Shown here: positions 1-60,698 of the stretch, piece after piece
Layout of the letters: each line of letters begins with the position of its first letter
Position numbering within the stretch: position 1 is the stretch's first letter
Assembly: GCA_031459715.1 (NCBI GenBank)
Contig: JAVKIA010000015.1
Coordinates: 1-60,698, forward strand
Direction: 5' to 3'
DNA from: Armatimonadota bacterium
GTDB taxonomy: Bacteria > Sysuimicrobiota > Sysuimicrobiia > Sysuimicrobiales > Humicultoraceae
Length of the DNA: 60,698 nt
Program-made: the position numbers and the translations under genes
The notes under the pieces: generated by a model
What the model was told of the DNA's origin: nothing
Database searches by the model: none
The model's input: the letters and a program-made list of their open reading frames with translations, nothing else

Positions 1-2237
<2,237 letters not shown>

Positions 2238-2271
2238 GGTCTGTCCTCGTCTCGGTTCTGCTGCACCGCGG

Positions 2272-2745
2272 TCACCAGCGATAGTGGGCGAAGGCCTTGT
2301 TGGCCTCGGCCATGCGGTGGGTGTCCTCGCGCTTCTTCACCGCGCCCCCCTGGCCCACCGAAGCGTCCAGAATCTCCGCCGCCAGCTTGGCCGGCATGCC
2401 CCGACGGTCTCGCCGCTGGCGGGCGAATTCCGTCAGCCAGCGAAGGCCCAGGGAGAGCCGCCGCTCCGGCCGCACCTCAATGGGCACCTGGTAGGTGGCT
2501 CCGCCCACGCGCCGCGGCCGCACCTCCAGCAGAGGCATGACGTTGCCCAGGGCCTTGTCCAGCACCTTGACCGGGTCCTGGCCCGACTTGCTCTTCACCT
2601 CGTCCAGTGCCGCATAGACGATGCGCTCGGCCAGGCTCTTCTTCCCCCGCTGCATCACCTTGTTGATCAGCCGCTGCACGGTTACGTTGCCGTACAGGGG
2701 GTCAGGGGGGATCACCCGCCGGGGAGCCGGTCCCTTTCTGGGCAT
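2272..2745 (-). CDS. rpsG: 30S ribosomal protein S7
   Basis: Primary rRNA-binding protein that nucleates the head of the small subunit. It has 157 residues, as usual, and the canonical N-terminus [10 protein letters not shown]. The basic [14 protein letters not shown]-like core is present (here [17 protein letters not shown]), as is the C-terminal region ending in AHYRW. It sits 15 bases after rpsL and 34 bases before fusA, the conserved str order. No unusual feature. Confidence 0.98.
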
Positions 2746-2760
2746 GCTGCCTCCCTCGCC

Positions 2761-3138
<378 letters not shown>

Positions 3139-3385
3139 CCTCTCCTCCTTCCACACTTCATGCGGCGGCCTGCCGCCGCACACATAGAAGCCCTCCGCCA
3201 CGGGGGAAGAGGGCGATCACCGCCGCGCGATGTCCGGCGCGGTGGCGCCGGATTATCGCAAGCCTTCTCCGCCGCTATAGAGCCTGCGCCATACGAGGCA
3301 CCGGAGATGGTGCCCTGCGGCGCATCCCAGGTACTCTCCGGGGACCTAAGTAGAGGCTACGCGCTGGAGAGCCCCGATTGTCGCG

Positions 3386-3670
3386 CTACGCCCCCGGCGG
3401 CGTCGGCGGCTCCAGCACCGCGGCCGCAGCCGCGCCCACGGCAATCCCGCAGGCCCGGCCCAGCTCCCGCATGGAGTCCACCTCCACGAGGGGCACTCCC
3501 CGCTCCTGAGCGGCGCGGATAACCGGCTCGGTCACCTTCCGGTCGGCATCTCGCGCCACCAGGACCAGCCGCGCCCGCCCCCCGCGAACCGCCTTGGCCG
3601 TCTGGCTGGCGCCAACCGCCCGCGCCTCGGCGGCCCGGATCTGCTCCAGGGGCGGAAGCGTGGCGGCCAT
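3386..3670 (-). CDS. L7Ae/L30e-family ribosomal protein (YbxF/RplGB-like)
   Basis: Small 94-residue protein of the L7Ae/L30e/S12e/Gadd45 fold, whose bacterial members bind kink-turn RNA. A GGRARLVLVARDAD-like strand-turn and a conserved VPLVEVDSMRELGRACG stretch match the YbxF/RplGB type. In Bacillota the same gene lies between rpoC and rpsL. Here it keeps its place before rpsL, but a block of opposite-strand pilus genes separates it from rpoC. The C-terminus is alanine- and proline-rich. Family assignment is from pattern and position; the precise RNA target is not known from sequence. Confidence 0.88.
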   Translation of the reverse strand: MAATLPPLEQIRAAEARAVGASQTAKAVRGGRARLVLVARDADRKVTEPVIRAAQERGVPLVEVDSMRELGRACGIAVGAAAAAVLEPPTPPGA

Positions 3671-3917
3671 CGCTCAACCTTACGAAGGATAGCACCCGCT
3701 TCCGGGGATGTCAAAGACCCCTGCCTGCTAGTTGAAGAGCCGTTCGGGGAAGCCCTGGGGGGCAGCCGGATACGGGGGAGGTCTAAATCCCGGGGCACTT
3801 GGCTATAACCTTGTGAGAACCCGGGGGGCAGCTTGGGGCAGGAGCTCCCGCTTACGTCCGGGCATCGGGGAGGGCATCCACGCCGATGCTGCTCCCCCTT
3901 GGCGCCAGGGAGACACA
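3671..3917. other. Divergent intergenic region between the L7Ae-like gene and the pilus operon
   Basis: This 247-base gap must hold the promoters for both directions. On the plus strand a TATAAC box (3804-3809) resembles a -10 element but has no convincing -35. An inverted repeat with arms GCATCGG and CCGATGC (3862-3868 and 3883-3889) lies 30-55 bases before the ATPase start, and CTCCCC at 3892-3897 could pair alternatively with GGGGAG. I looked for c-di-GMP riboswitch consensus blocks and did not find them. The regulatory role is unproven. Confidence 0.35.
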
Positions 3918-5816
3918 ATGGCGAAGACCGCACGCACGGCGGGTTCCCCCCTGCAGCGGCGGCTCCTCGCACTGCTGGACGACCACGCCGGCGACCGGGA
4001 CCAGGTGACGGCGGCGAGCCTGGCCGCGAGCCTGGCCGTGTCGGTAGCGGAGGTCGAGGCCGAGCTGGAGAGCCTGGTCCTGCTGGGCAACCTCATCCGC
4101 ACCAGCGGGGAGGATGGCCAGGTGCGCTACAGCCCGGCCCCGCGGCGGAGGCTCCTGGGGCACATGCTGGTGGACGCCGGCCTGATCAGCGAAGCCCAGC
4201 TCCAGGAGGCGCTGGCCGAGCAGCAGCAGACCGGGGAGCGGCTGGGGCGCATCCTGGTCGACCGGGGGTACGTGAGCAAGCAGGCCCTGGGGCAGATGCT
4301 GGAGGCGCAGCGGGGCGTCCCCTACCTCAACCTGTCCACGTACCCCATCGACGAGAAGCTGGTGCGGGAGCTGCCGGAGTGGGTGATCCTGCAGCACAAG
4401 GTCGTGCCTGTGGCCCGCGTGCGGCAGGAGGTCCACCTGGCCATGCTGGACCCCACGGATGTCTTGGCCATCGACACGGTGGCGCGGATGCTCGGGGGGC
4501 GGGTCCGCCCTTTCCTCACCACGGAGCGCGACTTCGACTGGGCGGTAACCAGGTACCTGGACGTGCGGCGGCGGGTCGGGGAGAGCCTTCTGGCGGTGCC
4601 CGAGGAGCCCGACAGCCCGCCCGGCGCGGCGACCGTGGTGACCGAGGCGGCCGACGCTCCGCCCGTGGTGCGGGTGCTTAACTCCATCCTGGGAGACGCG
4701 GTGCGCATTGGAGCCACGGACATCCACATCGAGCCGGATGCCGATCAGGCTCGGGTTAGGATGCGGGTGGACGGGCTCCTGCACGACAAGGCGACCCTGC
4801 CCCCGGGGGTGGCCGGCGCGGTGATCTCCCGTCTGAAGGTCCTTGCCGGCGTGGACATCGCAGAGCGTCTGCGGCCCCAGGACGGCCGCATCCTCCTGGA
4901 GATCGAGGGGCGGCAGTACGACTTGCGCCTGGCTACGGTGGGCACCGCCTACGGGGAGCGCGCCGCCGTCCGGTTGCTGAACACTCAACAGGTCCTGCTG
5001 GGCCTGGAGCGGCTCGGCCTCTTCCCCCAGCAGCAGGCTGTCCTGGAGCGTCTGCTGGCCCGACCCCACGGGATGCTCCTGGTCACCGGACCCACCGGCA
5101 GCGGCAAGACCACCACCCTCTATGCCGCCCTGCGCCACATCAACGCCCGCACCCGCAACATCATGACCATTGAGGATCCGGTGGAGTACCGCCTGCCGGG
5201 GATTACCCAGATCCCGGTGCGGGAGAAGGCGGGGGTGACCTTCGGCCTGGGACTGCGGGCCATCCTGCGGCAGGACCCCGACGTGGTCATGGTGGGGGAG
5301 ATCCGCGATGCTGAAACCGCCACCATCGCCGTCCAGGCCGCCCTCACCGGCCACCTGGTACTGTCCACGCTCCACACCAGCCACGCCGCCGGTGCCCTGG
5401 TGCGCCTGCTGGACATGGGCATGGAGCCCTACCTGCTGACCTCTTCGGTCCTGGCGGTGGTGGGTCAACGGCTCCTCCGGGTTCTCTGCACTGCCTGCCG
5501 ACGGCGGGGCAGGGCCAGCGCCGAGGAGGCGGAGATGCTGCGGGGCCAGGGGGAGCACCCGCGCCTCTTCCGGCCCGCAGGTTGTCCCGAGTGCGGAGAC
5601 CTGGGCTACAAGGGACGCACTGGCATCTTCGAGATCATGGCCATGACCGAGGACCTCCGCGAACTGGTCCTGCAGCGCCGGCCGGCCAGCGCACTGCAGG
5701 CGACTGCTGTGGCCGCGGGCATGCAGACGCTGCAGGAGTCGGCGCGGCGCAAGGTCCTGGAAGGGATTACCAGCACCGAGGAGTACCGCCGCCTGCTCCT
5801 GGCGGAGGAGGGATGA
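3918..5816 (+). CDS. gspE: Type IV pilus/type II secretion assembly ATPase with N-terminal winged helix and MshEN domain
   Basis: Cytoplasmic hexameric ATPase of the GspE/PilB family (632 residues) that drives pseudopilus extension. Start ATG chosen because AGGGAGA precedes it; the frame is open for a further 62 codons upstream without family similarity. Order of parts: a winged-helix-like region (about 10-70); an MshEN region with two tandem copies of the LGxxLxxxGxxxxxxLxxxLxxQ pattern (about 80-102 and 108-131), the signature of the c-di-GMP-binding MshEN family; Walker A GPTGSGKT at 391-398; a conserved Asp/His-box region; and a zinc tetracysteine (C524, C527, C556, C559). First gene of a seven-gene operon, sharing ATGA with the next gene. 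The winged helix is predicted from pattern only. Confidence 0.92.
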   Translation: MAKTARTAGSPLQRRLLALLDDHAGDRDQVTAASLAASLAVSVAEVEAELESLVLLGNLIRTSGEDGQVRYSPAPRRRLLGHMLVDAGLISEAQLQEALAEQQQTGERLGRILVDRGYVSKQALGQMLEAQRGVPYLNLSTYPIDEKLVRELPEWVILQHKVVPVARVRQEVHLAMLDPTDVLAIDTVARMLGGRVRPFLTTERDFDWAVTRYLDVRRRVGESLLAVPEEPDSPPGAATVVTEAADAPPVVRVLNSILGDAVRIGATDIHIEPDADQARVRMRVDGLLHDKATLPPGVAGAVISRLKVLAGVDIAERLRPQDGRILLEIEGRQYDLRLATVGTAYGERAAVRLLNTQQVLLGLERLGLFPQQQAVLERLLARPHGMLLVTGPTGSGKTTTLYAALRHINARTRNIMTIEDPVEYRLPGITQIPVREKAGVTFGLGLRAILRQDPDVVMVGEIRDAETATIAVQAALTGHLVLSTLHTSHAAGALVRLLDMGMEPYLLTSSVLAVVGQRLLRVLCTACRRRGRASAEEAEMLRGQGEHPRLFRPAGCPECGDLGYKGRTGIFEIMAMTEDLRELVLQRRPASALQATAVAAGMQTLQESARRKVLEGITSTEEYRRLLLAEEG

Positions 5817-7015
5817 TGCCCACCTACGAGTACCTCAGCCGCGACGCGCGGGGCCTGCTGGTCAGGGGGCAGGTGGAGGCAGAGGACGCCGCCCGCGCCC
5901 GGGCGCGGTTGCGGGAGCAGGGGCTCTACGTCACCTCGCTGCGCATCGCGGGCGCTGGCCTGTGGCGCGGCCCTCGTCGTCCCCAGCCGGCGGAGGTCGC
6001 CCTGCTGACGCACCACCTGGCTATGCTGCTGGCAGCCGGCGTGCCTCTCTCTCCCGCCCTGGATACCCTGGCGGAGCAGACGGAGGATCCCGGGACGCGC
6101 AGCATCCTGTGGGACCTGGCGCAGGACATCAAGGAAGGAAAGAGCCTTTCTGCGGCCCTGGGGGGCTATCCCGACCTCTTTCCCGCCCTCTATGTGGGAA
6201 TCGTGCGCAACGGCGAGTTGAGCGGCCGGCTGGACGAGGCCCTGGGCCGGCTGGCCGCCTACCTGGAGCGGGATCAGGAGTTCCGCCGCCGGGTGCGGGA
6301 GGCGCTGGTCTACCCGGGACTGGTCCTGGCCCTGGCGGGGATCGTCGTGGTCGTCTTCCTCACCTTCATCATCCCCGCTTTCGACCGGGTCTACCGCAAC
6401 AGCGGAGCGCGCCTCCCCCTGGCGACCCGGGCCCTGGTGGCCAGCAGCACCCTCTTCCGCCACAACCTCCCTCTGGCCGCCCTGGCCGGAGCAGCGATCC
6501 TGCTGCCGCCTGCGCGGCGGGCGCTGTGGGAGACCATCGCCGGGCCGGCCCGGCGCCTGGTCCTGCGGCTGCCCCAGGCGGCCTCGCTGGCCCGGACCGT
6601 CGCCCTCTCCCGCTTCGTCCACGCCCTGGGGGCGATGCTGCAAAGCGGTGTCCCCGTGCTGACGGCGCTGGAGGTGGCCGGGGAAGCGGTGGGGACAGCG
6701 GACTTTCGCACCGCCATACGCGAGCTGGCAGCTCGTGTCAGCGGCGGGTGCCGGCTGGGCGACTCCCTGCGCCAGACCGGAATGTTCCCGCCAATGGTCG
6801 TACGAATGGTGGCGCTGGGGGAGGAGTCCGGCCGGCTGGACGAGATGCTGCAGCGCGCCGGCGCAGTCTTGGACCGGGAATTCGAGCTATGCATGCGCCG
6901 CCTCCTCACGTTCCTGGAGCCGGCGCTGACCCTGCTGCTGGGCGGGGTCATCGGGGCAATTCTCCTGGCGCTGTACCTGCCCATCTTCGGCCTGTCCCGG
7001 GCGTTGGTGCGCTGA
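5813..7015 (+). CDS. gspF: Pilus/type II secretion inner-membrane platform protein
   Basis: Polytopic platform protein of the GspF/PilC family (400 residues) that couples the ATPase to pseudopilin polymerisation. It begins MMPTYEYLSRDARG, typical of the family, and has two T2SSF repeats (about 65-190 and 270-395), each followed by hydrophobic segments. The first helices include a VVVVFLTFIIPAF stretch and the last one ends in LLALYLPIFGL. The ATG at 5813 overlaps the stop of the ATPase gene. The next ATG at 5816 is equally plausible because GGAGGAGGG lies just before both. Translational coupling to the ATPase is likely. Confidence 0.93.
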   Translation: MMPTYEYLSRDARGLLVRGQVEAEDAARARARLREQGLYVTSLRIAGAGLWRGPRRPQPAEVALLTHHLAMLLAAGVPLSPALDTLAEQTEDPGTRSILWDLAQDIKEGKSLSAALGGYPDLFPALYVGIVRNGELSGRLDEALGRLAAYLERDQEFRRRVREALVYPGLVLALAGIVVVVFLTFIIPAFDRVYRNSGARLPLATRALVASSTLFRHNLPLAALAGAAILLPPARRALWETIAGPARRLVLRLPQAASLARTVALSRFVHALGAMLQSGVPVLTALEVAGEAVGTADFRTAIRELAARVSGGCRLGDSLRQTGMFPPMVVRMVALGEESGRLDEMLQRAGAVLDREFELCMRRLLTFLEPALTLLLGGVIGAILLALYLPIFGLSRALVR

Positions 7016-7031
7016 AGGACCGGAGGAGGTC

Positions 7032-7067
7032 ATGAGCAGCCGATGGGGAGGCGACACCAACCGGTAA
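7032..7067 (+). CDS. Possible 11-codon leader ORF between gspF and the first pseudopilin
   Basis: An ATG sits two bases after GGAGGAGG, the strongest ribosome binding site in this operon, and opens an 11-codon frame (MSSRWGGDTNR) ending in TAA. The stop overlaps another purine-rich AAGGAGGG. It begins 16 bases after the gspF stop. It could be a leader peptide, a decoy start or chance. There is no homology evidence, so this is a speculative call. Confidence 0.25.
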   Translation: MSSRWGGDTNR

Positions 7068-7167
7068 GGAGGGTGGTTCCCTCATTGCACGGTCTGGCAG
7101 AGTCTCTCAGCCAGCAACCATGCCTGCCTTTGTAACGCACCAACAGTACAGCAAGGAGGGATGGAGG

Positions 7168-7569
7168 ATGCGGCAATGGTCTGGTGAAGGCGGCTTCACA
7201 TTCGTCGAGGTGCTGGCGGTGGTGCTGCTGCTGGGGATCCTGGTCCTGGTGGCGCTGCCCAACTACTTCGGGGCGGAGAACGACGCGCGGCGACAGGTGG
7301 ACCGGGCCAACGTCCGGGCCATCAACGCGGCGCTGGCGCTCTACCGGTTCCGCAACAACGGGAGCTGCCCGGTGGCGGCCGAGCCCGGGACGACGTTTAC
7401 CGAGTTCCTGGCCGACACCACCTACTTCCCGGACGGCGCGCCCACCGACCCGTGGACCGGCAGCAGTGCAGCGTACGGCACCACGTATGACGCCACCCTG
7501 TGCCGGGTGCAATTGAGCGCGGGCGGCGTCAACCACGACGCCAGCAGCTCCAGCGGCCACGGCCCGTAG
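7168..7569 (+). CDS. GspG-like major pseudopilin
   Basis: Pilin-like subunit of 133 residues. A short basic leader ends in GG, followed by the mature start FTFVEVLAVVLLLG with Glu at +5. Prepilin peptidase would therefore cleave after the second glycine (residue 9). A hydrophobic polymerisation helix follows. The periplasmic part contains a YFPDGAPTDPWTG segment resembling the PxDPWG loop of GspG pseudopilins, and two cysteines (in SCPV and TLCRV) that could form a disulfide. AAGGAGGG precedes the ATG at normal spacing; upstream in-frame codons would destroy the leader. It is the only pseudopilin of the operon with a substantial gap before it, which fits higher expression. Confidence 0.88.
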   Translation: MRQWSGEGGFTFVEVLAVVLLLGILVLVALPNYFGAENDARRQVDRANVRAINAALALYRFRNNGSCPVAAEPGTTFTEFLADTTYFPDGAPTDPWTGSSAAYGTTYDATLCRVQLSAGGVNHDASSSSGHGP

Positions 7570-7617
7570 CCTCGAGGCCGGGCGACCGCGGTCTCTTCAC
7601 AGGGGCGGCCTCCGGGT

Positions 7618-8064
7618 GTGAAGGTACCGGTGCGCCCTGGCGGCTTCTCCTTCCTGGAGCTGCTGGTGGTTGTGGGCCTTCTGGCCATCTTGCTGGTCGT
7701 GGCGCTGCCGCAGCTGTTCGCGCCGGAGGAGCTCGGCGTGGAGACGACCGCTCGGCAGGTGGCCGCCGACCTAGTCCTGGCCCGCCGCCTGGCCATCGCC
7801 CGCCGGATGCCGTACGTGGTCTCCTTCGCACCCCCCGGAGGTCCGTACACCGCATACACGGTCGCGCCCCAGGGCGGCGCGCCGGAGCCAGACTTCCCCA
7901 AGAGCCTGCCGGAGGGGATCGCGGTCACCGGCAGCGACCTGGTGACCTTCCAGCCCTCGGGCGCAGCGTCTGCGGCCGCCCGCCTGAGGTTCGCCGCTGG
8001 CGGGGCGACTGCACAGGTCGACGTGGCGGCGGGCACGGGAAGGGTCCGGGTCAGCGCACCGTGA
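7618..8064 (+). CDS. GspH/FimT-type minor pseudopilin
   Basis: 148-residue pseudopilin. The N-terminus MKVPVRPGG|FSFLELLVVVGLL shows a basic leader, a Gly-Gly cleavage site, Glu at +5 and a polymerisation helix. It is followed by the TARQVAADLVLARRLAIAR pattern typical of the GspH/FimT family, where the helix continues into ETTARQV-type repeats. The start is a GTG with only a weak ribosome binding site, so the exact start is less certain than the family. Its stop codon overlaps the GTG proposed for the next gene. Likely a minor tip-complex subunit. Confidence 0.85.
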   Translation: MKVPVRPGGFSFLELLVVVGLLAILLVVALPQLFAPEELGVETTARQVAADLVLARRLAIARRMPYVVSFAPPGGPYTAYTVAPQGGAPEPDFPKSLPEGIAVTGSDLVTFQPSGAASAAARLRFAAGGATAQVDVAAGTGRVRVSAP

Positions 8065-8528
8065 GGCCGCGGGGCGGAGTGGCGAAAACGCAGGCGGTCA
8101 CCGCAAGGCCCCAAGGCGTCGTTATGGCGCAGGCCGGCATCACCCTGGTCGAGCTCCTGGTGGCGGCGCTGCTGGTGGGCCTGGCCCTCGTGCCGCTAGT
8201 GCACCTCTACCCGGGGCTTCTGGAGGCCAACCGGGAAGGGGAGACGGCAATGCGCCTGGGCGTGGCCGCTTCCCGCAAGCTGGAGGAGCTCGTCGCCGCC
8301 ATGCGCAGCGATATCGACGCCGTCTCCTCAGGGGCAGAGGGCTGTGGCGACCTGCCCGCGTGCCGCCTGGAGTGGACGGTCCAGTCCGAGCAGTCCAGCC
8401 CCACCCCGGGGGTGGGCGCGCTGAAGAGCGTGGGTGTGCGGGCGTGTGCAGACGCCGACGGCAGCCTGACCTGCGACGCTGGCGAGACGCAGGTGCGCTA
8501 TGACACCAGGGTCACCTCGCGGCCCTAG
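8061..8528 (+). CDS. PilV/GspI-like minor pseudopilin
   Basis: Pseudopilin with mature start ITLVELLVAALLVGLALVP (Glu at +5) and four cysteines in the periplasmic part (CGDLPAC, RACADAD, LTCDAG). I prefer the GTG that overlaps the preceding stop as GTGA: the same junction occurs at the last gene of this operon, and it gives a 26-residue leader with four basic residues. Starting at the ATG at 8124 would leave an uncharged five-residue leader. 155 residues with the GTG, 134 with the ATG. Probably a minor subunit of the pseudopilus tip. Confidence 0.75.
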   Translation: MRPRGGVAKTQAVTARPQGVVMAQAGITLVELLVAALLVGLALVPLVHLYPGLLEANREGETAMRLGVAASRKLEELVAAMRSDIDAVSSGAEGCGDLPACRLEWTVQSEQSSPTPGVGALKSVGVRACADADGSLTCDAGETQVRYDTRVTSRP

Positions 8529-10032
8529 GCTCCGCTGCGGTGAGGCCGGCCTCTCCCTGGTCGAGGTCCTCCTTGCCGTGCTCCTCCTCTCGCTTGTGGT
8601 CGGCGGGCTGCTGCCGCTGCTCGGCGGCGCCGAGGGATCGTACCAGGAGACGCGGCGCCGCCAGGAGCTGGTGCAGAATGCCCGCGTGGCGCTGGACCTG
8701 CTGCTGCGCCAGGTGCGGGCGGCCGAGTCCTTCCGGGTGATCTCCCCCGGGCTGATCCGCCTGACCCTCTTCTGGGGAGACGGCAGCGGGGCCATGCCTA
8801 CAGTGGAGTACGTGCTGGACGGGACTGGCGGCGAGCTGTCATACCGCTGGAGCAACGACTGGGACTACCGGCGGCAGATCACGGTGACCGCGGTGCAGAC
8901 CACGCCGGCAGGGTACGCCGTCCCTGTGGTTGTCGACCACGCCGCTCTGGTCGCCGCCGGCAAGAGCCTTCCCGGGGGCGAAGACGTGCGGATCAAGTAC
9001 TGGAACGGGACGGCGATGGCGGAGCTGGACCGGGTGCTGGATCCCCTCTCTACCTGGAACACCTCTGCGGTGAAGCTGTGGTTCCCCCTGCGGGCCCCTA
9101 TCGTCTCCGGGCAAGCCGACGCCGGCTACTACCTCTACTACGGCAACCCTGCGGCCCCGCCACCCCCGGCCCGCGGGGACAACGTCTTCCTGGACTATGA
9201 GGACGGCAGCACCCTCGGCGGCTGGATACGCAGGGATCCCTGCGCCCCCGCGCCCCCTGCCGGGTATGCACCCTCTGCCGACGGCTTCGTCTTCCAGACA
9301 ACTAGCGGCAACAACTGTTACCGGCGGCTGAGCAAGAACGTCCCCCACGAGGACGTGGAGATCTTCTGGGGATCCCGCAGCGGCGCGCCGGGGGATCGGG
9401 CAGCCAACGACCGGCATGTGGTGGGTGTGGGGGCCAGGCTCAGCGCCTCCGGCGCCGGCTACCTGGTAGTCCCGGGCGAGGATCTCAACCGTCGCCTGCG
9501 CATCCGGGAGGTCACCGCCTGGAACGTCGACGGAAGCATCCTGGCCCAGACCGCCCGGAATGCGACCCTCTACCGTGTGATCCCGGGGAGAGACTACTAC
9601 GCGCGCTTCTCCCTGGTGGGTTCGACCCTGCAGGCCAAGTTCTGGCCGGCCAGCACCGCCGAGCCCGCGGGGTGGATGCTCTCCGCTGCGGACGCCACCT
9701 ACGCGGCGGGGGCGTACTATGCCCTGGTGGACGGCCACGACGCCCCCCAGGATCACCGCCACCGCCGGGTGATCGTCCGCCCCCGGGTGCAGCTCGAGCC
9801 CCTCCTCGCCCTGGGCGGTGAGGTTTCAGGGACGCGCCCGGACGCCCTGGAGGCGCTGGCGGGACCGATCCGCTCCATGACGGTGACCTGCTTTGCCCCC
9901 AACGGGGCCCCGCTGGACTGCTCCCAGACCCCGCAGGTGCGCAGCGTGCAGGTTACCCTGGTGGTCATGGATCCCGACGGCCGGGTCCCCGATCTGGCTG
10001 TGAGCGGCCGGGCCTTCCGTCAGGCACCGTGA
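8500..10032 (+). CDS. GspJ/PilW-like pseudopilin with inserted DUF2341 and lectin-like module
   Basis: 510-residue pseudopilin, far longer than the roughly 180-220 usual for GspJ/PilW. Leader MTPGSPRGPRLRCGEAG, then LSLVEVLLAVLLL with Glu at +5. Residues 1-118 form a normal pilin N-terminus (helix, first strands ending near TVEYVLDGTGGELSYRW), and 453-510 look like the C-terminal strands of the same fold (SMTVTCFAPNG, VRSVQVTLVVMD). Between them is an insert: a DUF2341-like region (about 119-225, with WDYRRQITV and YYLYYGNP) and a beta-rich, LamG-like region (about 226-445) ending in RPRVQLEPLLALGGE, resembling the tail that follows DUF2341 in surface proteins. DUF2341 identity is by pattern. 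The gene overlaps the previous one by 29 bases. It may act as an adhesive or ligand-binding tip. Confidence 0.82.
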   Translation: MTPGSPRGPRLRCGEAGLSLVEVLLAVLLLSLVVGGLLPLLGGAEGSYQETRRRQELVQNARVALDLLLRQVRAAESFRVISPGLIRLTLFWGDGSGAMPTVEYVLDGTGGELSYRWSNDWDYRRQITVTAVQTTPAGYAVPVVVDHAALVAAGKSLPGGEDVRIKYWNGTAMAELDRVLDPLSTWNTSAVKLWFPLRAPIVSGQADAGYYLYYGNPAAPPPPARGDNVFLDYEDGSTLGGWIRRDPCAPAPPAGYAPSADGFVFQTTSGNNCYRRLSKNVPHEDVEIFWGSRSGAPGDRAANDRHVVGVGARLSASGAGYLVVPGEDLNRRLRIREVTAWNVDGSILAQTARNATLYRVIPGRDYYARFSLVGSTLQAKFWPASTAEPAGWMLSAADATYAAGAYYALVDGHDAPQDHRHRRVIVRPRVQLEPLLALGGEVSGTRPDALEALAGPIRSMTVTCFAPNGAPLDCSQTPQVRSVQVTLVVMDPDGRVPDLAVSGRAFRQAP

Positions 10033-10553
10033 GGACGCCGACTTCGCGCCACCTCATCACCCGGGAGAGGCCGCTGGGGGAGGAGGGGGTGGCTCTGCCG
10101 CTTGCCCTGCTGGTGCTGCTCGTCCTGTCGATCCTGGCCGTGGCGCTGGCGGAGATGACGGCGGCGGAGGTGGACGTGGGCAGGTGGACGCGCTGGGACC
10201 AGCAGGCCCAATACCTGGCCCAGGCGGCCATAGAGCATCAGGTCTACGCCCTGAAAGCCGACAAGGCTGCCGCCGCCGTGGGGCCAGTCAACTACCCGGC
10301 CACGCCGGGAGCTGAGTACTGGTACAGCACCACCCTGACCTGCCTGCTGCAGTGCGCCGCGGATCGGGAAGTGCGCCGCTGGCGCATCATAGGGACGGGA
10401 GAGATCCGGACACCGGGGGGCGCCGTCCTGCAGCGCCGCGCCGTGCGGGCCGAGGTGGAGATCGCCTACGCCTGGGGATCGGCGGGCCCCACCGCCGGCT
10501 TCATCGTCCCCGCGACCGTGACCTACCTCCGGTGGGAGGAGGTCTACCCCTGA
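10029..10553 (+). CDS. PilX/GspK-like pilus-assembly protein
   Basis: 174 residues. The N-terminus ends in a GEEG|VALPLALLVLLVLSILAVA pattern, which resembles PilX-type N-terminal domains rather than a standard prepilin: the +5 residue after VALP is not Glu, and PilX and GspK helices are known to tolerate this. The rest is a mixed domain with a C-x3-C-type pair (TCLLQC). The GTG start overlaps the previous stop as GTGA. It is the last gene of the operon, and its stop codon directly abuts the stop codon of the convergent rpoC. Which minor-subunit role it has is inferred from gene order. Confidence 0.72.
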   Translation: MRTPTSRHLITRERPLGEEGVALPLALLVLLVLSILAVALAEMTAAEVDVGRWTRWDQQAQYLAQAAIEHQVYALKADKAAAAVGPVNYPATPGAEYWYSTTLTCLLQCAADREVRRWRIIGTGEIRTPGGAVLQRRAVRAEVEIAYAWGSAGPTAGFIVPATVTYLRWEEVYP

Positions 10554-13500
10554 CTACAGCTCGGCCGAGATCCTGATGTTGCGGTAGCGGGACATCCCGG
10601 TGCCCGCCGGGATGAGCTTGCCGATGATCACGTTCTCCTTCAGCCCGATCAGCGGGTCGACCTTCCCCTTGGTCGCCGCGTCGGTGAGGACGCGGGCCGT
10701 CTCCTGAAAGCTGGCGGCGCTGAGGAACGAATCGGTGGCCAGGGAGGCCTTGGTGATCCCCAGCAGGGTCGGCCGGGCCTGCGCCGGCTCCTTACCCTCG
10801 GCGATGGCCCGGGCGTTCTCCTCCTCGAACTCGAACTTGTCCACCAGCTGCCCCGGCAGAAATTCCGTGTCGCCGGCCTCCTCGATCTTCACCCGACGCA
10901 ACATCTGCCGCACGATGATCTCGATGTGCTTGTCGTTAATGTCCACACCCTGGGAGCGGTAGACGGACTGGATCTCCTGCACCAGGTAGGTCTGCAGCGC
11001 CTCCAGGCCCTTGATCCGCAGGATGTCGTGGGGGTTGACCGAGCCCTCGGTGAGCTGGTCGCCCGCCTCCACGCGGTTGCCCTCGGCCACGCGGAGGCGC
11101 ACCCCGTGGGGCACGGCCTGGGTCTGCTCGCCGCCGTCCTTGCCCGTGATGGTGATCCGCCGCGCGCCCTTGGCTTCGCTGATGCTCACCTTGCCGGAGA
11201 TCTCGGCGATGATGGCCTGGCCCTTGGGGCGGCGGGCCTCGAAGAGCTCCTCCACCCGCGGCAGGCCCTGGGTGATGTCGAACCCGGCCACCCCACCGGT
11301 GTGAAAGGTGCGCATGGTCAGCTGGGTCCCCGGTTCCCCGATGGACTGGGCGGCGATGATCCCTACGGCCTCGCCGATCTCCACCAGCTTCCCCGTGGCC
11401 AGGTTACGGCCGTAGCACTTGGCGCAGACGCCATAGCGGCTCTTGCAGGTGAGCACAGAGCGCACCAGCACGCTCTCCACGCCAGACTGTTCCAGCCGGT
11501 CGGCTGTCTCCTCGTCGATCTCCTGGTCTGCCTCCACCAGCACGGCCCGCCCGCGGGGCACCCTGACGTCCTCGGCGGCGATGCGGCCGATGATCCGGTC
11601 GCGCAGAGGCACCACCACCTCATGCCCCTCGGTGATGGCGGTGATACGGACGCCCTCGGTGGTGCGGCAGTCCTCCTCGCGGACGATGACGTCCTGGGCC
11701 ACGTCCACCAGGCGGCGGGTGAGGTAGCCGGACTCGGAGGTGCGGATGGCCGTGTCCGCCAGGCCCTTGCGCTGCCCGTGGGTGGAGATGAAGTACTCCA
11801 GCACGGTGAGCCCCTCGCGGAAGTTGGCCTTGATGGGCAGCTCGATGATCCGCCCGCTGGGGTCGGTCATCAGCCCGCGCATCCCCGCCAGCTGGCGGAT
11901 CTGCTGGATGTTCCCCCGGGCCCCGCTCTGGGCCATCATGTACAGGGGGTTAAAGGGGTCAAAAGCCTCCAGCATGGCATCGGTGATCTCCTCGGTGGCC
12001 TTGGTCCAGACGTCGATGGCCCGCTGGTAGCGCTCCCCGTCGGTGATCAGCCCGCGGCGGTACTGGTTCTCGATGGCGTCGATCTGCCGCTCCGCCTCCC
12101 GCAGGATCCGCTCCTTCTCCTGGGGCACAGCGATGTCGTCGATGGCGATCCCCGAGCCACTGCGGGTGGCGAACCGGAACCCCAGGTCCTTGAGGGCGTC
12201 CAGCAGCTGCACCGTCTTGCTGGAGCCCAGGCGGTTGTAAGCCTCGGAGACCACCGTGGCCAGGACCTTGCGGTCGCAGATCTCGTTGATGAAGCGCAGC
12301 TCCTCGGGAATGGCCTCGTTGAAGATGATCCGGCCCACCGTGGTCTCCACCAGCTCCCCCTCCCGGCCCAGCCGCACCTTCACCCGGGCGTGCAGCTCCA
12401 CGGCCCCGGTCTCGTAGGCCATGAGCACCTCGTTAGGGGTGGAGAAGACCTTGCCCTCCCCCTTGGCCCCCGGCCGCTCCAGCGTCAGGTAGTAGCAGCC
12501 GAAGACGATGTCACGTGTGGGGCTGGTGATGGCCCGGCCGAAGGCCGGCGAGAGGATGTTGTAGGCGGAGAGCATGAGCAGGCGGGCCTCCGCCTGCGCC
12601 GCGGCCGACAGGGGCACGTGCACCGCCATCTGGTCACCGTCGAAGTCGGCGTTGTAGGCGGTGCAGACCAGGGGGTGTACCTGGATGGCTTTCCCCTCAA
12701 TCAGCACCGGCTCAAAGGCCTGGATGCCCAGCCGGTGCAGGGTGGGGGCCCGGTTGAGCAGCACAGGGTGCTCCCGTACCACCTCCTCCAGCACATCCCA
12801 GACCTCCGGGCGGGAGCGCTCCACCATGCGCTTGGCGCTCTTGATGTTCTGCGCCAGCGACTTGTCCACCAGCTTCTTCATGACGAAGGGCTTGAAGAGC
12901 TCCAGGGCCATCTCCTTGGGCAGCCCGCACTGGTGCAGCTTCAACCGCGGTCCGACCACGATCACCGAGCGGCCGGAGTAATCCACGCGCTTGCCCAGAA
13001 GGTTCTGGCGGAAGCGCCCCTGCTTCCCCTTGAGCATGTCGGAGAGCGACTTCAGCGGCCGGTTGTTGGGCCCGGTGACGGGACGGCCGCGGCGCCCGTT
13101 GTCGATCAGCGCGTCCACCGCTTCCTGCAGCATGCGCTTCTCGTTGCGCACGATGATCTCCGGGGCGCCCAGGTCCAGCAGTCGCTTCAGTCGGTTGTTG
13201 CGGTTGATCACCCGGCGGTAGAGGTCGTTCAGGTCACTGGTGGCAAAGCGGCCGCCATCCAGCTGCACCATCGGCCGCAGGTCCGGGGGAATCACCGGAA
13301 TCACATCCAGGATCATCCACGTGGGCCGGTTGCCGCTCTTGCGGAAGGCTTCCACCACCTCCAGGCGCTTGAGGATCTTCATCCGCTTCTGCCCGCCGGC
13401 CTCCCGCAATTCGGCCCGCAGCTGGCGGGAGAGCTTCTCCGGATCGATCTCCGCCAGCAGCTCCCGGATGGCTTCGGCGCCCATGCCCGCCCGGAAGGCG

Positions 13501-13991
13501 GTGCCGTACTTCTCCCGCATCTCCCGGTACTCCGTTTCGCTCAGCAGCTGCTTCTTGGTGAGCGGGGTGGTCCCAGGATCGATGACCACGTAGGAGGCAA
13601 AGTAGACCACCCGCTCCAGGGCCCGCGGCGACATGTCCAGGAGCAGCCCGATGCGGCTGGGCACCCCCTTCAGGTACCAGATGTGGCAGACGGGCGCAGC
13701 CAGGGAGATGTGCCCCATCCGCTCGCGCCGCACCTTGGCCCGGGTCACCTCCACGCCGCAGCGGTCGCAGATGATGCCCTTGAAGCGGATGCGCTTGTAC
13801 TTGCCGCAGTGGCACTCCCAGTCCTTGGTGGGGCCGAAGATGCGTTCACAGAACAGCCCGTCCCGCTCCGGCTTGAGCGTGCGGTAGTTGATGGTCTCCG
13901 GCTTCTTCACCTCGCCGTGCGACCAGAGGCGAATCTGCTCCGGCGAGGCCAGCCCGATCTTCACCGCATCGAAGTTGTTGACGTCTTGCAT
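10554..13991 (-). CDS. rpoC: DNA-directed RNA polymerase subunit beta'
   Basis: 1145 residues, a compact beta' without the large lineage-specific insertions of proteobacteria. The N-terminal zinc ribbon (CHCG and CDRCG within the first 80 residues), the rudder/clamp regions, the catalytic [14 protein letters not shown] with three Mg-binding Asp residues, and the C-terminal cysteine cluster near [13 protein letters not shown] are visible. It begins with ATG overlapping the rpoB stop (TGATG). Its own stop abuts the convergent pilus operon with no intergenic base and no intrinsic terminator between them. Confidence 0.99.
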
Positions 13992-16900
13992 CAGTACTCC
14001 TCCACCAGGGCTTCCTCGCCCTCCAGGTTGATGCCCAGAGCGCGGGCCGTCTCGGCAATATCCTCCTCGATCTCCTTGAGTTCAATCTCCTTCTTGTCTT
14101 CGCTCAGCACCTTTACGTCCAGGCAGAGGGACTGCAGCTCCTTTACCAGGACCTTGAAGGACTCGGGAACGCCGGGTTCCTGGATGTTCTCGCCCTTGAC
14201 GATGGCCTCGTAGGTCTTTACCCGCCCCACCACGTCGTCGGACTTGACCGTGAGCAGCTCCTGCAGGGTGCTGGCGGCGCCGTAGGCTTCCAGGGCCCAG
14301 ACCTCCATCTCCCCAAAGCGCTGGCCGCCGAACTGGGCTTTCCCGCCCAGCGGCTGCTGGGTGATCAGGCTGTAGGGACCGGTGGAGCGGGCGTGGATCT
14401 TGTCCTCCACCAGGTGCAGCAACTTCATCATGTAGATGGAGCCCACTGTGACCTCCCGGTCGAAGGGCTCCCCCGTGCGCCCGTCGATCAGCCGCATCTT
14501 GCCACTCTCCGGCAGGCCGGCCTGACGGAGCAGCTGCTTGATCTCCTCCTCCCGCGGCCCGTCGAAGACCGGGCTCTCCACCCAGATCCCCAGACGGTCT
14601 GCGGCCCAGCCCAGGTGGGTCTCCAGCACCTGCCCCACGTTCATCCGCGAAGGCACCCCCAGCGGGTTGAGCACGATGTCCACCGGTGTACCATCCGGGA
14701 GCGTGGGCATGTCCTCTTCGGGCAGGATCACGGAGATGACACCCTTGTTCCCGTGGCGCCCCGCCATCTTGTCCCCCACGGTGATCTTGCGCTTCTGCGC
14801 CACGTAGACGCGCACCAGGGTGTTCACCCCCGGCGGCAACTCGTCGCCCTGCTCCCGGCTGAACATCTTCACCCCGACGACCTTGCCCTTCTCCCCGTGG
14901 GGCACCTTCAGGGAGGTATCGCGCACCTCCCGCGCCTTCTCCCCGAAGATGGCGCGCAACAGGCGCTCCTCCGCGGTGAGTTCGGTCTCCCCTTTGGGGG
15001 TCACCTTCCCCACCAGGATGTCGCCGGAGCGGACCTCGGCACCGATGCGCACGATCCCCCGCTCGTCCAGGTCGCGCAGCGCCTCCTCGCCCACGTTGGG
15101 GATGTCGCGAGTGATCTCCTCAGGCCCCAGCTTGGTGTCCCGGGCCTCCACCTCGTACTCCTCGATGTGGATGGAGGTGAAGAGGTCCTCCTTCACCAGC
15201 CGCTCGCTGACCACGATGGCGTCCTCGTAGTTGTAGCCCTCCCAGGGCATGAAGGCCACCAGCACGTTGCGCCCCAGGGCCAGCTCCCCCTGGTCCGTGC
15301 AGGGGCCGTCGGCCAGCACCTCACCGGCCTTAACCTCCTGCCCGCTGCGGACGATAGGCACCTGGTTGATGCACGTCCCCTGGTTGCTCCGCTGGAACTT
15401 CACCAGCCGGTAGACGTCCCGCCGCCCGCCAGCCACCTTGACCACGATCTCGTCGGCGGAGACCGCCTCCACCACACCGTCTCGCTTGCAGACCACCACC
15501 GCCCCGCTGTCCACGGCCGCGCGGTACTCCATGCCCGTTCCCACCAGGGGCGCCTCCGTGGTCAGCAGCGGCACCGCCTGGCGCTGCATGTTGGAGCCCA
15601 TCAGGGCACGGTTGGCGTCATCGTGTTCCAGGAAGGGGATGAGGGCGGTGGCCACCGAGACGATCTGCTTGGGGGAGACGTCCATGAAGTCCACCTCTTC
15701 CGGACGCACCAGCTTGATCTCCGAGCCGTGGCGCGCCGTCACCCGCGGACCGACCAGCCGGCCATCCTCATCCAGGACGACGTTGGCCTGGGCGATGACG
15801 TACTTGTCCTCCTCGTCCGCGGTGAGGTAACGGATGCGCCGCGTGACCACGCCCTCTCTCACCTCGCGGTAGGGGGTCTCGATGAAACCCAGGTCGTTGA
15901 CCCGGGCGTAGGTGGCCAGAGAGGAGATCAGGCCGATGTTGGGCCCCTCCGGTGTCTCGATGGGGCACATGCGCCCGTAATGGGAGGCATGCACATCGCG
16001 CACCTCGAATCCAGCGCGCTCGCGGGAAAGGCCCCCCGGCCCCAGGGCTGAGAGGCGTCGCTTGTGGGTCAGCTCCGCCAGGGGGTTGGTCTGGTCCATG
16101 AACTGGGAGAGCTGGCTGGAGCCGAAGAACTCCTTGATCGCCGCCACCACCGGGCGGATGTTGATCAGCACCTGGGGGGTGATCTGCGCCGTGTCCTGGA
16201 TGGTCATGCGCTCGCGGATGACCCGCTCCATGCGCAGCATTCCAATGCGGAACTGGTTCTGCAGCAGCTCCCCCACAGAGCGCACCCGCCGGTTGCCCAG
16301 GTGGTCGATGTCGTCGTCCACGGCGTCCGTCTCGCCGCGCACCAGCCGGCTGAGGTAGCGGATGATCTCGACCATGTCCTCCTTGGTCAGCGTGCGCACA
16401 TCCAGGGGGTGGTGCAGGCCCAGCTTCTTGTTCAGCTTGTACCGCCCCACCCGTCCCAGGTCGTAGCGCCGCGGCTCGAAGAAGAGGGTGTGCATCAGGG
16501 TGCGGGCCGACTCCACCGTGGGCGGGTCCCCCGGGCGCAGGCGGCGGTAGATCTCGATCAGGGCCTCGTCCTGGTTCCGGCTGTTGTCCTTCTCCAGGGT
16601 GGCCTTGAGCACGGGGTCGTCGCCGTAGAGCTTCAGGATCTGCTCGTTACTCTCATAACCCACAGCCCGCAGCAGGACCGTGGCCGGAACCTTGCGCGTG
16701 CGGTCCACGCGCGTCCACAGGACCTTGTTGTTGTCGGCCTCCAGTTCCAACCAGGCACCGCGATGGGGGATGACGGTGGCCGCGGGCAGCGGGCGGCCCG
16801 CGGTGTCCGGAGCAAAGCTGAAATAGACTCCCGGAGAGCGCACCAGCTGGCTGACCACCACGCGCTCCGCCCCGTTGATGATGAAGGTGCCCCGTTCGGT

Positions 16901-17383
16901 CATCAGGGGGAAGTCCCCCATGAAGACCTCCTGTTCCTTGATCTCCCCCGTCTCCCGGATGACCAAGCGGACTTTCACCTTGAGGGCGGCGCTGTAGTTG
17001 TAGTCCCGGTCGCGGCACTCCTCCTCGGTGTACTTCAGTCGCTCGAATCGGTAGCCGCCAAAGTCCAGGACGGCGTCACCGTTGAAGACGCTCCCGCTAG
17101 CTGCCTTGCGCCGGCCGGATTCCACGGCGAAGTGCAGCTCCAGGTTGCCGGTGAAGTCCTGGATCGGCGAGACCTCGGCAAAGACCTCCCGGATCCCTTC
17201 CCGCAGGAACCACTCGTAGGAGCGGCGCTGCACCTCCACCAGGTCGGGGAGGTCGATGATCTCTGGGATCTTGGCGAAGGAGAGCCGTGGGCGCCTCCCC
17301 CGCTTGACCACGCGCGCCTCCAGCCCCAGCTTCTTCAGGGGTGTGGAAGGCCGCATCGCCCTGCGCTTCGTCAGCGTCTTCAC
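13991..17383 (-). CDS. rpoB: DNA-directed RNA polymerase subunit beta
   Basis: Beta subunit, 1130 residues with the start chosen here. The rifampicin-pocket region ([14 protein letters not shown], then [12 protein letters not shown]) and the C-terminal [21 protein letters not shown] block are canonical. I choose the GTG that follows GGAGGTGAG at about 10 bases. An upstream GTG at 17404 would add seven residues but lacks a ribosome binding site. An ATG nine codons further in is also possible. It is coupled to rpoC by a one-base overlap. A promoter-like element sits in the 286-base gap upstream (see separate entry). Confidence 0.98.
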
Positions 17384-17572
17384 GGCGGCAGACCTCACCT
17401 CCACATGAACCGTCGACCGGTCAATGCGCTACACGGAAACGGGCCCCGATGGCGAGCCCCGGGAAGTGCTGGAAATAGTGAAAGACACGCTGGTCAGGCG
17501 TGCCTCGCTCCGGTCATACTGTGAAACCGCGGCCGTAAACCCCCATCCTACCCCGGTCTAGCAGTAACGATT

Positions 17573-17601
17573 ACACTAACACCGGGCAAGGAGGACGTCA
17601 A
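17573..17601 (-). promoter_or_regulatory. Candidate internal promoter for rpoBC
   Basis: In the rplL-rpoB gap the minus strand reads TTGACG (17596-17601), 17 bases, TAGTGT (17573-17578). The -35 is five of six to consensus and the -10 only three of six. It lies about 190 bases before the rpoB start. A separate promoter or processing site between rplL and rpoB is known in several bacteria; here it is inferred from sequence alone. Confidence 0.4.
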
Positions 17602-17669
17602 TAGGAAACACTCTCACGGCCCGGGGCGGTCCGGGAAGGTGCGGGCAGCCCTCCCCCGCAGGCTTCCCC

Positions 17670-18059
17670 TCACCTGATCTCCACCTTGGCCCCCTCCGCC
17701 TCCAGCTTGGCCTTGATCTGCTCCGCCTCCTGTCGGCCCACCTTCTCCTTGACCGGCTTGGGGGCGGTGTCCACCAGCTCCTTGGCCTCCTTCAGGCCCA
17801 GGCCGGTCAACTCGCGCACCACCTTGATCACCTGGATCTTCTTCTCCCCCACCGCAGCCAGGATCACGTCGAATTCGGTCTGCTCCTCCGCCGCCGCGGG
17901 TGCGCCCGCCACCACCGGCGCCGCCGCCACCACCGGCGCCGCCGCCGAGACGCCGAACCGCTCCTCCAGGGCCTTGACCAGCTCAGCCAGCTCCAGCACC
18001 GTCAGGCTCTCGATGGCCCCCAGGATCTCCTCCTTGCTCAGCTTCTCCTTCGTCGCCAT
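17670..18059 (-). CDS. rplL: 50S ribosomal protein L7/L12
   Basis: Stalk protein that recruits translational GTPases; 129 residues. N-terminal dimerisation helix region (about 1-35), an Ala/Pro/Val-rich hinge with a repeated PVVAAAPVV-type sequence (about 40-58), and a globular C-terminal domain from TEFDVIL with [13 protein letters not shown] good AGGAAGGAGCGGGGCA leader precedes the ATG. It follows rplJ by 27 bases, as expected for the L10-(L12)4-6 stalk pair. Confidence 0.98.
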
Positions 18060-18086
18060 TGCCCCGCTCCTTCCTGTATCCAGCCG

Positions 18087-18653
18087 CTAGGTGCCCCCAG
18101 CCGGACCTGTCGAGATTTCCTCCGCACGTTCCCCGACCGCCTCTCGTTTGCGCCGGATCTGCTCGAGCACGTGGACGAGCGCCCGCGGTACACCCGCCAG
18201 GACCGAGGCCAGCCCCTGGAGGGGAGCGCGCATACCCCCGGCCACCTGTGCCAGGAGAACGCCGCGAGGCGGCAGGTCGGCCAGCTGGCGGACCTGCTGT
18301 GCCGTGAGCGGCCGCCCCTCCGCGATGCCGCCCTTGGCCTCCAGCTTGCGCATCTGGCGGATGAACTCGTGAACCACCCTGGCCGGAGTAACGGGGTCGT
18401 CGTAGCCGAAGGCCGCGGCGGTGGGGCCTTCCAGATAGATCTCCAGGCCGGGGATCCCCGCCTGGCGGGCGGCAATGCGCATCAGGCGGTTCTTCACCAC
18501 CCGGTACTCCACCCCCGCCTCCCGCAGGCGTGCCCGAAGCTGAGTGATCTCCTTGACCGTCAGCCCGCGGAAATCCGTGAGGATCACGGCGCGGGCCCGC
18601 TGCAGCCGCTCCTTCAGAACCTCCACCTCGGCGACCTTCTCCGGGCGGACCAT
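18087..18653 (-). CDS. rplJ: 50S ribosomal protein L10
   Basis: 188-residue stalk base protein binding 23S rRNA and L12 dimers. N-terminal [20 protein letters not shown], then [10 protein letters not shown] and [13 protein letters not shown] are typical of L10. The C-terminal alpha-helix that carries L12 dimers is at about 150-180. A GGGAGGAGGGCG ribosome binding site directly precedes the ATG. Upstream lies an L10-leader-type RNA, the expected site of autogenous control by the L10-L12 complex. Confidence 0.97.
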
Positions 18654-18674
18654 CGCCCTCCTCCCAAACGGACA

Positions 18675-18704
18675 CGCGGACGGGCCCGACCGGCTCCGTC
18701 CGCG
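18675..18704 (-). promoter_or_regulatory. Hairpin between the L10 leader and rplJ, possible attenuator or sequestering stem
   Basis: A perfect 9-bp stem, CGCGGACGG with CCGTCCGCG, encloses a 12-base loop and sits some 20 bases before the rplJ ribosome binding site. It follows the L10-leader core on the transcript. A short TTT follows it rather than a proper U-run, so termination is uncertain; competition with the leader fold is an alternative. Confidence 0.45.
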
Positions 18705-18790
18705 ACGGATCAGGGCCTCGGCAGGCGGCGGGGCCTGGCGCCTCCGTCCTTTAAGCCACGCACCTGCTGTCTCGGGCCACTATGCGCTTG
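18705..18790 (-). ncRNA. L10 leader (ribosomal protein L10 autoregulatory RNA)
   Basis: The transcript upstream of rplJ contains ACAGCAGGTGC (complement of about 18760-18770), then GGCTTAAAGG and CCTGCCGAGGC (complement of about 18715-18725). These blocks are the hallmark of the L10-leader family, which binds the L10-L12 complex. It lies in the 252-base gap between rplA and rplJ, the standard position. Outer boundaries are approximate. Confidence 0.8.
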
Positions 18791-18905
18791 CACCCGGCGG
18801 GCGCCAGGACGCTCCAAGAACCGTACGCGGTGCTTGGGGACCTCGCTCCCTGCTCGGCCACAGCACTCGAACAACTCCACACGCTAGCATGGTCCCCCCC
18901 GGCCG

Positions 18906-19616
18906 TCAACCGGCCCGGGTCAGCGCCAGGGCCGCCGCCGGGTCCACCTTGATGCCCGGGCCCATGGTCGTGGCCAGGGTGATGGCGCGCAGGTACTGCC
19001 CCTTCACCGCCGCCGGCCGGGCCCTCACCAGGGCGTCGACCAGCGCTGCCAGGTTCCGCAACAGGTCCTCCGCGCTGAAGGTGGCCTTCCCGATGGGGAC
19101 GTGGACGATGCCGGTCTTGTCCACCCGGAACTCGATCTTCCCCGCCTTGATCTCCCGCACCGCCTTTCCCACCTCGAAGGTCACCGTTCCGGCCTTGGGG
19201 TTGGGCATCAGGCCGCGCGGGCCGAGGATGCGGCCCAGCCGGCCGACCACGTTCATCACGTCGGGTGTGGCCACGGCGGCGTCGAAATCCGTCCAGCCCG
19301 CCTGGATCCGCTCCACCAGCTCCTCCACCCCCACAACATCCGCCCCCGCCGCCTCCGCCTCCCGGGCCTTCTCCCCCTTGGCGAAGACCGCCACCCGTAC
19401 GGTCCGCCCGGTCCCCGCGGGCAGGACCACGGTGCCGCGCACCTGCTGGTCGGCGTGCTTGGGGTCGACCCCCAGGCGTACATGGGCCTCTACGGTCTCG
19501 GGGAACCGGGCCGTGGCCACCCGCTGCAGCAGCCGCACAGCCTCCTCGGGAGCGTAGAGCCGCGTGCGCTCGATCAGCTTGGTGGCTTCCTGGTAGCGCT
19601 TGCTGTGCTTCCCCAT
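18906..19616 (-). CDS. rplA: 50S ribosomal protein L1
   Basis: 236-residue L1-stalk protein that contacts the E-site tRNA. The N-terminus [10 protein letters not shown] and the conserved [20 protein letters not shown] block (about 130-150) identify it. C-terminal TMGPGIKVD is also typical. It is cotranscribed with rplK (58-base gap). In several bacteria L1 represses its own operon by binding the leader mRNA; I did not identify such a site here. Confidence 0.98.
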
Positions 19617-19674
19617 GGGTTCCTCCCGTGGTCCGGGCGAGCGCCCTCCGGGCGCTCTCCCACGCGCTGCCCGC

Positions 19675-20100
19675 CTAGCCCACCACCTCGATACCCATGG
19701 AGCGGGCGGTGCCCTCGATCATGCGCATCGCCGCCTCCACGTCGGTGGTGTTCAGATCCGGCATCTTCTGCAGGGCGATCTCCCGCAGCTGCCGGCGGGT
19801 CACCTGGCCGCTCCTGGCCTTCCCCGGATCGCCGGAGCCCTTCTCCACCCCGGCGGCCTGTTTCAGCAGCACCGCCGCCGGAGGGGTCTTTGTTACGAAG
19901 GTGAAGGTGCGGTCCGCGTAGATGGTGATCTCCACCGGCACGATGGTGCCGGCCTGGCGCGCCGTGCGCTCGTTGTACGCCTTGACGAACTCCATGATGT
20001 TCACCCCGTGCTGGCCCAGGGCCGGGCCGACCGGGGGCGCGGGGGTAGCCTTGCCCGCCGGGATCTGCAGCTTGACCACTGCCACTACCTTCTTGGCCAT
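19675..20100 (-). CDS. rplK: 50S ribosomal protein L11
   Basis: 141 residues, the usual length. The N-terminal domain has the [21 protein letters not shown] proline-rich binding region for thiostrepton and translation factors. The C-terminal rRNA-binding domain ends with [15 protein letters not shown]. It follows nusG by 63 bases and precedes rplA, the conserved order. Confidence 0.98.
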
Positions 20101-20163
20101 GCAACCCTCCCTGCCTCAGTAGGACCGGAAACCCGACAGGCCCGTGCGGCGCCCCCGGCCGGG

Positions 20164-20787
20164 TCAGACCTTCTCCACCTGCCCGAAATCCAGCTCCACA
20201 GGCGTCTCCCGGCCGAAGATGGAGACCAGGACGCGGACTTTCTCCTTCTCCATCATGATCTCGTCCACGATGCCGGTGAAATCCTGGAAGGGGCCCGCGG
20301 TAATCCGCACCGGCGACCCCTTGACGTAGGTGATGCGGTACTTGGGGGTCTCGTCCCGCAGCTGCCGCAGCAGCTGCCGCACCTCTTTGTCCTCCAGCGG
20401 GACGGGACGGGCCCCGGAGCCGACAAACCCGGTGACCCCAGGGGTGTTGCGCACCACGTACCAGGAGTCGTCGTCCATGATCATCTGCACCAGCACGTAG
20501 CCGGGGAAGATCTTCCGTTCCACCTCGCGCCGCTTGCCGCCCTTGATCTCCTTCTCCTTCTCCATGGGTACGAGGACCTGGAAGATCTTCTCCCGCATGT
20601 TCATGGATTCGATGCGCCGCTCCAGATTGGTCTTGACCCGGTTCTCATACCCGGAGTAGGTGTGGATGACGTACCAGCGGGTGCGAGGGTCGGGGGGAAC
20701 TTCCGGTTCGGGCTCCTCCTCCACCTGAGGCTCCTCCACCCGCACCGGCTCGTCGATGAAAAGGTCCTTCAGGGGGTCCTCGGTCAT
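20164..20787 (-). CDS. nusG: Transcription termination/antitermination factor NusG
   Basis: 207 residues with the start MTEDPLKDLF, chosen because AGGGGGCG precedes this ATG. A TTG eight codons upstream (20811) would overlap secE. The first 40 residues are an acidic, proline-rich extension; the NGN domain then starts at RWYVIHTYSGYE, and a KOW domain lies near PVRITAGPFQDFTG. NusG links RNA polymerase to Rho and to the ribosome. It is 13 bases after secE, as in most bacteria. Confidence 0.97.
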   Translation of the reverse strand: MTEDPLKDLFIDEPVRVEEPQVEEEPEPEVPPDPRTRWYVIHTYSGYENRVKTNLERRIESMNMREKIFQVLVPMEKEKEIKGGKRREVERKIFPGYVLVQMIMDDDSWYVVRNTPGVTGFVGSGARPVPLEDKEVRQLLRQLRDETPKYRITYVKGSPVRITAGPFQDFTGIVDEIMMEKEKVRVLVSIFGRETPVELDFGQVEKV

Positions 20788-20800
20788 GGCTCGTCGCCCC

Positions 20801-21073
20801 CTACGGGCCAATCAACCAGCGCTTCACGCTCACGGTGAACAGGTAGTCCCAGGCCCCCAGGTACAGCGCCAGGGCCAGGAGCACCACCAGGACGACCAGC
20901 GTGGAGCCGGTCAGCTCCTTGCGCGAGGGCCAGTCCACGCGCCGCAGCTCGGCCCAGACCTCACGCAGGTAGCGGAGGGCCCGCTCCACCACTACCGGGC
21001 CGCGCCGCACCGCCACGTGCCGGACCGCGCGCTGGGGTAGCCGCCCTGTTTTCACCTCGGAGATCCGGGCCAT
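20801..21073 (-). CDS. secE: Preprotein translocase subunit SecE
   Basis: 90 residues. The conserved amphipathic motif around RRVDWPSRKEL precedes a single membrane helix (about 58-80), the minimal single-span SecE of Gram-positive-like bacteria. The first 30 residues are basic and not conserved. It heads the secE-nusG-rplKA-rplJL-rpoBC operon, with a perfect consensus promoter about 95 bases upstream of its start. Confidence 0.95.
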   Translation of the reverse strand: MARISEVKTGRLPQRAVRHVAVRRGPVVVERALRYLREVWAELRRVDWPSRKELTGSTLVVLVVLLALALYLGAWDYLFTVSVKRWLIGP

Positions 21074-21168
21074 CGCCTCTCGCTCTCACTCCCGTCAGTC
21101 CTGGCTCAGGACCGGGTCCGGGAAATTGCCCAAAAAAAGAAAAAGACTGGATGGGCCCTGTCAAGCGC

Positions 21169-21197
21169 ATTATAGGAAGCGACCCTCCCCCTGTCAA
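21169..21197 (-). promoter_or_regulatory. Consensus sigma-70-type promoter of the secE-nusG-rplK...rpoBC operon
   Basis: Read on the minus strand: TTGACA (complement of 21192-21197), exactly 17 bases, TATAAT (complement of 21169-21174). All twelve positions match the housekeeping consensus. Transcription would start near 21162, giving a leader of about 90 bases with a U-rich run (complement of 21131-21145). Because this promoter is strong and local, the minus-strand genes further upstream need not be cotranscribed with secE. Confidence 0.9.
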
Positions 21198-21329
21198 ACG
21201 CCTGTTCCGCCCCGCACCTGCCCGGGAGAGTCCTCTACCCTGAACCTCGGGCCAGCGGGGAAGGCGCAGGGGTCTGCCCTCAGGAGGACGAAGGCTCTAC
21301 TCCCGCGGGCCGCAGGAGGACGACGGGCG

Positions 21330-22061
21330 ATGCGCTGGTGTCTGCTCTGTGGCGACGAGATGATGCCGGAGTTTGGCAGCCCCTGTGAGGACCCGGTGGC
21401 CTGGACCTGCCGCGCCTGCGGGTTCTACCAGCTGGAGACCGGCGGCCGCCCCTTCAGCGGCGAGCAGCTCGCCGCCGTGCGCCGGTTGCCCGGAAAACCC
21501 GCAGAGGGTGAGGCGCCCACCCTCCCCCCTGAGGTCCGGGCGGCGAGGGAGATCCTGGCCACCTTCGGCCTCACCCCTCCGGTGGACGTGGAACGGGTCG
21601 CCGCGCTGCTGGGCTACCCGGTGGAGTGGGTGCGCCGTCCCGCCAGCGAGCGCGGCGGCATCGCCCGCCGGGCCGGCCGCGAGACGCTTGTCTTGAACAG
21701 GGCCTACCCTTTCCGCTCCGCGGCAGAGCGGCGCTGGGTGGTGGCGGAGGAGCTGGGGCACGCGGTACTGGGGCACACCGCACTGGCCGCCAGCACCACC
21801 GCTGAGGGGCCTGCCGCCCTGCGGGAACCGCTGCGCACCCAGGAGGAACGGGCGGGGAAGGCCTTCGCTGCTGAGCTCCTCATGCCGGCGGCGGAGGTGC
21901 GGGCAGAGTTTCGCCGGATGCAGCCGCGTCTGCGCCGGGCGGCAGGCCGGCACCAGCGCGCGGAACTGCTGCAAGGGATCGTGACCGACCTGGCCCATAC
22001 CTTCCAGGTGTCCCCCGCAGCGATGCGCCGCCGGCTGGAGGACCTGGGTCTGCTGCGCTGA
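21330..22061 (+). CDS. ImmA/IrrE-like protein with N-terminal zinc ribbon and altered HExxH
   Basis: 243 residues. The ATG is preceded by AGGAGG. Residues 1-35 form a CLLC...CRAC zinc-ribbon-like region (C4, C7, C27, C30). From about 70 the protein resembles the ImmA/IrrE metallopeptidase family (PF06114): a helix with VERVAALLGYPVEWV, a beta hairpin with LVLNRAYP, the active-site helix, and the conserved KAFAAELLMPAAEV. The active-site helix reads AEELGHAVLGH (about 139-149), so the first histidine of HExxH is glutamate. ImmA/IrrE proteins cleave repressors in stress or mobile-element regulation; the residue change makes the activity here doubtful. A HEAT/HD-GYP pair follows on the same strand after 132 bases. 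Confidence 0.78.
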   Translation: MRWCLLCGDEMMPEFGSPCEDPVAWTCRACGFYQLETGGRPFSGEQLAAVRRLPGKPAEGEAPTLPPEVRAAREILATFGLTPPVDVERVAALLGYPVEWVRRPASERGGIARRAGRETLVLNRAYPFRSAAERRWVVAEELGHAVLGHTALAASTTAEGPAALREPLRTQEERAGKAFAAELLMPAAEVRAEFRRMQPRLRRAAGRHQRAELLQGIVTDLAHTFQVSPAAMRRRLEDLGLLR

Positions 22062-22085
22062 CTGGGCGGCCCTGGCCGGTGGGTC

Positions 22086-22125
22086 CCTGGCGCGTGGGCC
22101 CGTTCACCTGGCGTGGGCCTGTTCA
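22086..22125 (+). repeat. Two imperfect tandem copies of a ~20-bp sequence upstream of the HEAT-repeat gene
   Basis: CCTGGCGCGTGGGCCCGTTCA is followed directly by a near copy with one base missing and one changed (CCTGGCGTGGGCCTGTTCAG). The pair lies 70-110 bases before the HEAT-protein start. A TTGACT occurs about ten bases further downstream, so the repeat would sit just upstream of a possible promoter, as an activator or repressor site might. The function is unproven. Confidence 0.4.
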
Positions 22126-22193
22126 GTCCCTCTTGACTTTCCTTCCGGGCCCTGACTAGGCGCCTCCAGGAATGGGCATGGAAGTAGCACGAA

Positions 22194-24308
22194 ATGGGCC
22201 TCACCGACGAGCGAGTCCTGGTCGTCGACCCCAAGGCCCGGGCCGCCGACCGGCTGATCAGGCGGCTGGCGGTCGCGGTCAAGACCTTCGGTCTGTACCC
22301 CGCACGGCATCCTGTGGCCGAGCGCGCCCTGGAGGATCTCCTGTCAGCCCTGCGCCCCTACCTGGAGACCCATGGGGCCTTCGTCGTCCGCGTCTCCCGC
22401 CATGGCTTGGTCGTAGATGGCGTCACCTTCGAGGGGGAGGTGCACGCCGGGTTGGCCTTCCACCTGTATACGCGCAAGATTGCCCTCCTCTCCGTCCTGC
22501 CCGCCGCCACCGAGCGGGAGCTGGCCTCTTTGCTGGCCATCGCCGGCATGGACCGGACGAGTCTGGAAGCAGCGGGGGGCCCAGAGCACCTCCTCTGGCA
22601 GTCCGGCGTGGGGAACGCGCAGATCATCGAGCTGGCCCTGGAACAGGGGCAGGAGGTCGAGGCCCTGGGGCTCAACGCCTTTCTGGCCTTGATCGGGCGC
22701 AGCAGGCTGGCGCCGCGGGAGCGCCAGGCCATCATCGACATCCTCTCCGCGGCGGACCAGACGGCACGCCTCCTGGACAACGTCTACCTCGTGGCTCCCC
22801 GCGCCTTCGCGGGTATCGGGGAGCAGGAGCGGATCGAGCACGCCTTCCGGGCGGTCCGCAGCCTGGACCGGATCATCCTGGACGAACCGCTGGAGACGCA
22901 GTCGCCCCTCTATGCCCACCTGGCTGAGGCGCTCCTGCTGGTGGAGGCGCCGCTGCGGGCGGCGCTCCCCCGGATGCTCCTCTCCCGGGCCGCGGACGAC
23001 ACCTCCGCCAAGTACCTCCTCTCCCGCCTTTCGCCCGAGCAGGTGGCGGAGCTGATCGCCCGGGGGATCCACGGCCCGGCTACAGCGGAGGACATACTGC
23101 GCCTGCTGGCGGTGCTGGCGCTGCCGGCACAGAAGGCGGAGGCGGTCGTGGCCCTGCTGGAAGCCCGCCTGCGGCCGGCCGGGGCGGGCCCGGCATGGTT
23201 GCGCGATGCCCTGCGGTCCCACCTGCCGCCCCAGCCGGCGGAGCGTTCGCCCGGGGTCCTCGCGGAATTCGTCTTCGACGACAGCCTGATCGCTATCAAC
23301 CACGAAGAGCTTACGCAGCGCCTGCAGGAGGCCAAGGCCATCGACGAAGTATCCGCCGCCCGAGAGGTCATCCTCACGCTGGTGGACATCCTTCGGGACG
23401 AGCTTGACGAGGAGGAGCTGGCGGAGGCGGCCGCAGCGCTGACGGGGTACCTCCCCTGGATGGTGGAGCATCAGGAATTCCCCCTACTGGCCGCGGTACT
23501 GCAGCGGGTGAAGCGGCTGGTTCACACCGGGGAAGGACTGCGGGCCCGTCTGGCCTCCGACATCGTCCGGCGGGTGACGGAGCACCCCCTGCTGGACCGC
23601 CTGCTGGCCGCACTGTGGAGCGGGAGGGAAACGCCGCTGCAGCGGCAGGTGCACGGCTGCCTGGAAGTGGTGGCAGCAGAGGCGGTCACCCCGCTGGTCC
23701 GCATCCTGGGAGGGGAGCCGCGTGCCGGGATGCGGGCCCTGCTCTGCGATCTGCTGGCTGGCATCGGGCGCGACCATGTGCGGGAACTGGCGGTGTTCAT
23801 CGACGACGAGCGCTGGTACCTGGTGCGCAATATCGCCAACATCCTGGGCCGCCTGCAGGCCCCGGAGGTGGTCGCCCATCTGGAACGGGTGGTGGACCAT
23901 CCGGAGTACCGGGTGCGCCGCGAGGTGGCCGATGCCCTGGCCCGCGTGGGCACCGGGGAGGCCCAGCGGCTGCTGGTCCGCCTGCTGGATGACCCGGATC
24001 GGCGCATCCAGCTCCGCGCCCTGCAGGCTCTAGACGCAGGAGGCACGCGGCTGGCACTGCCAAAGCTGCTGGTCCTGGTCGCGACGCCCGACCCGCTGAA
24101 CCGGCTCTTCGCCCACAAGGCGGCAGCGGTGCAGGCCCTGGAGCGCCTGGGAGCCCCCGAGGCCCTGCCGGTCCTGAAGCGCCTCGCTCACCTGCCCCTG
24201 GCCCTGGGAGCGCGGCGGCGGTTGCGGGAACTCGCCCGCCGGGCGGTGTTGGCCATCGAAGGCCAGAGGCCGGAGGAGAAGCGAGTCCCTTCGGCCCAGA
24301 TGTCCTGA
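22194..24308 (+). CDS. HEAT-repeat protein with an N-terminal domain shared with the adjacent HD-GYP protein
   Basis: 704 residues, no signal peptide or membrane segment, so probably a cytoplasmic scaffold. Residues about 20-148 form a domain with an LYPARHPV motif, a FVVRVSRHGLVVDG strand pair and a TRKIALLSV strand. The same pattern occurs at about 40-163 of the next gene's product. The middle (150-460) is helical. The last 230 residues are HEAT/PBS-lyase-type repeats (RNIANILGRLQAPEVVAHLE, VADALARVGTGEAQRLLVRLL and similar). The stop overlaps the HD-GYP start (TGATG), so the two proteins are made together and likely interact. No specific function is known to me. Confidence 0.8.
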   Translation: MGLTDERVLVVDPKARAADRLIRRLAVAVKTFGLYPARHPVAERALEDLLSALRPYLETHGAFVVRVSRHGLVVDGVTFEGEVHAGLAFHLYTRKIALLSVLPAATERELASLLAIAGMDRTSLEAAGGPEHLLWQSGVGNAQIIELALEQGQEVEALGLNAFLALIGRSRLAPRERQAIIDILSAADQTARLLDNVYLVAPRAFAGIGEQERIEHAFRAVRSLDRIILDEPLETQSPLYAHLAEALLLVEAPLRAALPRMLLSRAADDTSAKYLLSRLSPEQVAELIARGIHGPATAEDILRLLAVLALPAQKAEAVVALLEARLRPAGAGPAWLRDALRSHLPPQPAERSPGVLAEFVFDDSLIAINHEELTQRLQEAKAIDEVSAAREVILTLVDILRDELDEEELAEAAAALTGYLPWMVEHQEFPLLAAVLQRVKRLVHTGEGLRARLASDIVRRVTEHPLLDRLLAALWSGRETPLQRQVHGCLEVVAAEAVTPLVRILGGEPRAGMRALLCDLLAGIGRDHVRELAVFIDDERWYLVRNIANILGRLQAPEVVAHLERVVDHPEYRVRREVADALARVGTGEAQRLLVRLLDDPDRRIQLRALQALDAGGTRLALPKLLVLVATPDPLNRLFAHKAAAVQALERLGAPEALPVLKRLAHLPLALGARRRLRELARRAVLAIEGQRPEEKRVPSAQMS

Positions 24309-25783
24309 TGCCGCCAGAGGACCCTGCCCCCCTCTCTGGCGCCGCACACCCCGCGGCCACCGTCCTGTGGTCGCCGCCGCCGGGTATGCGGCGGGCCCGC
24401 CCCCAGCGGCCCGGACAGATTCTCAGCGCCCTCTCCCGGGCCCGGCGCACCTCCCTCCTCTTTGGGCCCGATCACCCAGTGGTCCTGGAGACGATGAGCG
24501 AGGCGCATACCCTCATCTCCCACCTCCTGGCACAGCGTGCCTCGCTACGCTTCTTCATCGACGGAGACGCCTTCTTTGTGGAAAATACCGTCCTCCTGGA
24601 GGAGAGTTTGCAGCTCCAGCCGCTGCTGGCCGAGCTGCGGGCCCGAGAGATCGGCGCCATCGAGCTGCACGCCGGGTTGGTGCCGGCGGAACTACGCAGC
24701 CTGGTGGAGCTGCTTGGCCTTCCCCCCGCGGAGATCCACCGCCGCGGCGGGCCCACCACCACCCTGCAGCAGCTCGGGGTCCGGCACATCGTTGTCGGGC
24801 CCTCGGGGCCGCCGCGGCAGGACCTGGACCTGCGGGTGGACCCGCGGGAAGCCTACCGGGCGGGCCTGCAGGTGGTGGACGAGCTGACCTTCCAGGCCTC
24901 GCGTGACGTCCCCCTGGACCTGCGCAAGGCCCGGTTGATCCTCACCTCCCTGATGGACATCATTGCCCGGAATCGGGAGGCCCTGCTGGGAGTTTCCGCC
25001 ATCAAGGACTACGACGAGGACACCGCTCACCACTCGGTCAACGTCAGCGTCCTCTCCCTGCTGGTGGGCTCGCAGCTGGAGCTGGACCGGGTCGGGCTGA
25101 CCACGCTGGGACTGGCGGCGCTGTTGCACGACATCGGGAAGGTACGGGTCCCCTGGGAGATCCTGACCAAGGCCAGCAAGCTGACGCAGGAGGAGCTGCA
25201 GGTCGTCCGCCGGCACACTCTCTACGGAGCCCAGATCCTGCGCGAGCTTCCCGGGCTGGCCCGCCTGGCCATGGTGGTGGCCTTCGAGCACCACGCCAAC
25301 TACGACCTCTCGGGGTATCCGGCCATCACGGCTAAACCCGCCCCGCACCTCCTCACCCGCATCGTCCAGGTGGCCGACTTCTACGACGCCGCCACCTCGG
25401 CACGGCGGGTCTACCAGCGGGCGATGCTTCCCCACGAGGCCATTACCTTCATCCTGGCCCGGGCCGGCAAAGTCTTCGACCCGGTGGTGGCGCGGATCTT
25501 CGTGCAGCAGGAGGGGCTTTACCCGGTGGGCTCTGTGGTGGAACTAGACAGCGGGGAGGTGGGGGTGGTCATCGCCCCCGCCGAGCGGGAGGTTGCCCGG
25601 CCGGTGGTCAGCCTCGTCCGCGGCCGCGGAGGCAAACCCCTCCCTGCGGTCGTGGTCAACCTGCTGGAGGAGCGCAAGCGGCGAATCGCCCGCGCCCTGG
25701 ACCCCCTCGACGCCGGAGTTGACTGCGTGGCGGCCCTGCAGGAGAGGGCCGTCTCATGCGAAGTTTCCCCAACGTACCTTTAA
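24308..25783 (+). CDS. HD-GYP-domain phosphodiesterase-like protein
   Basis: 491 residues. After a variable 35-residue start, an N-terminal domain (about 40-163) resembles that of the upstream HEAT protein. The HD-GYP domain spans about 235-400: HHSVNVSVLS, LLHDIGK with the metal-binding H274-D275, FEHHANYDLSGYP (HH 328-329, GYP 336-338), then RIVQVADFYDAATSARRVY. The region after GYP lacks the usual GL, as in an HD-GYP subfamily carrying NYDLSGYP. A C-terminal segment with SGEVGVV is typical of these proteins. HD-GYP enzymes hydrolyse c-di-GMP or related dinucleotides; metal ligands are present, so activity is plausible but not shown. Confidence 0.88.
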   Translation: MPPEDPAPLSGAAHPAATVLWSPPPGMRRARPQRPGQILSALSRARRTSLLFGPDHPVVLETMSEAHTLISHLLAQRASLRFFIDGDAFFVENTVLLEESLQLQPLLAELRAREIGAIELHAGLVPAELRSLVELLGLPPAEIHRRGGPTTTLQQLGVRHIVVGPSGPPRQDLDLRVDPREAYRAGLQVVDELTFQASRDVPLDLRKARLILTSLMDIIARNREALLGVSAIKDYDEDTAHHSVNVSVLSLLVGSQLELDRVGLTTLGLAALLHDIGKVRVPWEILTKASKLTQEELQVVRRHTLYGAQILRELPGLARLAMVVAFEHHANYDLSGYPAITAKPAPHLLTRIVQVADFYDAATSARRVYQRAMLPHEAITFILARAGKVFDPVVARIFVQQEGLYPVGSVVELDSGEVGVVIAPAEREVARPVVSLVRGRGGKPLPAVVVNLLEERKRRIARALDPLDAGVDCVAALQERAVSCEVSPTYL

Positions 25784-25809
25784 GTGCGGTGGCCGGCAGA
25801 AGGTGCTAC

Positions 25810-25884
25810 TGGCAGGGGCGGAGGGACTCGAACCCCCAGCACCGGTTTTGGAGACCGGCCGCTTGCCTATTAACGTACGCCCCT
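25810..25884 (-). tRNA. tRNA-Trp (anticodon CCA)
   Basis: Acceptor arms AGGGGCG and CGCCCCT pair over 7 bp. The anticodon stem CCGGT/ACCGG encloses CTCCAAA, giving anticodon CCA. The T arm contains GGTTCGAGTCC. 3' CCA is encoded. It lies after rpmG on the same strand and before secE in gene order, the conserved location, although three opposite-strand genes now separate it from secE. Its 3' end is 26 bases from the convergent HD-GYP stop. Confidence 0.95.
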
Positions 25885-25905
25885 GCGCTCTCCTGTTAGT
25901 ATACC

Positions 25906-26058
25906 CTACCGCGTCTCCTTGTGCGGCGTGTGCCGGCGGCACCACTTGCAGTACTTGGACAGCTCCAGCCGCTCGGGGTCGTTCTTCTTGTTCTTCACGG
26001 TGGTATAGTTCCGCCGCTTGCAGACCGAACAGGCCAGGGTCACGATCTCGCGTGCCAT
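25906..26058 (-). CDS. rpmG: 50S ribosomal protein L33
   Basis: 50-residue ribosomal protein. It has the zinc-binding form with two CxxC pairs (CSVC near residues 10-13 and CKWC near 37-40). The N-terminus [13 protein letters not shown] and the [16 protein letters not shown] core are typical L33. It lies between tuf and tRNA-Trp (tuf-rpmG-trnW-secE is a widespread order), 72 bases downstream of tuf. Confidence 0.97.
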
Positions 26059-26130
26059 CGTCCAGACATCCTCCCATCGCCGCCGGCACCGCCCCGCATC
26101 CGTTCCAGGGATGCCGGGCGCGGCGCCCCC

Positions 26131-27348
<1,218 letters not shown>

Positions 27349-27431
27349 CTCCGTCCTCCACCATCCATCCCCCGCCGCGTCGCCTGACCCGCTGCCAGCC
27401 GGCGGGCGGGGAAGAGGTCCCTCCGCTCAAA

Positions 27432-27461
27432 GAGGGTTAAGGGTGTTGACCCTTAACCCTC
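27432..27461 (-). repeat. Perfect 13-bp inverted repeat between tRNA-Thr and tuf
   Basis: The arms GAGGGTTAAGGGT and ACCCTTAACCCTC pair without mismatch around a 4-base loop. It lies 8 bases after the tRNA-Thr 3' CCA and 84 bases before the tuf start on the transcript. No U-run follows, so it is unlikely to be a simple intrinsic terminator. It could define the 3' end left after tRNA processing, protect the tuf mRNA 5' end, or attenuate tuf transcription. Confidence 0.7.
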
Positions 27462-27468
27462 CACCATC

Positions 27469-27544
27469 TGGAGCCCACGACCGGATTCGAACCGGTGACC
27501 TTGTCCTTACCAAGGACACGCTCTGCCGCCTGAGCTACGTGGGC
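27469..27544 (-). tRNA. tRNA-Thr (anticodon GGT)
   Basis: Acceptor arms GCCCACG and CGTGGGC. D arm with AGCTCAGGCGGCAGAGC. The anticodon stem TGTCC/GGACA encloses TTGGTAA, giving GGT. T arm GGTTCGAATCC and an encoded CCA. It lies immediately upstream of tuf on the same strand, as thrT-tufB does in E. coli, and has its own promoter 15 bases upstream. Confidence 0.96.
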
Positions 27545-27558
27545 GGTGATTCGGCGTG

Positions 27559-27589
27559 ATTATACCACGCGGGGAGCGCCTCCTCACAA
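27559..27589 (-). promoter_or_regulatory. Promoter of the tRNA-Thr-tuf-rpmG-tRNA-Trp unit
   Basis: On the minus strand an extended -10, TGGTATAAT (TATAAT is the complement of 27559-27564), lies 15 bases before the mature tRNA 5' end. A TTGTGA (complement of 27584-27589) sits 19 bases upstream of the -10, a long spacer that the extended -10 could compensate. No other promoter is apparent before tuf or rpmG. Confidence 0.75.
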
Positions 27590-27715
27590 GGCCTGCACCT
27601 CCTCACCCAACTCCCTGCGCCAGAGCTCCTGCCACAGCCCCTCCGCCACCCGGCACCAGGGAGGAAGCAGCGCGGCCAGGGCCAATTAGCCCGAACAGTA
27701 ACCGGAGGGGAGATG

Positions 27716-30133
27716 TCACGATGGACTGGTTGTTCTACCTGCTGCTGGCCGCGGTGATCTGGTTTCTGTTCCTGGCCGGCTGAGCGGCTCCTCGGCAGGG
27801 GAGCCCGCTGCCCTGGGCAGGACGAAGACGAAGGTGCTGCCCGCGCCCGGGACGCTCTCCTGCAGGGCGACCGTCCCGTTCATGTGCTCGGCCAGCCGGC
27901 GGCAGATGTACAGCCCCAGCCCGCTGCCGCCGGTCTCCCGCCGCAGCCCCCGCCCCAGCTGGCTGAAACGCTCGAAGAGGCGGTGCCGCTCCTCCGGGCG
28001 GATGCCCGCCCCGCTGTCCCGCACGTAAGTGGCCACCGTCCCGTCCTCCACCTCGTGCCAGATCTCCACACCGCCCCGGGCCGTGAACTTGATGGCGTTG
28101 TCGATAAGGTTGATCAGGACCTGCAGCGCCTTCCCCGCGTCCATGAGCACCGGGGGCACCGCGGCCGGATCGGACAGGCGGTAGGTCAGCGTCAGCCCCT
28201 TGCGCCGGGCGTCCGGGGCCAGGGTGGCCACGGCCTGCTCCACCAGCGGGGGCAGCTGGCCCCGGTCGATCTGCACGGTGATCCGTCCCTGCTCCACGCG
28301 CGCCGCGTCCAGGAAGTCGTTGACCATGCGGATGAGCCGGGCGGTGGCGGCGTGGATCTCCCCGAGGACGTGACGGGCCATTTCCCCCATGGCGCCCGCC
28401 GCCCCGTCCAGCAGCAGCTCCACATGGCCCTTGATCACGGTGAGGGGGGTGCGGATCTCGTGGGAGGCGATGTTGAAGAAATCCTCGCGCAGGCGCTCCA
28501 TCTCCAGCTCCGGAGCCACATCGCGCAGGCTGCAGATGACGCCCGCGGGAGCACCGGCGCCGTGAACGGGGGTAACGGTGAGGGCGTAGGGATGAGGAGT
28601 GGCCCCTCCGCCGGCCTCCACCAGGACGCGGCTGCAGCTGGCCTCCCCCCGCTGCAACGCCGCGGTCACAGGATGGTCACCCTCCCGATAGGGGGAACCG
28701 TCCTGGCGGCGGATGGCCGCCACCTCATGGAGCGGCCGGCCGGCTACTCCACCGGCGCTTGCACCCAGGAGTTCTGCCGCCGCCGGGTTGCAGAACTGGA
28801 TACGTCCATCTCCGTCCAGCACGATCAGTCCCTCCTGCAGGCTGGCCACAATGGTCTCCAGCTTTTTCTTCTCGCGCCGCAGCAGGTCGCGCTGCTCGGC
28901 CGCCCGCCGCGCCAGCAGGTAGGCGAAGACCGCCACGAACAGCAGGCCGCTGCCCCGGAAGATGGTAAGGGTGAGGATCTCGCTGGCGGCCTCCCCGCGT
29001 CGCAGGTGCAGCCCTGCCTCCACCCCAACCACGGCCAGGGCCAGTACGGCCGGAGCGGTGATGGCCTTGGGTGGGAGGGCCCAGGCCGCCGCCAGGATGG
29101 GCAGGATGAGAAGGAAGAGCAGCGGAGTACGCACCCCCCCGGTGAGGTGGACGACCAGCCCGGCCAGGAGCGTGTATACCGCCGTCCCCCAGAGGGTACG
29201 CCGCTGCGGCCGGGGACCGGGCGGGAGGCGGAACCACACCAGGGTGAACAGGCTGGCCCCAAACGCCAGCACGTACAGGGCCACGCGGTTCGCCGTGGCC
29301 GGCTGAACGTTCCCGGCCACGGTCACCAGGAGGATCACCGCCCAGACTACGCCCTCCGCCATCCGTTCGAACGAGGCCGCCGCCGGCCGCTCACTTTGGG
29401 TGCGGGCCTGCGCTACGGCGGAGCGTTCCAGCCAGGGACGGGCTACCAGGAAGGCGGCCAGAGTCGGGTAAACGAACAACCCCGGCCACGGGCCCGGCAG
29501 CCGGACCAGGCTCACGGTGAGGAGGGCCAGCGGCACGGCGGCCAGCACCCTGGCGGAAAGGCGCAGGGCCGGACGACGGACGAAGAGGGACCCCAGGAGG
29601 GCCGCCGCCCCCAGCAGCATCAGGGCTGCGGCAGGCCGGTGGTAGGTCAGAAGATTGCGGTAGATGGGTACAGCAAAGACGGAGGTAGCCGTCAGGAGCA
29701 AGGTACCGGCGGTGGCCTCGAACAGGAGCACGCTGGCCAGCACACCGTCCACCGCGGGTCGGTCGTTGCGGCGCTCGCCGAGGTGGCCGAGCCCGGCGAA
29801 GGCCAGGTTCACCACCCCCAGCGCGGCGTAGGCGGTGCCCCCAAGGACCATCCCGAGGGCGAAGGCCATCCGGGCCAGGTCCAACAGGGGGAGGGTGACG
29901 ACCAGCGTTCCGGCCGCCCGCCACGGCCGCGGCAGGGCAGGCTGGGTCACGTACAGGATGAAGGCGCAAACACCGAAGACCACAAAGGCGGTGCCGTAGG
30001 CGGTGAGGATGGGAGGAGGGGCCGCAGGGAGACCCCACTGCCGGGGAATGGGCACGGCCAGTACCGCCGTTCCCAGGAGGATCTCCAGGATCCCGATGGT
30101 CAGCAACAGCATCGACGGAGTAAATGCAGGCAC
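27716..30133 (-). CDS. Multi-spanning PAS sensor histidine kinase
   Basis: 805 residues. About twelve hydrophobic segments occupy residues 5-390, then a short coiled region, a PAS domain (about 410-545), a HisKA domain with ASHEIRTP (phospho-acceptor H558), and an HATPase domain with NLIDNAIKF, a DSGAGI G1 box, FERFSQ and GGSGLGLY. The GTG start is preceded by GGAG at 9 bases. An ATG seven codons later (30112) is the alternative; the frame is open further upstream but crosses the promoter. The C-terminal tail is antisense to a small ORF. It is divergent from a receiver-GGDEF gene, the likely partner. The long membrane region suggests sensing of a membrane or lipophilic signal, but this is inference. 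Confidence 0.88.
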   Translation of the reverse strand: MPAFTPSMLLLTIGILEILLGTAVLAVPIPRQWGLPAAPPPILTAYGTAFVVFGVCAFILYVTQPALPRPWRAAGTLVVTLPLLDLARMAFALGMVLGGTAYAALGVVNLAFAGLGHLGERRNDRPAVDGVLASVLLFEATAGTLLLTATSVFAVPIYRNLLTYHRPAAALMLLGAAALLGSLFVRRPALRLSARVLAAVPLALLTVSLVRLPGPWPGLFVYPTLAAFLVARPWLERSAVAQARTQSERPAAASFERMAEGVVWAVILLVTVAGNVQPATANRVALYVLAFGASLFTLVWFRLPPGPRPQRRTLWGTAVYTLLAGLVVHLTGGVRTPLLFLLILPILAAAWALPPKAITAPAVLALAVVGVEAGLHLRRGEAASEILTLTIFRGSGLLFVAVFAYLLARRAAEQRDLLRREKKKLETIVASLQEGLIVLDGDGRIQFCNPAAAELLGASAGGVAGRPLHEVAAIRRQDGSPYREGDHPVTAALQRGEASCSRVLVEAGGGATPHPYALTVTPVHGAGAPAGVICSLRDVAPELEMERLREDFFNIASHEIRTPLTVIKGHVELLLDGAAGAMGEMARHVLGEIHAATARLIRMVNDFLDAARVEQGRITVQIDRGQLPPLVEQAVATLAPDARRKGLTLTYRLSDPAAVPPVLMDAGKALQVLINLIDNAIKFTARGGVEIWHEVEDGTVATYVRDSGAGIRPEERHRLFERFSQLGRGLRRETGGSGLGLYICRRLAEHMNGTVALQESVPGAGSTFVFVLPRAAGSPAEEPLSRPGTETRSPRPAAGRTTSPS
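27721..27783 (+). CDS. Candidate 20-residue single-span membrane microprotein
   Basis: An ATG 7-8 bases after GGAGGGGAG opens a 20-codon frame that starts MDWLFYLLLAAVIW and ends in LAG-stop. Apart from the Asp at position 2 it is entirely hydrophobic, enough for one membrane helix. It runs antisense to the last 20-odd codons of the histidine kinase gene, whose encoded tail is low-complexity Arg/Pro/Thr. Either the tail or the microprotein, or both, could be real. In favour: the good ribosome binding site and the sharp start of hydrophobicity at the ATG. Against: very short and no homology test was possible. Confidence 0.42.
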   Translation: MDWLFYLLLAAVIWFLFLAG

Positions 30134-30175
30134 GACGACGCGCTCCGATGCAGGCCGGTATGCTATTTGGCCCGA

Positions 30176-30184
30176 ATTATACCA
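30176..30184 (-). promoter_or_regulatory. Extended -10 promoter element of the histidine kinase gene
   Basis: The minus strand reads TGGTATAAT here, the same nine bases as in the tRNA-Thr promoter. It lies 43 bases before the GTG start of the kinase. At the -35 position the sequence is GC-rich without a match, as allowed for extended -10 promoters. The element sits in the 106-base gap between the kinase and its divergent regulator. Confidence 0.6.
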
Positions 30185-30239
30185 TGCGTGCCGCGCGCTC
30201 CCGCCGACGCCGCCGGGAGCGCCTTCCCGCATCTGAGTT

Positions 30240-31307
30240 ATGCCCGCCGCGCGCGCCCAAGCCGCCTCCCCTCCGGACCTGCGCATCGGCACCCGGGCTC
30301 CCCGGATCATGGTGGTGGACGACGAGCCTTCCGTCCTGGAGGTGGTACGCCTGCGCCTGGAGTCCATGGGCGCCACCGTCATCCCCCTCCTGCAGGGCGC
30401 CGACGTCCTCCCCGTGGCCCGCGCCCAGAATCCCGATCTCATCTTGCTGGACATCATGATGCCCGACCTGGACGGCTTCGCGGTAATCCGGGCCCTCAAG
30501 GAAGATGAAGCCACGCGCCAGATCCCGGTGATCTTCATGACGGCGCGGGACGAGCTGGACAGCCGGGTGCAGGGGCTGGACCTGGGAGCGCACGACTACG
30601 TGACCAAACCGTTTAACACCGTCGAGCTGCTGGCCCGCATCCGCGCCGCCCTGCGGGTGAAGGCGCTGCAGGATGAGCTGACCGAGAAGAACAAGATGCT
30701 GCAGCAGCTGGCCACCAGCGACCCCCTCACCGGGCTGCCCAACCGACGCACCTTCGACGAGCAGGTTTTCACGGAGATGGAGCGGGCACGGCGGAACGCC
30801 CAGCCGCTCTCCTGCCTGATCTTCGACATCGATGACTTCAAGGAGATCAACGACATCCACGGGCACCAGGCCGGGGACGAGGTATTGCGGCAAATCGGCC
30901 GGGTACTCACGGGGCGGAAGCGGCGCACCGACCTGGCGGCGCGCTACGGGGGCGAGGAGTTTGTGTGGCTGCTGCCCGGGGCGAACCAGACGGCGGCGGT
31001 AGAGCTGGGCCACTGGCTGCTGCGTACCATCAGTGAGCTGGAAGTGGTGACCACGCAGGTGCCTCTTCGGGTAACCGTCAGCGTCGGCGTCTCCACGTAC
31101 GACCCGGAGGTGCACGGCGACGTCCCCACCGGTGCCCTGCTCCAGCACGCCGATGCCGCGCTGCTGGAGGCGAAACGGGCGGGGAAGGGCCGCGTGGTCT
31201 TCCGGGAGCTGAACGTCCTGCCCGACCCGATGACGGAGGAGCTGGGCGAGCCCGCCGAAGACCAGGCGGGACCCCTTGGCCCCGGCCAGCCCTTCGGAGT
31301 GCTCTGA
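30240..31307 (+). CDS. Response regulator with GGDEF (diguanylate cyclase) output
   Basis: 355 residues. Receiver domain 20-140 with acidic pair DD (27-28), phospho-acceptor D71 in LLDIMMPDLDG, T101 and K123. A short coiled linker leads to a GGDEF domain (155-325): DPLTGLPNRR, FDIDDFKEIND, then RYGGEEF at 235-241. An RxxD (RRTD, 228-231) precedes the active site at the spacing of the product-inhibition I-site. All catalytic residues for c-di-GMP synthesis are present, so an active, feedback-inhibited PleD-like cyclase is likely. It is divergent from the hybrid-less PAS kinase, its probable activator. The stop lies only 5 bases from the convergent tRNA-Leu. Confidence 0.93.
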   Translation: MPAARAQAASPPDLRIGTRAPRIMVVDDEPSVLEVVRLRLESMGATVIPLLQGADVLPVARAQNPDLILLDIMMPDLDGFAVIRALKEDEATRQIPVIFMTARDELDSRVQGLDLGAHDYVTKPFNTVELLARIRAALRVKALQDELTEKNKMLQQLATSDPLTGLPNRRTFDEQVFTEMERARRNAQPLSCLIFDIDDFKEINDIHGHQAGDEVLRQIGRVLTGRKRRTDLAARYGGEEFVWLLPGANQTAAVELGHWLLRTISELEVVTTQVPLRVTVSVGVSTYDPEVHGDVPTGALLQHADAALLEAKRAGKGRVVFRELNVLPDPMTEELGEPAEDQAGPLGPGQPFGVL

Positions 31308-31312
31308 CGCCG

Positions 31313-31401
31313 TGGTGGGCGGGGTGGGGATCGAACCCACACGGCGCGTCTGCGCCAGCGGATTTTAAGTCCGCCTCGTCTGCCTGTTTCGACACCCGCC
31401 C
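31313..31401 (-). tRNA. tRNA-Leu (anticodon TAA)
   Basis: Class II tRNA of 89 nt with acceptor arms GGGCGGG and CCCGCCC. The anticodon stem GCGGA/TCCGC encloses CTTAAAA, giving TAA. A long variable arm (TGGCGCAGACGCGCC) and T arm GGTTCGATCCC follow, with encoded CCA. It lies 35 bases downstream of tRNA-Cys and shares its promoter. Confidence 0.95.
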
Positions 31402-31436
31402 GCCAACCGGCCCAGTGCCACTGATAGAGAAGACGA

Positions 31437-31511
31437 TGGAGGCGGCGCCCGGATTCGAACCGGGGAATCGGGGTTTTGCAGACCCCTGCCTTGCCTCTTG
31501 GCTACGCCGCC
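31437..31511 (-). tRNA. tRNA-Cys (anticodon GCA)
   Basis: Acceptor arms GGCGGCG and CGCCGCC. The anticodon stem GGGGT/ACCCC encloses CTGCAAA, giving GCA. T arm GGTTCGAATCC and encoded CCA. First gene of the tRNA-Cys/tRNA-Leu pair; a promoter lies about 47 bases upstream. Confidence 0.95.
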
Positions 31512-31557
31512 TCGCCTGCACCGGGGCGGTACCGCCAACCGCCCTCCTGGCGAGAAG

Positions 31558-31587
31558 ATGGTACGCCACGGTCTTTTCAGGTGTCAA
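31558..31587 (-). promoter_or_regulatory. Promoter of the tRNA-Cys/tRNA-Leu(TAA) unit
   Basis: The minus strand has TTGACA (complement of 31582-31587), 18 bases, TACCAT (complement of 31558-31563). The -35 is perfect and the -10 matches four of six. Predicted initiation near 31551 leaves a 40-base 5' leader to be removed from tRNA-Cys. Confidence 0.65.
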
Positions 31588-31661
31588 CCAGCGGCTCCGG
31601 CATCCTCCGGCGGCCTGACGCCCACCCGGCCTGGCTACCTGGTCTTCGGCGCGGAGGCCGT

Positions 31662-32255
31662 GTGCGCAAAACAAGCACCTGGCAGGCCCTCCCGCGCACG
31701 GGCCCGAAAAAGTTCACAGTGCGTACCGTCCTGCAGGTCCTGATAGCCATCTTTCTGGGGATCCTGCTTGCCATCGCCATCAGACCTCTGATTGGTCCAC
31801 TGGCACCGCCCCCGGTCCCCGCTCCCATGCCACCACCGCTCCAGGATCTCCCCCCGACGGTCCCTCCTGCGGGGACCCCGGCAGCCACGCAGCCGACCGC
31901 CACCCGGGTCCCCGCTGAAGCGCCACCCGCGGCGGGGGCGACGCCGTCGCAACCCTCTCCGCCGAGCCCCTCGACCGCACCACCCGCTGAGCCGCGGCCT
32001 GCTCGCCGCCGCTTCCCCCCCCAACCGCCGGGGCGCGTGCTGCACATCGTGCAGATCGCCGTCCTCCCCTCACGCGAAGCGGCGGGCCGCCTCAGCGAAC
32101 GGCTGCGGGGGTCGGGCTTTGAGCCCTATCTGGTGCCGGTGGGTGAAGGGTACGCTGTTCGCATTGGCGCCTTCCGCGAGCGCGCCCGCGCCGTCCGCCT
32201 CGCCGGGCTGGCTTCCGCCAGGGGCTTCCCTGCGACCATCATCGAGCACCGCTAA
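31662..32255 (+). CDS. SPOR-domain membrane protein
   Basis: 197 residues from a GTG preceded by GGAGG at 4 bases; upstream in-frame codons run antisense to tRNA-Cys and are not credible. A short basic cytoplasmic start, one membrane helix (about 18-38: VRTVLQVLIAIFLGILLAIA), a long Pro/Ala/Thr-rich extracytoplasmic linker (about 45-120), then a C-terminal SPOR domain (about 125-195) with VLHIVQIAVLPSREAAGRL and YAVRIGAFRERARA. SPOR domains bind glycan strands lacking stem peptides, usually at division septa. An amidase that produces such glycans lies just downstream on the same strand beyond tRNA-Gly. Confidence 0.85.
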   Translation: MRKTSTWQALPRTGPKKFTVRTVLQVLIAIFLGILLAIAIRPLIGPLAPPPVPAPMPPPLQDLPPTVPPAGTPAATQPTATRVPAEAPPAAGATPSQPSPPSPSTAPPAEPRPARRRFPPQPPGRVLHIVQIAVLPSREAAGRLSERLRGSGFEPYLVPVGEGYAVRIGAFRERARAVRLAGLASARGFPATIIEHR

Positions 32256-32262
32256 TGCAGAA

Positions 32263-32284
32263 GCCGCCGGGGGACCCCGGCGGC
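32263..32284. terminator. Hairpin between the convergent SPOR gene and tRNA-Gly, possible bidirectional terminator
   Basis: A perfect 9-bp GC stem (GCCGCCGGG/CCCGGCGGC, loop GGAC) begins 8 bases after the SPOR gene stop and ends 22 bases before the 3' end of the opposing tRNA-Gly. Neither side has a strong U-run; the minus strand has TTCTGCATT. Placement between convergent units supports a terminator role. Confidence 0.5.
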
Positions 32285-32305
32285 GCACCGTAGACGATGG
32301 GTTGC

Positions 32306-32381
32306 TGGAGCGGGAGACGGGACTTGAACCCGCGGCCTTCTCCTTGGCAAGGAGATGCTCTGCCTTCTGAGCTACTCCCGC
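32306..32381 (-). tRNA. tRNA-Gly (anticodon GCC)
   Basis: Acceptor arms GCGGGAG and CTCCCGC. D arm AGCTCAGAAGGCAGAGC. The anticodon stem TCTCC/GGAGA encloses TTGCCAA, giving GCC. T arm GGTTCAAGTCC and encoded CCA. It has its own promoter immediately upstream. Confidence 0.95.
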
Positions 32382-32391
32382 AACTGCTCCG

Positions 32392-32420
32392 ATTATAGCC
32401 CGGGCGCTGGGCGGCAGCAA
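32392..32420 (-). promoter_or_regulatory. Promoter of tRNA-Gly
   Basis: Minus strand: TTGCTG (complement of 32415-32420), 17 bases, TATAAT (complement of 32392-32397). The -10 is perfect and 11 bases from the tRNA 5' end, so transcription would begin a few bases before the mature tRNA. Confidence 0.65.
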
Positions 32421-32493
32421 ATCCCTTCGCGCATCGGTGGTCCCCCAAACGGGTGAAGGAACAGCCGCCGGTGGACTGGAAGGGCTGCACCCC

Positions 32494-33129
32494 GTGGGCA
32501 CCATCTGTCTCGACCCCGGCCACGGCGGGGAGGACCCCGGCGCCGTGCGGGACGGTCTGGCGGAGAAGGAGGTCACCCTGCAGGTGGCGCTGGCGGCGGC
32601 CGCGGCCCTGCAGAAGGCGCACCGGGTGGTGCTGACCCGAGAGAGCGACCGCACCCTCACCCTGGCGGAGCGGCGCCGCGTCGCCGCCCTGGCCGGAGCG
32701 GACCTCTTCGTCTCCGTGCACGTCAACGCGGCGGCGCGCTCCCAGGCGCAGGGGTACGAGGTGCTGGTCCGCCCGGAGCACGATCCGGCCAGCCGGGAAC
32801 TGGCGCTTCTCATCCTGGATGCAGTCGCGGAGCGCTTCCCGGGACGGCGGAACCGCGGCATCAGGACTGCGGCCCTGGCCGTGTTGCGCCAGCCCCGGCC
32901 GAGCTGTCTGGTGGAGGGCTTCTTCCTCTCGAACCCGGAGGAGCGGGCGCTGCTGGCCAGGCCCCAGACCCACGCCGCGCTGGGAGCGGCCATCGCCCGG
33001 GGCTGTGCGGCGTTTGTGCAGGGCGTGGAGGTCACGCCGTGGGGCGGCGGCCCCGCAGCAACAGGTAAAGGAAGAACGGCGCCCCCAGCAGCGCCGTTAC
33101 CACGCCGACCGGAATCTCCCCCGGCGTGA
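32494..33129 (+). CDS. N-acetylmuramoyl-L-alanine amidase (Amidase_3 family)
   Basis: Zinc amidase that removes stem peptides from peptidoglycan. DPGHGG carries the first His ligand, LAEKE the Glu ligand, SVHVNA the second His and CLVEGFFLSN the catalytic Glu. I choose a GTG preceded by GGAAGGG. A GTG at 32437 would add 19 residues but lacks a ribosome binding site. No signal peptide is visible with either start, unlike exported amidases, so it may act inside the cell or be exported in another way. The last ~30 residues (Gly/Pro-rich) are encoded antisense to the end of the FecCD permease gene, a 98-base convergent overlap. Confidence 0.85.
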   Translation: MGTICLDPGHGGEDPGAVRDGLAEKEVTLQVALAAAAALQKAHRVVLTRESDRTLTLAERRRVAALAGADLFVSVHVNAAARSQAQGYEVLVRPEHDPASRELALLILDAVAERFPGRRNRGIRTAALAVLRQPRPSCLVEGFFLSNPEERALLARPQTHAALGAAIARGCAAFVQGVEVTPWGGGPAATGKGRTAPPAAPLPRRPESPPA

Positions 33130-34069
33130 CCACCGTCCGCGCCAGGAGGTCGGCCAGCACCAGGGTGACGGCGCCAGCCAGGGCGGCAGCCGGGAGCAGG
33201 ACGCGGTGGTCGGGACCGACTACCAGGCGCATCAGGTGCGGGGTGACCAGGCCGACGAAGCCGATCAGCCCGCTGGTGGCCACCGCGGCCGCCGCCATCA
33301 GCGAGCCGCAGGCCAGCAGGATGCGCTTCACCCGGGGGACGTCCACGCCCAGCAGCAGCGCCCCCTCCTCCCCCACCTGCAGCACGTTAAGGTCCCGGCC
33401 ATAGAGCCAGGCCACCAGCAGGCCCACCGCTGCATAGGGCGCGGCCATGCCGATGTGGGCCCAGGTGCGCCCGGCGAACCCGCCCATGACCCAGAAGATG
33501 ACCCGCTGCAGGCTCTCCCCCCCGGCCAGCTGCATTAGGGAGATGATGGCGGAGAGGAAGGCGCCGATGGCCACCCCGGCCAGGAGGAGGTCCTCCATGG
33601 GGACATCACTGTTGCGGCGGGCCAGGCGGTAGACGCCGTAGGAGGCGGCCAGCGCCCCCAGGAAAGCGGCGATGGGGACGGTGCCGATGGTCGCAGGCCC
33701 GGCGCCCCCGCCGCGCACGATGGTCATGGTGGCGCCCAGGGCCGCGCCGGCGGAGACCCCGATAATATAGGGGTCGGCCAGCGGATTGCGGAACAGCCCC
33801 TGGAACACCGTGCCCGCGCCAGCCAGGCTCATCCCCACCACGCCAGCCAGGATCACGCGGGGCAGGCGCAGGACCAGGATGATGGCCGCGGTCTCAGGGG
33901 GCCAGGTCACCGCCACGGGGACGCCAGCCGCCCGCAGGAGTACCGCCCCTGCGGTGCGCGGGTCGACGGCCACCGACCCCACGGCTACCCCGGCCACAGC
34001 GGAGAACCCAAGCAGCCCCGTCAGGATCACCAGCACGGGAAGCGGCCGAGCCCGCCGCCGTGCGATCAC
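33032..34069 (-). CDS. FecCD-family (BtuC-type) ABC transporter permease
   Basis: 345 residues with eight to ten hydrophobic segments. LRLPRVILAGVVGMSLAGAG near residue 68 and FRNPLADPYIIGVSAGAALGA are signatures of iron-siderophore/B12 importer permeases, and GFVGLVTPHLMR is a second conserved loop. The C-terminus GAPFFLYLLLRGRR matches the family. It starts with a GTG overlapping the ATPase stop (GTGA). The neighbouring ATPase is of a different ABC subfamily, and no binding-protein gene is in the window. The substrate is unknown. Confidence 0.92.
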   Translation of the reverse strand: MIARRRARPLPVLVILTGLLGFSAVAGVAVGSVAVDPRTAGAVLLRAAGVPVAVTWPPETAAIILVLRLPRVILAGVVGMSLAGAGTVFQGLFRNPLADPYIIGVSAGAALGATMTIVRGGGAGPATIGTVPIAAFLGALAASYGVYRLARRNSDVPMEDLLLAGVAIGAFLSAIISLMQLAGGESLQRVIFWVMGGFAGRTWAHIGMAAPYAAVGLLVAWLYGRDLNVLQVGEEGALLLGVDVPRVKRILLACGSLMAAAAVATSGLIGFVGLVTPHLMRLVVGPDHRVLLPAAALAGAVTLVLADLLARTVVTPGEIPVGVVTALLGAPFFLYLLLRGRRPTA

Positions 34070-34860
34070 GGCTGCCGCCGGGTCAGCGCGAAGAAGACGT
34101 CCTCAAGGGTAACCGGCCGCCCTTCCGTTCCGTCCACCGCAGCCTTCAGACGCCCGGGGGCGTCGATGGCGATGAGCCGACCCCGGTCGATGACGGCCAC
34201 GCGGTCACATAGCCGTTCCGCCTCCGCCATGTCATGGGTGGCCAGCAAGACCGTCTTCCCCTCGCGGCTTTGGGAGAGGATCAGATCGCGCACCAGGCGC
34301 GCCCCGTGCGGGTCCAGGCCTACCGTGGGCTCGTCCAGCAGAAGGACGGAGGGGTCGTGCAGCATGGTCCGCGCCAGGGCCAGGCGCGCACACATCCCCG
34401 AGCTGTAGCGGCCCGCCAGGTCGTCGGCGCGCTCCGCCAGGCCCACCAGGTCCAGCAGAGCGGCAGCGCGCGCCCTGGCCTCCGCCCTGGGGAGGCCATA
34501 GAGCTCGGCAAAGTACAGCAGGTTCTCCCGCCCGGTAAGGCGGCGGTAGACGGCGCGGTCGCCCGCCAGCAGGACCCCGATCCGCCGCCGCACCGCCTGC
34601 GGCTGCAGCCGCACGTCGAATCCCTCCACCAGGGCGGTGCCCTCTGTGGGCGCCAGGAGGGTGCTCAACACGAGGATGGTGGTGGTCTTGCCGGCGCCAT
34701 TGGGCCCGAGCAACCCCAGGCGCTCCCCCCGAGCCACATCCAGGGTAGCCCGGTCGACGGCCACCACCTGGGAGGCGGCCGCCCCGTCCCGCCTGCGGGC
34801 GGGAAAGCACTTGGTCAGACCGCGCAGGGCAACGGCCGGTCCGGGATGTGTCGGCGTCAC
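34066..34860 (-). CDS. ABC transporter ATP-binding protein, ABC-2/CcmA type
   Basis: 264 residues. Walker A GPNGAGKTT (about 52-60), signature YSSGMCARLALAR (a variant of the YSSGMKQR form), Walker [13 protein letters not shown] and the H-loop THD. GENLLYFAELYGL and the overall pattern are those of ABC-2 (drug/polysaccharide exporter, NatA/CcmA-like) ATPases rather than FecE/BtuD, although the adjacent gene is a FecCD permease. The GTG start overlaps the uvrC stop (GTGA), so it is coupled to uvrC upstream and to the permease downstream. Confidence 0.92.
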   Translation of the reverse strand: MTPTHPGPAVALRGLTKCFPARRRDGAAASQVVAVDRATLDVARGERLGLLGPNGAGKTTTILVLSTLLAPTEGTALVEGFDVRLQPQAVRRRIGVLLAGDRAVYRRLTGRENLLYFAELYGLPRAEARARAAALLDLVGLAERADDLAGRYSSGMCARLALARTMLHDPSVLLLDEPTVGLDPHGARLVRDLILSQSREGKTVLLATHDMAEAERLCDRVAVIDRGRLIAIDAPGRLKAAVDGTEGRPVTLEDVFFALTRRQP

Positions 34861-36740
34861 CGCAGCGCCTCGTCCCGGACGCGCACATCCGGGTGCGCCT
34901 GGAGATAGGCGGCGACCCGCGAGGCCATCTTGGGGCCGATCACCGCCGCAATCTCCTCCAGCGAGGCCTGGCGGACGCGGCGCACCGAGCCGAAGTGGCG
35001 GATGAGGTCGCGCTTGCGCTTTTCGCCTATGCCGGGAATCTCATCGAGCAGGGAGAAGACCACCCGCCGCTCCCGCAGCTTCTGGTGGTAGGCTCGGGCG
35101 AAACGATGCGCCTCGTCGCGCACGCGCTGAAGCAGACGCAGCGCCTGGCTGTCGCGGGGCAACACCAGGGGCTCGGGACGGTCCGGGGTGAAGACCAGCT
35201 CCTGCTGCTTGGCCAGGCCGATGGCCGGGATGGTCTGGTTGAACTCAAAAAGCACCTCGCAGGCGGCATTCAACTGCCCTCGCCCGCCGTCGATCACCAG
35301 GAGGTCGGGCAGCACCGACCACTTGGGCCGCAGCGGCTCGTCCCGATCCAGCCGTTCCTGCTCCTGGCGCGCCTGGGCAAACCGCCTCCGCAGCATCTCC
35401 CCCAGCATGGCGTAGTCGTTAGGCCCCCGGGTCCACTTCATACGGAAGCGGCGGTAGTCGCTCTTCTTCGGCCGACCGCCTTCGAAGGTGATGAGCGAGC
35501 CCACCGCTTCCCCCGCCTGGAAGTTGCTGACGTCGTAGGCCTCGATGCGGAAGGGCATGGTCTCCAGACGGAGCAGCTCCTGCAGTTCCTTCAGGGCCAC
35601 TCCTTCCGGCCCGCCCACGCCGCGGGCGCGCTCCTGGTGCAGGAAGAGCGCGGCGTTCTCCGCAGCCAGCTCCACCAGCCTGCGCCGGTCGCCCCGCTGC
35701 GGCACCTCCACGCTCACCGGCCCGCCGCGGCGCCGCGCCAGCCACTGCGTCAGTACCTCCTGATCTTCCACCGGATCCTGCAGCAGGATCTCCCGCGGCA
35801 GGCTGGGCGCGTCCTCGTAGTACTGCTTGAGGAACTGGGAGAGGATCTGCCCCCGGGCCAGGCCCTGGGTGCCGCTCAGCAGGAAGTGCTCCTGGCCTTG
35901 CACGCGCCCGCCGCGGATGAAGAACATCTGGACGCAAGCCGCGTCCCCGGATTGAGCCACCGCGGCCACGTCGCGGTCCTCCAGGCCGGCGGAGGCGATG
36001 CGCTGCCGGGCGTAGACCGCCTCCATAGCCTGGATCTGGTCGCGGAGCTGCGCCGCCCGCTCGAACTCCCTCCGGTCCGCCGCCTCCTGCATCTGCTGCC
36101 GCAGCTCCTGCAGCAGGTCTTGCTGCTTGCCCTCCAGGAAGGCGGCCGCCTGGTGCACCTGGGAGGCGTACTCCTCGGGCCCTGCCCCCCAGGCGACACA
36201 TGGCGCCGTGCACTGGCCGATGTAGTAGTCGAGGCAGGGACGGGGAAGCGACCGGGTGATCTCGATGGTGCAGGTGCGCAGCTTGAACAGCCTGCGGATG
36301 GTGCGGATGGTCCGTCCCACCAGCTTGGGCTCATGGTAGGGGTAGGGACCGAAGTAGCGACCGCCGTCGCGCACCACCCGCCGGGTCATGATGATGCGGG
36401 GGAAGGGCTCATTGGTCAGCTTGATATAGGGATACGCCTTGTCGTCGGCCATGCGCACGTTGTAGGGGGGGCGGTGGCGCTTGATGAGGCTGACCTCAAG
36501 GATCAGCGCCTCCACCTCGTTATCGGTGGCCACGTAGTCGATGTCGGCGATGCGGGAGACCAGGTGCTCCAGTCGCGGGCTGAGACGGGAGGCGCTGTCC
36601 TGAAAATACTGTCGCACGCGGCTGCGCAGGGACGCCGCCTTCCCCACATAGAGGACACGGCCCAGGGCGTCCTTCAGCAGGTAGACCCCGGGCTGCGCCG
36701 GCAGCAGCCTCAGCTTTTCGGCGATGGCGGAGGACTCCAC
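34857..36740 (-). CDS. uvrC: Excinuclease ABC subunit C
   Basis: 627 residues. N-terminal GIY-YIG nuclease (GVYLLKDALGRVLYVGKA, about 18-36), a UVR domain that contacts UvrB near 200-240, the RNase-H-like 5'-incision nuclease region (DVSNFQAGEAVGSLI onward, about 405-545) and a C-terminal helix-hairpin-helix (IPGIGEKRKRDLIRHFG). It makes both incisions in nucleotide excision repair. It follows the aminotransferase gene by 12 bases and shares a GTGA overlap with the ABC ATPase, so it sits inside a transcription unit of mixed function. Confidence 0.97.
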   Translation of the reverse strand: MESSAIAEKLRLLPAQPGVYLLKDALGRVLYVGKAASLRSRVRQYFQDSASRLSPRLEHLVSRIADIDYVATDNEVEALILEVSLIKRHRPPYNVRMADDKAYPYIKLTNEPFPRIIMTRRVVRDGGRYFGPYPYHEPKLVGRTIRTIRRLFKLRTCTIEITRSLPRPCLDYYIGQCTAPCVAWGAGPEEYASQVHQAAAFLEGKQQDLLQELRQQMQEAADRREFERAAQLRDQIQAMEAVYARQRIASAGLEDRDVAAVAQSGDAACVQMFFIRGGRVQGQEHFLLSGTQGLARGQILSQFLKQYYEDAPSLPREILLQDPVEDQEVLTQWLARRRGGPVSVEVPQRGDRRRLVELAAENAALFLHQERARGVGGPEGVALKELQELLRLETMPFRIEAYDVSNFQAGEAVGSLITFEGGRPKKSDYRRFRMKWTRGPNDYAMLGEMLRRRFAQARQEQERLDRDEPLRPKWSVLPDLLVIDGGRGQLNAACEVLFEFNQTIPAIGLAKQQELVFTPDRPEPLVLPRDSQALRLLQRVRDEAHRFARAYHQKLRERRVVFSLLDEIPGIGEKRKRDLIRHFGSVRRVRQASLEEIAAVIGPKMASRVAAYLQAHPDVRVRDEALR

Positions 36741-36752
36741 GCCCTGATGATA

Positions 36753-37865
36753 TCAGTATGCGGCCAGCAGCGCGCCGATACGGCGCAGGCCCTCGGTGAG
36801 TACGTGGGCGTCCATCCCGTAGCCGACGCGGATAAACCCGTCCAGGCCGAAGTGGTCCCCCGGCACCACCAGAACGTCCTGCTCGGTGCGCAGGCGCTCG
36901 GCCAGCGCGGTGGAGTTGACCGGCGCGCGGTAGCGGAGCATGGCGATGGCGCCGGCCTCCGGGGGCGTCCATCCCACGCGTCCCTCCTGCTCGGCCACCC
37001 AGGCTGAGAGCAGCCCCAGGTTGGACTGAAGCGTCAGCCGGGTCCGTTGAGCCAGCCGGGAATGGACGCGCGGGGAGAGGGCCACGCGGGCCAGCATGTC
37101 GCTTAGGTAGGCCGGGCCGATGGTGGTGTAGTCGTGTCGCGCCCAAAGGTCGGCGATGACCTCCCGCGGTCCGGTGATCCAGCCGATGCGCAGGCCGGGG
37201 AGGCCGTAGGCCTTGGAGAGGCCGCAGGTCACCAGCACCCTCTCATACCGCCCCCAGAAGGTGGGGGTGAGGGGGCCGACCACCTCGGCTCCGCGGTAGA
37301 CCTCGTCGGCGACGATCCAGGCCCCCACCCGGGCGGCGGCCCCCACCACTGCGTCCATCTCCCCGACGGTGAGGACGGCGCCGCTGGGGTTGTTGGGGTT
37401 GCACACCACGATCGCCTTGGTCCGGGGGCCGACCGCCGCCTCCAGCGCGGAAAGGTCAGGCCGCCACCCCCGGTTCGCCTGCAGCCAGCAAGCCTGCACC
37501 TGCCCGCCGAAACCGCGCACCAACCCGGGGATCTGCATGTAGTTGGGCAACAGCAGGACGACCTCGTCTCCCGGCTGGACCAGCCACCAGGTCGCCAGGA
37601 AGTTGGCCTCGGCCGTCCCGCTGGTCACCAGGACGTGCTCGGCGGTGGCGCCGGGGTAGAGGGCAGCGATGGCCTGGCGCAGTTCCGGGCTGCCCCGCGT
37701 GTGCCCGTAGCCCAGAGGCTGCCGGGCCAGCACTTCCCGCACCCAGGAGTGGTCCACCAGCGAGGCCAGGGTGACCGGCATGACCCCGCTCTCGCTGAGG
37801 TTGTAGGCCACCTCCGTCTCATAGGTGGACTGCCAGCGCTCCATGGCGAAGGGTTCAAGGGGCAT
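36753..37865 (-). CDS. Class I/II PLP-dependent aminotransferase
   Basis: 370-residue fold-type I aminotransferase. YGHTRGSPELRQAIA, CNPNNPSGAVLT, ADEVYRG and the PLP lysine motif GLSKAYGLPGLRIGW are visible. The N-terminus with MERWQSTYETEVAYNLSESG resembles a subgroup related to capreomycidine-synthase-like and aspartate aminotransferases. The substrate cannot be assigned from sequence. It lies between uvrA and uvrC on the same strand without obvious functional link. Confidence 0.88.
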   Translation of the reverse strand: MPLEPFAMERWQSTYETEVAYNLSESGVMPVTLASLVDHSWVREVLARQPLGYGHTRGSPELRQAIAALYPGATAEHVLVTSGTAEANFLATWWLVQPGDEVVLLLPNYMQIPGLVRGFGGQVQACWLQANRGWRPDLSALEAAVGPRTKAIVVCNPNNPSGAVLTVGEMDAVVGAAARVGAWIVADEVYRGAEVVGPLTPTFWGRYERVLVTCGLSKAYGLPGLRIGWITGPREVIADLWARHDYTTIGPAYLSDMLARVALSPRVHSRLAQRTRLTLQSNLGLLSAWVAEQEGRVGWTPPEAGAIAMLRYRAPVNSTALAERLRTEQDVLVVPGDHFGLDGFIRVGYGMDAHVLTEGLRRIGALLAAY

Positions 37866-37965
37866 CTGCTACCGCTCCCTCCCTCACCCGTAAGGGTGTC
37901 CGGGAACTCTCGCCCACGTGCGGCCGGGGACCCCGGCGTGTCGCGGCGCGAAGTTCCGGGGTGGA

Positions 37966-40947
37966 CTAGCGGGACCGGCCGCGGGCCGCCGCGGAAGAGC
38001 GCACCCGCGCCCCGTCTGTCGACTGCTGGCGGGACGCGGGTGTTCCCACGCCCAGCACGCGCTGCAGGAACTGTCCGGTGTAGGAGTGGGGGACCGTGGC
38101 CACCTCCTCCGGGGTCCCTTCGGCGATGACCTCACCGCCCAGCTCCCCTCCCTCCGGTCCCAGGTCCACGATCCAGTCCGCCGTCTTGATCACATCCAGG
38201 TTGTGCTCGATGACCACCACGGTGTTGCCCGCGTCCACCAGCCGGTGCAGCACCTGGAGGAGCCGCTCCACATCGGCGAAGTGTAGCCCCACCGTGGGCT
38301 CGTCGAGGATGTACAGGGTCTTTCCCGTGTCCCGGCGGGAAAGCTCCGCCGCCAGCTTCACCCGCTGCGCCTCTCCGCCAGAGAGCGTGGTCGCCGGCTG
38401 GCCCAGCTTGATGTAGCCCAGGCCCACGTCGTGCAGGGTCTGCAGCTTCCGTCGGATCCGCGGCACGTGCTCGAAGAAGGCCAGGGCCTCGTCTACGGAC
38501 ATGTCCAGGACATCGGCGATGCTGCGGCCGCGGTAGAGCACCTCCAGCGTCTCCCGGTTGTAGCGCCTGCCGTGACAGACCTCGCAGGGAACGTACACGT
38601 CGGGGAGGAAGTGCATCTCAATGCGCACGATCCCGTCACCCTCGCAGGCCTCGCAGCGGCCTCCGCGCAAGTTAAAGGAGAAGCGGCCCGGCCTGTAGCC
38701 GCGCATGCGCGCATCTGGCGTCTGAGCGAACAGATCCCGGATCAGGTCGAAGGTCTTGGTATACGTAGCCGGGTTGCTGCGCGGCGTGCGGCCGATGGGG
38801 GACTGGTCGATGTTGATCACCTTGTCGATCAGGTGCAGGCCGTCGATACGCTCGTGAGCCCCGGCGCGCAGGCGCGTCCCGTGCAGGGCATGAGCCGCCG
38901 CCCGGTAGAGGATGTCGTCCACCAGGGTGGACTTGCCCGACCCGGAGACGCCGGTGATGCAGACGAAGAGACCGAGGGGGATGCGCACGTCGATGTTCTT
39001 CAGGTTGTGCTCCCTCGCCCCCCGCACGATGAGCGCGCCGCCGCTGCCCGGGCGGCGACGCGCCGGCACCGGAATCTTCCGCCGCCCCGAGAGGTAGAGG
39101 CCGGTGATGGAGTGCGGGTGGCGGGCCACATCCTCAGGCGTGCCGCTGACGACCACAGCGCCCCCCTCCGCCCCCGCGCCCGGTCCGATGTCCACCACCC
39201 AGTCCGCGGAGCGGATGGTCTCCTCGTCGTGTTCCACCACCAGGATGGTGTTGCCCAGGTCGCGCAGGGCCTTCAGCGTGGCGATCAGCCGCTTGTTGTC
39301 CCGCTGGTGCAGGCCCACGCTGGGCTCGTCCAGCACATACAGGACCCCCATCAGCCCCGAGCCGATCTGGGTGGCCAGGCGGATGCGCTGCGCCTCCCCA
39401 CCGGATAGGGTGTTGGCGGTGCGGTCCAGCGTCAGGTAGTCCAGCCCCACGTTCACCATGAAGCCCAGGCGAGCGCGGATCTCCTTGAGGATCTGGTGAG
39501 CGATGAGCTGCTCCCGCTCGCTCAGCGTCAGCCCGGCAAAGAACTGCTGCGCCTGGCGGATGGTCAACGCCGTGAGCTGGGCGATGTTCAGCCCTCCCAC
39601 GCGTACCGCCAGCGACTCGGCCTTCAGCCGGGTGCCGCGGCAGGTGGGGCAGGGCTGCGTGGTCATGAACCGCTCGATCTCCTCGCGGACGTACTCGGAG
39701 TCAGTCTCCTTGTACCGCCGCTCCAGCTGGTTGATCACACCTTCGAAGTAGGTGTCGTAGACGCGCAGGGCTCCCCATTTGTTGTGGTAGCGCACGCGGA
39801 TGGGCTCCTCTGACCCTCGCAGCAGGACCTCGATGAAGGCTTTGGGCAGGCGGCGCAGCGGCGTCTTCATGTCTACCCGGTAGTGCGCGGCCAGGGACTG
39901 CAGCAGTTCGGTGTAGTAGTCGCTGCTACTTTCGGCCCAGGGGACCACCGCCCCATCCAGCAGGGAGCGGTCGCGATCCAGCACCAGGTCGGGGTCGATC
40001 TCCTGCCTGAAGCCCAGCCCCGAGCAGGTGGGACACGCTCCGTAGGGGCTGTTGAAGGAGAAGATCCGCGGCTCGATCTCCGGCAGCACCGTGCCGTGCT
40101 CGGTGCAGGCGAACTGCTGGCTGAAGACCAGCAGCTCGTCGCCGTCTCGGGAGGGCGCGGAGGGGGGTCCTCCGGCTTCCGGGACCTCGTGACTCGCCGT
40201 CGGGCCCGCTCCTGTTCCCCCGCCGTCAGGAAGGACGTGGACGTAGACAATCCCCTGCCCCAGCTTCAGAGCGGTCTCGACCGAATCGGCAAGTCGGGTC
40301 TTCACCTCCGGGTGGATGACGATGCGGTCGACCACGACCTCGATGCTGTGCTTGCGGTTCTTGTCCAGGGGAATCTCCTCGCTCAGGTCGTAGACGCTGC
40401 CGTCCACGCGGACCCGGACGAACCCCTGGCGGCGCAGGTCCTCGAAGAGCTGCCGGTACTCGCCCTTGCGGCCGCGGACGATAGGGCCGAGGACCTGGAT
40501 CCGCGTCCTCTCCGGCAGCCCCAGCACCCGGTCCACGATCTGCTCCCGGGTCTGCCGGGCGATGGGCCGGTCGCACTTGGGACAGTGGGGCTGGCCAATC
40601 CGCGCGTAGAGGAGCCGCAGGTAGTCGTAGATCTCGGTCACGGTCCCCACGGTGGACCGGGGGTTGCGGGGGGCGCCCTTCTGGTCGATGGAGACCGCCG
40701 GGGAGAGGCCTTCGATGTAGTCCACCTCCGGCTTCTCCATCAGCCCCAGGAACTGCCGGGCGTAGGCGGAGAGCGATTCCACGTACTTGCGCTGCCCTTC
40801 AGCGTAGATGGTGTCGAAGGCGAGGGAGGACTTGCCCGATCCGGAAATCCCGGTGAGGACGACAAACTTGTCCCGCGGGATCTCCACGGTGATGTTCTTC
40901 AGGTTGTGCTCGCGCGCTCCGCGCACGATGATGCGGTCCAGCGGCAT
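37966..40947 (-). CDS. uvrA: Excinuclease ABC subunit A
   Basis: 993 residues. Damage-recognition ATPase with two ABC modules: Walker [10 protein letters not shown] (33-41) and a second GVSGSGKST near 660. Signature LSGGEAQRI is present in both halves. Zinc modules are visible as CPKC, CPTC pairs, and CEAC...CEVC around an [11 protein letters not shown] region. The last ~25 residues (Ser/Arg/Ala-rich) extend beyond the usual end. It is the central gene of a uvrC-uvrA-uvrB group, separated from uvrB by a plus-strand orphan. Confidence 0.98.
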
Positions 40948-41162
40948 GGTCTCTTCGGCGCTCTACGACCCTGCTCAGGAACTCAAGTCATTATTTTCTC
41001 AAGCTTGCCGGGCCGCCGTCCAGTCAGGTCTCAGGGCGCCAGTGGCAGCCCTCCAGCACCCCCGGGCCCTGGTCTCCGCGCCGCCCGCAGATGGCGGCGG
41101 CGGAGACGCCGCCGCAGGAGGACTGGGCCGGCGCGCGGACGAACAGCTGCGCAGATCGCCCC

Positions 41163-42056
41163 ATGCGGCGCGCCCTCCTTACCCTGGTGCTGGTTATCCT
41201 CCTCGGGACTCCCGGCCGCGCCGCCGCCCTCACTGTGGTGGTCGACCCCTCCCGCCTGGGGCTGTTGGAGGCCCGCCAGGCCGCCGTCCTGGCGCCTGAG
41301 GGGTACGAGGTCACCTACCTGCTGCGGCCCCCGGGCGAGCAGCGGTTCACGCTGGCCTGCTGGGCGTGCCTGGATGCGGAGTTCGTGGAAGTGGTACTCA
41401 CCCTGGCGGGGGCCGACCTGGTCGAGGCCCGCACGCGGCGGCCGGCGGATGCAGCGGCCCTGGTCATCCGGCCGGGGCCGGGCGGGGCCGCCGCTTTCTG
41501 GGACGTCTACCTGGGCAGCGAGCGCGTCCCCCCGCCTCCGGCTCCGGAGGAGGTCGCCCGCCGCCAGGCCGCAGCGGCCCCGCTCCTGGACAGGGCTCGC
41601 GAGGCTCTGGGTCTTGTCGGATTCACCGGGGGCCCGGCGCGGATTGCCCTGCAACTGCGGCAAGGGGCGGACCTCATCCTGCGGGCGGACGAGGCGGACG
41701 GGTCCACGGTCTACACCCTGGCCGCCCTGGCCACCCCCGACCTCGCGGAGAGCCTGGAGGTGGCCCGCAGTGCCGAACGGTGGCGCCTGGAGGTGCAGCC
41801 GGATCTCCTGGCGATCACGTGGGAGACGTTCGGCCAGCCGGCCAACAGGACGAGGCTTCTTCGCCTGAGCGTGGACGGATGGGGGGAGGGGACGGTGGAA
41901 ACGGTCACCTTTCCCGGGGGCAGCCGGGTCCTGCAACCCCTGGCGCGGGACCAGGCCGAGGAGATCCTTCGCGGGGGACTGCAGGAGCTGGTCCGCGCAC
42001 GCCACCGCTTCGCCCTGGGCCTGGGCCGCGACCTCTCCGCGTACCGCCTTCCCTGA
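41163..42056 (+). CDS. Secreted protein of unknown function
   Basis: 297 residues starting [22 protein letters not shown], a clear signal peptide likely cleaved near residue 22, which is why I choose this ATG over one 24 codons upstream. The mature protein contains two cysteines close together (LACWACLD), a proline-rich stretch ([13 protein letters not shown]) and mixed beta/alpha segments. The C-terminus has [19 protein letters not shown] recognise no family. It is the only plus-strand gene between uvrA and uvrB, with its own upstream gap shared with uvrA. Confidence 0.7.
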
Positions 42057-42207
42057 CCCCGGCGCTTCACCCCCAGACGACGCGGGGAGAGAGGGAGTCT
42101 GCCGCCCCATCGCCATCCCTCCGGGCGTCGCCAGCCCGCCCCAGAAGTTCACCGCCGCAAGTTTCCAGGGCCTCGGGCCGCGCGGCCCAGGAATTCTTGA
42201 ATGCGCC

Positions 42208-44337
42208 CTAGTGCCGCCGCGCTCCCCGCCGGGCGCTCGGCGGGCCCCTCCGCCGTCCCCCCCCGCGAAGGCCGGTGGCGAAGAAGGGCTCTCCCAGCCC
42301 GCGGCGCAGCTCGGCCACCTGATCGCGCAGCGCGGCGGCCTTCTCGAACTCCAGGTTGGCGGCCGCCCGGCGCATCTCCCGTTCCAGCGCCTCGATGGTC
42401 TGCTCCAGCTCCTGGGGGGAGAGCATCAGCAGGCGGGCCACGTCCCAGGGCACCTTGCCTCGCTGGCTCTCCGCCAGCTTGATCAACTCCTGGGCGGTGA
42501 GCACCTCCGTAGAGGGCTGGTAGCTCTCGATCTCCTCGGCCACCTGCTGGATGTCGATCAGGTCGCGAATCGGCTTGGTGACGGACCGGGGGGTGATCCC
42601 GTGCTCCTGGTTGTAGCGCACCTGGATCTCCCGGCGGCGGTTGGTCTCGGCGATGGCCCGTTGCATGGACTCCGTGACCTCGTCGGCGTAGAGGAGCACC
42701 CGGCCGGAGACGTGACGTGCCGCCCGCCCCATGGTCTGGATCAGAGAGGTCTCGGAGCGGAGAAAGCCCTCCCTGTCGGCGTCCAGGATGGCCACCAGCG
42801 ACACCTCGGGCAGGTCCAGCCCCTCCCGCAGCAGGTTGATCCCCACCAGGACGTCGTAGGTACCCAGGCGCAGGTCTTTGAGGATCTGCACCCGCTCCAG
42901 CGTCTCCACCTCGGAGTGCAGGTAGTGTACCTTCAGGCCCATCTCCTGCAAGTAGGCCGAGAGGTCCTCGGCCATCCGCTTGGTCAGCGTGGTGACCAGG
43001 GTACGCTCCCCCTTCTCCACCTGAGCCTTGATCTCGGCCATCAGGTCGTCGATCTGGCCGCGGGCCGGCCGCACCTCCACGTAGGGGTCCACCAGCCCCG
43101 TGGGACGGACGATCTGCTCCACCACCTTCTGGCTGACCTCGTATTCGAACGGCCCGGGGGTGGCCGAGACGAAGACCACCTGGCTGATCAACGCGTCGAA
43201 CTCCTCCCAGGAGAGGGGGCGGTTGTCCAGGGCGGAGGGCAGGCGGAATCCGTAATCCACCAGGTTGGTCTTGCGGGAGCGGTCTCCCTCCAGCATCCCC
43301 TTGATCTGCGGCACGGTGACGTGGCTCTCGTCGATGAACATGAGGAAGTCCCGGGGGAAGTAGTCGAGGAGGCATCCCGGCCGCTCCCCCGGCGCCCGCC
43401 CGTCCAGGTGCCGCGAGTAGTTCTCGATGCCGGGGCAGGTGCCGGTCTCCCGCAGCAGCTCCATGTCGTAGCGGGTGCGGAATTCCAGCCGCTGCGCCTC
43501 CAGCAGCTTTCCCTGAGCCCGGAACCAGGCCACCCGCTCCTGCAGCTCCGCCTCGATGGTCCCTAGAGCGCGCTCCAGCCGCTCCTCTGTGGTCACCCAG
43601 TGCCTGGCCGGCCAGATAGCCACCACCGGCTTCTCCTCCAGGATCTCGCCGGTGAGGGGGTCGACCTCCATGATTCGGTCCACCTCGTCGCCGAACAGCT
43701 CCACGCGCACCGCCCGCTCCTCGTAGGCGGGGTGGATCTCGATGACGTCGCCGCGCACGCGGAAGCGGCCCCGGGCAAAGTCGATGTCGTTGCGCTCGTA
43801 CTGGATGTCCACCAGCCGTCGCAGGATGTCCTCCCGGGTCCGCCGCTCGCCACGGCGGAGCAGCAGCATGACCTCCTTGTAGTCCTCGGGCCGGCCCAGG
43901 CCGTAGATGCAGGAGACAGAGGCCACGACGATGACGTCGCGCCGCTCCATCAGCGCCTTGGTGGCGGCGTGCCGCAGCCGGTCGATCTCGTCGTTGATGG
44001 AGGCGTCCTTGGCAATGTAGAGGTCCGTCTGTGGGACGTACGCCTCCGGCTGGTAGTAGTCGTAGTAGGAGACGAAGTAGCGGACGGCGTTTTCCGGGAA
44101 GAACTGGCGGAACTCGCTGTAGAGCTGCGCGGCCAGGGTCTTGTTGTGGGCGATGACCAGGGTGGGGCGCTGCAGCCGCTCGATCACCCTGGCCATGGTG
44201 TAGGTTTTCCCGCTGCCGGTAACCCCCAGCAGTGTCTGGTAGCGGTTTCCCGCCTGCAGGCTGGCCACCAGCTCCTCGATGGCCTTGGGCTGGTCACCCC
44301 GGGGCTGCATCTCGGTGAGCATCCTGAACACGGCCAT
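42208..44337 (-). CDS. uvrB: Excinuclease ABC subunit B
   Basis: 709 residues. Walker A GVTGSGKT (38-45), the beta-hairpin region [12 protein letters not shown] that clamps damaged DNA, helicase motifs with FIDESH and QTMGRAARH, and a C-terminal UVR domain ([22 protein letters not shown]) that binds UvrC. The tail after it is Arg/Gly-rich. The ATG lies 7-12 bases after an AT-rich stretch with TAAGAT, a possible -10; I find no Gram-positive-type LexA box. Confidence 0.98.
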
Positions 44338-44398
44338 AAAACAATCTTAGCACCCCATCGGGCACCCGGGTGGAGCGCCCCTCCTGGACCTCCCCCGG

Positions 44399-44421
44399 CG
44401 CCGGGTCTGCCGGACCCGGCG
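44399..44421 (+). promoter_or_regulatory. GC-rich hairpin in the uvrB-cspA divergent region
   Basis: Perfect 9-bp arms CGCCGGGTC and GACCCGGCG around a 5-base loop, about 125 bases before the cold-shock gene. It could be part of a structured 5' leader of the cold-shock mRNA or a binding site for the divergent pair. The promoter itself is not clear, so whether the stem is transcribed is unknown. Confidence 0.4.
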
Positions 44422-44546
44422 GAGGTGGGCGGAAACCCCCTGGGGGTGGATGGCTAAGCCCCGCCCGCCGGTAGGGTTGGGCCCCTCTCCTGGCGAAACA
44501 TACGGGGCCGGACGACCGACTGTCCGGGAAAGGACGGGGGAGAGGT

Positions 44547-44750
44547 ATGCCCAGGGGAACCGTTAAGTGGTTCAACGCCGAGAAGGGGTACGGGTTCATC
44601 ACACCCGATGAGGGAGGCAAGGACGTCTTCGTGCACCACTCGGCCATTCAGATGGAGGGGTATCGCACCCTCTCGGAAGGGCAGAAGGTAGAGTACGAGA
44701 TCACACAGGGACAGAAGGGACCTCAGGCCGCGAACGTCCGCCCGATCTAG
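44547..44750 (+). CDS. Cold-shock domain protein
   Basis: 67-residue single-stranded nucleic-acid-binding protein. Both RNP motifs are intact: KGYGFITP and VFVHHSAI. The N-terminus [11 protein letters not shown] and length match the CspA family. GGGGGAGAGG precedes the ATG. Upstream is a 209-base region shared with uvrB with strong secondary-structure potential, as in cold-shock mRNAs. A SLOG-family gene follows after 18 bases. Confidence 0.97.
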
Positions 44751-44768
44751 TTTCCCCTCCGGGAACTG

Positions 44769-45275
44769 ATGCAGGGTCGTCCGCAGCGACCGATCCGCAT
44801 TGCCGTGATCGGGGAGCGGCAGACGTCCGCCCCCCTGGCTGAGGCGGCCGAAATCATCGGCCGGGAGATCGCCAGGCGGGGCGGCATTCTCATCTGCGGG
44901 GGGATGACGGGGGTGATGGAGGCGGCGGCGCGGGGCGCGGCCGCCGCAGGGGGCGTGGTCGTCGGCATCCTGCCCAGCGCCTCCGCAGAGGAGGGTAATC
45001 CCTACCTGACGATTCCCATCCCCACGGGCATGGATGAAGCGCGCAACGTCATCATCGCGCGGTCTGCCGAGGCGGTCATCGCCGTGGGCGGCGGGTACGG
45101 GACCCTCTCGGAGATCGGGCACGCATTGAACCTGGGTGTGCCCGTGGTCGGACTGGACACCTGGCAGGTGCGCCGGGAGGGCCTACCCGCCGACCCCATC
45201 CGCCGGGCACAGGACCCGCAGGAGGCTGTGGCCTGGGCCTGGGAACAGGCGCTGGCCCGCCGGGGCCGGGGCTAG
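44769..45275 (+). CDS. TIGR00725-like SLOG/LOG-superfamily protein
   Basis: 168 residues of Rossmann type. RIAVIGERQTSAPLAEAA at the start, ICGGMTGVMEAAARGA near 42-58 and a GGGYGTLSEIGHAL phosphate-binding turn near 107-120 match the TIGR00725/SLOG group, relatives of LOG cytokinin-activating and Smf/DprA nucleotide-binding proteins. The function of bacterial TIGR00725 proteins is unknown; nucleotide or nucleotide-derivative binding is the family expectation. It is probably cotranscribed with the cold-shock gene. It ends 35 bases from the convergent coaE. Confidence 0.85.
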   Translation: MQGRPQRPIRIAVIGERQTSAPLAEAAEIIGREIARRGGILICGGMTGVMEAAARGAAAAGGVVVGILPSASAEEGNPYLTIPIPTGMDEARNVIIARSAEAVIAVGGGYGTLSEIGHALNLGVPVVGLDTWQVRREGLPADPIRRAQDPQEAVAWAWEQALARRGRG

Positions 45276-45310
45276 CCGGGCTCTGGGCGGCGATCGGCCT
45301 CTCTGCCTGG

Positions 45311-45943
45311 TCAGCCTCCCCGGGGGTCAGCGGGGCTGGCCCGGAGCCGTCGCCACAGTGCCTCCACCTGGCGGCGGGTCTCTTCCGGCGTGCCGCTGTT
45401 GTCGATGACCCAGTCGGCCTCCGCCACCTTCTCCCGCAGCGGCCGCTGCGCGGCCAGACGCTGGCGGGCTTCCTCCTCACTGATCCCCTCACGGCGGCAC
45501 AGACGGGCAAGCTGCGTGGTCTCGTCTACGGCCACGACGATCACCCCCTCCAGGGGGAAGGCGTCCCGGGGCGCGGTATCCAGCAGCAGGGGGATGTCCA
45601 GGACGATGACCGCATCCGCTGGTAGCCACCGCTGCAGGCGGGCTAGCTCGCGGCGCAGCAGGACCCGGATACGCGGGTGGGTGATCTCGTTGAGGCGACG
45701 GCGCGCCGCCGGATCGGCGTAGATCCAAGAGGCCAGGCGGGCACGGTCGATCCGCCCGTCGGGCTGCAGGACCCCCGGGCCGAAGGCGGCCACCACCTCC
45801 CGGTACGCCTCCGTACCCGGCTCCATCACCTCGCGGGCCAGGGCGTCGGCGCTGATAACCACCGCCCCCAGCTGGCGGAGGATGGCGGCCACGGTGCTCT
45901 TGCCGCTGGCCAGCCCGCCGGTGAGCCCGACGACCCTGGCCAT
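45311..45943 (-). CDS. coaE: Dephospho-CoA kinase
   Basis: Last step of CoA synthesis, ATP-dependent phosphorylation of the ribose 3'-OH. 210 residues with P-loop GGLASGKST (8-16), a conserved DALAREV segment and HPRIR. The lid region is LCRREGISEEEARQRLAAQ. The ATG overlaps the polA stop by one base (TGATG). polA-coaE adjacency is common in Gram-positive-like bacteria. Confidence 0.96.
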   Translation of the reverse strand: MARVVGLTGGLASGKSTVAAILRQLGAVVISADALAREVMEPGTEAYREVVAAFGPGVLQPDGRIDRARLASWIYADPAARRRLNEITHPRIRVLLRRELARLQRWLPADAVIVLDIPLLLDTAPRDAFPLEGVIVVAVDETTQLARLCRREGISEEEARQRLAAQRPLREKVAEADWVIDNSGTPEETRRQVEALWRRLRASPADPRGG

Positions 45944-48552
45944 CAGGGGGATAGCGGCGTCATGTCCCGCCAGTTGGGGCCAGCTCTGGCCTCCGTCTTC
46001 AGGGGAACCTTCAGCGGGTAGGCCTGGCTCATCACCTCCTGGATGGCCCGGGCGGCCTCCCGCACCTGCGCCGCCGGCACCTCGAAGAGCAGCTCGTCGT
46101 GGATCTGCAGGATCAGGCGCACCGCCGGATGGCGGGGGAGCACCTCCCGGGCGACCTCCACCATGGCTTTCTTGATGATGTCAGCGCTGCTGCCCTGGAT
46201 GGGGGTGTTGATGGCCGTGCGCTCGGCGGCCTCGCGCACCACGCGGTTGCGGGAGAAGAGGTCGGGGAGGTAGCGGCGACGGTTCAGCAGGGTGGTGACG
46301 TAGCCGTCGCGCCGCGCCTGCTCCACGATGCGGGTCATATACGCCCGCACCTGTGGGTAGCGGGCATAGTAGCGCTCGATGTACTGTCTGGCCTCCGCCT
46401 TGCCGATCCCCAGTTGCGCCGCCAGCCCGAACTCGCTCATGCCGTAGGCCACGCCGAAGACGATGGTCTTGGCCCGCCGCCGCAGGTCGGGTGTGACCTG
46501 GTCCCGCGGCACGTTGAACACTTCGGCCGCCGTCACCGCGTGCACGTCGTCGTCGCGGGCGAAGGCGGCCAGCAGGCCCGGGTCCTCGGTAATGTGGGCC
46601 AGGACGCGCAGGTCGATCTGGGAGTAGTCCACGCCCAGCAGCAGGGCGCCGTCGCCCGGGATGATGGCGCGGCGAATCCGCCGCCCCACCTCGGTGCGGA
46701 TGGGAATGTTCTGCAGGTTGGGCTCGGTGCTGGAGAGACGGCCGGTGGCTGCCAGAGTCTGATTGAAGGTGGTGTGGACCCGGCCGGTGCGGGGGTCGAC
46801 CAGCCGCGGCAGGACGTCCACGTAGGTGTTCTTCAGCTTGACCAGCTCGCGATACTCCACCACCTTCGCGGCGATCTCGTGCTGGGCGGCCAGATACTCC
46901 AGCACCTCCTGGTCCGTGGAGAGGCCCGTCTTGGTCTTCTTCAGCGCCGGGAGCTGCAGCCGCTGGAAGAGGACGAAGGCCAGTTGCTTGGGGCTGCTGA
47001 TGTTGAACTCCATCCCCGCCAGCCGGTAGATCTCGGTGGCCAGCCCGTCGATCTGCCGCACCAGCTCCCGGTCCAGCTCCTGCAGGCAGGGGATGTCCAC
47101 TTTCACCCCGGCACGCTCCATCTCCGCCAGCACCACGGTCAGCGGCATCTCGATGTGCTGGAACAGCCCGGTAAGCTCCCGCTCCCGCAGTCGCTCCTCC
47201 AGGAGCGGCCGCAGGCGGAGCAGAGCGTCTGCCGCCCGGCAGGCCGGCTGCGGGCCGCGCAGCGGCAGCGCCTCCTCCCCCTCTCCCTCCAGCCGCCAGT
47301 GCAGGTACTCCCAGGCTGCGCTCTGCAGGGTGTGGGTCCGCTTCCCCGGGTTAAGCAGGTAGGCGGCCAGGGCCACATCGAAGTCCCACCCTCCCGGCCG
47401 CACGCCCTGGCGCACCAGCAGGTGGTAGTCGCCCTTGGCGTCGCCGGTGACCTTGCGCACCGAGGGATCGGCCAGCCAGGCCGCCAGCTCGTTGGGGATC
47501 CGGCCGTCGAGGGGCAGGAAGCGGGCCCTCCCCTCCCGCCCGGCGACAGCGATCCCGGTGAGTGTGGCGGTCAGCGGATGCTCGGGCGTGTGCACCAGCA
47601 CCACGCCGGCCTCGCCCCGCTGGCGCACCTCTGCCAGCAACCCCTCCGGGGAGCTGACCACCTGGTATTCCCCCTGCGGTGGGGCCTGCGGCGGTGCCGT
47701 CCCCAGGCGCTCCAGGAGGGTCTTGAACTCCAGGTCGCGGAAGAGGGCCGTCAGCCGCTCCCGATCCGGCGGATGCCGCCGCAGCTCCTCCCAGCTCCAG
47801 GCCAGCGGTACCTCCACCACCGTTGCCAGGTGCTTGCTCTGCCGGATCTGTGCGGCGTGGGCGGCCAGCCGCTCCCGCAGCCGGGGGGGTGCCTCTTCCA
47901 GCCGCTGCAGCAGCGCTTCCACGGAACCAAACTGAGCCACCAGCGCACTGGCGCTCTTCTCACCAATGCCGGGCACCCCCGGGATGTTGTCCGTGGGATC
48001 CCCCTTCAGCGCCTTGAAGTCCGGGAGCTGGGCGGGAGCGAAGCCGAAGCGCTGGCGCACGGCCGCCTCGTCGTAGACGGTGGTCTCCGTGATGCCACGG
48101 CTGGTGATCATGACGCGGATACCCGGCCGCACGATCTGCAGCAGGTCCAGGTCGCCGCTCACGATGAGGACGTCTATCTCCTCGGCCACGGCGCGCCGGG
48201 CCAGGGTGGCGATAACGTCTTCCGCCTCGTAGCCTTCCATCTCGAACATGGGGATGCGCAGGGCCTGCAGGATCTCCTTGCTCAGCGCCAGCTGCGGCCG
48301 CAGGTCGTCGGGCATGCGCTCACGCTGCGCCTTGTAGGCGGCGTAGGCCCTGTGCCGAAAGGTGGGGACGGGCCTGTCGAAGGCGGCGGCAGCGTAATCC
48401 GGCTGCTCCTCCTCCAGCACCTTGAGCAGCATATTGGCGAAGCCGTAGACCGCGTTGGTCGGCCGGCCGTCGCTGGTGGTGAAGTAGGGGAGGGCGAAGA
48501 AGGCGCGGTAGACCAGACCGTTGGTATCCAGGAGGACCAGCTTCCCGGTCAC
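45943..48552 (-). CDS. polA: DNA polymerase I, proofreading motif absent
   Basis: 869 residues. N-terminal 5'-3' exonuclease (LVLLDTNGLVYRAFFALP, then the KALKGDPTDNIPGVPGIGEKSA helix-hairpin region), a vestigial 3'-5' exonuclease region (about 300-460) and the family-A polymerase: motif A DYSQIDLRVLAH, O-helix RRRAKTIVFGVAYG, motif C IHDELLFEVP. In the exonuclease region the DxE metal-binding motif is missing (the strand reads VVLVHTPEH), so proofreading is probably lost, as in Thermus and some Bacillus enzymes. The start is a GTG about 20 bases after a -10-like element. Confidence 0.97.
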   Translation of the reverse strand: MTGKLVLLDTNGLVYRAFFALPYFTTSDGRPTNAVYGFANMLLKVLEEEQPDYAAAAFDRPVPTFRHRAYAAYKAQRERMPDDLRPQLALSKEILQALRIPMFEMEGYEAEDVIATLARRAVAEEIDVLIVSGDLDLLQIVRPGIRVMITSRGITETTVYDEAAVRQRFGFAPAQLPDFKALKGDPTDNIPGVPGIGEKSASALVAQFGSVEALLQRLEEAPPRLRERLAAHAAQIRQSKHLATVVEVPLAWSWEELRRHPPDRERLTALFRDLEFKTLLERLGTAPPQAPPQGEYQVVSSPEGLLAEVRQRGEAGVVLVHTPEHPLTATLTGIAVAGREGRARFLPLDGRIPNELAAWLADPSVRKVTGDAKGDYHLLVRQGVRPGGWDFDVALAAYLLNPGKRTHTLQSAAWEYLHWRLEGEGEEALPLRGPQPACRAADALLRLRPLLEERLRERELTGLFQHIEMPLTVVLAEMERAGVKVDIPCLQELDRELVRQIDGLATEIYRLAGMEFNISSPKQLAFVLFQRLQLPALKKTKTGLSTDQEVLEYLAAQHEIAAKVVEYRELVKLKNTYVDVLPRLVDPRTGRVHTTFNQTLAATGRLSSTEPNLQNIPIRTEVGRRIRRAIIPGDGALLLGVDYSQIDLRVLAHITEDPGLLAAFARDDDVHAVTAAEVFNVPRDQVTPDLRRRAKTIVFGVAYGMSEFGLAAQLGIGKAEARQYIERYYARYPQVRAYMTRIVEQARRDGYVTTLLNRRRYLPDLFSRNRVVREAAERTAINTPIQGSSADIIKKAMVEVAREVLPRHPAVRLILQIHDELLFEVPAAQVREAARAIQEVMSQAYPLKVPLKTEARAGPNWRDMTPLSP

Positions 48553-48570
48553 CAGGAAATCACCCGGACC

Positions 48571-48579
48571 AGTATAGCA
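48571..48579 (-). promoter_or_regulatory. Extended -10 promoter element of polA-coaE
   Basis: The minus strand reads TGCTATACT, an extended -10 (TGn plus a five-of-six TATAAT) about 20 bases before the polA GTG. No -35 match at 16-18 bases upstream. The short distance implies a very short leader. Confidence 0.4.
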
Positions 48580-48684
48580 ACCGCCTGTACGCAGACGGGG
48601 GCGGCGGGCACAGCCTGTGTCCTCACAGGGTGCGCGGTCCCCGGGCGGCCCCGGTCCCGCGGCCCGGGTAGCGGCGGAGGGTCC

Positions 48685-49887
48685 TCAGAGGGAGCTGGCC
48701 CCGCGGCGCTGGTAGCGGCGCACGACCCCCCGGCCGGCCAGCCCCACCAGGAGCACGGGGGCCAGGGCGCTCAGGGTGACCACCAGCCGCTCGGCTGCAG
48801 CCAGCAGCTGCCGGATCGTTCCCAGGAAGGCCTCCCGCATCCGGCGCCACGAGGCGGTAAAGTCCCAGAAGATCCCGGAACTGCCTCTGGGCTTCTGGCG
48901 CAGCCTCACCTCAAGCGCGGCCAGCTCCACGCGGTGGGCCAGAAAGCGCAGCCGCCCGCTCAACCGCTCGATCTCCCCCCGGACGCGGGAGAGTTCCTGC
49001 TCGATGGCCAGCAGGTCGGCCACCCGCGTTGCCCGCTCCATAAAGATGAGCAGCTGCCGCTCGTGTCTCTCCAGGTTGCGGATGCGCGCCTGCAGGTCAA
49101 CGAACTCCTCGGTGACATCCTGCCCGCTCACTCGTCGCCCCCTGACCTGGCCCAGCGCTTCGACCCGCTCCAGCGTGCGGGAGAAGGCCCGGGCGGGCAC
49201 GCGCAGCACGAAGGTCCCCTGCGGCGGTTCCCCCTGCGAGGTGGTGGACTCGGCGACGAAGCCCCCGCTGTCCTCGGCGATACGCACCAGGGAGGCCGAA
49301 GCGTCCTCGAAACTGGCCACCTCCACCGTCAGCTCGGCCTGGCGGACCACCTGCCGCTCGAAGGGCAGACGGGGAGCCTCCGGGACCTGCCCCCGGAGCG
49401 GGACGGCGGGGACCCCCACCTGCCGGGTCCGGCCAAGTCCCTCGCTGCTCCCCACCCTCTCCACCGCCTGCACCGGCAGCGGGGGGCGCGCTCCCTGCCG
49501 CTCCTCCGCCACCTGCCTGCGCGCGGGCAGGAGGTCCGGCCAGAGGTTGACGGCGAAGAGGGCGACCAGCCCCGCGGCGGCTGCCACCAGCCCCACGCGC
49601 CAGAGGGCGCCTCCCGGCGCTGTCACGCCCGATAGTCGGAAACGGGAGCGGACGGGATGACTCTGCTCCGCCTCCAGCTGCTGTCGCACGGCGGCGCGGA
49701 GGCCGGCGGGGGCGCGCACCGCCTCCATCTGGCCTAGCAGGGCCACGGTGCGCCGCAGCCCGGCGAGGGCCCCGCGGCAGGCGGCGCAGGCCTCCAGGTG
49801 GGCCCCCACCTCGCGTCGCTCTGCGGCGTCGATCCGCCCGTCCAGGTACGCGGAGAGCCGTTCCAGCGGCAGGTGAGCCTCCATCAT
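48685..49887 (-). CDS. Zinc-finger (anti-sigma type) / DUF4349 membrane protein
   Basis: 400 residues. The N-terminus contains a zf-HC2-type HxxxCxxC (HLEACAAC, residues 30-37), the fold of zinc-binding anti-sigma factors. One membrane helix follows (about 97-115), then a DUF4349 extracytoplasmic region: RQAELTVEVASFEDASASL, FVAESTTSQG, a coiled coil with NLERHERQLLIFMERATRVADLL, and a second membrane helix near the C-terminus. The ATG overlaps the ECF sigma stop (ATGA), so it is the cognate anti-sigma factor by context. DUF4349 itself has no known function. Confidence 0.85.
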   Translation of the reverse strand: MMEAHLPLERLSAYLDGRIDAAERREVGAHLEACAACRGALAGLRRTVALLGQMEAVRAPAGLRAAVRQQLEAEQSHPVRSRFRLSGVTAPGGALWRVGLVAAAAGLVALFAVNLWPDLLPARRQVAEERQGARPPLPVQAVERVGSSEGLGRTRQVGVPAVPLRGQVPEAPRLPFERQVVRQAELTVEVASFEDASASLVRIAEDSGGFVAESTTSQGEPPQGTFVLRVPARAFSRTLERVEALGQVRGRRVSGQDVTEEFVDLQARIRNLERHERQLLIFMERATRVADLLAIEQELSRVRGEIERLSGRLRFLAHRVELAALEVRLRQKPRGSSGIFWDFTASWRRMREAFLGTIRQLLAAAERLVVTLSALAPVLLVGLAGRGVVRRYQRRGASSL

Positions 49888-50531
49888 CCTTCCTCCAGCA
49901 GTTCACCCGGTGCCAGATCCCTCAGCGCCCGGCGCAGCGAATCGCGCGCCCGGCTCAGCCGGGAACGCACCGTGCCCAGGGGGATGCGCAGGACGGCGGC
50001 GATCTCCTCGTAGGCCAGGCCCTGCAGGTCGCGCAGCACGATCACCACCCGGTGGTCGGGAGAGAGCTGCTGCAGCGCCTGGTGTACCCGCTGCTGGACC
50101 TCCCGCCGTTCCGCCTCCCGGTCGGGGTTGTGAGCGCTGGCGGGCAGCGCCACATCCTCCAGAGGAAGGGGCGGTGCCTGTGGCCGGCGGCGCACGATGT
50201 CCAGGGCCGCGTTCACGGCGATGCGGTGCAGCCAGGTGCCGAAGGCGGCTTCGTGACGGTAGCGGGGCAGGGCGCGGAAGGCCTTGACGAAGGTCTCCTG
50301 CGCCGCATCGTGGGCGTCGTCGGCGTTCCCGGTGATGCGGTAGACGGTATGGTAGACGCGGTCCTGGTGCGCGGCCACCAAGTGGTCAAAGGCGTCCAGG
50401 TCGCCGCGGCGGCTGCGCTCGATCAGCGCCCCTTCCGCCGGATCCACCTGCGCCGGCGCTTCACCGGCTGCGGCTTCCGTGGGCCACCTCCCCGCGGGCA
50501 TCTGTGCCCTGGTCGCCGACATCCGTCCCAT
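49884..50531 (-). CDS. ECF-type RNA polymerase sigma factor
   Basis: 215 residues. Region 2 (about 45-110: DRVYHTVYRITGNADDAHDAAQ, FGTWLHRIAVNAALD) and region 4 (about 150-205: LSPDHRVVIVLRDLQGLAYEEIA, PLGTVRSRLSRARDSLRR) are typical of extracytoplasmic-function sigma factors. The start MGRMSATRAQ is chosen because an AGGAGGGG lies 12 bases upstream. The open frame continues through the tRNA-Leu gene and cannot be coding there. Coupled by ATGA to the zinc-finger/DUF4349 protein. It lies 58 bases behind tRNA-Leu(CAA), possibly on the same transcript. Confidence 0.93.
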   Translation of the reverse strand: MGRMSATRAQMPAGRWPTEAAAGEAPAQVDPAEGALIERSRRGDLDAFDHLVAAHQDRVYHTVYRITGNADDAHDAAQETFVKAFRALPRYRHEAAFGTWLHRIAVNAALDIVRRRPQAPPLPLEDVALPASAHNPDREAERREVQQRVHQALQQLSPDHRVVIVLRDLQGLAYEEIAAVLRIPLGTVRSRLSRARDSLRRALRDLAPGELLEEG

Positions 50532-50589
50532 TAGACGGAGGCACCCCTCCTGAGTTCCGCTGTGCAGGGGAACAATCGGTAATTCCAGG

Positions 50590-50676
50590 TGGTGCCGGGG
50601 GCGGGACTCGAACCCGCACGGGGTTTCCCCCATCGGTTTTTGAGACCGAAGCGTCTGCCTGTTTCGCCACCCCGGC
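50590..50676 (-). tRNA. tRNA-Leu (anticodon CAA)
   Basis: Class II tRNA of 87 nt. Acceptor arms GCCGGGG and CCCCGGC. The anticodon stem TCGGT/ACCGA encloses CTCAAAA, giving CAA. Long variable arm (TGGGGGAAACCCCG), T arm GGTTCGAGTCC, encoded CCA. Its promoter is about 34 bases upstream; the ECF sigma gene follows downstream on the same strand. Confidence 0.95.
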
Positions 50677-50709
50677 ACACGTGCCTGGTGCAAAGGGTTG
50701 CGCAGGACG

Positions 50710-50738
50710 ATGGTAGCACCGCACCACATTGCGGGCAA
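50710..50738 (-). promoter_or_regulatory. Promoter of tRNA-Leu(CAA), possibly also of the ECF sigma gene
   Basis: Minus strand: TTGCCC (complement of 50733-50738), 17 bases, TACCAT (complement of 50710-50715). The -10 is identical to that of the tRNA-Cys/Leu(TAA) promoter. No other promoter is apparent before the sigma factor. Confidence 0.55.
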
Positions 50739-50787
50739 GGCATGGCACCGGCTTAGAAACCCGGGCAAACAGCTTCTAGTATTTGGA

Positions 50788-51801
50788 TCAGTGTGGCCAG
50801 TCCAGAATGGCCAGGTACTGCCGGAAGAAGGCCTCCAGGACTGCCGGCCGGCTCACTGCCTGCAGCAGCAGGCGCAACAGGCGGCGCGGCAGGAACAACA
50901 CCGCGCCATTTGCCCACAGCAGGACCCGGAAGCGAAGGCGCTCCCGCCACACGATGGAGCGGTAGCGCGACGCGGCCTCCTCCAGGGACCAGCGCCCCTG
51001 CAGCACGCCCTGCAGCAGGCGGCCACAGAGTTCCCCGGCCCGCACGGCGGTGCGGATCCCCTCCCCCGTCAGCGGGAGGCACTGGCCCGCCGCATCGCCG
51101 GCGAGGAAGGTGCGGCCGACCACCGTTGGGCACAGGCCGGTGGCCAGAAATCCCCCGTGTAGAGGCCCGGGAGCGAGGTCGAAGCGGGAGAGGAAACGGC
51201 TCAGGGCGGGCAGCAGCCTGGTCTCTCCCCGGTAGCTGAGCACGCCGAAGCGGGTCACCGCTCCGCAAGAAAAGGCCCAGGCGTAGCCGTCAGAGACCTC
51301 CGGCACGAAGTAGAACCGCAGCCCGGTCTCGGGGGGCGCGGGAATCTCCGTTTCCAGGCCGAAGGCCAGCCGCCTCCCCCGCGCCGCCGCGGCCAGCACA
51401 GAGCGGGGACCGGTGGCGTCCACGACAGCGCGGGCAGGAAATGTGCCGGCTGTGGTGTGCACGCAGCCGTCCTCAATCCTCAGCACGGAAGCCTGGAGAA
51501 AGTGCGCCCCGGTGACGGCAAAGGCCAGCCGGCAGTAGGCTGCGTAGTCGAAGGTGCAGAAGGGCTCGGGAAGCGGCCAGCGTACCGCCTGCGCTCCCAC
51601 GGTGATGCGCAGATGGTCGTGCCGCTGCAGGATGGCCTCTCCTGCACCCGCGCGTTCTACCAGGGATGCGGGGGCCGCGCAGGCGGAGGTCTGCCCCGCG
51701 CCCAGGGGTGCCCGGTCCACAAGCAACGCCACCGGGCCCAGGACGCGGGCGGCGGCCAGACCGGCGAAGCTGGCCCCGGCGATGAACACGGGGTGCTGCA
51801 C
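50788..51801 (-). CDS. FAD-dependent oxidoreductase, geranylgeranyl-reductase-like
   Basis: 337 residues. The N-terminal FAD-binding turn reads GASFAGLAAARVLG, a GxSxAG form seen in the geranylgeranyl reductase/FixC-like group. RAVVDATGPRSVLA is the second nucleotide motif and VGRTFLAGDAAGQCLPLTGEGI the third, which contacts the FAD ribityl. The C-terminal 70 residues are helical and basic. Family members reduce isoprenoid or other lipid double bonds; substrate unknown here. GTG start, 13 bases after the DUF881 gene. Confidence 0.85.
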   Translation of the reverse strand: MQHPVFIAGASFAGLAAARVLGPVALLVDRAPLGAGQTSACAAPASLVERAGAGEAILQRHDHLRITVGAQAVRWPLPEPFCTFDYAAYCRLAFAVTGAHFLQASVLRIEDGCVHTTAGTFPARAVVDATGPRSVLAAAARGRRLAFGLETEIPAPPETGLRFYFVPEVSDGYAWAFSCGAVTRFGVLSYRGETRLLPALSRFLSRFDLAPGPLHGGFLATGLCPTVVGRTFLAGDAAGQCLPLTGEGIRTAVRAGELCGRLLQGVLQGRWSLEEAASRYRSIVWRERLRFRVLLWANGAVLFLPRRLLRLLLQAVSRPAVLEAFFRQYLAILDWPH

Positions 51802-51814
51802 CGCGATCCTCGTC

Positions 51815-52552
51815 CTACGGCAGCGGCCGTGCGTGCTCGAACCGCACCGGCCGGGACAGAGCCGGGACGCGCAGGCGGTCGTGGCGGGTGACGGCCACGC
51901 TCAGGCCGATGGTGCGCAGGGCCTCCACCAGCCCGCCCCGGATGTTCAGGGCACCCTCCAGCGTGGCGGGGTCACCCAGGGCGGTGATGACAAAGGGCCC
52001 CTGCAGACGCTCCAGGTCTGCGACCACGGTCCCACCCACCTGCCCGAACCCCGTCATCGCCGTCACCCGGTGGCCGTTGACGGCCACCGCTTCTGCGCCT
52101 GCCGCCCACAGCTCGTTGACCACCCCGACGATGTCCTGGTAGGTGACCACCACCGGGTTGCTGCCGGCCGGCCGACTGGGCGCGTCCTTCATGGTCACGG
52201 TGACCCCGGGCCCTTCCATGGCCTTCAGACCCACCGCGGTACGCAGCACCTCCAGCTCCCTGGACATGGCGGCGGTCAGGCTCTGCCCCTCGGCTGCGCT
52301 CCGCTCGTAGGCCTCCAGCTGCCGGCGCAGCGCGGCCACCTGCGCCTCCAGGGCCGCGTTCGCCTCCCGCTCCTCACGCAAGAGTGTAGCCAGGGCGTAG
52401 ACATTCCTGGTGGGCACCTCCGGCTGCTGCACCAGGGAGCGACCGGCCCGAGACTGGATGACAAGGAGGAAGCCTAAGGCCAGCAACAGCACCGCGGCCA
52501 GCACCTGCAGCACGGGCAGGGCCAGGGGGCGGGGGGCTGCCGGCTGATCCAT
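51815..52552 (-). CDS. DUF881-family membrane-anchored coiled-coil protein
   Basis: 245 residues. One membrane helix (about 13-35, LPVLQVLAAVLLLALGFLLV), a coiled coil (about 58-100, LREEREANAALEAQVAALRR) and a DUF881 domain (about 105-240) with the family blocks GPGVTVTMKDAP, GAEAVAVNGHRV and ITALGDPATLEGAL. DUF881 proteins occur in Gram-positive-like bacteria near division and envelope genes; no activity is established. Same strand as, and 20 bases after, the TlpA-like gene. Confidence 0.9.
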   Translation of the reverse strand: MDQPAAPRPLALPVLQVLAAVLLLALGFLLVIQSRAGRSLVQQPEVPTRNVYALATLLREEREANAALEAQVAALRRQLEAYERSAAEGQSLTAAMSRELEVLRTAVGLKAMEGPGVTVTMKDAPSRPAGSNPVVVTYQDIVGVVNELWAAGAEAVAVNGHRVTAMTGFGQVGGTVVADLERLQGPFVITALGDPATLEGALNIRGGLVEALRTIGLSVAVTRHDRLRVPALSRPVRFEHARPLP

Positions 52553-52572
52553 GGCGGGTGATCCCTCCCGGC

Positions 52573-53181
52573 TCAGGGTGCCGTCCCGGCCCCGGCCCGG
52601 ACCAGCCGGCGCTCCAGCTCGGCAGCTCCGGCGGGTCCGATAAACGGACCGACGAACCGGTCGACGAGCATCCCCGATGGGTCGATGAAGATCGAGGTGG
52701 GCAGCCCCGTGATCTGGTAGCGCTCCATCAGCCTGCCGCTCCGGTCAAAGACCGCCGGGTAGGGCAGCCCGTGGCGCTGCAGGAAGGCCCTCGCCGCGTC
52801 CACCTCGTCCAGAACGGCCACACCGACGAAGACCACCCCGCGGTTGCGGTAGCGCTCGTACACCGTCCGCAGGTCAGGCGCCTCCGCCGCGCACGGGGCG
52901 CACCAGGAGGCGAAGAAGTTGAGCAGAACCACCTTCCCCCGAAAGTCGCTGAGGCGGAGCTGGCCGCCCCGGAGGGAGGGAAGGGTAAAGTCGGGAGCCG
53001 GACGTCCCGCCAGCAGCGGTGAGGCGGGTGAGCGGCCCGATGGCGGGACCACTGCATAGGGACGAAGCGCCCGGGGGTCCTGCCCGGGTGAGGTGGCGGG
53101 AAGGACGAGAAGGTAGGCGAGGCCACCACCGGCCAGCAACCCCACCAGAGCGCCAAGGAACAGACGTCTCCCCCGGGTCAT
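52573..53181 (-). CDS. TlpA/ResA-like membrane-anchored thioredoxin-fold protein
   Basis: 202 residues starting MTRGRRLFLGALVG, chosen because an in-frame ATG lies one base after dnaE and AGGGTGA precedes it. One N-terminal membrane helix (about 6-25), a short linker, then a peroxiredoxin/thioredoxin domain with LLNFFASWCAPCAAEAP (CxxC) and GLPTSIFIDPSG with the cis-Pro. Such proteins reduce disulfides outside the membrane, e.g. in cytochrome c maturation; no cytochrome genes are in the window, so the substrate is open. Confidence 0.9.
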   Translation of the reverse strand: MTRGRRLFLGALVGLLAGGGLAYLLVLPATSPGQDPRALRPYAVVPPSGRSPASPLLAGRPAPDFTLPSLRGGQLRLSDFRGKVVLLNFFASWCAPCAAEAPDLRTVYERYRNRGVVFVGVAVLDEVDAARAFLQRHGLPYPAVFDRSGRLMERYQITGLPTSIFIDPSGMLVDRFVGPFIGPAGAAELERRLVRAGAGTAP

Positions 53182-53182
53182 C

Positions 53183-56100
53183 CTACCGGTCACCCTCCTC
53201 CACCCAGGCCGTCCCTGCGCCGAACTCCGACTCCAGGTCCTCAGCCAGCGCGGGGTCGGCACGCACGCGAACCTCCTGGGAGCGAACGACCGTCTCCCGG
53301 TCGTCGCGCACCAGGTGCAGGACCAGCGGGTGGTGTCCGGGGTGCCGCTCCAAGGCCACCCGCAACCGCTCCAGCGCCTCCGCGCCGAGGTGGACCGGGA
53401 GGCGGACGTGGAGCACCGGGCCTCCCGGCCCCTCCGGGGGCGTCTCCTCCGGCGCCAAAGCGACTGTCCCGCCGTTCCCGTCCGCGCCGGGCGCGTCCTC
53501 CGCCAGCAGCGGCTCAGCCTCCGTGAGCGGCTCCGCCACCGGGGCCTCAGCGAGCGGGAAAAGGCTCTCCGCCAGGACCTTCACCTGCTGCTCCGCCACG
53601 TCTGCCCGGCCGCGTACCACCAGGACGGCGTCCTTCTTCAGGAGGAAGGCGTTTTGCTCATAGGTCTTGGGGAAGACGATCACCTCCACCGCTCCGGTGA
53701 GATCTTCCAGGGTGAGGAAGGCCATCACCGATCCGCTCCTGGTGGTGGTGCGCTTGAGGGCGGTGACGATGCCCCCCACGGTGACCGTGGTCCGATCGGG
53801 CACTTCGGAGAGCTGGCCGATGGGCAGGCTGACCCGCGCCGCCAGGTCCTCCTGCAGGTGAGCCAGCGGGTGGTCGGAGATGTACAGGCCCAGCATCTCC
53901 TTCTCCATGGCCAGGCGCTCCCGGTCGCTGAACTCCTCCACCGGGAGGAGTGGCGGGGACTCGACCGCGGGCCCGTCCAGGGCGAAGAGGCCCTGCTGCG
54001 GGGAGTCGCGCAGCCGCTGCACCCGCTGCGCCGCCGCCAGGGCCTGGTCCAGGCTGGCCAGCAGCTGCGCCCGGGGCTGGCCCAGGGAATCCAGCGCTCC
54101 CGCCTTGATCAGGCTCTCCAGAACCCGCTTGTTCACCACCCGCCCGTCCACCCGGGCGCACAGGTCGGTCAGGGAGCTGAAGGGACCCTCCTGCCGCGCG
54201 CGGATGATCTCCTGCACGGCGCCCGCTCCCACGTGCTTCACCGCGCTGAGCCCGAAGCGGATGGCCTCGCCCTCCACCGAGAAGTTCTCCTCCGAGGCGT
54301 TCACGTCCGGGGGGAGGACGCGGATGCCCATGCGCCGCGCCTCCGCCACGGCCAGCGCCACCTTGGCCATCCAGTCCTGCCCCTGCGCCTCGTGGGTGAG
54401 CACCGCGGTCATGTACTCCACGGGGTAGTTGGCCTTGAGGTAGGCGGTGTAGTAGGCGATCAGGCCGTAGCAGGCGGCGTGCGCCCGGTTGAAGCCGTAA
54501 CGGGCAAAGGGCTCGAACTGCTCCCACAGCTGGTCGGCGGTGCGCCGGGGGATGCCGCGGCGGCGGCACCCGGCGATGAACTTCTCCCGTTGCGCCTCCA
54601 GCTTGTCCTTGATCTTCTTCCCCACCGCGTAGCGCAGGACGTCCGCCTCGGCCAGGGTGTAGCCTGCGGCCGCCTGGGCCACCGCCATCACGTCCTCCTG
54701 GTAGACCATCACCCCGTAGGTCTCGCGGAGCACGGGCTCCAGTGAGGGATGCAGGTAGGTGATGGGCTCGCGGCCGTGCTTGCGGCGGATGTAGGCGGGG
54801 ATGTTGGCCATGGGCCCGGGGCGGAAGAGGGCCACCATGGCCATGATGTCCTCGATGCGTGAGGGGCGCAGCTCCTTCAGGTAGCGGGTCATCCCCGCCC
54901 CCTCCAGCTGGAAGATCCCCACCGTCTCCCCGGCGGAGAGGAGGTCGTAGGTCTTCTGGTCGTCCAGGGGGATGGCCTTCAGGTCGATGCGCATCCCCCG
55001 GGTGCGGGCGATGATGCGCAGGGCGGTGTCCAGGATGGTGAGGTTGATCAGCCCGAGGAAGTCCATCTTCAGCAGGCCGATCTTCTCCACCGCATTCATG
55101 TCGTACTGGGTCATCACCAGGTCGCCCTTGGTGGACTTCTGCAGGGGAACGTGCTCGATGAGCGGGTCACGGGAAATGATCACGCCAGCGGCGTGGGTGC
55201 TGGCATGGCGGGCGACGCCTTCCAGTTTCTGGGCCAGATCCAGCAGGCGCCGCACCTGGGGGTTCTCCTGAGCGCTGCGGGCCAGTTCGGGGTCGGCACG
55301 CAGGGCCTCGTCGATGGAGGCGTGGAAGGGGATGAGCTTGGCGATGCGATCCACCTCGCCGTAGGGGAGTCCCATCACCCGGCCCACATCCCGCACCGCC
55401 TGCCGCGCCCCCATGGTGCCGAAGGTGATGATCTGGGCCACGTGGTCGATGCCGTAGCGCTCGATGACGTAGCGGATCACCTCGTCGCGCCGGCTGTCCA
55501 TGAAGTCCACGTCGATGTCCGGCGGGGTGACCCGTTCCAGGTTGAGGAACCGCTCGAAGGGGAGGCGGTACTGCAGGGGGTCCACGTCGGTCACGCCCAG
55601 GGCGTAGAGGACCAGGCTGCCGGCGGCGGACCCGCGCACGGTGGTGAGGATGCCCTGGCGGCGGGCGAAGTTGACAAAGTCCTGGACGATGAGGAAGTAG
55701 GCGGCGTAGCCCGTGCGGGCGATGATCTCCAGCTCATGGTCCAGGCGCGCCTGCACCTCGGGGGTGATCCGGCCAAAGAGGCGGTGCAGCCCGGCTTCGC
55801 ACAGGCGGCGCAGGTAGCTGTCGGCGGTCTCCCCCGGCGGCACGGGAAAGTGGGGCAGGCGCAGCCGCCCCATCTCGATCTCCACGTGCGCGCGCTCCGC
55901 GATCTCCAGCGGCGTGCGCACAGCCTGGGGGATCTCGGCGAAGAGGCGGCTCATCTCCTCGGCGCTCTTCAGGTAGAACTGGGGCACGTTCCCCATGCGC
56001 GGCTTGTCCGTCTGCTCCAGACCGATGTTCATCTGGATGCACATGAGTGCGTCCTGCGCGTCCGCCTCGTCCGGGCGCACGTAGTGCACGTCGTTGGTGG

Positions 56101-56710
56101 CCAGCAGCGGCAGGTCCAGCTCCCGGGCCAGGCGCAGCATCCCCTGGATCACGCGGGCTTCCTCAGGCAGGCCGTGGTTCTGCACCTCCAGGAAGAAGTT
56201 TCCCGGCCCGAAGATGTCCCGGTAGGCGGCGGCGATCTCCCGCGCGCCCGCCAGATCGTCGCGCAGGATCGCCCGGGCCACCTCCCCCTGCACGCAGGCG
56301 GAGGAGCCCACCAGGCCCCGGCTGTGGCGGGCCAGGACCTCGCGGTCGATCCGCGGCTTGTAGTAGAAGCCCTCCAGGTGCGCCACCGTGGTCAGAGCCA
56401 TCAGGTTGCGGTACCCCTCGGTGCTGGTGGCCAGCAGGATCAGGTGGGCGGGGTTGGCGTCCAGCTTGGGGTCCCGGTCGGAGAGCCGCCGCGGGGCCAC
56501 GTAGGCCTCCACACCCAGGATGGGGGTCAGACCGTACTCCCGCGCCGCCAGGAAGAACTCGATGGCGCCGTACATCGCCCCGTGGTCGGTCAGGGCGACG
56601 GCAGGCATACCCAGCCGCACCGCCTCCTCCATCAGGGGGCGGATGCGGCTGTGGCCATCGAGCAGCGAGTACTCTGTGTGCAGGTGGCAGTGGACGAACG
56701 GGTCAGACAT
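53183..56710 (-). CDS. dnaE: DNA polymerase III subunit alpha (DnaE)
   Basis: Replicative polymerase, 1175 residues. PHP domain at the N-terminus (CHLHTEYSLLDG, LTDHGAMYG), polymerase core with catalytic PDIDVDFMDSRRDEVI, helix-hairpin-helix region and C-terminal OB fold (VTVGGIVTALKRTTTRSG). The last 150 residues include an acidic Ala/Pro-rich linker and an unassigned tail. ATG with GAGGACCTGCGG just upstream. It is the first gene of a dnaE-TlpA-DUF881-flavoprotein row on the minus strand. Confidence 0.98.
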   Translation of the reverse strand: MSDPFVHCHLHTEYSLLDGHSRIRPLMEEAVRLGMPAVALTDHGAMYGAIEFFLAAREYGLTPILGVEAYVAPRRLSDRDPKLDANPAHLILLATSTEGYRNLMALTTVAHLEGFYYKPRIDREVLARHSRGLVGSSACVQGEVARAILRDDLAGAREIAAAYRDIFGPGNFFLEVQNHGLPEEARVIQGMLRLARELDLPLLATNDVHYVRPDEADAQDALMCIQMNIGLEQTDKPRMGNVPQFYLKSAEEMSRLFAEIPQAVRTPLEIAERAHVEIEMGRLRLPHFPVPPGETADSYLRRLCEAGLHRLFGRITPEVQARLDHELEIIARTGYAAYFLIVQDFVNFARRQGILTTVRGSAAGSLVLYALGVTDVDPLQYRLPFERFLNLERVTPPDIDVDFMDSRRDEVIRYVIERYGIDHVAQIITFGTMGARQAVRDVGRVMGLPYGEVDRIAKLIPFHASIDEALRADPELARSAQENPQVRRLLDLAQKLEGVARHASTHAAGVIISRDPLIEHVPLQKSTKGDLVMTQYDMNAVEKIGLLKMDFLGLINLTILDTALRIIARTRGMRIDLKAIPLDDQKTYDLLSAGETVGIFQLEGAGMTRYLKELRPSRIEDIMAMVALFRPGPMANIPAYIRRKHGREPITYLHPSLEPVLRETYGVMVYQEDVMAVAQAAAGYTLAEADVLRYAVGKKIKDKLEAQREKFIAGCRRRGIPRRTADQLWEQFEPFARYGFNRAHAACYGLIAYYTAYLKANYPVEYMTAVLTHEAQGQDWMAKVALAVAEARRMGIRVLPPDVNASEENFSVEGEAIRFGLSAVKHVGAGAVQEIIRARQEGPFSSLTDLCARVDGRVVNKRVLESLIKAGALDSLGQPRAQLLASLDQALAAAQRVQRLRDSPQQGLFALDGPAVESPPLLPVEEFSDRERLAMEKEMLGLYISDHPLAHLQEDLAARVSLPIGQLSEVPDRTTVTVGGIVTALKRTTTRSGSVMAFLTLEDLTGAVEVIVFPKTYEQNAFLLKKDAVLVVRGRADVAEQQVKVLAESLFPLAEAPVAEPLTEAEPLLAEDAPGADGNGGTVALAPEETPPEGPGGPVLHVRLPVHLGAEALERLRVALERHPGHHPLVLHLVRDDRETVVRSQEVRVRADPALAEDLESEFGAGTAWVEEGDR

Positions 56711-56840
56711 CCGCAGGTCCTCTTCCAGAGTTTACCGCCGGAAGCCTCTCCGGGGCCACCACAAGTCACCGGGGCAGCACGCCCAGGACTTCCCTCCCAG
56801 GCGGGACGACAGGGAAGGGAGGTTCCCCTGATAGCCGGAG

Positions 56841-58187
56841 CTAGAAGGGCGTGAGGCCGGTAAAGGTAAACCGGCGGACGGCAACCGGGGGCGCGAACAC
56901 GGCCAGCTCCTCCCCTACCAGCCGGCCATTCGCGCCGATCTCTTCCACGGCGGCAAAGACCTCCAGGATGGAGACATTGAAGCGCAGGTTGCGCAGCGCC
57001 CGGACAATCCGCCCGCCCTCCACCAGGAAGGTCCCGTCCCGCGTCATCCCCGTGATCAACGTCCGTGCCGGATGTACCACGCGCACGTAGTGGAAGCGGG
57101 TGACCAGCAGGCCGCGCTCCGTAGCCGCGACCAACTCCTCCAGCGAGCGCCGCCCGGGGGCCATGAGCATGTGGGTGGGCATCGGCCCGAAGGGGTTGGG
57201 CTGAGGGAGGGCGTGCGCCGTGTTGGGCACCCCCGCCCGGTGGGCCGTCCGGCTGTCGTAGGCTACCCCCACGGCCACCCCCTCGCGCACCAGGTCGAGG
57301 CGGCGCTTCGGCAACCCCTCAAAGTCGAAGGGGAGGCCGATCGTGCGCGGGTCCGTGGCATCATCCCAGATCTGTACCCGCGGGTCCATCACCCGCTGGC
57401 CCAGGCGCGTGGCCAGCGCGCTGCGCCCCTCCAGCACCGCCTTCCCGTTGAACGTGGTCATGGCCAGGAAGGCGAGCATCAGGCCCACGGCCGGAGGCTC
57501 CAGGATCACCGGGTACGTTCCCGGCTCCAGGTCTACGGGGTGGCGGGCGGCCCGCGCCCTGGCGGCCGCAAGTGCTCCCAGGGAGGTCAGGTCCAGGCGG
57601 TCCAGATCAGCGTCGATGGCCTGGACGTAGCCGCTGCCTTCCCCCTCCTGTACCACCGCCACCAGGCTGGCCCGCGAGCGCCGGCCGTAGGCCCGCACCC
57701 CCCTGGAGTTGACCACGGCCAGGGCAAAGACCCCGGTCTCCAGGGCGCCGGCAGCCGGGCTCTCCCCGCAGGCCTGGACGAAGTGGCGCACCGCCTCCGC
57801 CCGCCTATGCGGAGTCGCCTCCGCTGTGGCCGGCACGCTGCCCTCGTACACCAGCGGCCCGCCCGGGGGCGCAGGCAGGCCGGGGAAGTCCGGGTCTGGA
57901 GGGATCTGGCGAGCGATGGCCACAGCACGCGCCAGTACCTGGTTCATCTCCGTGTGAACCAGCCGGTTGGTGCGCAGGCCGGCCACGCGACCGTCCACGA
58001 CGACGCGCAACAGCAGGTGCGCGTCCTCCTCGACCACGTTCTGGTGGATGCGCGAGCCGGCGAAGCGGGTGAGCCCGGCGCGCCGGGCCACCAGCACCCC
58101 CTCGGTCTGGTCGGCAGGGGAACGGTCGACGACCTCCTCCAGCAGGTGGAAGGCCGCATCCGGACCCGGCAGGCCTTCGCGGCTCAC
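56841..58187 (-). CDS. PmbA/TldE-like protein, non-catalytic partner of TldD
   Basis: 448 residues from a GTG that overlaps the tldD stop as GTGA; the frame is open further upstream but only antisense to, or overlapping, tldD. It has the TldD/PmbA fold with no HExxxH, as expected for the E subunit. In other bacteria TldD-TldE form a heterodimeric protease that trims peptides such as microcins. Central EPGTYPVILEPPAVG and C-terminal NLRFNVSILEVFA and EIGANGRL segments are typical. Confidence 0.9.
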   Translation of the reverse strand: MSREGLPGPDAAFHLLEEVVDRSPADQTEGVLVARRAGLTRFAGSRIHQNVVEEDAHLLLRVVVDGRVAGLRTNRLVHTEMNQVLARAVAIARQIPPDPDFPGLPAPPGGPLVYEGSVPATAEATPHRRAEAVRHFVQACGESPAAGALETGVFALAVVNSRGVRAYGRRSRASLVAVVQEGEGSGYVQAIDADLDRLDLTSLGALAAARARAARHPVDLEPGTYPVILEPPAVGLMLAFLAMTTFNGKAVLEGRSALATRLGQRVMDPRVQIWDDATDPRTIGLPFDFEGLPKRRLDLVREGVAVGVAYDSRTAHRAGVPNTAHALPQPNPFGPMPTHMLMAPGRRSLEELVAATERGLLVTRFHYVRVVHPARTLITGMTRDGTFLVEGGRIVRALRNLRFNVSILEVFAAVEEIGANGRLVGEELAVFAPPVAVRRFTFTGLTPF

Positions 58188-59635
58188 CGCGAACCCACCT
58201 GCACGCCGCGGAAACGGGTGGGGCCGGCGGGGTGGCCGGTGTGCGCCACTTGAGCCGGCTGCCCCTTGCCGCAGTTGGGCGTGCCCCGGGCGCGGAACTC
58301 GGCGGGGCCAGCCACGCGGTCTAACGACGCCCAGAACTGCGGGGTGATCCCGCTGTAGACCGGCTGCTTGAAAAGGCGCCCCCGCCGGCCGCGGCGGATC
58401 TCCCAGGCGATCTCGCAGCCAAACTGGAAGTTCAGCCGCCGGTCGTCGATGGACCACGACTTGTTGGTGCACATGAGCACACCTTCGTCGGTGTCGGCGA
58501 TGAGGTCCTCCAGCGTGCCGGAGTCCGGCAGCAGCCCCACGTTGGTCATGCGCACCAGCGGGATGCGGTTCCAGGAGGAGGCGCGCGCCGCCCCGTTGCT
58601 GCGCTGCCCGAGCAGCAAAGCGGTCTCCCGGTTCGTGAGGACGTGGCGCAGGACACCGCACTCCACAATGACCACCCGCTGGGCCGGTACCCCCTCATCG
58701 TCGAAGCCGAAAGTGCCCAGGGCGCCGGGCAGCGTGGCGTCGGCAATGATGTGCATGGCCTCCGAACCGTAGCGCAGGCTGCCGATGTCCCCGGGAGTGA
58801 TGAAGCTGGTCCCCGCGTAGGCGGCCTCAGTGCCCAGGATGCGGTCGAACTCGATGGCATGGCCCACGGACTCGTGGATCTGCAGCGCGGTCTGGTCGCC
58901 GTCCAGGATGAGCGTGGTCACAGCGGTCGGACAGGGCGGCGCCAGCAGGAGCGCCGCCGCCTCCTCGGCGGTCTGCTGGGCGTGGCCCGCCAGGTCCAGG
59001 GCCTCCACCAGCTCGTATCCCCCGGTGCCGAAGTCCCCTCGAAACGACGCCGGGTAGGAACGGCGCTGCACCTCGCCGTCGTGCACCGCCACCGCGGCGA
59101 TACCGCCGCCGCTCTCCGTGATGAGCTGGTCGATGGCTGCTCCTTCACTGCTGCGGAACCGCTTGGCGGTCCGCCAGAAATCCATGAAGCCCTCGGCCAC
59201 ACGCACACCCGGGACACGCAGCATGGCCTCTGTGGCTTCAGCCAGCAGGGCCAGCATCTCCTCCAGGGGTACCTCCCAGGGGTCACGACGCACCGGGTTG
59301 GCCCAGGCAGCCCGCACCGGCTCCTGCGGCGCCAGGCGTACCGCCGGCCCGTCCAGCAGACGCGATGCCCGGGCAACCTCCACCGCCTGCAACGCGGCCC
59401 CCGTGACCGCCTCAGGCTCGGGGCGGGGAGTGCAGGCGAACCCCCAGCCGCCGTCCATCAGGACCCGCACTCCCAGTCCTTCGTCGTCGTCGGTCACCAC
59501 TGCCTCCGGTCGGCCGTTCTTCACACTCAGGCTCAGCGTCTGGCTGCGAACCACACGCACCTCCACGTACTCCCCCCCCGCAGCGACGCCCGCGTCCACA
59601 GCCCGCTCGGCCAGCCCTTCCCACGGGTCCCCCAT
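58184..59635 (-). CDS. tldD: TldD-family metalloprotease, catalytic subunit
   Basis: 483 residues. The active-site HExxxH is at H254-E255-H259 (HESVGHAIEFD), followed by the conserved TSFITPGDIG and later GVLMCTNKSWSIDDRRLNFQ blocks. No signal peptide, so cytoplasmic. Coupled to the PmbA-like partner by a GTGA overlap, so equal synthesis of both subunits is expected. It lies two bases after the stop of the class III aminotransferase gene, suggesting one transcript. Confidence 0.95.
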   Translation of the reverse strand: MGDPWEGLAERAVDAGVAAGGEYVEVRVVRSQTLSLSVKNGRPEAVVTDDDEGLGVRVLMDGGWGFACTPRPEPEAVTGAALQAVEVARASRLLDGPAVRLAPQEPVRAAWANPVRRDPWEVPLEEMLALLAEATEAMLRVPGVRVAEGFMDFWRTAKRFRSSEGAAIDQLITESGGGIAAVAVHDGEVQRRSYPASFRGDFGTGGYELVEALDLAGHAQQTAEEAAALLLAPPCPTAVTTLILDGDQTALQIHESVGHAIEFDRILGTEAAYAGTSFITPGDIGSLRYGSEAMHIIADATLPGALGTFGFDDEGVPAQRVVIVECGVLRHVLTNRETALLLGQRSNGAARASSWNRIPLVRMTNVGLLPDSGTLEDLIADTDEGVLMCTNKSWSIDDRRLNFQFGCEIAWEIRRGRRGRLFKQPVYSGITPQFWASLDRVAGPAEFRARGTPNCGKGQPAQVAHTGHPAGPTRFRGVQVGSR

Positions 59636-59637
59636 CC

Positions 59638-60698
59638 TTACTCACCCCCCACCTTCGCGAGTACGGCGGTGGCCCCATGCTCCTGGACCGCAGCCAGCGC
59701 CCCATCCAGCACCTGCAGGCCCTCCTCCAGCAGGTCTTCCGAGATCACCAGCGGCATGAGGAAGCGGATGACATTCCCCAGGACGCCGGCGCGCAGCAAC
59801 AGGACACCCTGGGCCAGGGCGTGCCACAGCACCGCCGAGGCCTCCGCGGTCGCCGGGGCCTTGCTCTCCCGGTCGGTCACCAGCTCCGCCGCCACCATAG
59901 CCCCCAGGCCGCGCACGTCGCCGACCAGGGGGTAGCGCCGCGCCATGGCCTCAAGGCGGTCGCGCAGGAGCTGCCCCAGCCGCTGCGCCCGCTCCACCAG
60001 CCGCTCCTCCTCCATCACCTCCAGGACGGCCAGCGCGGCGGCACAGGCCAGCGGGTTCCCCGGATAGGTGCCTCCCAGCGCCCCGGCGTGTACCGACGAG
60101 AAGACCTCCTCCCGGCCGACGAGCCCTGAGAGGGGCAGTCCTGCCGCCAGCGACTTGCCGACCACCAGCAGGTCGGGCTCGATGCCGGCGTGCTCCACGG
60201 CAAAGAACCTCCCCGTGCGACCCAACCCTGTCTGCACCTCGTCCACCACCAGCAACGCACCGATCCGGTCGCAGAAGGCCCGCAGGGCGGGGAGGAAGTC
60301 CGGAGGCGGGACGATGAAGCCGCCCTCGCCCAGCACGGGCTCGACGACCACGGCGGCTACCTGCGCCGCATCCACATGGGTGGCCAGCATGGCCTCCAGT
60401 CGGCGGAGCACAAAGGCGGTGGCATCGGGCTCGGGGCTGCGGTAGGGATCCGGATAGGGAGCGCGGTAGACCTCGGGCATGAACGGCCCCATGCCCCGCT
60501 TGTAGGGGTGCACCCGACTGGTCAGGGAGAGCGCCATGTAGGTGCGCCCGTGGAAGGCGCCCTCGAAGGCGATGACCGCCGGCCGGCCGGTGGCCAGGCG
60601 TGCCACCTTCACCGCGTTCTCCACCGCCTCCGCCCCCGAGTTGAAGAAGGCCACCCGCTTGGAACCCGCCCCCGGAGCGCGGGCGGCCAGCCGCTCGG
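59638..60698 (-). CDS. Class III (GABA/ornithine-type) aminotransferase, 5' end cut by window
   Basis: At least 353 residues of a PLP-dependent class III aminotransferase; the frame runs off the window end. It contains FFNSGAEAVENAVKVARL, an AFEGAFHGRTYM motif, VVEPVLGEGG, VVDEVQTGLGRTG and the PLP lysine in VGKSLAAGLPLSG, and YPGNPLACAAALAVLE, the pattern of 4-aminobutyrate/ornithine-type enzymes. The exact substrate is unclear. A GTG at 60654 is only an internal codon, since family similarity continues upstream of it. Confidence 0.93.
   Translation of the reverse strand, partial: ERLAARAPGAGSKRVAFFNSGAEAVENAVKVARLATGRPAVIAFEGAFHGRTYMALSLTSRVHPYKRGMGPFMPEVYRAPYPDPYRSPEPDATAFVLRRLEAMLATHVDAAQVAAVVVEPVLGEGGFIVPPPDFLPALRAFCDRIGALLVVDEVQTGLGRTGRFFAVEHAGIEPDLLVVGKSLAAGLPLSGLVGREEVFSSVHAGALGGTYPGNPLACAAALAVLEVMEEERLVERAQRLGQLLRDRLEAMARRYPLVGDVRGLGAMVAAELVTDRESKAPATAEASAVLWHALAQGVLLLRAGVLGNVIRFLMPLVISEDLLEEGLQVLDGALAAVQEHGATAVLAKVGGE

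Follow-up and report, generated by a model that had tools for sequence, protein, structure and literature searches.

The window analysed here, a 60,698-nucleotide stretch of DNA from an Armatimonadota bacterium (contig JAVKIA010000015.1), encodes an assembly ATPase in which a predicted winged helix precedes tandem MshEN motifs. Together with a PilC platform protein and five pilin-like genes, this ATPase constitutes a small type IV pilus-like system, of which it is the assembly motor. We propose that the tandem motifs bind c-di-GMP, that the winged helix docks a partner, and that these two inputs influence each other, a reading to which we assign a probability of about 0.45, somewhat short of an even chance. 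The protein represents a known motor family with an added domain that is, as far as genomes have been sampled, restricted to one lineage; we consider this structural reading right and the functional one plausible, with the winged helix more probably docking a partner protein than DNA.

The open frame of the ATPase extends back to position 3732. We place its start at ATG 3918, and not further upstream, because a likely ribosome-binding site precedes that codon and orthologs align from about there (Table 1). The preliminary description had assigned the protein to the GspE-type motors, and the T2SSE score, together with a Walker A sequence (GPTGSGKTTT) present in the translation, agrees with a motor of the GspE/PilB class. 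Equivalog models for GspE (TIGR02533, 551 bits), PilB (TIGR02538, 545.5 bits) and ComGA (NF041000, 258.1 bits) all gave strong matches, yet each fell below its curated cut-off (630.25, 675.65 and 300, respectively); we therefore use the designation GspE/PilB-type assembly ATPase and assign the protein to none of these equivalogs.

Table 1. Coordinates in the window of the ATPase gene, its domains and the adjoining pilus genes.
Feature	Position	Strand	Basis
Likely ribosome-binding site, AGGGAG	3907..3912	+	Sequence reading; 5 bases upstream of ATG 3918
GspE/PilB-type assembly ATPase, 632 aa	3918..5816	+	ORF and translation; ATG at 3918, stop at 5816
Predicted N-terminal winged helix, residues 11-73	3948..4136	+	AlphaFold2, fold matches, conservation across nine genomes
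Linker, residues 74-79, with three arginines at 76-78	4137..4154	+	Model: last strand ends at 73, first MshEN helix begins at 80
MshEN motif I, residues 79-102, Leu in place of first Arg	4152..4223	+	Motif table, NF053729
MshEN motif II, residues 108-131, Arg108 retained	4239..4310	+	Motif table, NF053729
Pfam MshEN match (C-terminal part of MshEN module), residues 133-218	4314..4571	+	Pfam, 68.1 bits (cut-off 23.1)
T2SSE ATPase domain, residues 244-625	4647..5792	+	Pfam, 432.7 bits
PilC/GspF platform protein	5813..7015	+	T2SSF, 195.5 bits
Pilin-like protein	7120..7569	+	N_methyl, weak T2SSG
GspH-like minor pilin	7618..8064	+	Pfam
PilV-like minor pilin (our name)	8124..8528	+	Weak N_methyl; order conserved in relatives
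Large PilW-like minor pilin, 510 aa (our name)	8500..10032	+	Weak N_methyl; order in relatives
PilX_N protein	10029..10553	+	Pfam

The pilus cluster and its genomic setting

Within window positions 135-17404, the pilus cluster is flanked by rpoBC and rpsL-rpsG-fusA and lies on the opposite strand from them; it is bounded by rpoC and by a small gene adjoining rpsL. Two relatives (G001 and G004) share this flank to the extent of their contigs; neither rpoBC nor rpsL-rpsG-fusA was found within the stretches examined around the cluster in G016, G019, G008 and G002. Downstream of the ATPase the pilin genes follow in the same order in relatives, as far as contigs reach. The major pilin-like gene, single in the window, has three copies in the same-genus relative G001 (L145:5284-6546) and two in each of G016, G040, G019 and G008. 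The PilW-like minor pilin carries a long insert that has no Pfam match and is DUF2341-like by eye. In G024, where the winged helix is absent, similarity is limited to the two ends of the PilW-like protein, and G010, which has a winged-helix remnant, keeps the insert.

The host genome encodes two other complete MshEN ATPases, both with different N-terminal segments, and a fourth that is cut by a contig end. One of the complete proteins, a second PilB-type ATPase (L003:724-3012, G000:C8), begins with TPR repeats, and a long proline-rich linker leads from these into its MshEN module; the other carries a different, unassigned N-terminal segment. One PilM and two secretins are also present in the genome, none of the three in the pilus cluster.

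Fold, distribution and history of the winged helix

Modelling of residues 1-78 with AlphaFold2, on an alignment of only three sequences (the window protein, L005 and L006), returned helices at residues 11-24, 32-39 and 43-55 and strands at 59-63 and 69-73, with a mean pLDDT of 81.2, block means of 87-93 over residues 31-70, and a pTM of 0.67. The same elements recur when residues 1-224 are modelled from a 40-sequence alignment. Prediction and PDB matches together agree with the element order H1-S1-H2-H3-S2-wing-S3, and residues 11-73 are predicted to form a canonical winged helix. The preliminary description had proposed such a fold at about residues 10-70 and recommended fold prediction of residues 1-75; the marginally longer segment that we modelled bears the proposal out.

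A Foldseek search of the winged-helix model against the PDB gave no match at E <= 0.001. The 50 matches listed, which from their titles we take to be winged-helix or Zalpha-type proteins, have query TM-scores of 0.57-0.77. On re-alignment with VIA-align, 530 of 999 chains reached Z >= 8; the 50 rows listed have Z-scores of 10.0-11.7, with ADAR1 Zalpha first and MarR, ArsR and Fur-type regulators close behind. In Pfam, the window domain matched only HTH families, each below its cut-off, and the nine orthologous N-termini matched EutK_C in six cases (best E 2.2e-5) and HTH_20 in four. An alignment of nine winged-helix N-termini (A1), searched as a profile against 177,635 PDB sequences, reached ADAR1 Zalpha (best E 4e-4) and EutK (0.0063); matches to vinculin, P450 and CAP-repeat proteins were treated as chance.

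Searched through 43 genomes of the phylum, the A1 profile found a full-length match in nine (E <= 9.4e-27), in every case on the orthologous ATPase with PilC as the next gene. The remaining 26 of the 35 in-phylum rows listed are partial and weak (E 1.3e-5 to 0.01); by eye, the four inspected (L124-L127) are three Lhr-type helicases and one RpoN-like protein. A search of 386 genomes, with at most 14 candidates scored per genome, gave four matches outside the phylum, none of them on an ATPase and none with a Walker A or MshEN motif: by eye, L162 is RNase R-like, L163 is SelB-like, and L161 and L164 are shorter HTH-like frames. In these profile searches, which detect only close relatives and would miss sequence-unrelated winged helices, no winged-helix/ATPase fusion appeared in the 343 genomes outside the phylum (if all 43 in-phylum genomes are among the 386), and there was no match at E 1e-5 in 40 genomes from a different phylum, of which three had been sampled before, or in three further genomes. 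The addition thus appears confined to one branch of the phylum as far as genomes have been sampled, and the earlier judgement that a winged helix is unusual on a GspE-type ATPase agrees with the profile survey.

Two of 80 loci in a contig search (L005 and L006) align from the winged helix onward. They are the same as G001 and G040, not additional genomes. Nearest among named records are L005, a CSP1-3 Armatimonadetes MAG with 81% identity, and L006, an ANGP1 MAG with 65%. Among plasmids, the best 10 of at least 5000 matches begin at residue 58 or later and add no further case. CSP1-3 is now called Sysuimicrobiota (PMC11604079), and a text search of the main text of that article returned neither 'type IV pil' nor 'pili'. 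No description of a winged helix on such an ATPase was found in the literature as covered, thinly so for subscription journals.

A phylogeny of 28 ATPases, calculated on the sequence from the MshEN motifs onward, unites the nine winged-helix rows with the G010 remnant, G024 and G030 in one branch (support 100/99), and G024 and G030, which have no winged helix, are nested inside it (100/99). One gain and two losses would be the simplest history; two gains would be an alternative, not favoured as the simplest. In G010 most of the winged-helix coding DNA is missing amid otherwise alignable DNA and the ATPase frame is still open, an alignment pattern indicating removal by internal deletion. The two nested rows and the G010 deletion imply that the motor can do without its winged helix. 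The G002 ATPase has a frame break near residue 518, perhaps an assembly error.

Across six genome pairs that share members, dN/dS ranged over 0.25-0.63 in the winged helix, 0.13-0.39 in MshEN and 0.08-0.26 in the ATPase domain; the winged helix had the highest value of the three in every pair. Such ratios point to purifying selection on the winged helix, as the least constrained of the three regions. Its absence from two nested rows, its deletion in G010 and its standing as the fastest-changing region in all six member-sharing pairs could all be accommodated if it were a fused domain that serves folding or spacing, is largely dispensable and has no specific partner, but dN/dS stays below 1 in all six pairs and fold-defining residues are kept across the alignment of nine genomes, and we regard this explanation as doubtful. 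The winged helices of G003, G008 and G002 differ from the others in charge pattern and in their shorter wing.

The tandem MshEN motifs

The preliminary description had recognized tandem MshEN motifs at about residues 80-131, and both are near-intact: two 24-residue motifs separated by a 5-residue spacer, with NCBIfam NF053729 (MshE-related c-di-GMP-binding domain) scoring 69.7 bits against a cut-off of 38 over those residues. It would have counted loss of the arginine/leucine ligand positions as a refutation. Among the tabulated key residues (R, L, G, a second G, two L and Q in each motif) the sole change is Leu79, the first residue of motif I. A strict Arg consensus at this position fits motif II (Arg108) and not motif I, and the extended consensus (R/K/L)LG fits both; Tyr118 in motif II deviates from a (L/V/I) consensus position. 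The model of residues 1-224 superimposes on c-di-GMP-bound MshE (5htl) with a Z-score of 17.8.

The arginine of motif I is thus formally lost, yet this does not refute a c-di-GMP site. For the GSPII-B domain of Thermus PilF, PMC11731258 gives KD values of 2 nM for K167L, 6 nM for wild type and 150 nM for K167R, and its authors widened the consensus to (R/K/L)LG. Because Leu at the equivalent position binds c-di-GMP more tightly than Arg, we do not read Leu79 as loss of the site, and the notion that binding had disappeared with the Arg-to-Leu change was dropped. In MshE, changes at Arg9, Asp12 and Gln32 apparently cost no more than fivefold (PMC5013675). The motif-II Arg, whose replacement by Ser abolished binding in a Thermus GSPII-A reconstruction according to PMC12002112, is kept in the window protein (Arg108). 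On these sequence grounds it is plausible that the tandem motifs bind c-di-GMP.

We also considered whether proteins that gained the winged helix tend to be those that lost the motif-I Arg, and rejected the idea on residue counts. The first residue is L in five, R in two, F in one and P in one of the nine winged-helix rows; R in seven, K in one and P in one of nine winged-helix-free orthologs with the motif; and R in one of eight paralog or outgroup rows. These counts omit G032, whose contig starts after the motif.

The MshEN module might instead be a structural ring that does not bind c-di-GMP, as in XpsE or Thermus GSPII-A, with the winged helix having taken over control. XpsE is a known non-binder (PMC5013675), motif I lacks its Arg, and PMC12002112 describes GSPII-A as blocked by an N-terminally elongated helix 1 and tight subdomain contacts even with the consensus restored. 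We consider such a ring unlikely: all other key positions are retained, Leu at position 1 raises GSPII-B affinity (PMC11731258), and helix 1 of the window protein begins at residue 80 in the model, no earlier. Binding of c-di-GMP by the motifs is the reading that we carry forward. Five GGDEF matches in the host genome suggest that the host plausibly makes c-di-GMP. One of the five, a response regulator receiver domain fused to GGDEF, lies in the window at 30300-31190 and is a possible source. The genome has two PilZ matches, both in one open frame.

Role of the winged helix and comparison with known motors

Helix 3 of a winged helix is the usual DNA reader. In the nine orthologs its net charge is -1 to -4 and Lys and Arg are absent from residues 43-50 throughout; helix-3 charge alone does not decide on DNA contact. 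The helix-3 Asn and Tyr of Zalpha, which we take to be Z-DNA contacts, align with Glu47 and Glu51 of the window protein; among the matches listed, both positions are also changed in 2l54 relative to other ADAR1 chains. The acidic helix 3 leads us to favour a protein docking or gating module, and a DNA-reading role was lowered in rank on the same ground. If the domain nevertheless bound DNA or RNA, it could autoregulate the cluster in which it is encoded or link the motor to DNA uptake, which a ComEC match in the genome makes possible; the fold is common to many DNA-binding regulators and Zalpha, and four relatives have an HTH-type gene immediately upstream of the ATPase. Set against this are a helix 3 that is acidic in all nine orthologs and glutamates at both presumed Zalpha contact positions, and we judge the nucleic-acid role improbable. 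The upstream gene of those relatives (G008, G002, G010 and G003; L151, L152, L153 and L150) is small and by eye excisionase-like. Its end lies no more than tens of bases from the ATPase start, and the window has no such gene there.

In the mechanism that we propose, Leu79 and Arg108 would each stack on a guanine of c-di-GMP bound by the tandem motifs. The winged helix, one per subunit of a presumed hexamer, would be a docking module and not a DNA reader; once docked, it would recruit or position a system-specific partner and so might keep this motor distinct from the cell's other PilB-type motors. More generally, different N-terminal additions may keep the motors of one cell apart. The least certain step is a probable mutual influence between partner docking and c-di-GMP binding, a suggestion based on the roughly six residues that tie the winged helix, ending at 73, to MshEN helix 1, beginning at 80 in the model. 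In Thermus PilF the first turn of helix 1 must unfold for c-di-GMP binding, and the winged helix, once docked, could keep that turn either folded or unfolded. The model of residues 1-224 (pTM 0.53) does not define domain orientation, so this coupling remains a proposal. It seems rather unlikely that this first turn mediates competition or cooperation between the winged helix and c-di-GMP and so makes the motor a two-input gate on pilus assembly (a partner or nucleic acid, plus c-di-GMP).

The review PMC11656802 regards the part that the MshEN/N1 domain plays in catalysis and extension as poorly understood. A compact domain just before the c-di-GMP pocket, with close relatives that have lost it, offers a ready-made natural comparison, which could test how an N-terminal domain recruits partners and passes a signal on.

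Among other proteins, ADAR1 Zalpha shares its fold with the window domain (Z 11.7, rmsd 2.4 over 67 residues), and MarR and Fur-type regulators lie within about 1-2 Z of it. The winged helices of ADAR1 Zalpha and the EutK C-terminus have weak sequence similarity to the window domain, and their domain context is unrelated. Among motors, the best PDB sequence match is Thermus thermophilus PilF (E 5.9e-136), which likewise has MshEN modules ahead of a T2SSE ATPase and whose GSPII-B motifs still bind with non-Arg first residues (PMC11731258). PilF differs in that it carries three GSPII domains and lacks the winged helix that precedes the single MshEN module of the window protein. Vibrio cholerae MshE has the same 24+5+24 motif arrangement; its Arg9 is preceded by only eight residues, whereas Leu79 of the window protein follows a winged helix, and the three arginines just before Leu79 recall the basic patch of MshE.

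Follow-up and report, generated by a model that had tools for sequence, protein, structure and literature searches.

We found that the window, by which we mean the whole stretch of 60,698 nucleotides that was analysed (its little-known phylum, CSP1-3, is now named CSP1-3/Sysuimicrobiota, a name that stands in the reference list of PMC11974145), encodes a modular minor pilin, which we interpret, with a probability of about 0.6, as displaying a DUF2341 domain and a probable jelly roll as a tip adhesin that probably binds glycans. The pilin is interrupted by about 330 residues (117-449). Judged from the alignments it is a single pilin split by an insert, and the strongest evidence for this is an insert-free ortholog in the same cassette. 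The features are listed in Table 1.

Table 1. Features of the modular pilin, its cassette and the insert-free ortholog (window coordinates unless a locus is named)
Feature	Coordinates	Strand	Remarks
PilB/GspE-type assembly ATPase with MshEN domain	3912..5816	+	start approximate
PilC/GspF-type inner-membrane protein	5813..7015	+	
GspG-like (major) pilin	7168..7569	+	
GspH-like pilin	7618..8064	+	PF12019, E 2.8e-8
GspI/PilV-like pilin	8124..8528	+	
Modular minor pilin, GspJ/PilW position, 510 aa	8500..10032	+	sixth of seven cassette genes
Leader peptide, residues 1-17, predicted cleavage after G17	8500..8550	+	sequence; G17/E22 invariance
First part of the pilin (residues 18-116), with the N-terminal helix and about 3 strands	8551..8847	+	strands from the low-confidence model only
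DUF2341 domain, residues 117-227	8848..9180	+	profile evidence; model pLDDT about 75-80
Probable jelly roll of the concanavalin A/LamG type (residues 228-449)	9181..9846	+	conservation extends to about residue 443; PF06439 in homologs; L065 by transitivity
Second part of the pilin (residues 450-510), with the last strands and the conserved Cys464/Cys474	9847..10029	+	alignment; both Cys also in the insert-free L045 protein
PilX/GspK-like pilin, short (174 aa), without Glu5	10029..10553	+	PF14341, E 3.9e-7; NF037980
Insert-free ortholog, 181 aa, genome G024	L045:7344-7886		cassette pilB-pilC-G-H-V-W-X

Homologs of the protein were sought in 100 genomes, and the insert was used in a further profile search of 386 genomes. 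The results showed 12 insert-bearing genes, each with an open frame, in families f1, f4 and f7 of the same order, spread over 11 genomes besides that of the window; they are full-length in G001, G002 (two copies), G004, G008, G009, G010, G016, G019, G040 and G042, and split across two contig ends in G033. The architecture that the initial annotation had described from one sequence was thus recovered in related genomes. The insertion site is identical in the 12 other copies, and the insert is 305-353 residues long in the complete ones; because 12 other open copies carry it at the same point, chance is excluded. An assembly artefact was also considered and was ruled out by the occurrence of the same architecture in 11 other genomes.

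The genome G024 matched the window query in two pieces, residues 12-117 and 450-510, which are separated by only 12 bases within a single open frame. In this pilin YR runs almost directly into PLAGPF (...VEFALLPDGDLTYRVGSSPAQPLAGPFAAVDVRCLDGAGVSVDC...), and the corresponding junctions of the window pilin read ...LSYR-(insert)-ALAGPIRSMTVTCFAPNGAPLDC... G17, E22 and the two C-terminal cysteines are shared by the insert-bearing and insert-free forms, as is most of the helix pattern. Since this ortholog stands in the same cassette, residues 18-116 and approximately 450-510 together make up a pilin that exists in nature, from which the 330 inserted residues can be removed as a unit, so that the proposal of one pilin split by an insert stood. 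The insert boundaries first placed at residues 119-452 were correct to within 2-3 residues and were revised to approximately 117-449. The existence of a relative without the insert also indicates that the insert is dispensable for the cassette. In an unrooted tree of the pilins, G024 paired with G033 of the same genus with a support of 0.99, and because G033 carries the insert, the simplest account is that G024 lost it; as the tree is unrooted, horizontal movement of the cassette may be another.

The start of the 510-residue protein carries a type IV prepilin signal, EAG/LSLVEVLLAVLLLSLVVGGLLPLL (the slash marks the predicted cleavage point). Gly at -1, Glu at mature position +5 and a hydrophobic helix, with PilB, PilC and other pilins encoded alongside, place the protein in the type IV pilin superfamily. 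G17 and E22 were invariant in all 13 aligned family members, and the N_methyl motif was detected in 12 of the 13, below or near the Pfam cut-off (E 0.0067 and under the cut-off for the window protein), which upholds the perfect prepilin N-terminus noted at the outset. Searches of the single protein against Pfam and NCBIfam returned this motif and weak matches to pilin N-termini and nothing else. The gene precedes the PilX/GspK gene in the order H-I-J-K, which is the GspJ/PilW position. No T2SSJ or PilW model matched the window protein at E values up to 1 or any of its relatives, so the J/W name of the modular pilin denotes gene position alone; a PDB sequence search with the two pilin halves stitched together likewise returned no GspJ and nothing significant. 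The C-terminal strands had been likened to those of GspJ/PilW; as strands they are conserved in the insert-free ortholog, but the likeness to GspJ/PilW found no model match.

According to the family profile, the first approximately 110 residues of the insert are a DUF2341 domain. Pfam did not match PF10102 (gathering cut-off 23.4 bits) to the window protein, and matches in 3 of the 13 members were weak and under the cut-off (best about 20 bits, E 3.4e-4 to 7e-4). The insert profile from the search of 386 genomes matched proteins outside the order, and these overlapped with those of an independent PF10102 search in six genomes (G330, G112, G109, G161, G214 and G318). Profile A4, which represents the first part, aligned over most of its positions 1-119 with proteins that Pfam accepts as DUF2341 (L117, L108, L107, L105, L113 and others), and the DUF2341 copies of G330 were 41-44% identical to the DUF2341 of the window. 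In a three-sequence AlphaFold model of the insert, this part formed a compact beta fold with a pLDDT of about 67-81. The DUF2341 assignment, initially made by eye, was therefore confirmed by family-profile homology over the whole domain to accepted proteins, a relationship that Pfam misses in the single sequence.

The second part (residues 228-449) is probably a concanavalin/LamG-type jelly roll, for which the sequence evidence is weaker than for DUF2341. PF06439, a family with a concanavalin A-like fold, matched two members of the family (best E 5.5e-4, below the cut-off). In the protein L065 of G330 the insert profile spanned the DUF2341 domain and 160 further residues in one alignment, and Pfam assigned PF06439 (E 3e-5) and a weak Laminin_G to the aligned region. 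In addition, the motif Y..R..L.G..L.AK.W......P..W...D is common to the insert, to jelly-roll stretches of other exoproteins and to a PilW-like protein of G334. The LamG-type region proposed initially is probable from the PF06439 match in a homolog and the PF06439 and Laminin_G matches in L065, but the window protein itself had no PF06439 match. The jelly-roll part of the three-sequence model had a pLDDT below 60, a Foldseek search of the PDB with the insert model gave no match with E below 0.1, and the model and fold search thus add no support for the jelly roll; a PDB sequence search with this part gave no significant match. Nor did PDB sequence searches with the whole protein, the family or the insert, and no residue could be assigned a role in ligand binding.

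The AlphaFold prediction for the window protein together with L031 (two sequences) had a mean pLDDT of 34.7 and was used for rough strand positions only. In this low-confidence model, the insert was preceded by strands at residues 85-91, 101-107 and 113-118 and followed by strands at 457-465 and 482-489. As a lead only, the model would place the insert between strands 3 and 4, which is the site of GspK's own inserted domain and differs from that of ComZ.

The order pilB-pilC-G-H-V-W-X was conserved wherever the extent of the contig permitted a view, and the start of the PilX/GspK-like gene overlaps the modular pilin gene in GTGA. The cassette of the window (3912-10553, + strand) sits within the gene cluster fusA-rps7-rps12-rpoC-rpoB, between rps12/L7Ae-like and rpoC and opposite in strand (window 2764-13991). 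The same placement was observed in L031 and L032 (rpoC side) and in L036 (fusA side), but not in L033, L034, L037 or L045. The number of GspG-like genes also varies: one in the window, three in tandem in L031 (5781-7034), and two each in L033, L034 and L037.

The module was also found outside this pilin family, in large exoproteins of G330 (4737 aa), G192 (8187 aa) and G243. The G330 frame of 4737 residues, on contig 21 (L065, L134) of an unrelated genome, contains several DUF2341 copies. Searches for relatives of the module returned one viral contig, one phage record and no plasmid. The IMG/VR contig L052 encodes a DUF2341 protein (4830-6017), with a further domain behind, among virus-like structural-type genes, and the archaeal virus BK063666, assigned to Methanofastidiosa, encodes another (L131, 5884-7701); both are possibly receptor-binding parts. 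Two genes, L066 523-3186 (G174) and L068 517-2556 (G311), combine DUF2341 with a PilX-like N-terminus (PilX_N, weak, E 0.01); they adjoin a guanylate kinase-like gene and lie in no pilus operon. In the unrelated genome G334, a PilW-like pilin (L072, 1435-3183) bears an Ig-like Big_1 domain and a C-terminal jelly-roll stretch, and so is a further modular pilin whose lectin-type part is related. The presence of the module in exoproteins, viral proteins and orphan PilX-like proteins suggests that it is portable. What qualifies the window protein as a modular pilin in the sense of PMC8179133 is the insert-free L045 ortholog together with the occurrence of the module outside pilins.

The minor pilins H, I, J and K (or FimU, V, W and X) initiate the filament and remain at its tip. 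In the mechanism we propose, a GspJ/PilW-type pilin would bear the portable exoprotein module, with DUF2341 first and a concanavalin-type jelly roll second, in the loop between predicted strands 3 and 4. The pilin part, cleaved behind G17, would join the GspH-I-J-K-like initiating complex encoded alongside and move out to the filament tip, where the module could bind a ligand outside the cell, with a surface glycan as the likeliest candidate. We infer the tip position, the outward display and the adhesion from the biology of GspIJK/PilVWX and from modular pilins; assembly into a filament and a glycan ligand are presumed as well, and the insert probably serves to let the pilus grip something. 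It is possible, although we regard it as rather doubtful, that the DUF2341-jelly-roll pair is a general recognition cassette of pilins, exoproteins and viral proteins, which would have been spliced into the J/W pilin near the site of the GspK domain. A single subunit would then act as the tip adhesin, and the pilus would be undisturbed by its gain and loss.

An adhesin is not the only role that such an insert could have. It might receive DNA at the tip during natural transformation, the role suggested for Thermus ComZ, itself a pilin with an inserted DNA-binding domain (PMC6561018). A DUF2341 gene of a pilus locus, MMJJ_08210 of Methanococcus maripaludis, is needed for transformation according to a transposon screen, in which it was hit repeatedly among transformation-defective mutants (PMC10133366). 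The genome of the window also encodes a ComEC-type competence protein, but ComEC is so widespread that it tells little. The net charge of the insert is near zero in all members, with no net positive charge in any half, which lends no support to a DNA receptor, although ComZ likewise lacks positive patches; moreover, the absence of any PDB match means no sequence kinship with the ComZ solenoid, and we consider this role unlikely. No more probable is that the cassette builds the pseudopilus of a secretion system, in which the module would find its targets in the periplasm and not outside, be they secreted substrates or cell-wall material. The ATPase scored slightly higher as GspE than as PilB and the membrane protein higher as GspF than as PilC, the major pilin is GspG-like, and in GspK the pilin sheet takes up an extra domain at the third/fourth strand (PMC6561018). 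However, the cassette of the window contains no GspC/L/M, nor a secretin or PilM/N/O of its own, which it would presumably have to borrow; the two secretins of the genome are on other contigs, one (C8) with PilM and two further PilB-like ATPases and the other (C1) near another ATPase. In addition, DUF2341 and the jelly roll otherwise occur in exoproteins and viral proteins.

The module could also be a structural spacer that only shapes or stabilises the tip complex, in the manner of the bulky GspK domain, and has no ligand of its own. The adjoining PilX/GspK-like subunit is short and without such a bulky domain, and conservation is lowest in the jelly-roll part, with a mean pairwise identity of 48.9% as compared to 54-60% in the other regions, both of which would fit a spacer. 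However, a spacer is not required, since the G024 cassette combines an insert-free pilin with a similarly short PilX, and lectin-type folds are usually ligand-binding; we regard this explanation as very improbable, and the tip adhesin is the reading that we prefer.

Among domains of unknown function, DUF2341 is a widespread one. Its occurrence in a pilin that is small and tractable, and that has an insert-free ortholog in nature, offers a clean way to probe both the role of DUF2341 with the jelly roll and the means by which a pilin tolerates an insert twice its own size. Modular pilins also gain one lineage and one architecture. By 2021 more than 1,200 modular pilins in 264 architectures had been described (PMC8179133), and those with lectin modules or inserted domains are already known (PMC8179133, PMC9934059, PMC6561018). 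What appears to be new here is DUF2341 inside the pilin fold; the design is otherwise a version of known modular pilins. In the accessible texts of the literature on DUF2341, supplementary tables aside, we found no report of DUF2341 within a pilin fold, which agrees with the initial view that no example was established, but the known modular pilins and the archaeal link of DUF2341 to the pilus tip (PMC4858521) make the novelty smaller than it had appeared.

Among known systems, PilC of Streptococcus sanguinis is likewise a minor pilin with a concanavalin-type module for display on the filament in an adhesion context, and its lectin module binds glycans (PMC9934059). In PilC the modules are C-terminal to the pilin and the first is Ig-like, whereas in the window protein the module lies inside the pilin and DUF2341 comes first. 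ComZ of Thermus thermophilus and GspK demonstrate that the pilin sheet can accommodate an inserted domain and that a subunit built in this way fits nowhere but at a tip (PMC6561018). Like the window protein, ComZ, a proposed tip subunit, has a large beta-rich domain within the pilin fold and adjacent minor pilins, but its domain is a beta-solenoid between the last two strands and a DNA receptor, whereas the window protein has a different module, placed earlier in the sheet according to the low-confidence strands. GspK is a minor pseudopilin of the H-I-J-K set with a domain between strands 3 and 4 (PMC6561018, PMC8179133); this domain is all-alpha and belongs to the K subunit, whereas in the window a beta module resides in the subunit at the J/W position and the K/X subunit is short. 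The archaeal DUF2341 proteins (PMC4858521; MMJJ_08210, PMC10133366) share the tie of DUF2341 to a type IV pilus and are predicted to be tip adhesins (PMC4858521); they are described as separate large proteins of pilus loci, whereas the DUF2341 of the window is an insert within the pilin fold.
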